This document shows positions 1 through 35,432 of a stretch of 35,432 nucleotides of DNA, in pieces. Origin of the DNA: Halobacteriales archaeon SW_7_65_23 (GTDB taxonomy: Archaea; Halobacteriota; Halobacteria; Halobacteriales; Haloarculaceae); the NCBI GenBank assembly GCA_003022725.1, contig PXSQ01000091.1:1-35432 (forward strand), given 5' to 3'. The position numbers and the translations under genes were made by a program. Below the pieces are notes generated by a model. The model was not told where the DNA came from and made no database searches. It saw only the letters and a list, made by a program, of their open reading frames with translations. How positions within the stretch are numbered: position 1 is the stretch's first letter; every line of letters starts with the position of its first letter.

Positions 1-1
1 C

Positions 2-64
2 AGCCTCCTGGTCATCCTCGCGACCCAGCGGATCGGTCGCGCACCGACGCTCGCCAGCTGGTGA
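2..64 (+). CDS. C-terminal end of an ABC transporter permease (partial)
   Basis: An open frame enters from the left edge and ends with TGA at 62-64. Its 20 residues are hydrophobic and then basic (SLLVILATQRIGRAP and so on), as expected for the last membrane helix and cytoplasmic tail of an ABC permease. Only four bases separate it from the ATPase gene that follows, so the two are very likely one operon. The identity rests mainly on that context. Confidence 0.5.
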   Translation, partial: SLLVILATQRIGRAPTLASW

Positions 65-68
65 TTCG

Positions 69-1148
69 ATGCTCTCGGTGACCGGCCTCACGAAACGCTA
101 CGGCGACGAAACGGCGCTGGCGGCGCTGTCGCTGTCGGTCGACGGCGGCGAGTTCGTCACGCTGCTTGGCCCCTCGGGCTGTGGAAAGACCACGACGCTG
201 CTCGCGATTGCCGGCCACGTCACCCCGACCGCCGGCACAGTCAGCATCGGCGGACGGGACGTTACCGACTCACCCCCGGAGGCGCGCTCGTGTGGCCTCG
301 TGTTCCAGCAGGACGCCCTCTTTCCCCACATGACTGCCCGCGAGAACGTCGCCTACGCCCTGGCACCGCACGATCCCGACGAGCAGCGACAGGAGCGACG
401 AGTCGACGACCTGCTCTCGCTGGTCGGGATGGCCGACCACGCCGGGAAGCATCCGGAGCAGTTGAGCGGTGGGCAGCGCCGCCGTGTCGAACTCGTCCGC
501 GCGCTCGCGACCGACCCGGACGTGCTCCTCCTCGACGAACCGCTGACCGGCCTGGACCGGGCGCTGCGCGAGGACCTCCGTGCCGAGATCGCCCGCGTCC
601 ACGAGGAGACGGGCGTCACGACGCTGTACGTCACCCACGACCAGACCGAGGCGCTCTCGCTGTCGGACCGGCTGACGATCCTCAGGGACGGACGGATCGT
701 CGGCTCGGGGAAACCCCAGACCCTGTACGAGCAACCCCTGTGCCGGTTCGTCGCTTCCTTCCTCGGGCCAGCATCGGAGCTTGCAGCGTCGCTCGTCGAA
801 TCGAACCCGCCCGTCGCCTCGTGGTGTGGTCACGAGTTCGTCCTCGATGCCCCCGCCCCTCCCGAGGAACCGATCACGCTGTTTCTACGACCGGAGGATG
901 CAACCAGCTCCCTCGAAGGAAAACCCGTTGATCGGGACGTAGCGGTCGACGTGACGGTTCAGTCTGTCTCCCACCGGGGTCCCCACAGCACCCTCATGGT
1001 CGAGGCTCCCGATGGGACGACGCTCTCGCTGAAGGCAGCAGGATTTCCGGACCTGGAACGCGGCGACAACCTCACCGTCGGCTTCGACGCCGGCGACCTG
1101 ACGGCCTTTGCCGGCGATGACCTCGTCAGTATCGGCCACGTACGCTGA
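69..1148 (+). CDS. ABC transporter ATP-binding protein (PotA/ThiQ/FbpC-like)
   Basis: This 359-residue ATPase would power an importer at the inner face of the membrane. Visible motifs are Walker A GPSGCGKTT (about residues 34-42), Q-loop FQQD near 80, signature LSGGQ (132-136), Walker B LLLDEP (153-158) and the switch histidine in VTHDQ near 190. The region after about residue 240 looks like the TOBE-type domain (residues such as LFLRPED) found in ATPases for spermidine, thiamine, iron or molybdate/tungstate uptake. The preceding permease gene ends four bases upstream. The substrate cannot be read from the sequence because the binding-protein and most permease genes lie outside the window. 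Confidence 0.9.
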   Translation: MLSVTGLTKRYGDETALAALSLSVDGGEFVTLLGPSGCGKTTTLLAIAGHVTPTAGTVSIGGRDVTDSPPEARSCGLVFQQDALFPHMTARENVAYALAPHDPDEQRQERRVDDLLSLVGMADHAGKHPEQLSGGQRRRVELVRALATDPDVLLLDEPLTGLDRALREDLRAEIARVHEETGVTTLYVTHDQTEALSLSDRLTILRDGRIVGSGKPQTLYEQPLCRFVASFLGPASELAASLVESNPPVASWCGHEFVLDAPAPPEEPITLFLRPEDATSSLEGKPVDRDVAVDVTVQSVSHRGPHSTLMVEAPDGTTLSLKAAGFPDLERGDNLTVGFDAGDLTAFAGDDLVSIGHVR

Positions 1149-1233
1149 AGGATCGGGTGCACTACCGGAGAATTCAGCCGAAATCAGGTCGGGCATGCCC
1201 ATGTTATATCCCAACCCAGCGGTGCGGTGCCGT

Positions 1234-1276
1234 GGGAATCCTCACGCTTTAGCGCGGGGAGGAGGTCAAGGACTCA
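1234..1276. mobile_element. Remnant right end of an IS200/IS605 (TnpB-type) element
   Basis: A short hairpin (AATCCTCACGC, TTTA loop, GCGCGGGGAGG) is followed by AGGTCAA. It has the layout of the hairpin plus GGAGGATGTCA tail that closes haloarchaeal IS200/IS605 and IS1341-type elements, and the same layout recurs at 25306-25337. No transposase or TnpB coding sequence is attached, so it is a solo end. The rest of the 1149-1334 gap holds only the likely gdhA promoter (TTATGCTTAA near 1300). Confidence 0.45.
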
Positions 1277-1334
1277 CATCTCACTGCAAAACTACCTCGT
1301 TATGCTTAACAGGACGGTGGGTGGAGGCTAGCCC

Positions 1335-2400
1335 ATGGCCGACGGCGCCAGCACGCTCGAGAACATGCGGACACAGATGGACCGAGCACAGGAGTACGCG
1401 CAGGTGACGGAGAATATTTTCCGTCGTATGAAACACCCCGAGCGGACGCTGAAGGTATCGCTGCCGGTGTTGCTGGACAACGGCGAGGAGCGCGTGTTCG
1501 AGGGGTTCCGGTGCCAGTTCGGCGGCACCCGCGGGCCGTACAAGGGCGGCGTCCGGTACCACCCCTCGGTTTCCATGGACGAGGTGGTCGCGCTGGCGGG
1601 GCTGATGACCTCCAAGACCGCGCTGGTGGACCTGCCCTACGGCACCGAGGGGATCCGGCGGATGATCGGCCCGAAAATGGACATCCCCGCGCCGGACATG
1701 AACACCGGCCCCCGCGAGATGGCCTGGATGATGGACACCTACTCGATGTACGAGGGCCACACCGTCCCCGAAGTCGTCACCGGCAAGCCGGTCGAAATCG
1801 GCGGAACCCCGGGCCGCGTCGAGGCGACCGGCCGCGGCGTCGCGATCGTCACTGAGCGGATCCTGGAGTATCTCGGCCGCGAGGTCGACGACGCCACGGT
1901 CGCGATCCAGGGGTTCGGCAACGTCGGCTCGTGGGCCGGCCGGCTACTGGTCGAGCGCGGCGCGAAGGTGGTCGCGGCCAGCGACGTGACCGGCGGCGTA
2001 TACGACCCCGACGGCCTGAACGTATTCGGGCTCGCCGAGGCGGTCGAGAACGGCGGGCAGATCGCCGACACCCGACGTCGTCGTCGAGGCCGCCAACGGG
2101 CCGACCACACCGGGAGCCGACGACGTGCTGGTCGAGCGCGACGTGCCGGTCCTCCCCGACATCCTCGCCAACGCCGGCGGGGTCATCGTCTCGTACCTGG
2201 AGTGGGTCCAGAACACCCAGGAGTACGCCTGGACGCTCGAAGAGGTCAACGCCGACCTCGAACGCCGCCTGACCAACTCCTTCGAGGAGCTGGTCGACAC
2301 CTACAGCGAGTACGAGACCCCCGACCTCCGGACCGCCGCCTACACCATCGCGCTGGACCGCAACGCGACTGCTCACGCCCACCGCGGCCTGTTCCCCTGA
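1335..2400 (+). pseudogene. gdhA: Broken NAD(P)-dependent glutamate dehydrogenase gene
   Basis: The translation is unmistakably Glu/Leu/Phe/Val dehydrogenase: N-terminal substrate domain (RCQFGGTRGPYKGGVRYHP, MTSKTALVDLPYG), Rossmann domain (VAIQGFGNVGS) and, in another frame, the C-terminal part (VVEAANGPTT, PDILANAGGV, YLEWVQN) ending in HRGLFP and a stop. Two segments are missing compared with intact enzymes of about 420-430 residues. After DLPYG, roughly 27 residues are lost in frame, including the GGAKGG segment that carries the catalytic lysine. After NGGQIADT (about position 2070), some 50-60 residues are lost and the frame shifts. Frame 1 then runs on to 2822 as nonsense. The start ATG at 1335 follows a TATA-like box near 1300. 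The product cannot be active. Confidence 0.88.
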
Positions 2401-2448
2401 CCGCTCGGGGACCAAAACCTACATTATCATTCACACGTGCTTGTCCGT

Positions 2449-2670
2449 GTGTCCTCGAAGAACATCACGATCACAGAAGATGCCTACGAACGATTGAAGG
2501 CGCTCAAACGGGAGGACGAGAGCTTCAGCGAGCTCGTCATCAGACTGACCGAGAGCGCGGACCGGATGGAGTTCGCCGGGTCGTGCCCAGGGCTCAGCGA
2601 GCACGTCGGGACGGCCCGGGAAGATCTGGAAGCGAGCCTCGAAGAACAGCAGGATGTATTGTCTGGATGA
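2449..2670 (+). CDS. VapB-type antitoxin (first locus)
   Basis: The product is about 73 residues, beginning SSKNITITEDAYERLKALKRE and continuing ESFSELVIRLT. This is the DNA-binding and dimerisation pattern of the haloarchaeal DUF217/VapB antitoxins. The C-terminal half is acidic and would wrap the toxin. GTG at 2449 is chosen because family members begin just before this SSKN/ITI segment and because an ATTATC box near 2423 would place transcription at this codon; GTG at 2437 is the alternative. The toxin gene overlaps the last 17 bases. The antitoxin looks intact whereas the toxin does not. Confidence 0.75.
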   Translation: MSSKNITITEDAYERLKALKREDESFSELVIRLTESADRMEFAGSCPGLSEHVGTAREDLEASLEEQQDVLSG

Positions 2671-2800
2671 CTCTTTCGTCGTCGACTTCCTCGACGCTGA
2701 ATCGGAGCACCATGAGGCGGCGGTCGCGTGGATGGACGAGCACGCCGACGACGGCGAGAGTGTTTCGGCGCTCGAAGCCGAGTACTACGACGAGCCCTGA
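2654..2800 (+). pseudogene. VapC PIN-domain toxin with central region deleted
   Basis: The reading frame starts inside the vapB end, as in functional vapBC pairs, with the PIN-like N-terminus MYCLDDSFVVDFLD, which keeps the first metal-binding aspartate. It reaches a stop after only 48 residues, whereas PIN toxins have about 130. The last residues (SVSALEAEYYDEP) look like a normal toxin tail, so the likeliest history is an in-frame loss of about 80 central residues that carried the other acidic active-site residues. The family call is firm at the N-terminus; the exact junction is inferred. Confidence 0.6.
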
Positions 2801-2858
2801 TCCCCGTCATGCGGCTGTCTGACGCATCGTTTAGTGGATGGAGCGGGAACGCCCGTGT

Positions 2859-3425
2859 ATGACCAGTCTGGATCAGGCATACGACCGGCGGTGGCAGGGG
2901 ATCCGCAGCCCGCGCCGGGTGGCCGCCGGACTCGCGCTCGTCGGCGTCGGCGTCGTGGGGCTGGTGGCGGCCCTCCTACTCCTCGCGACCGGCAGCACCA
3001 GCACGACTGCGAAGGCGTACGCTGGCGTCGCAGCGGGCCTGGGAGTGCCCACGATGCTGCTCGGCGTCGTCGTCGTGCTGCCGGCGAGCGTTCGCCAGCG
3101 CCTCGGCGTGGTGATCGGCGCGCTGCTCGCGGCGGGCGGTGTCGTCCTGTTCTGGGAGGTCTACCCCGAGCAGTGGACCCGGACGGCGAACTCACTGGCG
3201 TTCGAGACGCTGCTCGTCTACGGCCTCGGCTGTGCGATCGCCCTCTGGTTCGTGTTCAGCACCATCGCTTCCTTCCGCCTCCGGAACAACCCCCAGGGGA
3301 TGGTCCGGCTGGAGGTCGTCAAAGAAGGCTCGACCGAAACGATCGAGGTCAGCGAGCGCCGCTACCAGCAGATGATCAGCGACGGCGGCGACGCCGAGGA
3401 CGTGATCGAAGAGATCGAAGACTGA
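2859..3425 (+). CDS. Halobacterial multi-pass membrane protein of unknown function
   Basis: The 188-residue protein begins MTSLDQAYDRRWQG, followed by about four hydrophobic segments (near residues 24-45, 57-75, 84-100 and 118-138). A hydrophilic acidic tail of about 45 residues (VRLEVVKEGSTETIEVSERR) is probably cytoplasmic. The second ATG of the frame is chosen because a TTTAGTGG box lies about 28 bases before it; the first ATG at 2838 adds seven residues overlapping that box. Widely distributed haloarchaeal proteins have this shape, but no function is recognised. It converges on metG with 21 bases between the stop codons. Confidence 0.7.
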   Translation: MTSLDQAYDRRWQGIRSPRRVAAGLALVGVGVVGLVAALLLLATGSTSTTAKAYAGVAAGLGVPTMLLGVVVVLPASVRQRLGVVIGALLAAGGVVLFWEVYPEQWTRTANSLAFETLLVYGLGCAIALWFVFSTIASFRLRNNPQGMVRLEVVKEGSTETIEVSERRYQQMISDGGDAEDVIEEIED

Positions 3426-3446
3426 CCCCGGCCCGCTTCTTTTCGC

Positions 3447-5621
3447 TTACCGTACGCGCGTTCCGGGAACGGCGTCCTCGTGGGTCGTGAGCAGGTCCGC
3501 CTGCTCGCCGGCCGCCAGCACCATGCCGTTCGATTCCTCGCCGAACAGCTCCGCTTTCTCCAGGTTCGCGACGACGATCACCTTCGTGTCCGGCAGGGCG
3601 TCGACGTCGTGGAGCTGTTGCAGCCCGGCGACGATCTGGCGTGTCTCGACACCGATGTCGACCTCCAGGCGCACCAGTTCGTCGGCGCCCTCGATGGGTT
3701 CCGCCGAGAGGATCCGCCCGACGCGCAGGTCCAGCTCCTGGAACTCCTCGAAGCTGATGCGGTCCTCGACGATCGGCTCCATATCGGGCACAGCGCCATC
3801 GTCCGCGGTGTCGGTTCCTTCGTCGGCATCCGCCGCAGCGGTGCCCTCGTTCGCATCCTCCTCGTCGTCGCTCGCGGTCGATTCGATCCGGTCTGCGAGC
3901 TTGGCGTCGAGTTCGTTAACGCGGTCGTCCTCGATTTTGGCGAACAGTTCGGTCGGCTCGTCGAACGATTCGGGCGGTGCGTCCAGCGCAGCCGACAGCG
4001 CCGCGTCGTGGACGGAGCCGTCCTCGGCGAGCTGCTCCCAGATTGCCTCGGCTTTGCCGGGCAAGACAGGTTCGGCGAGCACCGCGATGGCCTTCGCGAG
4101 CTGGACGCAGTCCCGGATCACCTGTGCAGCGGCGTCGGGGTCGTCGTTGACGAGGTTCCAGGGCTCGTTGCGCTGGATGTACTCGTTGCCAAAGCGGGCG
4201 AGATCGACCGGCGCCGTACCGATGCCGCGGACGTCGTACTCGTTGACCGCCTCGTTGAACTCCTCGAGCGCCTCCTCGATGCGGTCCTCGACTTCTTCGG
4301 AGACGCCGACGTCGGGCCGACCCCCGTAGTTGCGGTGGGCAAAGAGCAGGCCGCGGTAGAGGAAGTTCCCGAGCGTGTCGACGAGTTCGCCGTTGACGCG
4401 GTCGGCGAACTTCTCCCAGGAGAAGTCGATGTCCTGCTGGAGGCCGCCGTTGGTCGTCAGGTAGTACCGCAGCAGGTCCGGGTGCAGGCCCTCGTCGAGG
4501 TACTCCCTGGCCCAGATGGCGCGGTTGCGGCTGGTCGAGAGCCCCTTGCCGTTGATCGTGATGAAGCCCGTCGCACAGACCGCCCGCGGCGCGTTGTACC
4601 CGGCGACCTGCAGCATGGTCGGCCAGAAGATCGTGTGGTGCTGGATGATGTCCCGGCCGATGACGTGGATGATCTCACCACCGGCCTCGCGTCGCTCGTC
4701 CGGCGAGCCTCCGCTCGCGTCGCTCGCGGAGACCCCGCCTTGGCCGTCTTTCCAGACCGCCTCCCAGTCGTAGGTGTTGGCGCCGACGCGCTCTGAGTAC
4801 TGTTTTGTCGAGGCGACGTACTCGATGGGGGCGTCGACCCAGACGTACAGCACGAGGTTGTCGGCCTCCGCCTCGTCGCCGGGGTAGTCGATCCCCCAGT
4901 CGAGGTCGCGGGTGATACACCAGTCCTGGAGGCCCTCTTCGATCCACTGCCGGGGCTGATTCTGGGCGTTGTCGGTGCCCTCCAGGTCGTCGAGGAACTC
5001 CGTGAGGTAGTCCGCGAGCGCGGAGACCTCGAAGAACTTGTGCTCGCGCTTTCGGTACTCGGCGGGGTTGCCGGTCAGCGTCGACACCGGATCCTCGATC
5101 TCGCCGGGTTCGAGGTGGCGGCCACAGCCCTCGTCGCACTCGTCGCCGCGGGCCTGCTCGCCGCAGTACGGGCAGGTGCCCTCGACGTAGCGGTCCGGTA
5201 GCGCCTGGTCCTCCTCGGGGTCCCAGGCGACCTCGATCGTCTTCTCGTAGATGTACCCCTCGTCCTCCAGCGTGCAGACGATTTCGCGGGTGAGTTCGGT
5301 GTTGGTCTCGTCGTGGGTGTGGCCGTAGTTGTCGAACTCGACGTCGAACTTCGGGAACGTCTCCTCGTACTGTTCGTGCCACTCCAGCGCGAACTCCTCG
5401 GGGTCGACGCCCTGCTGCCAGGAGTTGACGGCGACAGGGGTGCCGTGCATGTCCGAGCCACAGACGTAGGCAGACTGCTGGCCGATGGCGTTCAGCGCGC
5501 GGTTCAACGCGTCGGCGGCGGTGTAGCTCCGCAGGTGGCCGATGTGCAGGTCGCCGTTGGCGTAGGGCAGGCCTGCGGTCACCACCGCCGGGTTCTCCGT
5601 TGGATACTCGTCGTTACTCAT
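3447..5621 (-). CDS. metG: Methionyl-tRNA synthetase
   Basis: This class I aminoacyl-tRNA synthetase charges tRNA-Met in the cytoplasm. The 724 residues contain the HIGH motif (26-29, in ANGDLHIGHLRS), a cysteine-rich zinc region (CPYCGEQ, DECDEGCG), the KMSKS-type loop GLSTSRNR and an anticodon-binding helical domain. An acidic linker precedes a C-terminal EMAPII/Trbp111 tRNA-binding domain (LDLRVGRILSAEPIEGADEL). Compared with relatives as I know them, about 20 extra residues (SASDASGGSPDERREAGG, about 4680-4745) sit inside the catalytic domain just before the conserved GEIIHVIGRDIIQHH segment. The start is well placed behind a TATA box (TTTTACAC, 5644-5651). Confidence 0.96.
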   Translation of the reverse strand: MSNDEYPTENPAVVTAGLPYANGDLHIGHLRSYTAADALNRALNAIGQQSAYVCGSDMHGTPVAVNSWQQGVDPEEFALEWHEQYEETFPKFDVEFDNYGHTHDETNTELTREIVCTLEDEGYIYEKTIEVAWDPEEDQALPDRYVEGTCPYCGEQARGDECDEGCGRHLEPGEIEDPVSTLTGNPAEYRKREHKFFEVSALADYLTEFLDDLEGTDNAQNQPRQWIEEGLQDWCITRDLDWGIDYPGDEAEADNLVLYVWVDAPIEYVASTKQYSERVGANTYDWEAVWKDGQGGVSASDASGGSPDERREAGGEIIHVIGRDIIQHHTIFWPTMLQVAGYNAPRAVCATGFITINGKGLSTSRNRAIWAREYLDEGLHPDLLRYYLTTNGGLQQDIDFSWEKFADRVNGELVDTLGNFLYRGLLFAHRNYGGRPDVGVSEEVEDRIEEALEEFNEAVNEYDVRGIGTAPVDLARFGNEYIQRNEPWNLVNDDPDAAAQVIRDCVQLAKAIAVLAEPVLPGKAEAIWEQLAEDGSVHDAALSAALDAPPESFDEPTELFAKIEDDRVNELDAKLADRIESTASDDEEDANEGTAAADADEGTDTADDGAVPDMEPIVEDRISFEEFQELDLRVGRILSAEPIEGADELVRLEVDIGVETRQIVAGLQQLHDVDALPDTKVIVVANLEKAELFGEESNGMVLAAGEQADLLTTHEDAVPGTRVR

Positions 5622-5643
5622 GGGCGTGTGTGCGTGTCTGCGG

Positions 5644-5651
5644 GTGTAAAA
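5644..5651 (-). promoter_or_regulatory. TATA box of metG
   Basis: On the minus strand TTTTACAC is centred about 27 bases before the metG ATG at 5621, the spacing of a leaderless haloarchaeal promoter. No ribosome binding site is visible. Confidence 0.55.
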
Positions 5652-6002
5652 CCCGCCGGTTTCGTTCGGTTCGGTCGCGATCCCCTACTTTATCGCTGTG
5701 CGGCGAACGGAACACTCGGTTTCCCCGGTCCCCGTTGCCGGTATGATCCGGCCAGGGGGACCGTTCCACCGGGCAAAAGAGCGCGAGGACGACCCTCGCG
5801 GCGCTATCGCTGCATGCGCATCGGACGGCCCACGGCGATAGCCGACTGTCGCATATCTCCCTGTCGACGCCCCGACGACAAAAAGCTGTTCGTCGACGCT
5901 CTTTCCACGTTATTTCTGCCGACGAACCATCCGCCCGGGTTCTGCTGACCGACCAATGATCAAGTTTCTGCCGGCAACACAGACATCGCTCCTGGCGGAC
6001 TG
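5652..6002. other. Non-coding stretch without recognised gene
   Basis: No frame here resembles a haloarchaeal protein. A TATA-like TACTTTATC lies near 5687 on the plus strand but leads to no convincing start. A small hairpin (CGCGAGG at 5782-5788 with CCTCGCG at 5794-5800) is the only structure seen. The stretch may be eroded DNA between metG and the palindromic element at 6003. Confidence 0.4.
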
Positions 6003-6084
6003 ATAGTGATTATTGTGACTGTTTACCGGGTCGACCGCACGTCGTCGTGTGGTCGATCCCGGAACGACTCACAATAATCACTAT
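6003..6084. mobile_element. Palindromic MITE-like element, family I, copy A (82 bp)
   Basis: Perfect 16-base terminal inverted repeats, ATAGTGATTATTGTGA at 6003-6018 and its complement at 6069-6084, enclose a second inverted repeat (GGGTCGACCGCACG against CGTGTGGTCGATCCC). The whole element can fold into one hairpin. It encodes no protein. Related copies with the same ends lie at 17581-17691 and 26317-26427, with degenerate forms near 11738-11890. Confidence 0.75.
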
Positions 6085-6459
6085 GAAAGGGCGAGGTGCG
6101 CTCGGCGAACCCGGACGACGCAAGCACCGCAGAGAGCGTAGCGTCGATTCACCGGCGAGCAGCCGGTAGCTCGCGAGCGTGCCGGCCATCGAGGGGGCCT
6201 CTTCGTCGTCCCTGTGCTGGACGCCGTAGTCCATCCACCGCCTGCCGGTGTAGCTGTACATCTCGAAGGCGTCCTCGGTCTCGAGCACAACGTCGATCAC
6301 GGCGTCCTCGGGCGCGTCCGCGGGGACCGTCACCGACCGGACGCCCTCGTCGTGGTCCATCACCCAGACGCCGACGACGTCGCCGCCGAGGTGGTCTTCG
6401 GCCTCCGCCTCCGAGAGCGGCCGCCCGGGCCAGTCCTCGGCCGGTTCTGGCTGGTCCAT
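6010..6459 (-). CDS. Hypothetical protein with C-terminus replaced by element sequence
   Basis: The frame starts MDQPEPAEDWPGRPLSEAEAEDHLGGDVVGVWVMDHDEG and stays acidic and haloarchaeal in character to about residue 100 (GVQHRDDEEAPSMAG). After that the residues turn basic and irregular, and the last 25 or so (FIVIIVSRSGIDHTTT onward) are translated straight through the palindromic element at 6003-6084, stopping at a TAA inside it. The native end therefore seems lost and the tail is accidental. The family is not recognised. ATG 6459 is chosen because the upstream part of the frame has non-protein-like composition. Confidence 0.55.
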   Translation of the reverse strand: MDQPEPAEDWPGRPLSEAEAEDHLGGDVVGVWVMDHDEGVRSVTVPADAPEDAVIDVVLETEDAFEMYSYTGRRWMDYGVQHRDDEEAPSMAGTLASYRLLAGESTLRSLRCLRRPGSPSAPRPFIVIIVSRSGIDHTTTCGRPGKQSQ

Positions 6460-6803
6460 GTCCGGTTCTTCCACTGTACTGTTGTGTGTCTTTCGCCGGC
6501 TCTGGTCGTTGAGCCGGCAGACACCCGGCGGTCTATCCGTCGCCGGACATCCGGCGGTCGCCGTAGCGGGAGGGCGCATCGAGGTGTACGGGCTACATGA
6601 CGGCGAGAAGACGCTCGTCGCCTCGCGATAGCGCTAGCAGACGGACACCTGCCGTTTTTTCACCTCATAGTAGAATGGCAAAACACGCAAACCGGGTATT
6701 TACGCGTTTCAGCACGATTCCGGGGTGGAAATCTCCACGTACTCACGTCCGATAGTATGACTCCGGATCCCGAATCGCAGCGACGCGGGCGGTCGGCCGG
6801 GCG
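6460..6803. other. Intergenic stretch with possible gene-end remnant
   Basis: Plus-strand codons before TAG at about 6629-6631 read AVAVAGGRIEVYGLHDGEKT, which resembles the end of a beta-rich protein, but no start or upstream domain is left, so this is only a possible relic. A short hairpin GTGGA-AATC-TCCAC lies at 6725-6738 beyond the tatA stop and could help end that transcript. Nothing else was recognised. Confidence 0.25.
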
Positions 6804-7160
6804 CTACAGCGGGCCGTCTTCGTCGTCGTCCAGCTGAACGCCTCGATCGGGACCGTCGTCGCTGGACCCGCCGAGGTCGGTTTCGACGTCTTCGATGTCC
6901 TCCTCGACCTCTTTGACCTCCTCTTCGACCGCCCGGGCTTCCTCTTTGATCGGTTCGATGCCCTCCTCGAACTCGCCTTTGACCTCCTCGATCTCCTTCT
7001 CGGCTTCCTGCCTGGTCTTTTTGACCTTGCCGGCCGCCGACCCAGCTTCCCTCGCGATGTCGGTCGCCCGGGAGCCAAAGATGATGACGAGGACGACTGC
7101 TCCGACGAGCATCAGCTCGACGGGCCCGATGAACAACGGGACTGGCGGAGCGGGGCTCAT
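6804..7160 (-). CDS. Twin-arginine translocase TatA-like subunit
   Basis: TatA proteins form the protein-conducting part of the Tat system, the main export route in haloarchaea for folded proteins. The 118 residues show the family plan: short extracellular N-terminus, one transmembrane helix (GPVELMLVGAVVLVIIFG, about residues 12-29) ending in the characteristic FG hinge, an amphipathic helix (ATDIAREAGSAAGKVKKT), then a long highly charged coiled-coil-like stretch rich in Glu and Lys and an acidic tail. A second, more typical TatA is at 13346-13687. This copy is more divergent, with a longer charged helix, so a specialised role is possible. Confidence 0.75.
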   Translation of the reverse strand: MSPAPPVPLFIGPVELMLVGAVVLVIIFGSRATDIAREAGSAAGKVKKTRQEAEKEIEEVKGEFEEGIEPIKEEARAVEEEVKEVEEDIEDVETDLGGSSDDGPDRGVQLDDDEDGPL

Positions 7161-7246
7161 ATCCTCTTGTTTCGAGTTGGGGATTGTAGGGCTTTCGCTG
7201 TGTGCGTTCGGTCACACCATGACGCGGGCAGTGGGACGGAACGACG

Positions 7247-7483
7247 CTACGCGTCGCGGCGTGTGTCGGGGACGGTGAACGTGACCGTCGTGCCGTCGCC
7301 GGTATCGAACGACAGGTACTTGCGGGCTGTCTTCGGATCGCAATCGACCGTGTCGGCGACCGCACTTGCGGACGTCGGCTCGCGCAATCCCAGTACTGTC
7401 CGGTAAATCCGCCGTTCGACATCCCCGTCCTCGAACACTGCATCGAATTCCGGTGGACCACTCGACGGATCTGGGTCCTCCAT
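7247..7483 (-). pseudogene. Truncated winged-helix regulator-like gene
   Basis: After an acidic lead (MEDPDPSSGPPEFDAVFED) comes ERRIYRTVLGLREPTSASAVADTVDCDPKTARKYL. This matches the first helices and the recognition helix of haloarchaeal winged-HTH regulators (TARKYL/TARDHL pattern). The frame then changes to an unrelated Thr/Val-rich tail and stops at 78 residues, before the wing would be complete. A deletion or a rearranged end is likely. A TATA-like box (GTTATTTTGC, near 7508) precedes ATG 7483 at leaderless spacing. It may still be expressed as a short protein. Confidence 0.45.
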
Positions 7484-7509
7484 ACCTGCTATTGGGGGAG
7501 CTGCAAAAT

Positions 7510-7540
7510 AACGGGACGAAATTACGAACGACCGTATGAC
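7510..7540. repeat. Solo end related to family I palindromic elements
   Basis: ACGAACGACCGTATGA at 7524-7539 is identical to 11827-11842, where it forms one arm of a degenerate family I element. The bases before it (GGGACGAAAT here, CCCGAAAATAGTC there) are also similar. No partner arm is visible nearby, so this is at most half an element. Confidence 0.35.
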
Positions 7541-7571
7541 GATACTGGCCAACCGGGACGACCAGCGGCAC

Positions 7572-8306
7572 CTACCCCTCGTCCTGGTGAGCGTCGAGCG
7601 CCTCGTCGATGGTTAGTTCGCCCAGCGCGACACGGCGCGCGAGGTCGCTCCCGATCGTCCGGTTCGTCGCACTCTCCTCGCGGGAGCGTTCCTTGATCCG
7701 CTTGAGCTCACCCTCAGTCGGTGAGATCTCCCGCGAGTCGACGAGTTCACCCTCCAGGCGAGCGATGTTCACTGCAGCGAGGATGTCGCCGGCGCCGCGC
7801 GTGCCGGCGCCGAGGTAGGGGGTCGTCCCGGTCTCGTCGACCAGTTCAACCGGGAGCCCCTCGATATTGTCGATGATCCGGGCCCCGATCAGGCGGGCGC
7901 CGTCGCCGATTCGAACCAGGGGGTCGTCTGCGTCCTCGGTTTCGCGGTGGACGATCTCCGGCACCTCGTCCGGGGGCACCTGGAACGTCGCGACGACCAC
8001 GTCGCCGTCGAGCACCGCGATGCCCGGCTTCTCGCCGGGATCGATACCGATCACCTGTCGGCCATCTCCACCCCTGAGGACGGCGATGGCCTCCTCGACG
8101 GCGTCCCGCGGGGTGCCCGGGACCGCCTCGATGCAGGGTACCTCAGCGTCGACGGACGCGGAGTCCTCGGCGCCGGTCACGACGACAGTGGCCGTCGCCG
8201 GGATCTCCTCGCCGGGTTCGATCGTCGTGAACGGGATTCCACGGTCGCGCAGCTCGCAAACGATGTCGTGGTACACCTCGAAATCCTGTGTCGCGACGAC
8301 GATCAC
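7572..8306 (-). CDS. Predicted RNase H-fold (RuvC/YqgF-like) protein
   Basis: In the 244 residues, the central part contains VIGIDPGEKPGIAVLDGDVVVATFQV. This is the first-strand pattern of the RNase H/RuvC/YqgF fold with a metal-binding aspartate, and another acidic segment (GAGDILAAVNIARLEGE) would form the later active-site region. The N-terminal 90 residues (TQDFEVYHDIVCELRDRGIPFTTIEPGEEIP) look like a separate small alpha/beta domain. The C-terminus (ELKRIKERSREES onward) is helical and ends in DEALDAHQDEG. The family is archaeal and its function is unsettled; a nuclease or nucleic-acid-processing role is inferred from the fold only. A strong TATA box TTTAAATA near 8327 supports the start and lies in a region divergent from agl23. 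Confidence 0.65.
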   Translation of the reverse strand: MIVVATQDFEVYHDIVCELRDRGIPFTTIEPGEEIPATATVVVTGAEDSASVDAEVPCIEAVPGTPRDAVEEAIAVLRGGDGRQVIGIDPGEKPGIAVLDGDVVVATFQVPPDEVPEIVHRETEDADDPLVRIGDGARLIGARIIDNIEGLPVELVDETGTTPYLGAGTRGAGDILAAVNIARLEGELVDSREISPTEGELKRIKERSREESATNRTIGSDLARRVALGELTIDEALDAHQDEG

Positions 8307-8480
8307 ACCAAAGCTTCGTTTCCCCTGTATTTAAACCTATATTGGAGACAACCATCCGGCGGCGCGGGCTTTTTGGCGGTGATACTTGATCGCGCTCATC
8401 AGACGCGCCGACAGTGCCCAGGCCGTCCGCCTGCCGGAGATATCGAAACCGTTCTTACCAACCCCCCTCTGGCGTGGAGT

Positions 8481-10475
8481 ATGAGCGGTGGTGCCGACGG
8501 TGATGACGGGAAGGCGGGTGACGACGTCGCCGCATCGGAGCCGCAGGATCCAGCCGATGACCGGGCGGAGAACGCCGACGGGTCCGCGAGCGAGGTCAGC
8601 GGGCCGATTCAGCGGTTCGAGAGCCTCTCGCTGTTCAGAGCCGTGATACTGTTAACGGTCGTTGCACTCATCGCACGTGTCGTGTTTCTCGGCGCCCGTT
8701 ACGCACACTGGGACGAAGCGCGGGTCGCGTACTGGGCCTACTTCTACGCCGAGACCGGGTCGCTGGGCTATCACTGGGAGGAACACGGCCCGCTGGTCCA
8801 GATTGCGGCACGCTGGCTGTTCGAACCGTTCGGTGTCGGCGACACCGCCACCCGCCTGCCGGTCGCTGTCGTGGGCGGCCTACTGCCGATGGCCGCGCTG
8901 CTGTACAGACGGTACCTGCGGGACTCCGAGGTGGTCGCACTCGCGCTGTTTCTCGCGTTCAACTCGGTGTTGCTGTACTACTCGCGGTTCATGCGCAGTG
9001 ACGTCCTGGTCGCCGCGTTCATGTTCGCCGCGCTGGGGATGTTGATACGGTTTGCCGACACGCGGCGCTACCGGTATCTTTACGGCGCGGGGCTGTTCGT
9101 CGCGCTCGGGTTCGGTTCGAAGGAGAACGCGATCATCTACCTCGTAACCTGGGCCGGTGCCACAGTGCTCGTCGCGGACCAGTGGCTCTACAGCCCCGCC
9201 GGGCCGGACAGCGGTGCCAGCCGACTCGGGCGCTCCTGGGCCAGCCGCTGGTGGCGACGACTCGTTGCAACGCTCTCGGCGTGGGCGGAGACCCTCCGGC
9301 TGTCGTTGCAGTCCTCCCCGGCTGACGGGGCCGACCAGGGGGACGGCGTCACTGGGTTGGCCATGACGACTGGCAAGCGGGTCGGCCTGCTCGTGTCACG
9401 GCTCGCAGGGCTCGTTGTCGTAGTCCTGGCGACGGTACTTTTCATCTTCGCGGACCGGGGCGCGGGCGTCAGGGGCCGGCAGCCGTACCTGTCTGAGGAG
9501 AACGACCGCGTCGCGCTCGGCGAGGTCCTGGGGCAGCCGGGGAAGACGCCGGCGTTCGTCACGGATACGCTCGAACATGCCTACGAGGGGTACGCCGACT
9601 GGTTCGCGAAGTCCTCCGAACGGACGCTCGAGACGTATCTTGACTTCATCGAGGGGTTCGCAGGGGTGCTGGCCCAGAACGCGACTGTCCTCCTCGTTTT
9701 TGCGGTCCTCGGCATCCTCATCGAACGGTACGGCCGGGAGAATCCACGATGGCTCGTGATGTTCATGACTTACTGCGCCGTCGCGTCGTTCGTCGGCTAC
9801 CCACTGGGAACCGATATCTCCGGCGCGTGGGGGGGGGTCTCTGCGCACATCGTCGTCCCGCTCGCTGTCCCCGCTGCCGTCGGGACGGCGTGGCTCTACC
9901 GGGAGCTCCTGGCCGTCCGGGCGAGCAAGGACGACGTGGCCACGGCGATACTCGCGGCCGTGTTACTGCTCGCTGCGGTACAAGTCGGGTTCACGGCCGT
10001 CGACGATGTCTACCGGAACCCGGCTGCCGAGGACAACGAGCTCGTCCAGTACGCCCAACCACAGAACCTGGGCCCCGTCGTCGACACGCTCGACCGGGCA
10101 GCAGCGGAGACAGATGGCCGGACAGCAATCCTCTATTACGGGCCCAGGGGCGACGCCTTCGACTCCGACGTGGCGCTCGTACCTGAGGAGGGATCAACCG
10201 CGTTCTGGGATATCCGTCCCACCTGCTCGGACTGGCCGAACACCCAGCCGATGAACTGGTACTTCGCGGTGACAGAGGCGTCGGTCGACTGTGAGCGATC
10301 CTCCGAGCAGCTGCGGGCGACGATCGAGAGCGATCCTCCACCCGTCATCCTCGCCGTCCCTGAGGACGGGACAGTCCCGACCGCTGCACTCTCGTCGTCC
10401 TACGAGCGGGACGTCTACTACACCCGCACTGTCGGCAGGGAGCTCGTGGTGTACACGCACGAATCCTGGACCTGA
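8481..10475 (+). CDS. agl23: Flippase activity-associated protein Agl23 (TIGR03663-like)
   Basis: This 664-residue polytopic membrane protein has an acidic cytoplasmic lead of about 45 residues. Many hydrophobic helices follow, with conserved motifs seen early in the GT-C/PMT-like glycosyltransferase superfamily (HWDEARVAYWAYFYAETG, YYSRFMRSD). The C-terminal domain (from about residue 520) is soluble and extracellular, with ILYYGPRGDAFDSD and cysteines in RPTCSDWPNT and VDCERS. Haloarchaeal homologues are associated with dolichol-linked oligosaccharide handling in N-glycosylation, so it may act with the UDP-GlcNAc enzymes encoded later in the window. ATG 8481 is preferred over more upstream starts because the protein-like sequence begins there. 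Confidence 0.8.
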   Translation: MSGGADGDDGKAGDDVAASEPQDPADDRAENADGSASEVSGPIQRFESLSLFRAVILLTVVALIARVVFLGARYAHWDEARVAYWAYFYAETGSLGYHWEEHGPLVQIAARWLFEPFGVGDTATRLPVAVVGGLLPMAALLYRRYLRDSEVVALALFLAFNSVLLYYSRFMRSDVLVAAFMFAALGMLIRFADTRRYRYLYGAGLFVALGFGSKENAIIYLVTWAGATVLVADQWLYSPAGPDSGASRLGRSWASRWWRRLVATLSAWAETLRLSLQSSPADGADQGDGVTGLAMTTGKRVGLLVSRLAGLVVVVLATVLFIFADRGAGVRGRQPYLSEENDRVALGEVLGQPGKTPAFVTDTLEHAYEGYADWFAKSSERTLETYLDFIEGFAGVLAQNATVLLVFAVLGILIERYGRENPRWLVMFMTYCAVASFVGYPLGTDISGAWGGVSAHIVVPLAVPAAVGTAWLYRELLAVRASKDDVATAILAAVLLLAAVQVGFTAVDDVYRNPAAEDNELVQYAQPQNLGPVVDTLDRAAAETDGRTAILYYGPRGDAFDSDVALVPEEGSTAFWDIRPTCSDWPNTQPMNWYFAVTEASVDCERSSEQLRATIESDPPPVILAVPEDGTVPTAALSSSYERDVYYTRTVGRELVVYTHESWT

Positions 10476-10530
10476 CACCGTCCCGCGCCGACGGGGAACG
10501 CTTTAGTCCTCGGCTCCGGAACGCGGGCAC

Positions 10531-11694
10531 ATGGAACTGACATCGCCGGGAACCACGGTCGGCGTCGTGGGGGGCGGACAGCTCGGACGCATGCTCGGGG
10601 AGGCAGCCTCCCCGCTGGGGATCGAGCTGATCGTCTCGGACCCGACGCCGGACGCTCCCGCCGCCCCGGCGGTCCGTGACCAGGTCGTCGGCGAGTTCGA
10701 CGACGAGGCGACCGTCCAGGAACTCGCCGAGCGTGCCGACTACCTGACCTACGAGATCGAACTCGCTGACCCGGACATTCTCGAAGCGGTGGGCGAGGAG
10801 ACCGACACGCCTGTCCACCCGCACCCGGAGACGCTCCGGACGATCCAGGACAAGCTGGGCCAGAAACGAACCCTCGCAGACGCGGGGATCCCGGTACCCG
10901 CTTTCCGGGCGGTCGACTCCCCCGGGGCGCTCCGTGACGCGCTCGACGACCTCGGCTATCCGGCGATGCTGAAAGCCCGCGAGGGCGGGTACGACGGGCG
11001 CGGGAACGTCCCAGTAGAGAGCCCGGACGACGTCGAGGACGCATTCGCGGCGATCGACGGCCCGGCGATGGTCGAGGAGTTCGTCGACTACGAGCGCGAA
11101 CTCGCTGTGATGGGCTGTCTCGGGGCGGACGACCGGCGGACTTTCCCCGTCACGGAGACCATCCACGAAGCCGAGATCCTGCGCGAGACGGTGTCACCGC
11201 CACGGGCGCCGGAGGAGGTCCGTGAGCGCGCCCGCGAGGTCGCTCTGGACGTCCTGGACGTGATGGAGGGCTGTGGAGTTTATGGGATCGAGCTGTTCGA
11301 GACGGGCGACGGCCGGATCCTGCTCAACGAGATCGCACCCCGGCCGCACAACTCGGGGCACTGGACGATCGAGGGCTGTCACACCTCGCAGTTCCAGCAA
11401 CACCTCCGGGCGGTTACCGGGCTCCCGCTGGGCTCGACGGCGCGGCGTGCGCCGACGGCGTCGAAAAACATCCTCGGGGACGTCGACGGCAGGGCCAGGG
11501 CACGCCTGACCGGGATCGAGACGCCGCTGTCGACAGACCGCCTCTCCCTGCACTGGTACGGCAAACGTGAGGTGTACCACCTCCGGAAAATGGGCCACCT
11601 CACGCTGGTCGCCGGCGGGAACGCAGACTCGGAGTCACTGCTCGCCGACGTCCGCGACGCAGCCGAGCCGCTAACGTTCCAGGCGCCCGACTGA
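10531..11694 (+). CDS. purK: 5-(carboxyamino)imidazole ribonucleotide synthase
   Basis: PurK uses ATP and bicarbonate to carboxylate aminoimidazole ribonucleotide in purine synthesis. The 387 residues start with the pre-ATP-grasp motif VGVVGGGQLGRMLGEAA and continue with ATP-grasp signatures (AMLKAREGGYDGRGNVPV, MVEEFVDYERELAVMG, LNEIAPRPHNSGHWTIEGC), all at normal spacing. A TATA-like CTTTAGTC near 10501 gives a leaderless start. The usual partner purE is not next door. Downstream is a cluster of degenerate palindromic elements, so the normal purK-purE pair, if it existed, has been separated. Confidence 0.95.
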   Translation: MELTSPGTTVGVVGGGQLGRMLGEAASPLGIELIVSDPTPDAPAAPAVRDQVVGEFDDEATVQELAERADYLTYEIELADPDILEAVGEETDTPVHPHPETLRTIQDKLGQKRTLADAGIPVPAFRAVDSPGALRDALDDLGYPAMLKAREGGYDGRGNVPVESPDDVEDAFAAIDGPAMVEEFVDYERELAVMGCLGADDRRTFPVTETIHEAEILRETVSPPRAPEEVRERAREVALDVLDVMEGCGVYGIELFETGDGRILLNEIAPRPHNSGHWTIEGCHTSQFQQHLRAVTGLPLGSTARRAPTASKNILGDVDGRARARLTGIETPLSTDRLSLHWYGKREVYHLRKMGHLTLVAGGNADSESLLADVRDAAEPLTFQAPD

Positions 11695-11737
11695 CCAGGG
11701 ACGACGCAGCATGTCCGCATCTGCGCGATGTCACACG

Positions 11738-11890
11738 CTGAGTGACTGCTGTGAATCGAGCCACTATAGTTCGTGCGTCAGAGCCCGGCAAACGCCCGAT
11801 ATGACGAGGCAGTCCCGAAAATAGTCACGAACGACCGTATGAGCACCCTCCCGACTGTTGTGAGTTTTAGCGTTCCAGCAGTCACTATCA
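11738..11890. mobile_element. Cluster of nested, degenerate family I palindromic elements (copy D)
   Basis: The outer arms are GTGACTGCTG near 11742 and its complement CAGCAGTCAC at 11876-11885, followed by TATCA. Inside lies a second pair, ATAGTTCGTGCG (from 11766) against CGAACGACCGTAT (to 11840), next to GAAAATAGTCACGA, which resembles the inner part of copy B at 17670-17691. A third compact end (GACTGTTGTGAGTTTTAGCG, from about 11852) follows. I read this as repeated insertion or rearrangement of the same family. It fills the whole gap between purK and the HD gene. Confidence 0.5.
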
Positions 11891-12712
11891 GAGTTCGATG
11901 CGCTCGACGATCCTGTCGTCGCTGGAGCGGGTGTTGAGGGCGACGATCTGGAGGTGGTTCTCGAGGCCGGAGTCACGGACCTTCGCTTTCAGCAGGTTAT
12001 CGACCTGGAACACGCCAGCCGCGTTGGTCATCTCGATCTCGACGAGCACGGGTCGCTCGTCGTTCTCACGGAGGGAGACGCGCTCGATCGCCTGGCTGGA
12101 CACCGTGTTGATGCCACGACCGCCCTGCTCGTAGGGGACGCGGGACCGGCCCCGTTCCATGTCCAGCGCGTCGGCGACCCGCACCACGCCGGCTTCCACG
12201 GTCAGCGGTTGCTCCTCGGTATGGTGACAGAGGATCGCGTGCAGCACCTCCCCCTTGACCCGGACCTGCTCCGGCACGTCGTAGAACTCCGGAAGAATCC
12301 GATCGAGCACGTCCGCAGCCAGCGGGATCGAGTAGTAGGGGTGGGCGTCCCGGTGGACGACGTGACCGATGTCGTGGAGCACCGCAGCCAGGCCGATGAT
12401 CACGGGCTCGTCGGCTTCCGCGAGCCCCTGCTGTGCAGCGCCGTTGAACTCGACCCCGTCGCGTTTCAGCAGTTCGTACAGTTGCAGGGACCGGTTCCGG
12501 ACGATCTCGATGTGCTTCGTTCCGTGGTCGTTGTACCGCTTGCGTTTCACCGGGTTGACGTTCTGCGCTTCGAGGTATGCGGTGATCTCCTCGTCGTCGT
12601 CGACAACGGAGAGGACCTCGTTGAGCCGCTCGTCCGGGTAACTGTGGTCGGTGTCGGGGTCGTAGGACCTGGTCCGACCGTCGGCACTCCCCTCTTCCTG
12701 ATCGGAACTCAT
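11888..12712 (-). CDS. HD-domain phosphohydrolase-like protein
   Basis: The 274 residues carry the metal-binding HD-superfamily pattern: an early histidine in HGTKHIEIVRNRS, the paired LHDIGHVVHRDAH, HHTEEQPL and a later aspartate in VRVADALDMERGRSRVP. Such proteins hydrolyse nucleotides or other phosphoesters; the substrate is not evident. A family-specific C-terminal domain of about 80 residues (SSQAIERVSLRENDE, VLVEIEMTNAAGVFQVDNLL) follows. A TATA-like CATTTTTTC near 12740 supports ATG 12712. The stop TGA (11888-11890) is part of TGATAGTGA, the end of the palindromic cluster beyond it. Confidence 0.8.
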   Translation of the reverse strand: MSSDQEEGSADGRTRSYDPDTDHSYPDERLNEVLSVVDDDEEITAYLEAQNVNPVKRKRYNDHGTKHIEIVRNRSLQLYELLKRDGVEFNGAAQQGLAEADEPVIIGLAAVLHDIGHVVHRDAHPYYSIPLAADVLDRILPEFYDVPEQVRVKGEVLHAILCHHTEEQPLTVEAGVVRVADALDMERGRSRVPYEQGGRGINTVSSQAIERVSLRENDERPVLVEIEMTNAAGVFQVDNLLKAKVRDSGLENHLQIVALNTRSSDDRIVERIEL

Positions 12713-12779
12713 TCATCCCCCGTACGAGAGGGCTGCTGAAAAAATGCGGGGTAGCCGGTGATTCACTCGAAAGTGGCCC

Positions 12780-13259
12780 TCAGACTGCGTCCCGGATCGC
12801 CGCTTCGACCTCGTCGTAGTCGGGTTCGACGCCCGGGTCGTCGGACACCCAGTCGTAGGTGATCATCCCGGACTCGTCGACGACGAACACCGCGCGTTTC
12901 GCGAGGTCCCGGACGCCGGCGTTCTCGAAGTCCATCGCGACGCCGTACTTCTCGAGGAGCTCCCGGTTCGTGTCGCTGATGAGGTCGAACGACAGCCCCA
13001 GTTGGTCCCTGAACTCGTTGAGTGCGAACGGAGTATCGATGCTCACGCCGTAGAGAGCCCCCCCGGCGTCGGTGATCGCCTCGATCCGGTCCTGGAACGT
13101 GCTCATCTCGTGGCTACACACTCTGGTGAAGGCACCTGGGAAGAATGCCAGCACGATCGGCGCTTCCGTCTCCAGCATTTCGGAGAGCGTGATCGTCCCG
13201 ACATCGCCGTCCGCCAGCGACGCCGTAAACTCCGGTGCTTTCTCTCCTGTCGAGACCAT
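12780..13259 (-). CDS. Peroxiredoxin (AhpC/TSA family)
   Basis: This thiol peroxidase of 159 residues detoxifies peroxides in the cytoplasm. It has a thioredoxin-like fold with the peroxidatic cysteine in PGAFTRVCSHEMSTF (Cys48) and the family proline/threonine/arginine surroundings. There is no second conserved cysteine in the same loop (SHEMST, where many relatives have CTKEMC), so it may act as a one-cysteine enzyme or with a partner thiol. ATG 13259 begins the conserved N-terminus MVSTGEKAPEF. It is divergent from tatA with 86 bases shared as promoter space. Confidence 0.9.
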   Translation of the reverse strand: MVSTGEKAPEFTASLADGDVGTITLSEMLETEAPIVLAFFPGAFTRVCSHEMSTFQDRIEAITDAGGALYGVSIDTPFALNEFRDQLGLSFDLISDTNRELLEKYGVAMDFENAGVRDLAKRAVFVVDESGMITYDWVSDDPGVEPDYDEVEAAIRDAV

Positions 13260-13345
13260 ACTGGCCGTTCGGGACAATCGCCCAAACCGTTTTGCATATC
13301 GGTCCAAAAAGACTATAATGAGCAATTGGCAAGAGGAAGGTAGAG

Positions 13346-13687
13346 ATGGCAAGTACAACAGTCCCGCTGTTTGCCCCTGTGCCCGGCGGAATGGAAATGG
13401 TGGTCATCCTGTTGATCGCAGTGCTGCTGTTCGGCGCGAACAAGATCCCGAAACTCGCTCGCTCGACCGGTCAGGCAATGGGCGAGTTCCAGAAAGGTCG
13501 CCAGCAGGTCGAACAGGAACTCGAAGAGATGGAAGAGGCGATGGACCCCGAGGCCGACCTCTCCGAGTCCGACGACGAGTATATGGACCTCGACAACGAG
13601 GACGACATGGGTCTCGACGACGAAGCGAGCGCCTCGACGACCACCGAAACCGAGACGACCACGGAAACCAAAACCGACGACGCATAA
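13346..13687 (+). CDS. tatA: Sec-independent protein translocase TatA
   Basis: The 113 residues show the classic TatA order. A short N-terminus with a proline-glycine turn leads into a single membrane helix (GGMEMVVILLIAVLLFGANK, about residues 13-32) ending in FG. Next come an amphipathic helix (IPKLARSTGQAMGEFQKGRQQ) and a long acidic, Thr-rich tail typical of haloarchaea. It would form the pore oligomer of the twin-arginine pathway; TatC genes are not in the window. A TATA-like ACTATAATG lies at 13312-13320, fitting a leaderless start at 13346. Confidence 0.9.
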   Translation: MASTTVPLFAPVPGGMEMVVILLIAVLLFGANKIPKLARSTGQAMGEFQKGRQQVEQELEEMEEAMDPEADLSESDDEYMDLDNEDDMGLDDEASASTTTETETTTETKTDDA

Positions 13688-13865
13688 CCCCGATTCCGTT
13701 CCGTCGGCACGTTCCGGCCGCCGCAGACTCGGCTGCCCATCTATTTTGCGGCGGAACCCAGCTTCTTCGTAGTTTCTGTTCCGGTTCGGGTTTCGGACTC
13801 CTGTAGCAGTTTCCGTGTTCGGGATCCTGTCGAAAAACCAGAACCTATTAGCTGATTGCAGGCAC

Positions 13866-13992
13866 TAAGCCCCCGTCCTCAACGAGTCGTTCGAGAATCG
13901 AAGATTCTCGTGATCCCGAAAATCTCCGATTTTCGGACGACACCGCAGTCCGCGCAAGCGCACAAGGAGCACAGTAGGGCGGGGATACAGTA
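13866..13992 (+). mobile_element. Structured remnant of an IS200/IS605 (TnpB-type) element, first of two
   Basis: An outer stem (CCCCCGTCCTC near 13870 against AGGGCGGGG near 13980) encloses two perfect hairpins: CGAGAATC-GAA-GATTCTCG at 13892-13910 and CCGAAAATC-TCC-GATTTTCGG at 13916-13936. The flanking words AAGCCCC, CTCAACGAG and GGGCGGGGATA match the layout of the clearer right end at 14158-14212. No TnpA or TnpB frame remains. The stem arrangement resembles guide-RNA-encoding ends of TnpB elements, but that role is inferred. Confidence 0.45.
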
Positions 13993-14157
13993 CCGTCTTC
14001 GTTTTACTTTCACTCTGTGCCGGGCATTTACAATACTGCCAGTCGAAGACTGGAAATGTGATGGCAGCTACTCATCGTCTCGGCTTCGAGCCCGACAAGA
14101 AAGGCGGTCGAGACGAATTACGCCATCACCACCGAGTAGGAGTGGGACACTCCGACC

Positions 14158-14212
14158 AGGAAGCCCCACCCTCAGCGAGCGTGTCAACGCGAGCAGGGTG
14201 GGGTAGTTCACC
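14158..14212 (+). mobile_element. IS1341-type (TnpB) right end, solo
   Basis: GAAGCCCCACCCT and AGGGTGGGGTAGTTCAC form a perfect nine-base stem (CCCCACCCT with AGGGTGGGG) and finish in TAGTTCAC, the end layout I know from haloarchaeal IS1341-type elements. The 165 bases before it contain more small hairpins (CCAGTC-GAA-GACTGG at about 14039) and a CGTCTCG/CGAGACG stem, but no TnpB coding sequence. Together with 13866-13992 this makes two tandem ends. Confidence 0.5.
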
Positions 14213-14221
14213 GCCGACCGG

Positions 14222-14339
14222 ACTGATACTGGTGGCTGTAATTCTTTTACTCACCAGTCTCTGCTCTCTGCGGAGACAGACTCTTTCTGCCTGGATTCTC
14301 AGTTCGAGTTTTCACGGACGTACAGCCACCAGTATCAGT
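14222..14339 (-). mobile_element. Palindrome-ended MITE-like element, family II, copy 1 (about 114-118 bp)
   Basis: The terminal inverted repeats are perfect over 19 bases: ACTGATACTGGTGGCTGTA at 14222-14240 and its complement at 14321-14339. The interior shares long stretches with copies at 27959 and 35274, such as GAGAATCCAGG and GTCTGTCTCCGCAGA read on the minus strand. It encodes no protein. Its right end provides the mscS stop codon. Confidence 0.75.
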
Positions 14340-15123
14340 TCCGAATCCTGACGACGCCGGAGCGGAACACCTGCTGGTTGGGGATGATGAACTCCTCGCC
14401 TTCGGATTCGATCCTGGTGACGAACACGTCCACTTCCTGGACGATGCCCCGCCTGTCGTCGATCTCGATCTCGTCACCGATCGTGTAGGGCTCGGTCAGC
14501 AGCAGGTAGATGCCGGCCGCGCTCGACGTTAAGAGGTCTTTGAACGCGAGGCCGCCGAGGAACACGACCCCGAACGCGTAGGCGGCCAGCAGGATCAGGA
14601 GTGCGGTCGTCGCGACACCGATCTGGGCCAGCGCGATGAGTGCCGCGATGTAGAAGATGCTGTACTTGACCAGCTTCGGGATCACCGACGCCTCCGGGAG
14701 TTTGACTGACTGGAGGCGCTCCTGGATCACCAGCGCCGCCTTCTCACCGACGATGAGTCCGATCACGACTGCGAGGACCGCGATGAAAAAGCGGGGAAGA
14801 TAGCCCGCGATTCGCGACCAGAACAGTTCGACGTTCAGCAACCGTGCAATGTGGAACGCGATGATGATCGTCCCGGCGTAGACGAACGCTGCGAGTAGTG
14901 TGCCGATGATCCCGACCGTCGACGTCCCGAACCGCTGGGCTGACCGCTCGAACGTCGTCCCTTCGATGGCGTTTTTGATCCCGGTTCGCTCCAGCGTGGC
15001 GTGGGTCCACCGCCAGACGAGATATGCGAGGACGCCCCCGATTATCAGGATGGCGACCGCCAGCGTGAACGCGGTCTCCTCGGAAAAGAGACTCCTGATC
15101 AGGTCCGGCCAGTCGATCTGCAT
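14335..15123 (-). CDS. mscS: Small-conductance mechanosensitive channel (MscS family)
   Basis: MscS-type channels open under membrane tension and release solutes on hypo-osmotic shock. The 262 residues contain four hydrophobic helices (near residues 15-38, 69-93, 105-128 and 148-182), the last with the Ala/Gly-rich pore pattern. The family beta domain follows (YLLLTEPYTIGDEIEIDDRRGIVQEVDVFVTRI) with FIIPNQQVFRSGVVRI. The protein ends right after VRIRN. Relatives end at about the same point, so the element whose border supplies TGA has cost at most a few residues; the C-terminal cage domain is absent, as in short haloarchaeal MscS. ATG follows the dacZ stop directly (TGAATG), so the two are co-transcribed. 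Confidence 0.9.
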   Translation of the reverse strand: MQIDWPDLIRSLFSEETAFTLAVAILIIGGVLAYLVWRWTHATLERTGIKNAIEGTTFERSAQRFGTSTVGIIGTLLAAFVYAGTIIIAFHIARLLNVELFWSRIAGYLPRFFIAVLAVVIGLIVGEKAALVIQERLQSVKLPEASVIPKLVKYSIFYIAALIALAQIGVATTALLILLAAYAFGVVFLGGLAFKDLLTSSAAGIYLLLTEPYTIGDEIEIDDRRGIVQEVDVFVTRIESEGEEFIIPNQQVFRSGVVRIRN

Positions 15124-15936
15124 TCAGTACTCCTCCGGATCGAGTTCGAGGATCAGCTCGCCTCCCTTGAACGCCCGTACCATCCCGTCGCTCTCCGAGA
15201 GCGCGATCGCGATCGCGTTCGTGTCCCGCGTGATCGCGCCTGCGGCCATGTGGCGCGCGCCGAGCCCCTTCGGAATGTCGACCCCCTCGGCGGCCGGCTC
15301 GAGATAGCGGTACGCGGAGACGATCTTCCCTCCGTCGGAGATCACGAACGCGCCGTCCAGCCGCGAGAACTCCTTGAGCATCACGTTCACGATCGGGTCA
15401 CCCACGTGCACGTGTGACTTCTCGAAGGGGTTGTACGAGAGCGGACGGGACTTGTTCATCACCTTGCCCGCGTCGCCGACGACGAACAGTGCGCCGACGC
15501 GCTTGCCTTTCTGGCCTTTCTTCCCGAGTTCGATCGCCACCTCGAAGACGTCACGCACCACGTCGGCGTCCGCCCGCGAGTTGGCGAACAGGTCGTACAC
15601 GCCTGTCTGGGTGAACTGGTCACCCCGCACCCTGACCACGGTGTCGATCTGGTTCTCCTCGAAGGAACTGGTCAAACACACGACCTCGTCGCCTTCCGCG
15701 AGGAGGCCCTGGCGGAGTGTGCCCTCCAACCCGAACCGGATCCGGCCGTGAACGTTCGTGAACTCCAGCGGCAACTCGACGAACTCGTCGGCCCCGACGG
15801 CGTTGGTTTTCGCGATCACGATCGTCGGTGTCTCCTCCTCGGAGAACAGGTTGTACGTCGACGCGTCCCGCGTGAACAGCAGTATCGCGTCGATCTCGCC
15901 GACAACTTCGTCGAGCAGCGCCGCCAGGCCGGTCAT
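15124..15936 (-). CDS. dacZ: Diadenylate cyclase DacZ
   Basis: DacZ makes c-di-AMP from two ATP. With the start at 15936 the protein has 270 residues. An N-terminal domain (residues 1-125) is followed by the DAC domain with the catalytic DGA motif at 194-196 (RLDGAFVISDGG) and the arginine/histidine motif GARHMAA near 227-232. A longer frame up to 16011 exists, but a TATA-like GCTTTTTCC near 15967 sits at leaderless spacing before 15936, and the extra 25 residues lack family character. It lies directly upstream of mscS, an arrangement I recall from other haloarchaea and one that fits c-di-AMP control of osmotic balance. Confidence 0.93.
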   Translation of the reverse strand: MTGLAALLDEVVGEIDAILLFTRDASTYNLFSEEETPTIVIAKTNAVGADEFVELPLEFTNVHGRIRFGLEGTLRQGLLAEGDEVVCLTSSFEENQIDTVVRVRGDQFTQTGVYDLFANSRADADVVRDVFEVAIELGKKGQKGKRVGALFVVGDAGKVMNKSRPLSYNPFEKSHVHVGDPIVNVMLKEFSRLDGAFVISDGGKIVSAYRYLEPAAEGVDIPKGLGARHMAAGAITRDTNAIAIALSESDGMVRAFKGGELILELDPEEY

Positions 15937-16032
15937 TGTTCGTATCAAGTTATCCGACAGGAAAAAGCTTTGCGGCACGTCCGCCGGAAGTCTGACACCC
16001 GTCTCGGTCACGGCTGACTCCTCTCAACCCCG

Positions 16033-16713
16033 CTACACGTCGGCGAAGGTGTCGAGCACACCCCGGCCGTCCGTGCCACCGAGGTCCGGCAGCGAGCAGC
16101 GCTCGGGGTGTGGCATCATCACGGCGACGTGGTCGCCCTCGCCAGTGATGCCGGCGACGTTCCCTTTCGAGCCGTTGGGGTTGGCATCGTCGGTCACCTC
16201 GCCCTCGGGAGTGCAGTACCGGAACAGCACGCGGTCCTCGGTTTCGAGGCGGTCGAGCTGGTCGTCGGCAATTTCGAAGCGGCCCTCGCCGTGGGCGATC
16301 GGAAACTCAAGGACGTCGCCGCGGTCGTACTGCTCAGTCCATGGTGTGTCGGCGTTCTCGACGCGCAGGTGAACGTGTTCACACTGGAAGCGGGCGCTCC
16401 GGTTCATGGTGAACGCCCCGGGCGTCAGCGACGCTTCGCAGCCGATCTGGGCGCCGTTGCAGACGCCAAGCACCGGGGTCCCCTCCGAGGCACGTTCGCG
16501 AACGTCGTCGAGGATCGGCGAGCGCGCGGCCATCGCGCCGGCGCGGAGGTAGTCACCGTAGGAGAACCCGCCGGGGAGGACGATGCCGTCCGTCGCCTCG
16601 GGCAGTCCGTCCTCGTGCCAGACGAGTTCGGCGTCGACGCCGAGCGATTCCAGCGCCTGCACGGTGTCGCGGTCGCAGTTGCTGCCGCCGAACTGGATGA
16701 CAGCGACCGTCAT
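16033..16713 (-). CDS. purQ: Phosphoribosylformylglycinamidine synthase, glutaminase subunit
   Basis: PurQ releases ammonia from glutamine for the FGAM synthase complex (PurL, PurS, PurQ) in purine synthesis. The 226 residues form a class I glutamine amidotransferase: LPGGFSYGDYLRAGA near residue 50, nucleophile elbow VLGVCNGAQIG near 90, and the His/Glu pair in MMPHPERCS near the C-terminus. ATG overlaps the purS stop by four bases (ATGA), indicating translational coupling. PurL is not in the window. Confidence 0.96.
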   Translation of the reverse strand: MTVAVIQFGGSNCDRDTVQALESLGVDAELVWHEDGLPEATDGIVLPGGFSYGDYLRAGAMAARSPILDDVRERASEGTPVLGVCNGAQIGCEASLTPGAFTMNRSARFQCEHVHLRVENADTPWTEQYDRGDVLEFPIAHGEGRFEIADDQLDRLETEDRVLFRYCTPEGEVTDDANPNGSKGNVAGITGEGDHVAVMMPHPERCSLPDLGGTDGRGVLDTFADV

Positions 16714-16961
16714 TGTGCCTCGATCGACACCTCGTAGTCGTGCAGGGTCGGATTGGCGAGCAACCGTTCGGTCATCTCGGTGACGCGGTCGCGCGCGGCG
16801 GCCTCGTCGTCGGCCGTGAGATCCATCTCGAACTGGTCGGCCGACCGCAGATCCGAGAGGTCGAACCCCAGCCGTTCGAGTGCGCGCTGGGTCGTCTCGG
16901 CCTCGGGATCGAGCACCCCCGCTTTCAGCCGGACGGTCACGGTCGCGGTGTAGTCGGTCAT
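16710..16961 (-). CDS. purS: Phosphoribosylformylglycinamidine synthase subunit PurS
   Basis: This small 83-residue protein bridges PurL and PurQ. It shows the PurS pattern: an N-terminal strand YTATVTVRLKAGVLDPEAETTQRALERLGF, the motif DLRSADQFEMDL, a helix and VTEMTERLLANPTLHDYEVSIE. It is the first gene of the minus-strand set purS-purQ, followed by dacZ and mscS in the same direction. DacZ seems to have its own promoter, so a single four-gene transcript is possible but not required. Confidence 0.95.
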   Translation of the reverse strand: MTDYTATVTVRLKAGVLDPEAETTQRALERLGFDLSDLRSADQFEMDLTADDEAAARDRVTEMTERLLANPTLHDYEVSIEAQ

Positions 16962-17074
16962 CGGTGGATACGCGGGTGCGGCCGTCGAAAACTGTTGTGA
17001 TTCCGGGCCGACACCCCGGGTTGCCAGCCGCAGTGCTCCCGGCCAGAGTTTCCCTCGCTGAACGTACCGCGCAG

Positions 17075-17086
17075 TTTTTATAAAAA
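17075..17086 (+). promoter_or_regulatory. TATA box of the AI-2E permease gene
   Basis: TTTTTATAAAAA is centred 27 bases before ATG 17107. It is one of the clearest TATA boxes in the window and decides the start: the earlier ATG at 17086 overlaps the box and would not be on the transcript. Confidence 0.6.
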
Positions 17087-17106
17087 TGGCCAGTAAGCCT
17101 ACCGAC

Positions 17107-17770
17107 ATGGAACTCAACCGGGACGTAGCGCGGCGTGCTATCGTCGGGCTGGGGATTCTCGGGCTGCTCTCGGTCGTCGCCGTCGTCGTCGTCGCGTTCA
17201 TTGCGCCGGTGGTGTTTGCGGTGTTTCTGTACTACGCTGTCCGCCCCATCTTCGAGTTTCTCGACCGCTTCGGACTGCCGCGCAGCCTCAGGGCCCTCCT
17301 CTCGCTGCTCCTGTTCGGCGTTCCGTTCCTGGTGTTGCTCGCGTACACGGTTGCGATCATCGCCGTCGAACTGGAGGCGTTTCTCACGTCGAGAGGGATT
17401 CTCGATTCTGCACGGCAACGTATCGTCGACGAGATGAACATCGCAGAACTGGACGTCACCCAGCTCGAGACGCTGTTGACCGAGACGGAGTCGCTCCCGT
17501 CGCCCGACGTCCTCCTCGATGCGCTGGTAACCGCCACGAGTGCGGTTGGGGGACGCTCGCGAGGTCGACTCCGAACTCTCATAGTAATTGTTGTGACTCT
17601 TTACCGCCGGGTATTTGCCAGATGCCAGTTTCGGGCCGTGAAACCGCCGCTACTGCGATGTGGTGCCGAAAATACTCACAACAATCACTATCAGAGACGA
17701 TGTTCGGCAACATCGCGACCATCTTCGTCACCGGAACCATGGCGATCCTGACGTTTTACCACAGCGTCGA
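17107..17770 (+). pseudogene. AI-2E family permease gene, frameshifted, interrupted and truncated
   Basis: The first 150 residues (MELNRDVARRAIVGLGILG, then hydrophobic helices and YYAVRPIFEFLDRFGLPRSL) match the N-terminus of AI-2E/PerM-type transporters of about 350 residues. A GGGGG run near 17547 moves the frame: reading it as four G restores GDAREVDSELS. That frame continues across the palindromic element at 17581-17691 as ETMFGNIATIFVTGTMAILT, a plausible next helix, and is lost after about 17770. So there are three lesions: a one-base frameshift, an inserted element, and loss of the C-terminal half. The promoter is intact. Confidence 0.7.
17581..17691. mobile_element. Palindromic MITE-like element, family I, copy B (111 bp)
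   Basis: ATAGTAATTGTTGTGA at 17581-17596 pairs with TCACAACAATCACTAT at 17676-17691, with one mismatch. Similarity between the ends continues inward (CTCTTTACCG against CGAAAATAC). It interrupts the AI-2E gene. Joining the flanks with a single C restores a protein-like reading frame, so any target duplication is very short. Confidence 0.72.
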
Positions 17771-17842
17771 CAGCTGTCCCGGGGAGTCGAGGACGTGGGT
17801 CGGCGTCGGCTCCGGATCGCCGTCCCGGTCGGTACTCGGCAC

Positions 17843-18143
17843 TCAGGCCGACTGCGTCCCCACTGCGTGCGCGCCGGCGACGACGGCCCCGAGCGAGTCG
17901 CCGACCATCAGCGAGCGCGTCGAGTGCTCCGTCCCGCGGCTCGACTGCTGCCGGATCGTACCGCGCCAGGTATGCATCTGTGAGCGACTCGATGGTCCCC
18001 TGGGAGAGAGTTTCCCCGGTTTGCCGGGCACCGGCACCGAAGAGGTTTCTGTGAAACTCGAACGAACTCTCCGCGGTCGGTAGACTGCTCGTGTCGACCG
18101 CCCACAGATCCGCGAGGTCGAACGCTGGGTCGATACCGGACAT
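17843..18143 (-). pseudogene. Frameshifted hypothetical protein gene
   Basis: From ATG 18143 the frame reads MSGIDPAFDLADLWAVDTSS, then SFEFHRNLFGAGARQTGETL and LTDAYLARYDPAAVE, a convincing acidic haloarchaeal protein. It turns into Arg/Gly-rich nonsense after DALADG, near 17900. The neighbouring frame at that point reads LMVGDSLGAVVAGAHAVGTQSA and stops at 17843, which looks like the native C-terminus. A one-base shift in an original protein of about 100 residues is the simplest reading. The family is not recognised. Confidence 0.5.
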
Positions 18144-18249
18144 GGCGGGTACAGTCGGGGCGCGGCGATAGTTCTTGTGGACACGGGGACGGGCTCCTGC
18201 CGGAGACTGTGCAGCCACCTTTTTGTACTCCTGTGAGGCAGCCACCGAC

Positions 18250-18744
18250 ATGAAACGGTTTCTCGGAAGTGGGCTCGACGGCCGTACTGTCGGCCCCGGA
18301 ACCCTCACCGGCACCGTCTCGATGACGGTGATCATGTTCGCTTTCTTCGGGTTTGGCGGTGTCTTCGACGTGGTGGGCATTATCACGCTGTCGTTCCTGT
18401 TCGCGAGCGTGCCCGCGGGAATCGTCGTCGGCATCCTGGGGCGGTCCTCGGGCGACGTCACCAAAGACGGGGGGCTCGCAGCGGTGTTCGCGACGGTCCT
18501 CTCGACGTTCTCGTTCGGGCTGATCAGCGCAGTCCTCGCCCGTGGTGTGCCGGTCGCCTACCGGCTGGACGTGGTGTTCGTCACCGTCGGGTTCGGGCTG
18601 GTCACCTACCTGTTCGTGATCCCGCCGACGTTCCTGCTGGGGAGCTGGGTCGCGGGCCGGACGGCCAGATCAGTCCGGCGCCTTGCGGGCGAGGTTGACG
18701 ACGAGTGGGCCGAGGTCGGCACGTTCAGCGACTCCCGGGAGTGA
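18250..18744 (+). CDS. Four-helix membrane protein of unknown function
   Basis: The 164 residues begin MKRFLGSGLDGRTVGPGTL. Hydrophobic helices lie near residues 17-37, 40-57, 74-95 and 112-136, with a charged C-terminal tail (RRLAGEVDDEWAEVGTF). The glycine-rich helices (IITLSFLFASVPAGIVVGILG) recall the DUF5518-type halobacterial membrane proteins, but I am not certain of that family. A TATA-like CTTTTTGTAC near 18219 precedes the chosen ATG. Confidence 0.6.
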   Translation: MKRFLGSGLDGRTVGPGTLTGTVSMTVIMFAFFGFGGVFDVVGIITLSFLFASVPAGIVVGILGRSSGDVTKDGGLAAVFATVLSTFSFGLISAVLARGVPVAYRLDVVFVTVGFGLVTYLFVIPPTFLLGSWVAGRTARSVRRLAGEVDDEWAEVGTFSDSRE

Positions 18745-18796
18745 CCTGCGGCCGCGACGGGCAGCCTTAACTGACGAGGCGTCGAACCGGTGAGCC

Positions 18797-19732
18797 ATGA
18801 CCCTCAAGAAGCCGGACCTGTCGGGCAGCACGGCCTTTATCACCGGAACGACGCGGGGGATCGGCAAGCGGATCGCGCTGGACCTCGCCGAGCAAGGATG
18901 CAACATCGTGTCGACGGGGAAGACGAGCGAAGACGGCGACTACGGCGAGGACCGTGACCTCGAAGGAAGCATCGAGCAGACGGCCAGAGAGGTTGAGGAA
19001 CGCGGCGCGGAGGCACTCCCGATCAAGCTAGACGTGCGCGACGCCGACACCGTCCAGGCAGCAGCGCAGGAGGCGATCGACGAGTTCGGCGAGGTGAACA
19101 TCGTCATCAACAACGCCAGCGCGATCCAACTGATGACCGTCGAGGATCTGCCCCCGAACCGCTTCGACCTGATGACCGACGTCAACGTCCGTGGCACGTA
19201 TCTCACGTCCCGCGCCTTCATCGATCACCTGAAAGACGTCGACAACGCGTGGATCCTGACGAACGCCCCGAAGATCAAGATCGATCGGAGCCCGGGCAGT
19301 GCCCCTTACACCTGGTCGAAGCTCGGAATGTCGTTCATCACGCTCTCACTGGCCGACGAACTGGGCGGCCACGACGTCGGTTGTAACACGTTCTGGCCCG
19401 TTACTGCAATCGACACGCGCGCGACTCGGCACTTCGGTCTCGGAACGGAAGACGACTGGCGCTCTCCGAAGATCATCTCCGACACCGTCCTGGAGATCCT
19501 CAGCCGCGACCCCGCCGAGTTCACCGGCAACGCGGTGTACGACGAGGAACTGCTGCGGGAGGCCGGACTGGCGGACTTCTCGGAGTACAACCTCACCGAG
19601 GGCGACCCCGGGCGACCCGGCGCCGATGTCCGCCCAGATGACCGATCCCGAGTACTCCCGTTCGGAGTAGTTCGACGGAATCCGCTGTTGATACTCTGGG
19701 GTCGGGGTGGTGTCGTCAGGGGATCTATGTGA
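18797..19732 (+). CDS. SDR-family oxidoreductase (HSDL2-like) with frameshifted C-terminus
   Basis: This short-chain dehydrogenase has a Rossmann fold: the dinucleotide motif ITGTTRGIGKRIA near residues 14-26, VNIVINNAS in the middle, and the catalytic Tyr-Lys in APYTWSKLGMSF. The C-terminal part (GNAVYDEELLREAGLADFSEYNLTEGDP) follows the HSDL2-like pattern. After that point the frame is off. GGCGACCCCG at 19601-19610 is followed by the near-copy GGCGACCCGG at 19611-19620. Removing one copy joins GDP to APMSAQMTDPEYSRSE and a stop at 19670, the expected family end. As it stands the protein gains about 40 unrelated basic residues. The catalytic core is intact. Confidence 0.8.
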   Translation: MTLKKPDLSGSTAFITGTTRGIGKRIALDLAEQGCNIVSTGKTSEDGDYGEDRDLEGSIEQTAREVEERGAEALPIKLDVRDADTVQAAAQEAIDEFGEVNIVINNASAIQLMTVEDLPPNRFDLMTDVNVRGTYLTSRAFIDHLKDVDNAWILTNAPKIKIDRSPGSAPYTWSKLGMSFITLSLADELGGHDVGCNTFWPVTAIDTRATRHFGLGTEDDWRSPKIISDTVLEILSRDPAEFTGNAVYDEELLREAGLADFSEYNLTEGDPGRPGADVRPDDRSRVLPFGVVRRNPLLILWGRGGVVRGSM

Positions 19733-19756
19733 GCTGGTAGCGTATAGCTTGACAGC

Positions 19757-21331
19757 ATGAGCGACATCGATCCGGTCCCAGCGACGGAGTACCACGAGCA
19801 GACGAAACACTCGCCGGAGAGCATTCGCTCCAGTCCCGGACTGAACTTCGAGAACAAACCGACGCCGTACAAGCGCTATCTCGACCGCCCCAGGGTCTCA
19901 TTTCCGTCGCCCCCTGGGATCGATGCGCCCGCGCTGGAGGCGATCACCGTCACAAGAGGCGATCCGGCTGATGCGATGGGAGTCGAGGAACGCGTCGGGC
20001 TGGATCGCGACACTGTCGCCGGTCTCTGTCACTACGCGGCTGGAATCACGAAGGAAATCGAACGGCGCAACCGGACGATCGAGTTTCGCGCTGCCGCCTG
20101 CACCGGCGCGCTCTATCACGTCGACCTCTATCTGGCCTGCGGCGACCTGCCGGGGCTCGACGCCGGCGTGTATCATTACGATCCGGAGAATCACGCGCTT
20201 GACGTCCTCCGGGAGGGGGACTTTCGCGAGACGCTCGCGGCTGCGATGGGTGAAGACCCAGACGAATCGCCGCCGCTGACAGTCGTGCTCACCTCGGAAT
20301 GGTGGCGCAACGCCTGGAAGTACTGGAATCGGACGTTCCGTCACGCGTTCTGGGACTCGGGAACTGTCGCCGCGAACCTGCTCGCCGCGGCCATCGGGCA
20401 GGGCCTGCCGGCGTCGATCGCCCTCTCGTTCGCCGACGACAGGATCGTCGACCTCATCGGTCTCGATCCAGCGGAGGAGGCGCCGATTGCGGTCGTCCCG
20501 ATCGGCGAGCGCGGGAGTGAGGATGTCGAGCGGCCCGACGGTCTTCCGAAGATCGACTACGGGACGGCCCCGCTGTCACCCGATCCGAAGGAGTATGCGC
20601 TGATCCATCGCGCCTGGCGCGCCGGCGTGCTCCCGGACGGTGGCCGCGCTGCAGACTGGCGATCGAAGGCCGCCTTGCTGGCACCAGTCGGGACCCGCGA
20701 ACCAGGCGATAGCGAGCGGATCGAACTCGATCCCGTGGATCGGGACACGGCGACTGTTCGGCCCCTCGACCGGACGATCCGCCGTCGGGGTTCCTGCCGC
20801 GAGTACGACCGCGAGCGGATCAGTTTTCGGAAGTTCTCGACGGTGCTCGACAGGGCCGTCCGGGGGACGCCACTCGATGTCAGAACCACGAACGACGCCC
20901 AGGCCGGCACACGCCAGCCCCTCTCGTTCTGTGACTGTTACCTCATTGTGAACGGCGTCGAGGACCTCCCATCGGGGAGCTATCAGTACCACCCCGCTGC
21001 CGGCGAACTCGAACTCCTCGAACAGGGGGAGTGCCGCGAGGACGCTGGCCGTCTCGCACTGGGCCAGCAATTGGGTGCCGATGCGGCGGTCTGTGCGTAC
21101 TTCATGACTGACATCGAGGCGGTGACCGATGCCTTGGGCGACCGCGGGTACCGGCTCGCGCAGTTCGAGAGTTCGCTGACTGCCGGCCGCCTCTACCTCG
21201 CGACGTACGCTCACCGGGACCTCGGCGGAACTGGGCTGACGTTCTTCGACGACGAGGTGACTGAGTTCTTCTCGCCGCGCGCGGCTGGACAGACCCCGAC
21301 GTTCCTGTACACGCTTGGGCGACCCGCCTGA
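19757..21331 (+). CDS. SagB-type nitroreductase-fold oxidoreductase, two tandem domains
   Basis: The 524 residues comprise two copies of the FMN-binding SagB/nitroreductase fold. The first includes the lead YHEQTKHSPESIRSS, an RAAACTGALYHVDLYLA segment and GVYHYDPENHALDVL. The second starts at RRRGSCREYDRERISFRKFS and contains GSYQYHPAAGELELLEQ and a C-terminal RLYLATYAHRDLGGTGLTF. SagB-like enzymes oxidise azolines to azoles in modified peptides together with YcaO cyclodehydratases. No YcaO, precursor peptide or export gene is visible within the window, so the substrate is open; haloarchaea often carry it alone. It follows the SDR gene on the same strand. Confidence 0.82.
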   Translation: MSDIDPVPATEYHEQTKHSPESIRSSPGLNFENKPTPYKRYLDRPRVSFPSPPGIDAPALEAITVTRGDPADAMGVEERVGLDRDTVAGLCHYAAGITKEIERRNRTIEFRAAACTGALYHVDLYLACGDLPGLDAGVYHYDPENHALDVLREGDFRETLAAAMGEDPDESPPLTVVLTSEWWRNAWKYWNRTFRHAFWDSGTVAANLLAAAIGQGLPASIALSFADDRIVDLIGLDPAEEAPIAVVPIGERGSEDVERPDGLPKIDYGTAPLSPDPKEYALIHRAWRAGVLPDGGRAADWRSKAALLAPVGTREPGDSERIELDPVDRDTATVRPLDRTIRRRGSCREYDRERISFRKFSTVLDRAVRGTPLDVRTTNDAQAGTRQPLSFCDCYLIVNGVEDLPSGSYQYHPAAGELELLEQGECREDAGRLALGQQLGADAAVCAYFMTDIEAVTDALGDRGYRLAQFESSLTAGRLYLATYAHRDLGGTGLTFFDDEVTEFFSPRAAGQTPTFLYTLGRPA

Positions 21332-21354
21332 GCGGGACCGGAGACGGTCGCCGG

Positions 21355-21531
21355 TCACCGGTCCAGTTCGACCTCGGACCAGATCCCGGCACCGAGTCCG
21401 AGCAGACCGAGGCAAACGAGAACAGCGCCCGCCAACCACGCCGTCGAGAACGTTCCGGACAGCGTCACGAGCCACAGGCCCGCCACGAGAGCGACGCCGC
21501 CGAGAACGATGGCAACGACGAACCGCTCCAT
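21355..21531 (-). CDS. Small two-helix membrane protein
   Basis: The 58 residues are MERFVVAIVLGGVALVAGLW, then LVTLSGTF, then WLAGAVLVCLGLLGLGAGIW, and an acidic end SEVELDR: two transmembrane helices joined by a short loop. The frame is open further upstream to 21651, but that extension overlaps the remnant at 21563-21625 and has poor composition, so ATG 21531 is preferred. No family is recognised. Confidence 0.5.
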   Translation of the reverse strand: MERFVVAIVLGGVALVAGLWLVTLSGTFSTAWLAGAVLVCLGLLGLGAGIWSEVELDR

Positions 21532-21562
21532 CCGATAGACGGCCTCGATTGTCGGGTCGGTT

Positions 21563-21625
21563 GATCGCGAGCGCCCGCTGGAACAGAAACCGGACGAGCC
21601 AGTAGCTCTCGGCCCCCGGAAGCAT
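21563..21625 (-). pseudogene. N-terminal remnant of a lipase maturation factor (LMF1-like) gene
   Basis: MLPGAESYWLVRFLFQRALA is the hallmark start of haloarchaeal lipase-maturation-factor family membrane proteins. After about 21 residues the match ends and unrelated sequence follows, leading into the small membrane protein gene. A good TATA box (CTATTTTGTAC near 21650) still precedes the ATG, so the promoter survived while almost the whole gene was lost, and it may now drive the gene at 21531. Confidence 0.5.
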
Positions 21626-21774
21626 GTTCGATTCTGCGGCAATGAGTACAAAATAGCTAACGGGACGTGACTGTCAGAGAACGATCAGCACAAAGTGACC
21701 GCCTCTCTGTCGTACACGATGCTACTTCCCGAGCCACACCGCAAGGTGGGCCCGTGAGTACTACGAATGCAGTC

Positions 21775-21948
21775 TCACTCGTGATTGTTCAGCCAGTTCT
21801 TGATCCAGATGAACTCCGTCTCCCCACAGGCACCGCACGACTCGGGGGCCCCGAATTTGGCCGGTGATACTTGAACTCGCTCGCCAGCATGAGCCACTTG
21901 ACAGTTCGTGCAGACGTACTTTCTGACGACTGTAGAGACGTGAGCCAT
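21775..21948 (-). CDS. Small zinc-ribbon protein
   Basis: The 57 residues carry two CxxC knuckles, KYVCTNCQVAHAGE and ESCGACGETEFIWIKNW, the layout of a single zinc ribbon. Such small haloarchaeal proteins are often nucleic-acid- or protein-binding, but the role is unknown. It begins four bases after the stop of the small frame at 21953-22177, suggesting an operon. A similar-sized two-knuckle protein is encoded at 33774-33947. Confidence 0.65.
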   Translation of the reverse strand: MAHVSTVVRKYVCTNCQVAHAGERVQVSPAKFGAPESCGACGETEFIWIKNWLNNHE

Positions 21949-21952
21949 TGGT

Positions 21953-22177
21953 TCAGCCCCTCCCTCCACAGATATCGACGACGATGGACCCCTGCCGGTC
22001 GGTCGCAGTGACCCCTTTCGACGGTGCGTCCACCGCATTCCGCCGCGTCGATGTTCCGTTGTCTCTCCCAGCAGACGGGACACTGGCCGACTGATCTGTA
22101 CCTCGGTTCCGATGGTTTGTGACAACCATATCTGGTCGTAGGAGGTCCGGGGTGATAAAATGTTGCTTTTCAAACAT
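21953..22177 (-). CDS. Possible small hypothetical protein upstream of the zinc ribbon
   Basis: A 74-residue frame (MFEKQHFITPDLLRPDMVVT onward) ends four bases before the zinc-ribbon gene. Composition is less acidic than most haloarchaeal proteins and no family is recognised. The tight spacing is the main argument for a real gene; a non-coding leader is the alternative. Confidence 0.3.
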   Translation of the reverse strand: MFEKQHFITPDLLRPDMVVTNHRNRGTDQSASVPSAGRDNGTSTRRNAVDAPSKGVTATDRQGSIVVDICGGRG

Positions 22178-22285
22178 GTAATGGTATAGAGTTCCTGGTC
22201 CAGGTTTTCGATTCTGCAACGATCCACCGTTCCTGCAAAATCACCGAAATAGATTTAGCTACGTACTTGAATATGTGGATAGCAA

Positions 22286-23080
22286 ATGGCGGACAAATCC
22301 TCGCATCAGTTTGTCGGTTCTTCGACGGTTCGGACGAACATCGTCAGTCAGCTATCGGCAGGGGAGGCGCCGACAGACGAACTGATCGATGGACTCGACG
22401 GGAGCGAGTCCGCGGTGTACAATGCGCTCTCGGAGCTTAACGAGCGCGGGCTCGTCCGTGAAGTGGCGGACGGGTGGGGACTGACGGGGCACGGCCAGCT
22501 GGTTGCGCAGTCGGTCTCGCGCTGGCAGTCGATCGAAGAACTCATCGAAACCGACCCCGAGTACTGGGAGACGTACCGGATCAACACGCTGCCACCGGAG
22601 TTCCAGCGGCGACTGCACGAGATCACCCCCTACGAGATCGTCCGTGGCGTACGCCCGAAGGTCAACAGAAACCACGAGGTGATTCGGGAACGGATGCAAA
22701 CCGTCGACTCCTGTCGACTCATCTCGCCGATCTACCTCCCCGAGAACGACCCGTTTATCCCGGACAGCCCGGAGACGAAGATGCTGTTAACCCGTGGCGT
22801 TGTCGATGGCGTCCTCGCCAACGAGGACCGCGATATTTTCGAGGTTCACCCCAAATCCCAGGTCAGGCTGGCACCCGTCGAATTCGGTCTCAACTACGGT
22901 GAGTCGTACATGTGTCTCGTCTTGCCCAACCTCGAAGACCCGCGCAAGAAGGCCCCGACGCTCGTCTCGGAGGCCGACTCCGCGATCCAGTGGGGTGAAG
23001 AGCTGTTCACGTCGCTGTGGGCCGACGCCGAACCGATGGAGGCGTACCTCCGGGAGCTCGGGATCTCGATCCCCGAGTGA
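22286..23080 (+). CDS. Helix-turn-helix transcriptional regulator, FilR1 type (DUF1724)
   Basis: The 264 residues begin with a winged helix-turn-helix domain (VRTNIVSQLSAGEAPTDELIDGL, SAVYNALSELNERGLV). Next comes the middle domain typical of FilR1-like archaeal regulators (YWETYRINTLPPEFQRRL, GVRPKVNRNHEVIRERM) and the ligand-binding C-terminal part (RVAPVEFGL-like region RLAPVEFGLNYGESYMCLVL, WGEELFTSLWADAEPM). These are soluble DNA-binding proteins whose effectors are mostly unknown. A TATA-like GATTTAGCTACG lies near 22252. No neighbouring gene is an obvious target. Confidence 0.8.
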   Translation: MADKSSHQFVGSSTVRTNIVSQLSAGEAPTDELIDGLDGSESAVYNALSELNERGLVREVADGWGLTGHGQLVAQSVSRWQSIEELIETDPEYWETYRINTLPPEFQRRLHEITPYEIVRGVRPKVNRNHEVIRERMQTVDSCRLISPIYLPENDPFIPDSPETKMLLTRGVVDGVLANEDRDIFEVHPKSQVRLAPVEFGLNYGESYMCLVLPNLEDPRKKAPTLVSEADSAIQWGEELFTSLWADAEPMEAYLRELGISIPE

Positions 23081-23168
23081 CATGCGCCCAGGAATTTCAG
23101 GCCACTGGCTGCGGACCATGTGATCGATTCGATGACATTGTTGGGACAGGACAGCCTGTTCAACCCGC

Positions 23169-24518
23169 TCACGCGATCTCTATGGCCTGCTCGACCCGTT
23201 CCACGACCGTCGCCACCAAGTCGTCGACGTCGTCGCTCTCGGCGTACACACGGATGTACGGCTCCGTCCCACTGGGCCGAACGAGCGTCCACTCGCCGCC
23301 GTCGAACTCCAGGCGGACGCCGTACTCCATGTCGACCGACGCCTCCGGGAACGTCTCCGGAAGCGTCCGCTCGAGCTGTGACATGGCCGCCGCTTTCTGC
23401 TCGTCGGGACAGGGCACGCTCTTTTTCCGGTACGGGCGCTCCGTGACGCGGTCTCGGAGTGACGACAGCCCTTGATCAGCGACGAGGCGGGTGAGCACCG
23501 CCGCGGAGGCGACGCCGTCGATCCACCCGCCGAACGCTGGGTGGATGTGCTTCCAGGGCTCAGCAGCAAAGGCCACGCTCGTTCCTTCGGAGCCCCCGCT
23601 GCGGGCCGACGCCATGCCCTCGTGGAGCGCGCCCAGGCGCACCCGCTCGACGCGGCCGCCAGCCGCGCGGACCCGCTCGTCGATCCGCCCGGAGGCGTTC
23701 GGCGTCGTGACCACGACCGGATCGTCGGCGGTCGACTCGCGGACGTAGTGTTCGGCGACGATCGCGAGGATCGTATCCTCGTGGACGACCTCGCCGTCGC
23801 CGTCGACTATCACGATCCGGTCTGCGTCGCCGTCGTGACCGATCCCGAACCGCGCGGGGCTGTCCGCGACGAACGACCGCAGGTCTGTCAGGCTCTCAGC
23901 CGTCGGCTTGCTCTCCCTGGCTGTAAAGTGGCCGTCGACGTTGGCGTTCAGCGCGACGACCCTGGCGCCGAGTTCGCGCAACACCTGCGGCGTCGCTAGA
24001 CCCGCCATCCCGTTCCCACAGTCGACGGCCACCGTCAACTCATCCGGCGATGCGCCGTGGTCCGCGGCATACCGTGCGACTGCCTCGCTGTAGTCCGACA
24101 GCGGCGAGACGTGTTCTGTCGTCCCCCACTCGTCCCAGTGAACCGGGTCGACTTCCTGGGCGACGCGGTCCTCGATCTGTCGCTCGCGGTCGCGGTCGAA
24201 CTCCTGACCGTCGACGAACAGTTTGATCCCGTTGTCCGGCGGCGGGTTGTGGCTCGCCGTGAGCATGATGCCGTACCGACCTTGAGAGGCGAAGGCCAGC
24301 GCCGGCGTCGGGAGCTGCCCGGCGCGGCGCACGTCGGCTCCCGCGCTGGTCAGTCCCGATTCGACGGCCGCAGCCAGTGATTCGCCCGTTCCGCGGCCGT
24401 CGCGTCCCACCACGACTTCCTCGGCGTCGACGCCCGCGGCCCGGCCGACCGAAAGTGCCACCTCTGGCGTGACCGTCGTCACCGGCCCGCGGATCCCGGC
24501 TGTCCCAAACAGGTCCAT
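23169..24518 (-). CDS. glmM: Phosphoglucosamine mutase (GlmM-like)
   Basis: This alpha-D-phosphohexomutase interconverts glucosamine-6-phosphate and glucosamine-1-phosphate on the route to UDP-GlcNAc. The 449 residues include GTAGIRG at the start, the phosphoserine loop TASHNPPP (Ser89), the metal loop HDGDADR, a sugar-specificity segment (FAAEPWKHIHP) and the phosphate-binding VRPSGTEPYIRVY near the end. The start could also be ATG 24542 (adding MQRRASEH), since a TATA-like GTACAATACC near 24570 would place a leaderless start there. GlmS and a GlmU-like enzyme are encoded about 6 kb away. Confidence 0.88.
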   Translation of the reverse strand: MDLFGTAGIRGPVTTVTPEVALSVGRAAGVDAEEVVVGRDGRGTGESLAAAVESGLTSAGADVRRAGQLPTPALAFASQGRYGIMLTASHNPPPDNGIKLFVDGQEFDRDRERQIEDRVAQEVDPVHWDEWGTTEHVSPLSDYSEAVARYAADHGASPDELTVAVDCGNGMAGLATPQVLRELGARVVALNANVDGHFTARESKPTAESLTDLRSFVADSPARFGIGHDGDADRIVIVDGDGEVVHEDTILAIVAEHYVRESTADDPVVVTTPNASGRIDERVRAAGGRVERVRLGALHEGMASARSGGSEGTSVAFAAEPWKHIHPAFGGWIDGVASAAVLTRLVADQGLSSLRDRVTERPYRKKSVPCPDEQKAAAMSQLERTLPETFPEASVDMEYGVRLEFDGGEWTLVRPSGTEPYIRVYAESDDVDDLVATVVERVEQAIEIA

Positions 24519-24631
24519 ATGCTCGCTTGCACGGCGCTGCATATCATCCTGGCGGAGGGCTCGCGGAGCTGGTATTGTACGGTCAGGCTCCGGACTTTCA
24601 TCGCTACCCGGCCCCCCGGCCGGTCCCACCA

Positions 24632-24799
24632 ATGGACGTCTCGCCACGATCCGATTCCTGGTTCAGCGGTACAGGCTTCCCGAACCGACTGTTCAACGTC
24701 GAGCGTGACGACTACGAGCTGTGCGAGGCGGACGGCGACCGGCCCGGCCAGCGCGGCACGTACCACCACCGGTTCCGGTTCCCCAAGCGGGTCGACGCG
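24632..24799 (+). pseudogene. Hsp20 (alpha-crystallin) gene remnant
   Basis: The translation starts MDVSPRSDSWFSGTGFPNRL and FNVERDDYEL, then jumps to DRPGQRGTYHHRFRFPKRVDA. Both pieces match haloarchaeal Hsp20-type chaperones, but the part between (the first strands of the crystallin domain) is missing and nothing after the FRFPKRVDA strand remains. Immediately downstream starts an IS200/IS605-like element, so the gene lost its middle by deletion and its 3' half at the insertion. Confidence 0.55.
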
Positions 24800-25340
24800 C
24801 TGTTTGCGGTTGCTACCTGTTACAGCGAGAGAGTCCCGGCGTTCACGCCGGGCGTGAATCGCGTTCACTTTCACTCCACTTGCCACGGATTTATGCCGGG
24901 CGGGGTCGAACATCCGGCAACTCAATCGCCGAAACCAATCCGGAAACACTGGGGTCCTTCCCGCCGAAACGCGCCACCCGGCGCTCTCAGTACCCTTACC
25001 CCTGCAACACGGGATGGGGTGACGGCACGACCAATCCAACCCCGCCGGCGTGCGAGCCTGCCCACCGTGGCAGAAAGGGCAGGCAGGCCGATGGCACGGC
25101 CCGTGTCCGGCCGCTGTCAAATGGCGGCCGGTCGCCCGGTGCGGTATCGGGCGCTGTGCGAGCGGATACCGCGTCCCTTCCGGGGCGTGCAACACGCCAC
25201 ACCCTGCAAAGGGCCGAAGTACCGAGCACGAACCGGAGTACGCCCATGCGGCGGAATCTTGCCTCCGTCGGTGTCGGGACCGGCTCGACCCCGAGCGTGG
25301 GGAAACCCCGGCGTGAACGCCGGGGAGGATGTCATTGTGG
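24800..25340 (+). mobile_element. Palindrome-bounded IS200/IS605-like element without transposase (PATE-like)
   Basis: Near the left end is the perfect palindrome CCCGGCG-TTCA-CGCCGGG (24835-24852). At the right end its reverse complement CCCCGGCG-TGAA-CGCCGGGG (25306-25325) is followed by AGGATGTCA, the typical right-end tail of haloarchaeal IS200/IS605 elements. The roughly 450 bases between contain no frame resembling TnpA or TnpB. This fits the palindrome-associated transposable elements described in Haloquadratum, mobilised in trans. Exact borders are uncertain; the right one is near 25337. Confidence 0.6.
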
Positions 25341-25392
25341 CGATTCCTGCCCAATGTGAACGTGAACAAATCGCCAGAACAACAACCGACGC

Positions 25393-26121
25393 TTACACGT
25401 TGAGTTCGTCCAGATCGTAGTCGTCGATTTCGACACCCTCCTCGGTCACTTCGGCGACGAAGATGCCGTTGCCGGAGCCGGTGTCGCGCTCGGCGGCCGC
25501 CTTGATGCCGGCGCCAGCGACCTGCTGGGCTTCCTCCAGGGACATGTCCTCCTCGTAGCGGCCCTCCAGCGTCCCGTAGGCGACGGTCAGCCCGGAGCCA
25601 GTGACGGTGTAGTCGTCCTCCATGACGCCGCCGGCGGGGTCGATGCTGTAGACGTGACTGCCCTCTTCGTCGACGCCGCCGAGGATCGGGTTGATCGCCA
25701 GGAACGGCCCGCCGCGGGCGAAGTTGCCCGCAAGCGTCGCCAGCGCCTGCATGCTCATCTCCTTCCCGCGGCGGGCCTCGTAGAGGTTGACCTCCGCGCG
25801 CAGCGTCCGGATGAACGACTGAGCACCGCCGACTGATCCCACGAGGGTCAGCGCCGCCGTGGGGTGGATCTGCTCGACCTTCTGGACGTTCTTGTTCGAG
25901 ACGAACCGCCCGCCGAGGCTGGCGCGCTTGTCGGTCGCGACAATGACGCCGTCCTCTGTGGCGATGCCGATGGTCGTCGTCCCGGTCTTGTTGACGGCGT
26001 CCTCGTCCCGGTTCCCGTCGGGGAGCGACCCCAGTTCCGGCTCGTAGGGATTGGTGTCGAATCGGCCGGAAAACTGGTCGGGATGCTGCGAGAATTCGGA
26101 GCCGAAAGTTGGATCCTGCAT
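25393..26121 (-). CDS. psmB: Proteasome beta subunit
   Basis: This is the catalytic subunit of the archaeal 20S proteasome. It has 242 residues with a propeptide of 47 residues that is removed autocatalytically before Thr48 (NKTG then TTTIGIATEDGVIVATDKRAS). Other hallmarks are the lysine in DKRAS, VGSVGGAQSFIRTLRAE, GVMEDDYTVTGSG and a C-terminal acidic tail. A TATA box GTTTATTA (26146-26153) is 28 bases before the ATG. The gene stands alone; the alpha subunit is not in the window. Confidence 0.96.
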   Translation of the reverse strand: MQDPTFGSEFSQHPDQFSGRFDTNPYEPELGSLPDGNRDEDAVNKTGTTTIGIATEDGVIVATDKRASLGGRFVSNKNVQKVEQIHPTAALTLVGSVGGAQSFIRTLRAEVNLYEARRGKEMSMQALATLAGNFARGGPFLAINPILGGVDEEGSHVYSIDPAGGVMEDDYTVTGSGLTVAYGTLEGRYEEDMSLEEAQQVAGAGIKAAAERDTGSGNGIFVAEVTEEGVEIDDYDLDELNV

Positions 26122-26145
26122 ACCCCCGCCTACTGGCTCGGCACC

Positions 26146-26153
26146 TAATAAAC
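26146..26153 (-). promoter_or_regulatory. TATA box of psmB
   Basis: GTTTATTA on the minus strand lies 25-32 bases before the psmB ATG, the spacing of a leaderless promoter. Confidence 0.55.
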
Positions 26154-26316
26154 TACTCGTTCGGAAGAACGACCGGGCGGATCCCTCCGCTACGTCGACG
26201 TCCCACTACCTCCTCGAAGTCTCGTGGATCGGTTCCAGCCACGTGACGTAGCGGGTGCTGGGGCTCACCGACCAGGAAACGAACACGCCGCGACAGCTGG
26301 TAGAAGAGTTCCTGTC

Positions 26317-26427
26317 ATAGTGATTGCTGTGATTGTTTTCGTGACCACGTCACGTGAACGGGTGGTTCACGGGCTGAACTCCAGGAACTGTGACTCCCCG
26401 GCGGTAATGAATCACAGCAATCACTAT
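26317..26427. mobile_element. Palindromic MITE-like element, family I, copy C (111 bp)
   Basis: ATAGTGATTGCTGTGATT at 26317-26334 and its exact complement at 26410-26427 give an 18-base perfect terminal inverted repeat. The element has the same length as copy B and no coding capacity. The bases just outside the right end read CAG, so TGATAGTGA on the minus strand closes the neighbouring small gene. The 195 bases between psmB and this element hold no recognised gene. Confidence 0.75.
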
Positions 26428-26597
26428 CAGGCTGATCCTGCTTGCTCGTAGCGTTCTTTCAGACCCATGACTGCCCGGTCCATCGGGAGTTCGAGGCCGA
26501 CCCGGCGCGTCACTAGCGCGAGCGGCAGCATCGCGATCCCGGCCACGAGTGTCAGCTGATACAGCGCGAACAGCGTTGCACGGTAGAGGCGTTCCAT
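26427..26597 (-). CDS. Small membrane protein
   Basis: The 56 residues are MERLYRATLFALYQLTLVAG, then IAMLPLALVTRRVGLELPMD and RAVMGLKERYEQAGSA: one long hydrophobic segment followed by a short charged helix. The frame has good haloarchaeal character and a TATA box CTTATATAC (about 26626-26634) at leaderless spacing. The stop TGA at 26427-26429 shares a base with the palindromic element. A perfect operator-like palindrome lies farther upstream at 26653-26673. Function unknown. Confidence 0.6.
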   Translation of the reverse strand: MERLYRATLFALYQLTLVAGIAMLPLALVTRRVGLELPMDRAVMGLKERYEQAGSA

Positions 26598-26652
26598 CGT
26601 ACTTCACGTTCCTTTCGTCCGTTCGATGTATATAAGCTTTCAGGCCGTATCG

Positions 26653-26673
26653 TTCATCATTTGTAATGATGAA
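26653..26673. promoter_or_regulatory. Operator-like perfect palindrome upstream of a small membrane protein gene
   Basis: TTCATCATT-TGT-AATGATGAA is a nine-base perfect inverted repeat with a three-base spacer, about 20 bases upstream of the TATA box of the gene starting at 26597 and 240 bases before the UPF0212 gene. Size and symmetry fit a dimeric regulator site; the regulator is unknown. Confidence 0.4.
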
Positions 26674-26912
26674 ATCGTGGACGGGACCGTCATGTCTTGC
26701 GGTTTTTGTCTCAATCAGTGTTCTGTCGATAGGTCCGAACAGAATGTCACGATATGCACATACGAGAGCGGTTGGAGAGGTGACGAGTGCTCGTAACTTA
26801 TGAGAATAATGCGGGTGACGTGCGGTGTGATCGGCGTCACTGTGGGGGATCGCGGCCTCGCCCCACAGATGAAATCAAAAGAACCGAATAGGTGCCGTGA
26901 GTGGTTTCAGAT

Positions 26913-27278
26913 ATGAACTACCGAGTCGTGCTGGAAGCGGCCTGGTTGGTCCACGACGTCAACAACGTCGACGACGCGATCGGCGTGGCTGTCAGCGAAG
27001 CGGGGAAGCGGCTCAATCAGGAAGACATGGACTATGTGGAGGTGGAGGTCGGGTTCACGGACTGCCCCGCTTGTGGGGAACCGTTCGACTCGGCGTTCAT
27101 CGCGGCGGACACGTCGCTCGTCGGCCTGATGCTCGAGATGAAGGTGTTCAACGCCGAGAGTGCCGAACACGCCCAGCGGATCGCCAAAAGCGACATCGGC
27201 GGCGCGCTCCGGGACGTCCCACTGAAGATCCTCGACACGGTCAAGTTCGAGGACGACTCCACCGACACCGCGGAGTAG
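26913..27278 (+). CDS. UPF0212 (DUF555) family protein
   Basis: The 121 residues begin [20 protein letters not shown] and contain [38 protein letters not shown] and [19 protein letters not shown]. This matches the conserved archaeal UPF0212/DUF555 family, which has one CPACGE knuckle and a basic C-terminal region. Its function is not established. ATG 26913 starts the conserved block; the preceding in-frame GTG adds only four residues. Confidence 0.88.
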
Positions 27279-27418
27279 GTGCATCCCCCGCGCCGGCCGC
27301 AGTGGTGGCGACCGCTCATCGCGCACGGTCGGCGCCTCTCCCGTGACGGATCGCGACAGCCAAATCCGAGGTGACCCGCTCCCGGTACCTTTTTGTATTA
27401 CTTCGAGTTATGTCGAGT

Positions 27419-27961
27419 ATGGAGCTACCGACACCGGAGGATCTCCGCCAGCGACGGACGGATCTGGGGCTCACCCAGAGCGAACTCGCCGAACAGGCCG
27501 ACGTGTCCCAGCCCCTGATCGCCCGGATCGAAGGTGGGGACGTCGATCCGCGCCTGTCGACGCTGCGCCGGATCGTCAACGCGCTGGAGGAGGCCGAGGG
27601 CGGCCTGTTGCGGGCCGACGATCTGATGAACTCGCCGATCGTCAGCGTCCCCCCGGACGCGAGTGTGCGGGAAGCGACCGCCGTGATGGACGAGAACGGC
27701 TACTCACAGATCCCGGTAGTCCGCGATGGAACGCCCGAGGGACTGATCGGCACGTCCGACATCCGCCAGCGGTCCGAAGAGAACGTTGGCGACCTTCCCG
27801 TGGCGGAGGTGATGCACGAGGCGATCAGCATCGTCGAACCCGATGCGACGATCGACACCGTCGACGCCCACCTCGATCACAACGACGCCGTGCTGGTCGT
27901 CGAGGGGGGCCAGACTGTCGGCATCATCACCGAGGCCGACATCGCACGCCACATCTCCTGA
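27419..27961 (+). CDS. XRE-type HTH regulator with two CBS domains
   Basis: The 180 residues carry an N-terminal XRE helix-turn-helix (EDLRQRRTDLGLTQSELAEQ, VSQPLIARIEGGDVDPRLST, residues 7-57). Two CBS domains follow (DLMNSPIVSVPPDASVREAT; DLPVAEVMHEAISIVEPDAT and VGIITEADIARHI) that may sense adenine nucleotides. This architecture is common in archaea and the targets are usually unknown. ATG 27419 is preferred over 27410 because a CTTTTTGTATT box near 27393 would place the transcript start there. The stop TGA is the first three bases of the family II palindromic element. Confidence 0.85.
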   Translation: MELPTPEDLRQRRTDLGLTQSELAEQADVSQPLIARIEGGDVDPRLSTLRRIVNALEEAEGGLLRADDLMNSPIVSVPPDASVREATAVMDENGYSQIPVVRDGTPEGLIGTSDIRQRSEENVGDLPVAEVMHEAISIVEPDATIDTVDAHLDHNDAVLVVEGGQTVGIITEADIARHIS

Positions 27962-28046
27962 TACTGGTGGCTGTACGTACGTGAACACTCGAATTGAGAA
28001 TCCAGGCGGAACGGGTCTGTCTCCGCAGATAGACAGCCAGACGTGA
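27959..28046 (+). mobile_element. MITE-like element, family II, copy 2 (right end degenerate)
   Basis: TGATACTGGTGGCTGTA at 27959-27975 is identical to the ends of copy 1. The following bases (CGTACGTGAACACTCGAATT, GAGAATCCAGGCGGAACGG, GTCTGTCTCCGCAGA) closely match copies 1 and 3. The element then shortens, and only a weak partner end (ACAGCCAGACG and TTCAGT near 28032-28051) remains. It abuts the HTH-CBS gene. Confidence 0.65.
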
Positions 28047-28205
28047 TTCAGTTACGCCATGCCGTCCCAACTCTCGTTGTTCGGGTCATGACACAACTGA
28101 TGGGCTGTCCTGGCACTGGACGGAGTAACCCGGGTTTGTCGTTGCTGTCGGCACTATCGATGACGGTTCGGCTGGAAAATCAGCGTGAGTCCGACGGGCA
28201 GCCGA

Positions 28206-28454
28206 CTACTCGGCGACTTCAGCGTCGGTGTCCGATTCCTCTTCCTCGAATTCCGTCTCGAACTCGAGCCCGTCCTCGCTGTCGAATTCGGCTTCCGCCT
28301 CAATTTCCGCCGCCGTCGTTTCGGCGTCCCACCAGAGGTAGGCCACGAGACCGACCGCCGCGAGTACGCCGAGTACAGTCAACAGACCGATTCCCATCAG
28401 CAGCTGCTTCAATCGTGTTGCGGCCATGTGTAAACGTGCGTCGGGGTCACTCAT
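28206..28454 (-). CDS. Small single-helix membrane protein with acidic tail
   Basis: The 82 residues are a basic lead (MSDPDARLHMAATRLKQL), a hydrophobic helix (LMGIGLLTVLGVLAAVGLVA), WWDAE, and about 35 residues made mostly of Glu and Asp. The gene follows the permease at 28478 by 23 bases on the same strand, so it is probably co-transcribed and may assist that protein. A shorter start at 28427 (MAATRL) is possible. No family is recognised. Confidence 0.55.
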   Translation of the reverse strand: MSDPDARLHMAATRLKQLLMGIGLLTVLGVLAAVGLVAYLWWDAETTAAEIEAEAEFDSEDGLEFETEFEEEESDTDAEVAE

Positions 28455-28477
28455 AGAAGTTACCCATTCAGCTCGGG

Positions 28478-29710
28478 TCACTGCGTCAGCCGCGCGACCG
28501 ATTCGTCACCTGAGAGCCGCAGGACGCCAGCGAGCGTGCCGAGGACGCCGAAGGCTGCCGCCACGCCGGCACCGACCAGATACCCCTCCGTCGGGATCTG
28601 AACGAGTCCCTCGAACCCAGTGAGCGTCATCGCGGCCCAATCGATAGCACTGGCGAGTGGCGGCGTCAATCCCAGCCCGAGCGCACAGCCGGCTGTCGCG
28701 ATGATGGTGCCCTGAAGGAGCGTGAGGCCGACAGTCGAGCCCCGGGAGCCGCCGATCGCGCGGAAGACCGCAAGCTGGTCGCGTTGCTGGTAGACCAGCG
28801 AGAGAAAGAGGTTCAGCGACAGCAGCATGCCCGAAATGATCGATAACGCGACGAGGCTGAGACCGCCGGCGATGATAGCCGCCTGCCGTTCGAGGACGGT
28901 CCGCAGCTGTTCACTGTTGGTCCGGATGGTGAACTCCGGATATGCCGCCTCGAGGTCCGCTTTCACCGCCTCGACGTCGGCGCCGTCTTCTAGCCGGACC
29001 GTGATGAGCGTCGCGCGATCATCGTAGGCAGCGCCGGTCAGCGTCTGCAGCTCGCTCAGACGGAGGGTAACTGTCTGCGTGCCGACGAACTGCCGGAACG
29101 TCCCCGAGATGCCCACGACCTCGAACTCGTTGCGGCGGGCGTCAGTGATCGTACCGCCGACGTGGAACGTGTCGCCGACCGAGAGGTTGTACTGTTCGGC
29201 CGTCGCCGGGTCGATGATTGCTTCCTGTGTCATCGGCCTGTCGTAGGCGCCGTCGGCGTAGTGAGTGTCGGAGCCGTTGAACCCACCCCCTGCTTGGAGG
29301 TCGACCAGCGGACCGTCACTGCGAGTGCCGCTCCCGACCACTGTATCAAACTCCTCCCCGTCGGTACTGACGTACACCGTCTGGAGACCGATCGGGGCTG
29401 CAGTCCGCACCGCCTCCCGGGCTTCCATCTCCGCGGCGACTGCGTGCGCGTCGACGAGCGGGTTCTGGAACCCGCCGACAGTGCCGGGCTGGATGTCGAT
29501 CGGACCGCCGGAAACCCAGAGGTCCTGTTCGGACTGGTCGAGCAACTGCTCGCCCGTTTCGAGGACACCGGTGCCGACGCTGAACAACAGCGTCACCGAG
29601 AGCACGGCAAACGCCACGCCGACGACGGCGAACGCCGTCCGGGCGCGGTTGCTGGCGAGCTGCCTGAATGCGAGGCCGACGAGCCCGCCCAGACGGTTCG
29701 TTCGTTTCAT
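28478..29710 (-). CDS. FtsX/MacB-type ABC transporter permease
   Basis: The 410 residues have an N-terminal helix (LAFRQLASNRARTAFAVVGV), a large extracellular MacB-like periplasmic-core domain (about residues 60-240, containing GTVGGFQNPLVD and YNLSVGDTFHVGG) and a C-terminal FtsX domain with three helices (LSIISGMLLSLNLFLSLVY, RDQLAVFRAIGGSRGSTVGL). Such permeases work with a MacB-like ATPase to expel lipoproteins, peptides or other compounds, but no ATPase gene is adjacent here. The ATG overlaps by four bases the stop of a possible leader frame (29707-29838). Confidence 0.85.
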   Translation of the reverse strand: MKRTNRLGGLVGLAFRQLASNRARTAFAVVGVAFAVLSVTLLFSVGTGVLETGEQLLDQSEQDLWVSGGPIDIQPGTVGGFQNPLVDAHAVAAEMEAREAVRTAAPIGLQTVYVSTDGEEFDTVVGSGTRSDGPLVDLQAGGGFNGSDTHYADGAYDRPMTQEAIIDPATAEQYNLSVGDTFHVGGTITDARRNEFEVVGISGTFRQFVGTQTVTLRLSELQTLTGAAYDDRATLITVRLEDGADVEAVKADLEAAYPEFTIRTNSEQLRTVLERQAAIIAGGLSLVALSIISGMLLSLNLFLSLVYQQRDQLAVFRAIGGSRGSTVGLTLLQGTIIATAGCALGLGLTPPLASAIDWAAMTLTGFEGLVQIPTEGYLVGAGVAAAFGVLGTLAGVLRLSGDESVARLTQ

Positions 29711-29838
29711 GGCTGGCACTCCCCTGCCACTTGACGGTGCCCTGCCAGTGTACCCGCGCGTACCGGTGGGCACCGGTCGAAGGCCGTCCTCCCAGGGGAG
29801 TTTTCGCCGTTGTCGACCGTCGTCACGGCGCCTGCCAT
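29707..29838 (-). CDS. Possible leader ORF coupled to the FtsX-type permease
   Basis: A TATA-like AAAATATACAT at 29866-29876 would start a transcript just before ATG 29838. That frame encodes 43 residues (MAGAVTTVDNGENSPG onward) and stops with TGA overlapping the permease ATG (ATGA). The peptide has no haloarchaeal acidity or recognised family, so it may be a leader whose translation delivers ribosomes to the permease, or chance. Confidence 0.25.
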   Translation of the reverse strand: MAGAVTTVDNGENSPGRTAFDRCPPVRAGTLAGHRQVAGECQP

Positions 29839-30070
29839 CTCTCGCTGTTGTACACCGCTGTCAGGTATGTATATTTTGCTCCCAACCGAGAAAACTACTG
29901 TGCAACCATAGTACTGCTGTGAGGCAGTCGTGGCTGATACTGTCGGACGTAACTCTGTGTCACATCGTGACACTCTCCTGGCTGTATTCGCACGGGTGAA
30001 CGGCTGAACGTGACGCGTGACTCCACGAAATATTGAGCACGCATTTAATGGTACCGTTGTACTTAATGCG

Positions 30071-30082
30071 AAATATTTTATT
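30071..30082 (+). promoter_or_regulatory. TATA box of the glmU-glmS operon
   Basis: AAATATTTTATT lies about 35 bases before ATG 30112 and 55 before the glmU-like ATG at 30132. An imperfect inverted repeat (GCATTTAATGGTAC and GTACTTAATGC, 30042-30069) precedes it directly and could bind a regulator. Confidence 0.45.
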
Positions 30083-30111
30083 GGAGTAACAGACACAAAG
30101 AGGGTACAAAG

Positions 30112-30135
30112 ATGGAAGATACTGATCGGATATGA
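30112..30135 (+). CDS. Seven-codon upstream ORF coupled to the glmU-like gene
   Basis: ATG 30112 opens a frame encoding MEDTDRI, whose TGA at 30133-30135 overlaps the glmU-like ATG (ATATGA). The position fits the start of a nearly leaderless transcript from the TATA box at 30071-30082. It may set translation of the operon by termination-reinitiation; the coding claim is inferred. Confidence 0.3.
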   Translation: MEDTDRI

Positions 30136-31292
30136 AAGCTGTCATTCTTGCTGCGGGCGAGGGCCGACGGCTGCAGCCGCTAACGAACCGGCGGCCGAAA
30201 CCGATGCTACCGGTGTTAAACAAGCCCGTTCTGGAGTACGTTGTCGAGGCAGTCGCCGACGCAGGAATCGACGGCGTCGTGCTCGTGGTCGGCTACCAGC
30301 GCGAGCGGATCCAGACGTACTTCGGCGACGGAGACCAGTGGGACATCGATATCGAGTACGCTGTCCAGGAGGATCAGCTGGGGACCGGTCACGCCGTCCA
30401 GCAGGTCCGGTCGCTCGTCGACGAGGAGTTTCTCGTCCTGAACGGGGACCGGATCATCGAGCCGAGTCTCGTCGAGGACGTCAGAGCGACGGCCGGCAGT
30501 GGGACGAATGCGACGCTTTCGGTGACTCGCGTCGAATCGCCGGGGCAGTACGGGATCGTGGTGACCGAGAACGACGACCTCGTGCGGGTCGAAGAGAAAC
30601 CGGTCGGCGACCCCTCGTCGAACGTGATTAACGCCGGCGTCTATCGGTTCACGGACGCGATCTTCCCCGCGATCGACCACAGCGAACGGTCGCCTGACGG
30701 CGAGGTGCGTCTGCCGAGTGCGATCACCCACCTCGCAGCCGAGGCGAGTGTCGACGTCGTTCGGTACCGGGGCCAGTGGCTCGACGTTACCTACCCGTGG
30801 GACCTGCTGTCGGTCAACGATCGAATCGTGACCGAGCAGGACGGCGCTCACAACAGACAGATCGACGACACAGCAGCAGTTACAGACGGCGTCACGATCG
30901 GGAGAGGGGCGACGATCGGCCCGAACGCGACAGTCAAACGGGGAACGTCGCTGGGTGCGAACGTCAGCGTTGGGGCTAACGTCGTCGTTTCGAACGCTGT
31001 CGTCATGCAAGATGTGACTGTCGCTGACGGGGCCGTCATTCGGGACTGCATCATCGACGAGAACGCAACAGTCGGGCCGAACGCGACAGTGTCCGGCGGC
31101 ACGGCGACGCTAACCGTAGAGGACACAGTCCACCGTGACGTGTCCCTCGGTGCCGTCGTCGGTGCGAACACGGAACTCGGTGGTGAGGTCGTCCTCAGAC
31201 CGGGGACGGTTGTCGGGGACGACGTGACAGCGGAGGGTGGGACCGTCCTGTCGGGGGACATCGACGCGAACGCAACGGTACACGGAGGCTAA
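30132..31292 (+). CDS. Sugar-1-phosphate nucleotidylyltransferase/acetyltransferase (GlmU-like)
   Basis: This 386-residue fusion starts with a nucleotidyltransferase domain with the signature LAAGEGRRLQPLTNRRPKPM and catalytic or sugar-binding segments (GTGHAVQQV, LNGDRI, GQYGIVVTENDDL, VINAGVYRF). A left-handed beta-helix of hexapeptide repeats (VTIGRGATIGPNATVKRGTS onward) runs to the end and would carry acetyltransferase activity on glucosamine-1-phosphate. With glmS two bases downstream and glmM nearby, it most likely finishes UDP-GlcNAc synthesis; another sugar nucleotide is possible. A GGAGG precedes the glmS start inside its last codons. Confidence 0.85.
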   Translation: MKAVILAAGEGRRLQPLTNRRPKPMLPVLNKPVLEYVVEAVADAGIDGVVLVVGYQRERIQTYFGDGDQWDIDIEYAVQEDQLGTGHAVQQVRSLVDEEFLVLNGDRIIEPSLVEDVRATAGSGTNATLSVTRVESPGQYGIVVTENDDLVRVEEKPVGDPSSNVINAGVYRFTDAIFPAIDHSERSPDGEVRLPSAITHLAAEASVDVVRYRGQWLDVTYPWDLLSVNDRIVTEQDGAHNRQIDDTAAVTDGVTIGRGATIGPNATVKRGTSLGANVSVGANVVVSNAVVMQDVTVADGAVIRDCIIDENATVGPNATVSGGTATLTVEDTVHRDVSLGAVVGANTELGGEVVLRPGTVVGDDVTAEGGTVLSGDIDANATVHGG

Positions 31293-31294
31293 CG

Positions 31295-32959
31295 ATGTGT
31301 GGAATAATCGGTTACATCGGTTCGGAGGACGCACTGCCGATCGTACAGGAAGGGCTACAGAACCTCGACTACCGCGGCTACGACTCCGCCGGTGTCGCAC
31401 TCAACAACGGCTCGATCGAGGTGTACAAGCGGGAGGGCAAAATCGAGAACCTCCTCGACGTCGTGCCCGAGGCGAGCGACGCGGACTGTGGCATCGGCCA
31501 CACCCGGTGGTCGACACACGGACCGCCGACCGACGCCAACGCCCACCCGCATACTGACTGCAACGATCGTGTTGCGGTGGTCCACAACGGGATCATCGAA
31601 AACTACGAGGACCTCAAAACGGAGTTGTGGGGCCACAATTTCACGAGTCAGACGGACACCGAGGTCATCCCCCACCTGCTGGAAGAACAACTGGAGGCGG
31701 GCGACGATCCCGTCGAGGCCGTCGAGGCTGTCACTGATCGGCTGGAGGGGAGTTACGCCTTCGTCGCGACGGTGACCGACTCGGATGCCGTTCTGGCGGC
31801 CCGCGAGGACAGCCCGCTGGTGATCGGCCACGCCGACGACGGGCACTATCTTGCCAGTGACGTGACTGCATTCCTCGAACACACGCGGGAGGTGTCGTAC
31901 GTCGAGGACGGTGATCTGGCGGTCCTGACCGACGACGACGTGAAGATCCACCGGAACGGCTCCGTCGTCGACCCCGACATCGAGGCGATCGAGTGGGACG
32001 CCGAGGCTGCCGAGAAAGGCGGGTACGACCACTACATGCTCAAGGAGATCCACGAACAGCCACAGTCGCTCCGGCAGACGATCTCGGGGCGGCTCGACGC
32101 CGACGCTGGCGACGTGGAACTCGACGTCGATATTCCCGAAGAGTACCTCCAGTCACTGGAGGAGATCCAGTTCGTCGCCTGCGGGACGTCGTACTACGCC
32201 GGCGAGTACGCCGCACGGCTCGTCGAGGACCTGGCAGACGTTCGGGCGACAGTGACGCTCGCAAGCGAGTACGAGTTCGACGCCGGACGCGACCCCTGGC
32301 GGACACTGGCCGTCGCCGTCACCCAGAGCGGCGAGACGGCGGACACGCTCTCGGCAATCCGGAAGGCCGACGGCGCCGGGGCCCGGACGCTCGCCGTGAC
32401 GAACACGCTGGGCAGTACCGTCACCCGGGAGGTCGACGACACCGTGTTCATCCGGGCCGGGCCGGAGATCGGCGTCGCCGCGACCAAGACGTTCGCCTCA
32501 CAGGTTGCGACGCTCGCGATGCTGATCTCCGGCTCGGAGGCGTTCTTTTTCGTCGGTCGCGACCTGGGGTATCCGGTGGCGCTGGAGGGCGCGCTGAAGC
32601 TCAAGGAGATTTCCTACGACCACGCCGAGGGCTTTGCGTCGGGCGAGCTGAAACACGGCCCGCTCGCGCTGGTGACCGGGAACACGCCGGTGCTGGCGGT
32701 ATTGACCGAGGGCGCACGTCCGGAGAAGACGCTGAACAACGTGAAGGAAGTACAGGCCCGAGACGCGCCGGTGATCGCAGCCTCGTCGATGGACGAGGAG
32801 AAGTTCGTCGACGAATCGTTCGGGGTTCCCTCTGTTGGGGTGTTTGAGCCACTGGTCGCGAACGTCTACTGGCAGCTGTTTGCGTATCACGTCGCCGACC
32901 TGAAGGATCGGCCGATCGACAAGCCACGGAACCTGGCGAAAAGCGTGACCGTTGAGTGA
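31295..32959 (+). CDS. glmS: Glucosamine-6-phosphate synthase with shortened linker
   Basis: GlmS makes glucosamine-6-phosphate from fructose-6-phosphate and glutamine. The N-terminal glutaminase domain has the nucleophile Cys2 (MCGIIGYIGSEDA) and GHTRWSTHGPP. The first SIS domain (FVACGTSYYAGEYA, VTQSGETADTLSAIR, GVAATKTFASQVATLAMLI) and second SIS domain (FFFVGRDLGYPVALEGALKL, EGFASGELKHGPLALV) both look normal, as does the C-terminal KPRNLAKSVTVE. Between them, about residue 410, ATLAMLISG runs straight into SEAFFFVG. Relatives have about 45-50 more residues there, and the total length of 554 instead of about 600 agrees. The frame is kept, so a protein is made but its activity is doubtful. 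It is translated from GGAGG seven bases upstream. Confidence 0.9.
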   Translation: MCGIIGYIGSEDALPIVQEGLQNLDYRGYDSAGVALNNGSIEVYKREGKIENLLDVVPEASDADCGIGHTRWSTHGPPTDANAHPHTDCNDRVAVVHNGIIENYEDLKTELWGHNFTSQTDTEVIPHLLEEQLEAGDDPVEAVEAVTDRLEGSYAFVATVTDSDAVLAAREDSPLVIGHADDGHYLASDVTAFLEHTREVSYVEDGDLAVLTDDDVKIHRNGSVVDPDIEAIEWDAEAAEKGGYDHYMLKEIHEQPQSLRQTISGRLDADAGDVELDVDIPEEYLQSLEEIQFVACGTSYYAGEYAARLVEDLADVRATVTLASEYEFDAGRDPWRTLAVAVTQSGETADTLSAIRKADGAGARTLAVTNTLGSTVTREVDDTVFIRAGPEIGVAATKTFASQVATLAMLISGSEAFFFVGRDLGYPVALEGALKLKEISYDHAEGFASGELKHGPLALVTGNTPVLAVLTEGARPEKTLNNVKEVQARDAPVIAASSMDEEKFVDESFGVPSVGVFEPLVANVYWQLFAYHVADLKDRPIDKPRNLAKSVTVE

Positions 32960-33116
32960 GACGCCCGGTTATGTCCCCAAACGGAAGTACGAAGACGAAA
33001 AGCACCCGTTCGGGTGGATGCAGGACGGCGTCTTCAAGCTACTCGATCAAGAGGAGCGGCTGTACCGCTGGTAGACTGAAGCGGAGCTCGTCGAGGCGAC
33101 AGAGGAACTGCCGTAA
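32952..33116 (+). pseudogene. Small hypothetical gene remnant with an internal stop
   Basis: Overlapping the glmS stop, a frame beginning TTG at 32952 reads LSETPGYVPKRKYEDEKHPF, GWMQDGVFKLLDQEERLYRW, then TAG (about 33072-33074), then TEAELVEATEELP and a stop. The two halves look like one acidic haloarchaeal protein of about 54 residues with a nonsense codon and a non-ATG start. The family is not recognised. Confidence 0.35.
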
Positions 33117-33214
33117 TGCTGCTCAAACTGCATCTTTGATGTAATTGCAGTGGGTTACTCGTCAATTCGTCCCAAAAACTTATTATCTCACTTCTATTGG
33201 TTGCAGGTCCCAGT

Positions 33215-33658
33215 ATGAGTTTTGACGTGATGCTACCGCGGCGAAGGGGATCTCTCTCGGAGCCGGCCAGGGAGGGTGCAAAGGCACTCATCTCGACCGG
33301 CGAGCGCGTGCTTTTGATCAAGGAGCGACACAGCTGCGGAACACCGTTCTGGACGCTTCCCGGCGGCGGGGTTGAGCCCGGAGAATCACAAGCAGCGACC
33401 CTCCAGCGGGAACTTGCAGAGGAGCTGGGCTGTCGTGTGGCGGTCGGCGATCCGGTCGACAGCGTGGTGTACGCCCACCACACGAGTGACGTCGTTTCGA
33501 GATACACGATCGTCGAATGTACGCTTGCCTCAGCACCCGAGCCAAACCTGGCTGAAGGCATCCTCGACGCGCAGTGGGTCCGGCCGGACGCGATGCCGCC
33601 GCGGACGCTCCCGCAGATCCGCAGTTTGTGGTGGTATACCGGTCGACGGAACGATTGA
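33215..33658 (+). CDS. Nudix hydrolase
   Basis: The 147 residues include a complete Nudix box (GGGVEPGESQAATLQRELAE, EELG), which coordinates the metal and cleaves nucleoside diphosphates linked to another moiety. Flanking strands (GAKALISTGERVLLIKERHS, SVVYAHHTSDVVSRYTIVEC) follow the family fold; the substrate cannot be inferred. A TATA-like CTTATTATC near 33182 precedes ATG 33215. The last eight residues (YTGRRND and stop) are encoded by the left arm of a long palindrome, so the natural C-terminus may have been altered. Confidence 0.88.
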   Translation: MSFDVMLPRRRGSLSEPAREGAKALISTGERVLLIKERHSCGTPFWTLPGGGVEPGESQAATLQRELAEELGCRVAVGDPVDSVVYAHHTSDVVSRYTIVECTLASAPEPNLAEGILDAQWVRPDAMPPRTLPQIRSLWWYTGRRND

Positions 33659-33717
33659 TAGTTCTCACGGGCAACCGTTGCGGTGAGAATCTATTAAGGA
33701 TTCCGTCGACCGGTATA
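33635..33717. mobile_element. Near-perfect 83 bp palindrome (family III) over the end of the Nudix gene
   Basis: TATACCGGTCGACGGAA at 33635-33651 pairs perfectly with 33701-33717, and the symmetry continues inward (TTCTCACGGGCAAC against GTTGCGGTGAGAA) almost to the centre. It could be a MITE-like palindrome or a very large hairpin acting as a terminator for the Nudix gene. Only one copy is in the window. Confidence 0.55.
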
Positions 33718-33773
33718 AAAGCGAGTCGAGCGAACCGCTCCGCCCGCCCGTGAGGTCGGAGTGGGCTGCGCAC

Positions 33774-33947
33774 TCACGTGTCAGCTACGATCTGGGAGCA
33801 GTTGAGGCACTTCCAACCACCCGACTCCAGGTCGGTGTAGTACTCAATTTCGAACTGGGTGGCATCTGATGGTTTGACCAGCGCCTCCCCGGGAATGTGT
33901 CCGTCCCAGGGGACGCCGCAGTCGGGGCATTCTGAGGGGCGATCCAT
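33774..33947 (-). CDS. Small CxxC zinc-binding protein
   Basis: The 57 residues carry knuckles SECPDCGVPWDGH and GGWKCLNCSQIVADT, separated by an acidic strand-rich middle (FEIEYYTDLES). It begins 22 bases after the stop of a ribbon-helix-helix gene on the same strand, so the pair is probably an operon. Function unknown. ATG 33947 starts the acidic, conserved-looking part; the open frame upstream overlaps the RHH gene in another frame and is not protein-like. Confidence 0.6.
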   Translation of the reverse strand: MDRPSECPDCGVPWDGHIPGEALVKPSDATQFEIEYYTDLESGGWKCLNCSQIVADT

Positions 33948-33969
33948 GAGGGAGTATCGCAAGTTATCG

Positions 33970-34134
33970 TCAGGGGGTCTTATGAGCCCAGTCCGCAAGT
34001 TGCTGGGAGTTGAAGAGGTGTCGAAGTGCGTCTCGGACCGCTTCACTCTTGTTCAGATAGTGAGGATTTTCCTCGAGAAAATACCGTAAATCATCCTCCA
34101 TTTCATCGGGGATTTTCACATTGAGTGAACTCAT
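33970..34134 (-). CDS. Ribbon-helix-helix DNA-binding protein (CopG/Arc-like)
   Basis: The 54 residues are MSSLNVKIPDEMEDDLRYFL, then EENPHYLNKSEAVRDALRHL and FNSQQLADWAHKTP. The short N-terminal strand (LNVKIP), first helix and the NKSEAVRDALRHL second helix are the standard RHH fold, which binds DNA as a dimer. A TATA-like GATTTAAT near 34165 gives a leaderless start. It precedes the CxxC protein by 22 bases. It may be an autoregulator or an antitoxin-like protein; no toxin is recognised next to it. Confidence 0.7.
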   Translation of the reverse strand: MSSLNVKIPDEMEDDLRYFLEENPHYLNKSEAVRDALRHLFNSQQLADWAHKTP

Positions 34135-34331
34135 TGTGTTACAGCGGTAGTGTGCTCAGTTGATTAAATCTTTTCTAAAGTAGCCTGTTATGACCGCTCG
34201 GTGTTGTATTCGCCCTCGAGATTTTGAAAAGCAATCCAGATGAATTCCTGAGCGATTGGATACCTCACTGGTCACTATATACTGATACAGTTGGTGGTAA
34301 GTTTTACCTGGTAGAGAGTACTACGAACTGT

Positions 34332-34607
34332 ATGGCGACATCGGTGAAGATGGACGAGGAAACAAAGGAGCAACTCGAACGGCTCCAGGCCGAAATCAAA
34401 CTACAAACTGGAAAGCGCGTGACCCAACAGGAGTTACTGACGCGGCTCGTCGAGGATGCAATCGAATCCAAGGAGCAACTTATCGATTCGTTTCGTGACG
34501 AACGAGTGCCAGTATCCAAAGCAGAGCGCGAGGCTTTCCACGAGGGGATGATCTCCGCCGGTGTGGAAACCCGTGAAGAGGATATCGACGACATCCTGTA
34601 CGGATGA
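34332..34607 (+). CDS. VapB-type antitoxin (second locus)
   Basis: The 91 residues (MATSVKMDEETKEQLERLQA, then EIKLQTGKRVTQQELLTRLV, then a charged tail ending DIDDILYG) have the ribbon-helix-helix N-terminus and toxin-binding tail of an archaeal VapB antitoxin. A TTTTACC box near 34306 is 26 bases upstream. The stop overlaps the toxin start (ATGA), so both were translated as a pair. This antitoxin appears intact. Confidence 0.72.
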   Translation: MATSVKMDEETKEQLERLQAEIKLQTGKRVTQQELLTRLVEDAIESKEQLIDSFRDERVPVSKAEREAFHEGMISAGVETREEDIDDILYG

Positions 34608-34780
34608 GCCTGTTCGTCGATACAGGTGTGTTCTATGCACATCACGATACGGATGCCGAACGTCATGCGGATGCAGTCGCGGTCTTCGACGAGATCTGTA
34701 AATCGCGTGAGTTCGACGCCGTCTGTAATTTCGATTCGGATTTCGATGGGCTCGTCGATCGGATCGAGCCCCAAGCTTGA
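34604..34780 (+). pseudogene. VapC PIN-domain toxin with central region deleted (second locus)
   Basis: The frame starts MSLFVDTGVFYAHHDTDAER, a typical VapC start with the first catalytic aspartate. After FDEICKSR it passes directly into EFDAVCNFDSDFDGLVDRIE, which matches the last strand and helix of PIN toxins (usually after an LSFDxDFD-type motif). The total is 58 residues against about 130-140, so roughly 75 residues, including the central acidic residues, are lost in frame near 34712. The toxin should be inactive. The same kind of lesion is seen in the vapC at 2654. Confidence 0.65.
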
Positions 34781-34862
34781 CCTCCCCGAGCCTCAAGGAG
34801 CGAGCGCGAGCGAGTGAACTACAGCCTGAAAGTTTCCGACTACTCCGTTCAGGGAGGCTGGA
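34776..34862. mobile_element. Possible IS200/IS605-type end remnant
   Basis: CCTCCC near 34781 pairs with GGGAGG near 34853, enclosing GAGCGAGCGCGAGCGAG and a second small stem. The layout recalls the ends at 13866 and 14158 but lacks their conserved tail. It starts right at the end of the second vapC. Confidence 0.25.
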
Positions 34863-34879
34863 GAAAATCGGATGCTGAC

Positions 34880-35060
34880 GCTGGACCGACGACCGCAAGA
34901 AAGCCCCCGGCCGCTCGACTGCGTTCGCTCCGCTTCGCGTCGCTCACCATCCGGGGCTCGCTGCGCGCTTCACTCGCTCCCGTCGGTCGCTCGTTCCAGT
35001 ACTTGCCGTCGCCCGGGATGGATCGAGACGGCCGGCCCCTTTCGATCCCACCCAACGTGG
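34880..35060. repeat. GC-rich low-complexity non-coding stretch
   Basis: The stretch is dense in GCTCGCT, CGCTTCGCG and TCGCTCGT words and ends CCTTTCGATCCCACCCAAC. No frame shows haloarchaeal protein character on either strand. I recall this type of sequence as a recurrent intergenic motif in haloarchaeal genomes, but cannot confirm it here. From 35061 to 35273 nothing further was recognised. Confidence 0.35.
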
Positions 35061-35273
35061 TTTGTTCGGCTAGTGTTTTGTACCTGGGTAGTGGCACCAG
35101 TCGCGGTACGAACGGTGGACGCTCATGCGACTTGGACACGCGGGCTACCAGCCGCATGCGTTCGTCGGCGACCACCATCTTTCGGCCGACGAGCTCGTGA
35201 CCGTCAGTCGCCGAATCGGTGATATCGCGTGTACCAGACGGCGGCTGCGGTGGCTGTCGGCAGTGATACTGGT

Positions 35274-35361
35274 GGCTGTAAGTACGTGGAAACTCGAATT
35301 GAGAATCCAGGCGGAACGGGTCTGTCTCCGCAGATAGCAGAGACTGGTGAGTAAAAAAATT
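35274..35361 (+). mobile_element. MITE-like element, family II, copy 3 (right end lost)
   Basis: TGATACTGGTGGCTGTA at 35274-35290 begins the copy. The interior (GTGGAAACTCGAATTGAGAA, CCAGGCGGAACGG, GTCTGTCTCCGCAGA, AGACTGGTGAGTAAAA) follows copy 1 nearly base for base, but the expected closing TACAGCCACCAGTATCA is replaced by unrelated bases after ATTGG. Confidence 0.65.
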
Positions 35362-35432
35362 GGTCGCCGTCTTGGCTGTGACACTTCGTTCCGTCAGGGA
35401 CGACGGCGTCAGCTTCAGTGTCGGAGACACGC

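Follow-up and report, generated by a model that had tools for sequence, protein, structure and literature searches.

Known mobile elements with a similar target or insertion site

Tn7, which inserts at attTn7 by glmS, and the integrases that insert in the 3' ends of tRNA genes occupy safe sites at the ends of genes. The short elements found in the stretch of haloarchaeal DNA analysed here (35,432 nucleotides of Halobacteriales archaeon SW_7_65_23, hereinafter the window, from a genome of 2.63 Mb in 115 contigs that is 79% complete) resemble them in that insertion at a gene end keeps the gene product intact. However, Tn7 and the tRNA integrases use one or a few specific sites, whereas the present elements use a 3-5 bp motif and occur at many genes.

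With respect to the target, the IS1031 group of the IS5 family is described as using TNA with an exclusive 3-bp repeat, TGA being among the observed sites (PMC12016507). The group shares TNA and the 3-bp duplication with the present elements but differs in its ends, given for ISLrh as beginning with GAACCTG, in contrast to TACTGG or TAGTGA here (PMC12016507). In Haloquadratum walsbyi, small transposase-free repeats have been described, of which the SMRs are reported to lack a target duplication and SMR-A to prefer the palindromes of PATEs and IS605-type transposons; a table legend in the same paper designates different repeats at one position as 'SwitchRepeats' (PMC3119063). Like the haloarchaeal MITEs and SMRs of that description, the present elements are small, mostly non-coding (as judged from size alone), have inverted ends and numerous copies, and nest in other elements, as described there (PMC3119063), and as in the case of SwitchRepeats, different families are found here at the mscS and C15 stop codons. 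They are set apart from the SMRs, as described there, by the duplication of TNA, often in stop codons (PMC3119063), and the absence of target duplication that characterizes SMR-A does not hold for them. The term 'stop codon' is absent from a review of prokaryotic MITEs (PMC10969869), and no report of MITEs at stop codons was found in the titles and abstract openings among the literature matches listed, although such reports may still exist. The end sequence itself was matched, among the matches listed, in work on trout.

Element families and target site

The element proper is TACTGG…CCAGTA in family II, TAGTGA…TCACTA in family I and TACTGTCGG… in family III, with terminal inverted repeats (TIRs) of 14-15 bp. 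The 80 pairs of family II ends span 52-331 bp, with 108 bp in 44 of them, and elements of families I and III are mostly 80 or 108-109 bp long. In the genome containing the window, 315 family II ends are detected at no more than two mismatches, compared to a single control match. The 3-mer immediately outside 273 family II ends (in 506 kb around copies) is TGA in 118 cases, TCA in 111, TAA in 17 and TTA in 14. The TNA flanks on the two sides are identical in 98 of the 119 pairs (16/16 in family I, 64/80 in family II and 18/23 in family III), and the same is observed for 53 of 60 pairs in other genera and 29 of 32 pairs in two sister genomes; non-identical flanks occur in 16 of the 80 family II pairs, including the copy at mscS, and in five of the 23 family III pairs. 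None of the 80 family II pairs has identical 4-bp flanks. When oriented, the target reads C-TGA-G, which is extended to GAC-TGA-G in the set from other genera. Flanks of the TGA/TGA or TCA/TCA type represent a 3-bp duplication of TNA, so that the TGA belongs to the target rather than to the element end. As shown by these flanks and by the empty site described below, the elements insert at TNA, with CTGAG as the best site, and duplicate three bases of the target. The elements thus share with MITEs the short length, the TIRs, the fixed-length duplication and the numerous dispersed copies. Folding is strong, with z between -3.0 and -10.1 for the 7 folds, a property compatible with any element that is palindromic.

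Elements and stop codons in the window

Family I is represented in the window by three complete elements, and family II by one complete element and two with a single end; there are also two family III ends and a degenerate composite. The complete family II element (108 bp, 14227..14334) carries the TIR TACTGGTGGCTGTA on either side, and its right end adjoins the stop codon of a minus-strand gene for an mscS-type mechanosensitive channel (14335..15123; Pfam PF00924, MS_channel, and PF05552). This stop codon (14335..14337, minus strand, TCA on the plus strand) is the TNA flank of the element and lies at the same residue in orthologues; the flank on the other side is TGA (14224-14226), so no clean duplication is demonstrated at mscS. 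On the plus strand, an HTH-CBS gene (27371..27961, Pfam HTH_3 and CBS, with the start at 27419 according to our own gene caller) ends with a TGA (27959-27961) that is the flank of the left end and interior of another family II element (27962..28032, plus strand), for which no right TIR was found. The right TIR was not found either for the family II left end and interior at 35267..35361 (plus strand), the flanking TGA of which (35264-35266) does not coincide with a called stop codon.

Among the family I elements, the copy of 109 bp at 26318..26426 has a TCA duplication on either side, and the right TCA (26427-26429) is the stop codon of a minus-strand 56-codon ORF (26427..26597) which, on ORF reading, encodes a membrane-like protein of 56 aa, has no Pfam match and is absent from the calls of our gene model. 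The second 109-bp element (17582..17690) also has TCA on either side, the right one (17691-17693) doubling as the end of a 257-codon minus-strand ORF without a Pfam match. The third element is shorter (80 bp, 6004..6083), with TGA on either side and a near-perfect hairpin. The degenerate composite (11738..11887, boundaries set by eye) combines family I-like ends with another repeat and lies beside the stop codon (11888-11890, TCA) of a minus-strand HD-domain gene (11888..12712, Pfam HD); a strict family I search returns the three elements above and does not detect it. The family III left end TACTGTCGGACGTAA (29938..29952, plus strand) follows TGA 29935-29937, away from any called stop codon, and for the other family III end (6743..6757, minus strand), the plus-strand flank is TGA 6758-6760. 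Scanning the window for Rfam families and tRNAs gave no match.

An earlier note on this DNA had located palindromic ends at the stop codons of the mscS, HTH-CBS, HD and small ORF genes, and all four coordinates are correct, each stop adjoining an element end. However, the end at HD, assigned to family I in the note, belongs to a degenerate composite missed by the strict search, and the family II end at HTH-CBS to a copy without a right end. The family I end TGATAGTGA does read as three in-frame stops, TGA-TAG-TGA, as had been proposed. The inclusion of TGA in the element end has to be abandoned because this triplet is the target or its duplicate and the elements start with TACTGG or TAGTGA.

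More generally, ends inserted in a stop codon supply in-frame back-up stops, directly as TAG-TGA in family I and as TAA at the fifth codon in family III and at one family II end (TGA-TAC-TGG-TGG-CTG-TAA), which may be due to chance.

Empty sites and orthologous genes

An exact empty site was identified for the stop codon at C60:18560, which ends a gene that presumably encodes an S9-peptidase-like protein: the genome containing the window has TGA, the element and TGATCACCGGACTCC, whereas two relatives have TGATCGCCGGACTCC, so that a single TGA turned into two. At the C3 stop, this genome has TGA, the element and TGAATCCGACT, and a relative has TAAATCCGACT.

Orthologues were found for 18 of the 20 stop-site genes of this genome (in loci from up to five relatives, mostly G104 and G107). 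The stop lies at the same residue in 14 of the 18, and 12 of these 14 genes have at least one same-residue orthologue without a recognised element after the stop; in the remaining four, the end is shifted by -8 to +5 residues. A search of genome contigs for mscS retrieved 21 loci, of which 20 are haloarchaeal by record name and one is distant and bacterial, the nearest matches being the MAGs Halobacteriales archaeon QS_4_66_20 and SW_10_66_29. The mscS orthologues share the stop residue, with the one at locus L195 a residue shorter, and the distant ones end with TAA, TAG or TGA with no recognised end behind. The HD orthologues that reach the end of the gene also share the stop residue, and the closest among them have TAA and no element. 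Given that the coding sequence ends at the same residue in orthologues that lack a recognised element, these stop codons were not made by the elements.

Stacked elements and different families at one stop codon

Different families occupy the mscS stop codon in three related genomes (window 14335, L198 and L180), namely, family II in the window, a family I element between TGA and TGA followed directly by a family III end in QS_4_66_20, and a family I remnant in SW_10_66_29. The C15 stop has family II in the genome containing the window and family I in G104. At the C20:51853 stop, a III-type element is common to all three genomes, and the copy in the genome of the window contains a nested family II element. 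A family I element at the C104 stop (G000:C104:8377-8485; L221) is common to this genome and G104; the stop codon is TGA in the former and TAA in the latter, and the far duplicate is TGA in both. Five stacked pairs with one common TNA are present in the genome containing the window, compared to about 0.08 expected by chance, given 190 right ends and 201 left ends over 506 kb. From these arrangements, the duplicated TNA evidently gets reused by further elements.

Distribution of the elements relative to genes

For positional statistics, genes were called with a home-made codon-usage gene caller, elements with matched duplications were removed and the original TNA position was scored, which yielded 95 sites in the genome containing the window (98 minus 3 nested) and 52 in other genera (53 minus one repeated flank). 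The 95 sites include 20 stop codons (13 of 64 for family II alone), 69 intergenic positions and 6 coding positions, whereas the motif-weighted TNA positions of that sequence fall into coding (63%), intergenic (34%) and stop-codon (3.6%) classes. Thus, 6 coding insertions are observed against 59.7 expected. Among the 89 non-coding sites, stop codons are hit 20 times compared to 8.6 expected (P = 0.0003) with a motif that had stop sites in its training, and motifs trained on non-stop sites give expectations of 8.4 or 7.4. Genes missed by the caller inflate the intergenic null and hence this non-coding comparison, whereas the comparison with downstream neighbours is hardly affected. In the latter, neighbours up to 10, 20 or 30 nt away reveal no excess at stops (at 30 nt, 20 of 34 sites against 19.9 expected), and extending the distance to 60 and 100 nt gives P values of 0.20 and 0.04, respectively; with the non-stop-trained motifs, the 20 of 41 sites within 60 nt compare to 14.1-16.7 expected (P = 0.18 for the short motif and 0.04 for the long one). 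In this genome, TNA at the stop codon is hit hardly more, if at all, than TNA just downstream (P 0.04-0.8). The two sister genomes (5 stop, 20 intergenic and 4 coding sites) likewise show no excess, with 5 of 14 sites near stops at the stop itself against 4.5-5.3 expected. The intergenic copies are distributed among gene orientations much as CTGA/TCAG sites are, with no bias away from the promoter side, so that visible signs of purging are confined to coding sequence.

The set from other genera comprises 12 genomes of genera g3 and g2, 9 of which contributed sites, and includes 55 distinct copies that measure 70-80 bp (length filter 61-90 bp) and have an inner hairpin. Of the 52 sites, 32 are in stop codons, 19 are intergenic and one is coding; the expectation for stops is 12.3 of 51 non-coding sites with a -3..+3 motif derived from non-stop sites (P = 5e-9) and 7.6 with a short motif. 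A further 3 sites lie within 60 nt downstream, so that 32 of 35 are at the stop compared to 24.7 expected (P = 0.003), or 20.6 with the short motif. In an initial sample of 20 loci of relatives, 16 were at stops; the figure of 32/52 was obtained after the set had been enlarged and the gene model retrained. GAC (19/140) and GAG (18/140) are the most frequent last codons in the loci of this set. The stop-site genes differ from each other, with the exception of one related pair among the 61 proteins compared. In the other genera, 19 of the 25 stop-site proteins scanned (of 32) match Pfam above the curated cut-off, and some of these matches, in particular those for prolyl-tRNA synthetase and acyl-CoA dehydrogenase, extend to the C-terminus. 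The stop preference in the other genera exceeds the motif together with tolerance of 3' ends and is not fully explained by them.

Copies in relatives and the inner hairpin

Of the 146 genomes of the family, 30 contain the exact end pattern TNATACTGGTGGCTGTA, a few of them at high density. Copies at stop and intergenic sites are alike in age (5 vs 25 copies, P = 0.78). In a diverse selection of 24 of the 70-80-bp copies from the other genera, both sides changed in 5 of the 9 pairs of the inner hairpin and in 2 of the 14 pairs formed by the ends; in shuffles that leave the relatedness of the copies in place, 7 such pairs were reached by 1 in 500 and 18 cells by none, and there were 1-2 pairs in slid controls. 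The 70-80-bp copies (L160-L313) thus retain the pairing of their inner hairpin through double changes, so that this structure may be important in its own right, for instance, at the DNA level when the element transposes.

Search for an autonomous partner

Among the ends listed for the genome containing the window (at least 232), two inverted pairs are spaced 420-3000 bp apart, at 810 and 1052 bp, and came into consideration as autonomous elements. Inspection of sequence and ORFs by eye showed that the 1052-bp pair is made up of two unconnected, broken elements on either side of ordinary sequence, and no transposase was seen in the 810-bp pair. The three PF01609 transposase matches in this genome are short or partial and have no inverted pair of element ends around them, and the 15 matches in five relatives have no TNA-flanked inverted ends nearby; short elements close to the PF01609 loci L348 and L350 are separate from the transposases. 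Of 20 loci of relatives with single ends, 13 have a diverged partner end at a distance of 70-79 bp, which points to short elements, and the other 7 have no convincing partner. A partial search, over the stretches, these 20 loci and the PF01609 loci, revealed no partner transposase with ends of this kind. In a plasmid collection, the 108-bp family II element had no match, and five matches in viral contigs, which are low-GC and have no matching inverted end near, were taken as chance.

Possible explanations

We favor, with a probability of roughly 0.78, the explanation that the elements are MITEs of at least three families that insert at TNA, that the 3-bp duplication rebuilds the stop codon and that coding insertions are purged. 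Under this scenario, short non-coding MITEs, in this DNA about 80 or 108 bp in length and with TA[C/G]TG at the start of their inverted ends, would be inserted at TNA, best CTGAG, by a transposase presumably of outside origin, which would duplicate three bases. Where TNA is a stop codon (TGA or TAA), the duplication would leave an intact stop before the element and hence the protein unchanged, whereas insertions in coding sequence, to judge from their rarity, would be lost through selection. Given that many stop codons are TNA sites, with a GACTGAG fit in the related genera, and that coding insertions are lost, copies would accumulate at stops; the duplicated TNA would offer a landing place for the next element, hence the stacking. 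Among the observations that count against this explanation, the closest relatives of the HD gene stop with TAA, not TGA, some pairs (16/80 in family II and 5/23 in family III) have non-identical flanks, and the partial search revealed no autonomous partner. Purging in a broad sense is also at odds with the data because it would predict a bias away from promoter-side regions, and the intergenic copies show none.

The earlier note had proposed that copies are purged elsewhere and survive at gene ends or, alternatively, that the elements target gene ends, and had named a distribution random with respect to stops as the refuting outcome. Such a distribution did not occur (20/95 sites on stops in the genome of the window and 32/52 in the other genera), and over the copies sampled in this genome and its relatives the association with stops is above chance. 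Purging is largely borne out for coding sequence (6/95 against about 60) and is not visible for the intergenic copies. As for targeting, CTGAG/GACTGAG does resemble the haloarchaeal gene end, and 32 of 52 sites in the other genera are on stops, but in the genome containing the window the excess nearly disappears against downstream TNA. It is conceivable, albeit doubtful, that the elements form a stop-codon-homing system, with the target GACTGAG/CTGAG matching acidic haloarchaeal gene ends and any stop serving as a reusable, stackable haven. Homing to stop codons or gene ends as a safe haven beyond the local sequence, through a longer target or, for example, transcription termination, seems unlikely. 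The excess over downstream neighbours in the other genera would fit such homing, as would the diversity of the stop-site genes and the G022 copies, 11 of 14 of which occur at stops in spite of their near identity. The weak or absent excess in the genome of the window and in its sisters does not fit, and because the motif was trained on 19 sites, a longer motif could account for the remainder. The stop excess fades in the genus of the window but persists in the other genera, so one explanation may not serve both.

The other proposal of the earlier note, portable stop-plus-terminator modules retained for ending genes, we regard as very improbable. The strong hairpins, the covariation of the inner hairpin of the 78-bp version (5/9 pairs) and the back-up stops at some ends could be taken in its favor. 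However, the stop codon predates the element, given that mscS, HD and 12 of 18 genes have orthologues with the same stop residue and no recognised element, and 69 of the 95 sites are intergenic, off stops. Furthermore, among the family II copies at stops, the T-tract end points toward the gene in 6 (one a tract-less hybrid) and away from it in 7; given this 6:7 orientation and the lack of an Rfam match in the window, a terminator role appears to be without support. Still less credible is the possibility that these are short mobile repeats that insert without duplication and contain the TGA inside the inverted end, similarly to SMR-A of Haloquadratum, as could be suggested by the similar size, prominent inverted ends, lack of a transposase and nesting in other elements described there (PMC3119063). 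In that case, one would not expect flanks that vary among TGA, TCA, TAA and TTA and match each other, equally oriented, in 98 of the 119 pairs, nor an empty site with a single TGA.

A 3-bp duplication that rebuilds the stop is a testable answer to the question how dense small repeats invade compact archaeal genomes with genes left unbroken. For annotation, it is relevant that such repeats touch stop codons and that the TGA at the repeat edge is the target, not the element. If the stop preference holds for new insertions, it would represent target choice spread over many genes rather than one attachment site.

Additional repeats near the elements

A further dispersed repeat, which we take to resemble palindromic sequences of the IS605/PATE type, adjoins the family II element beside mscS (window 13848-14213); a close copy is present in the same genome (C50:12867-13129, 93%), with fragments in several genomes of the same genus. 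An additional family with ends TACGGTCG... is represented by a 78-bp element with TGA on either side (L350:860-937). Similar ends are located inside the composite behind the HD stop (window 11823-11839) and at the C8 stop, directly following the family III element; the gene that ends there is presumably PCNA-like.
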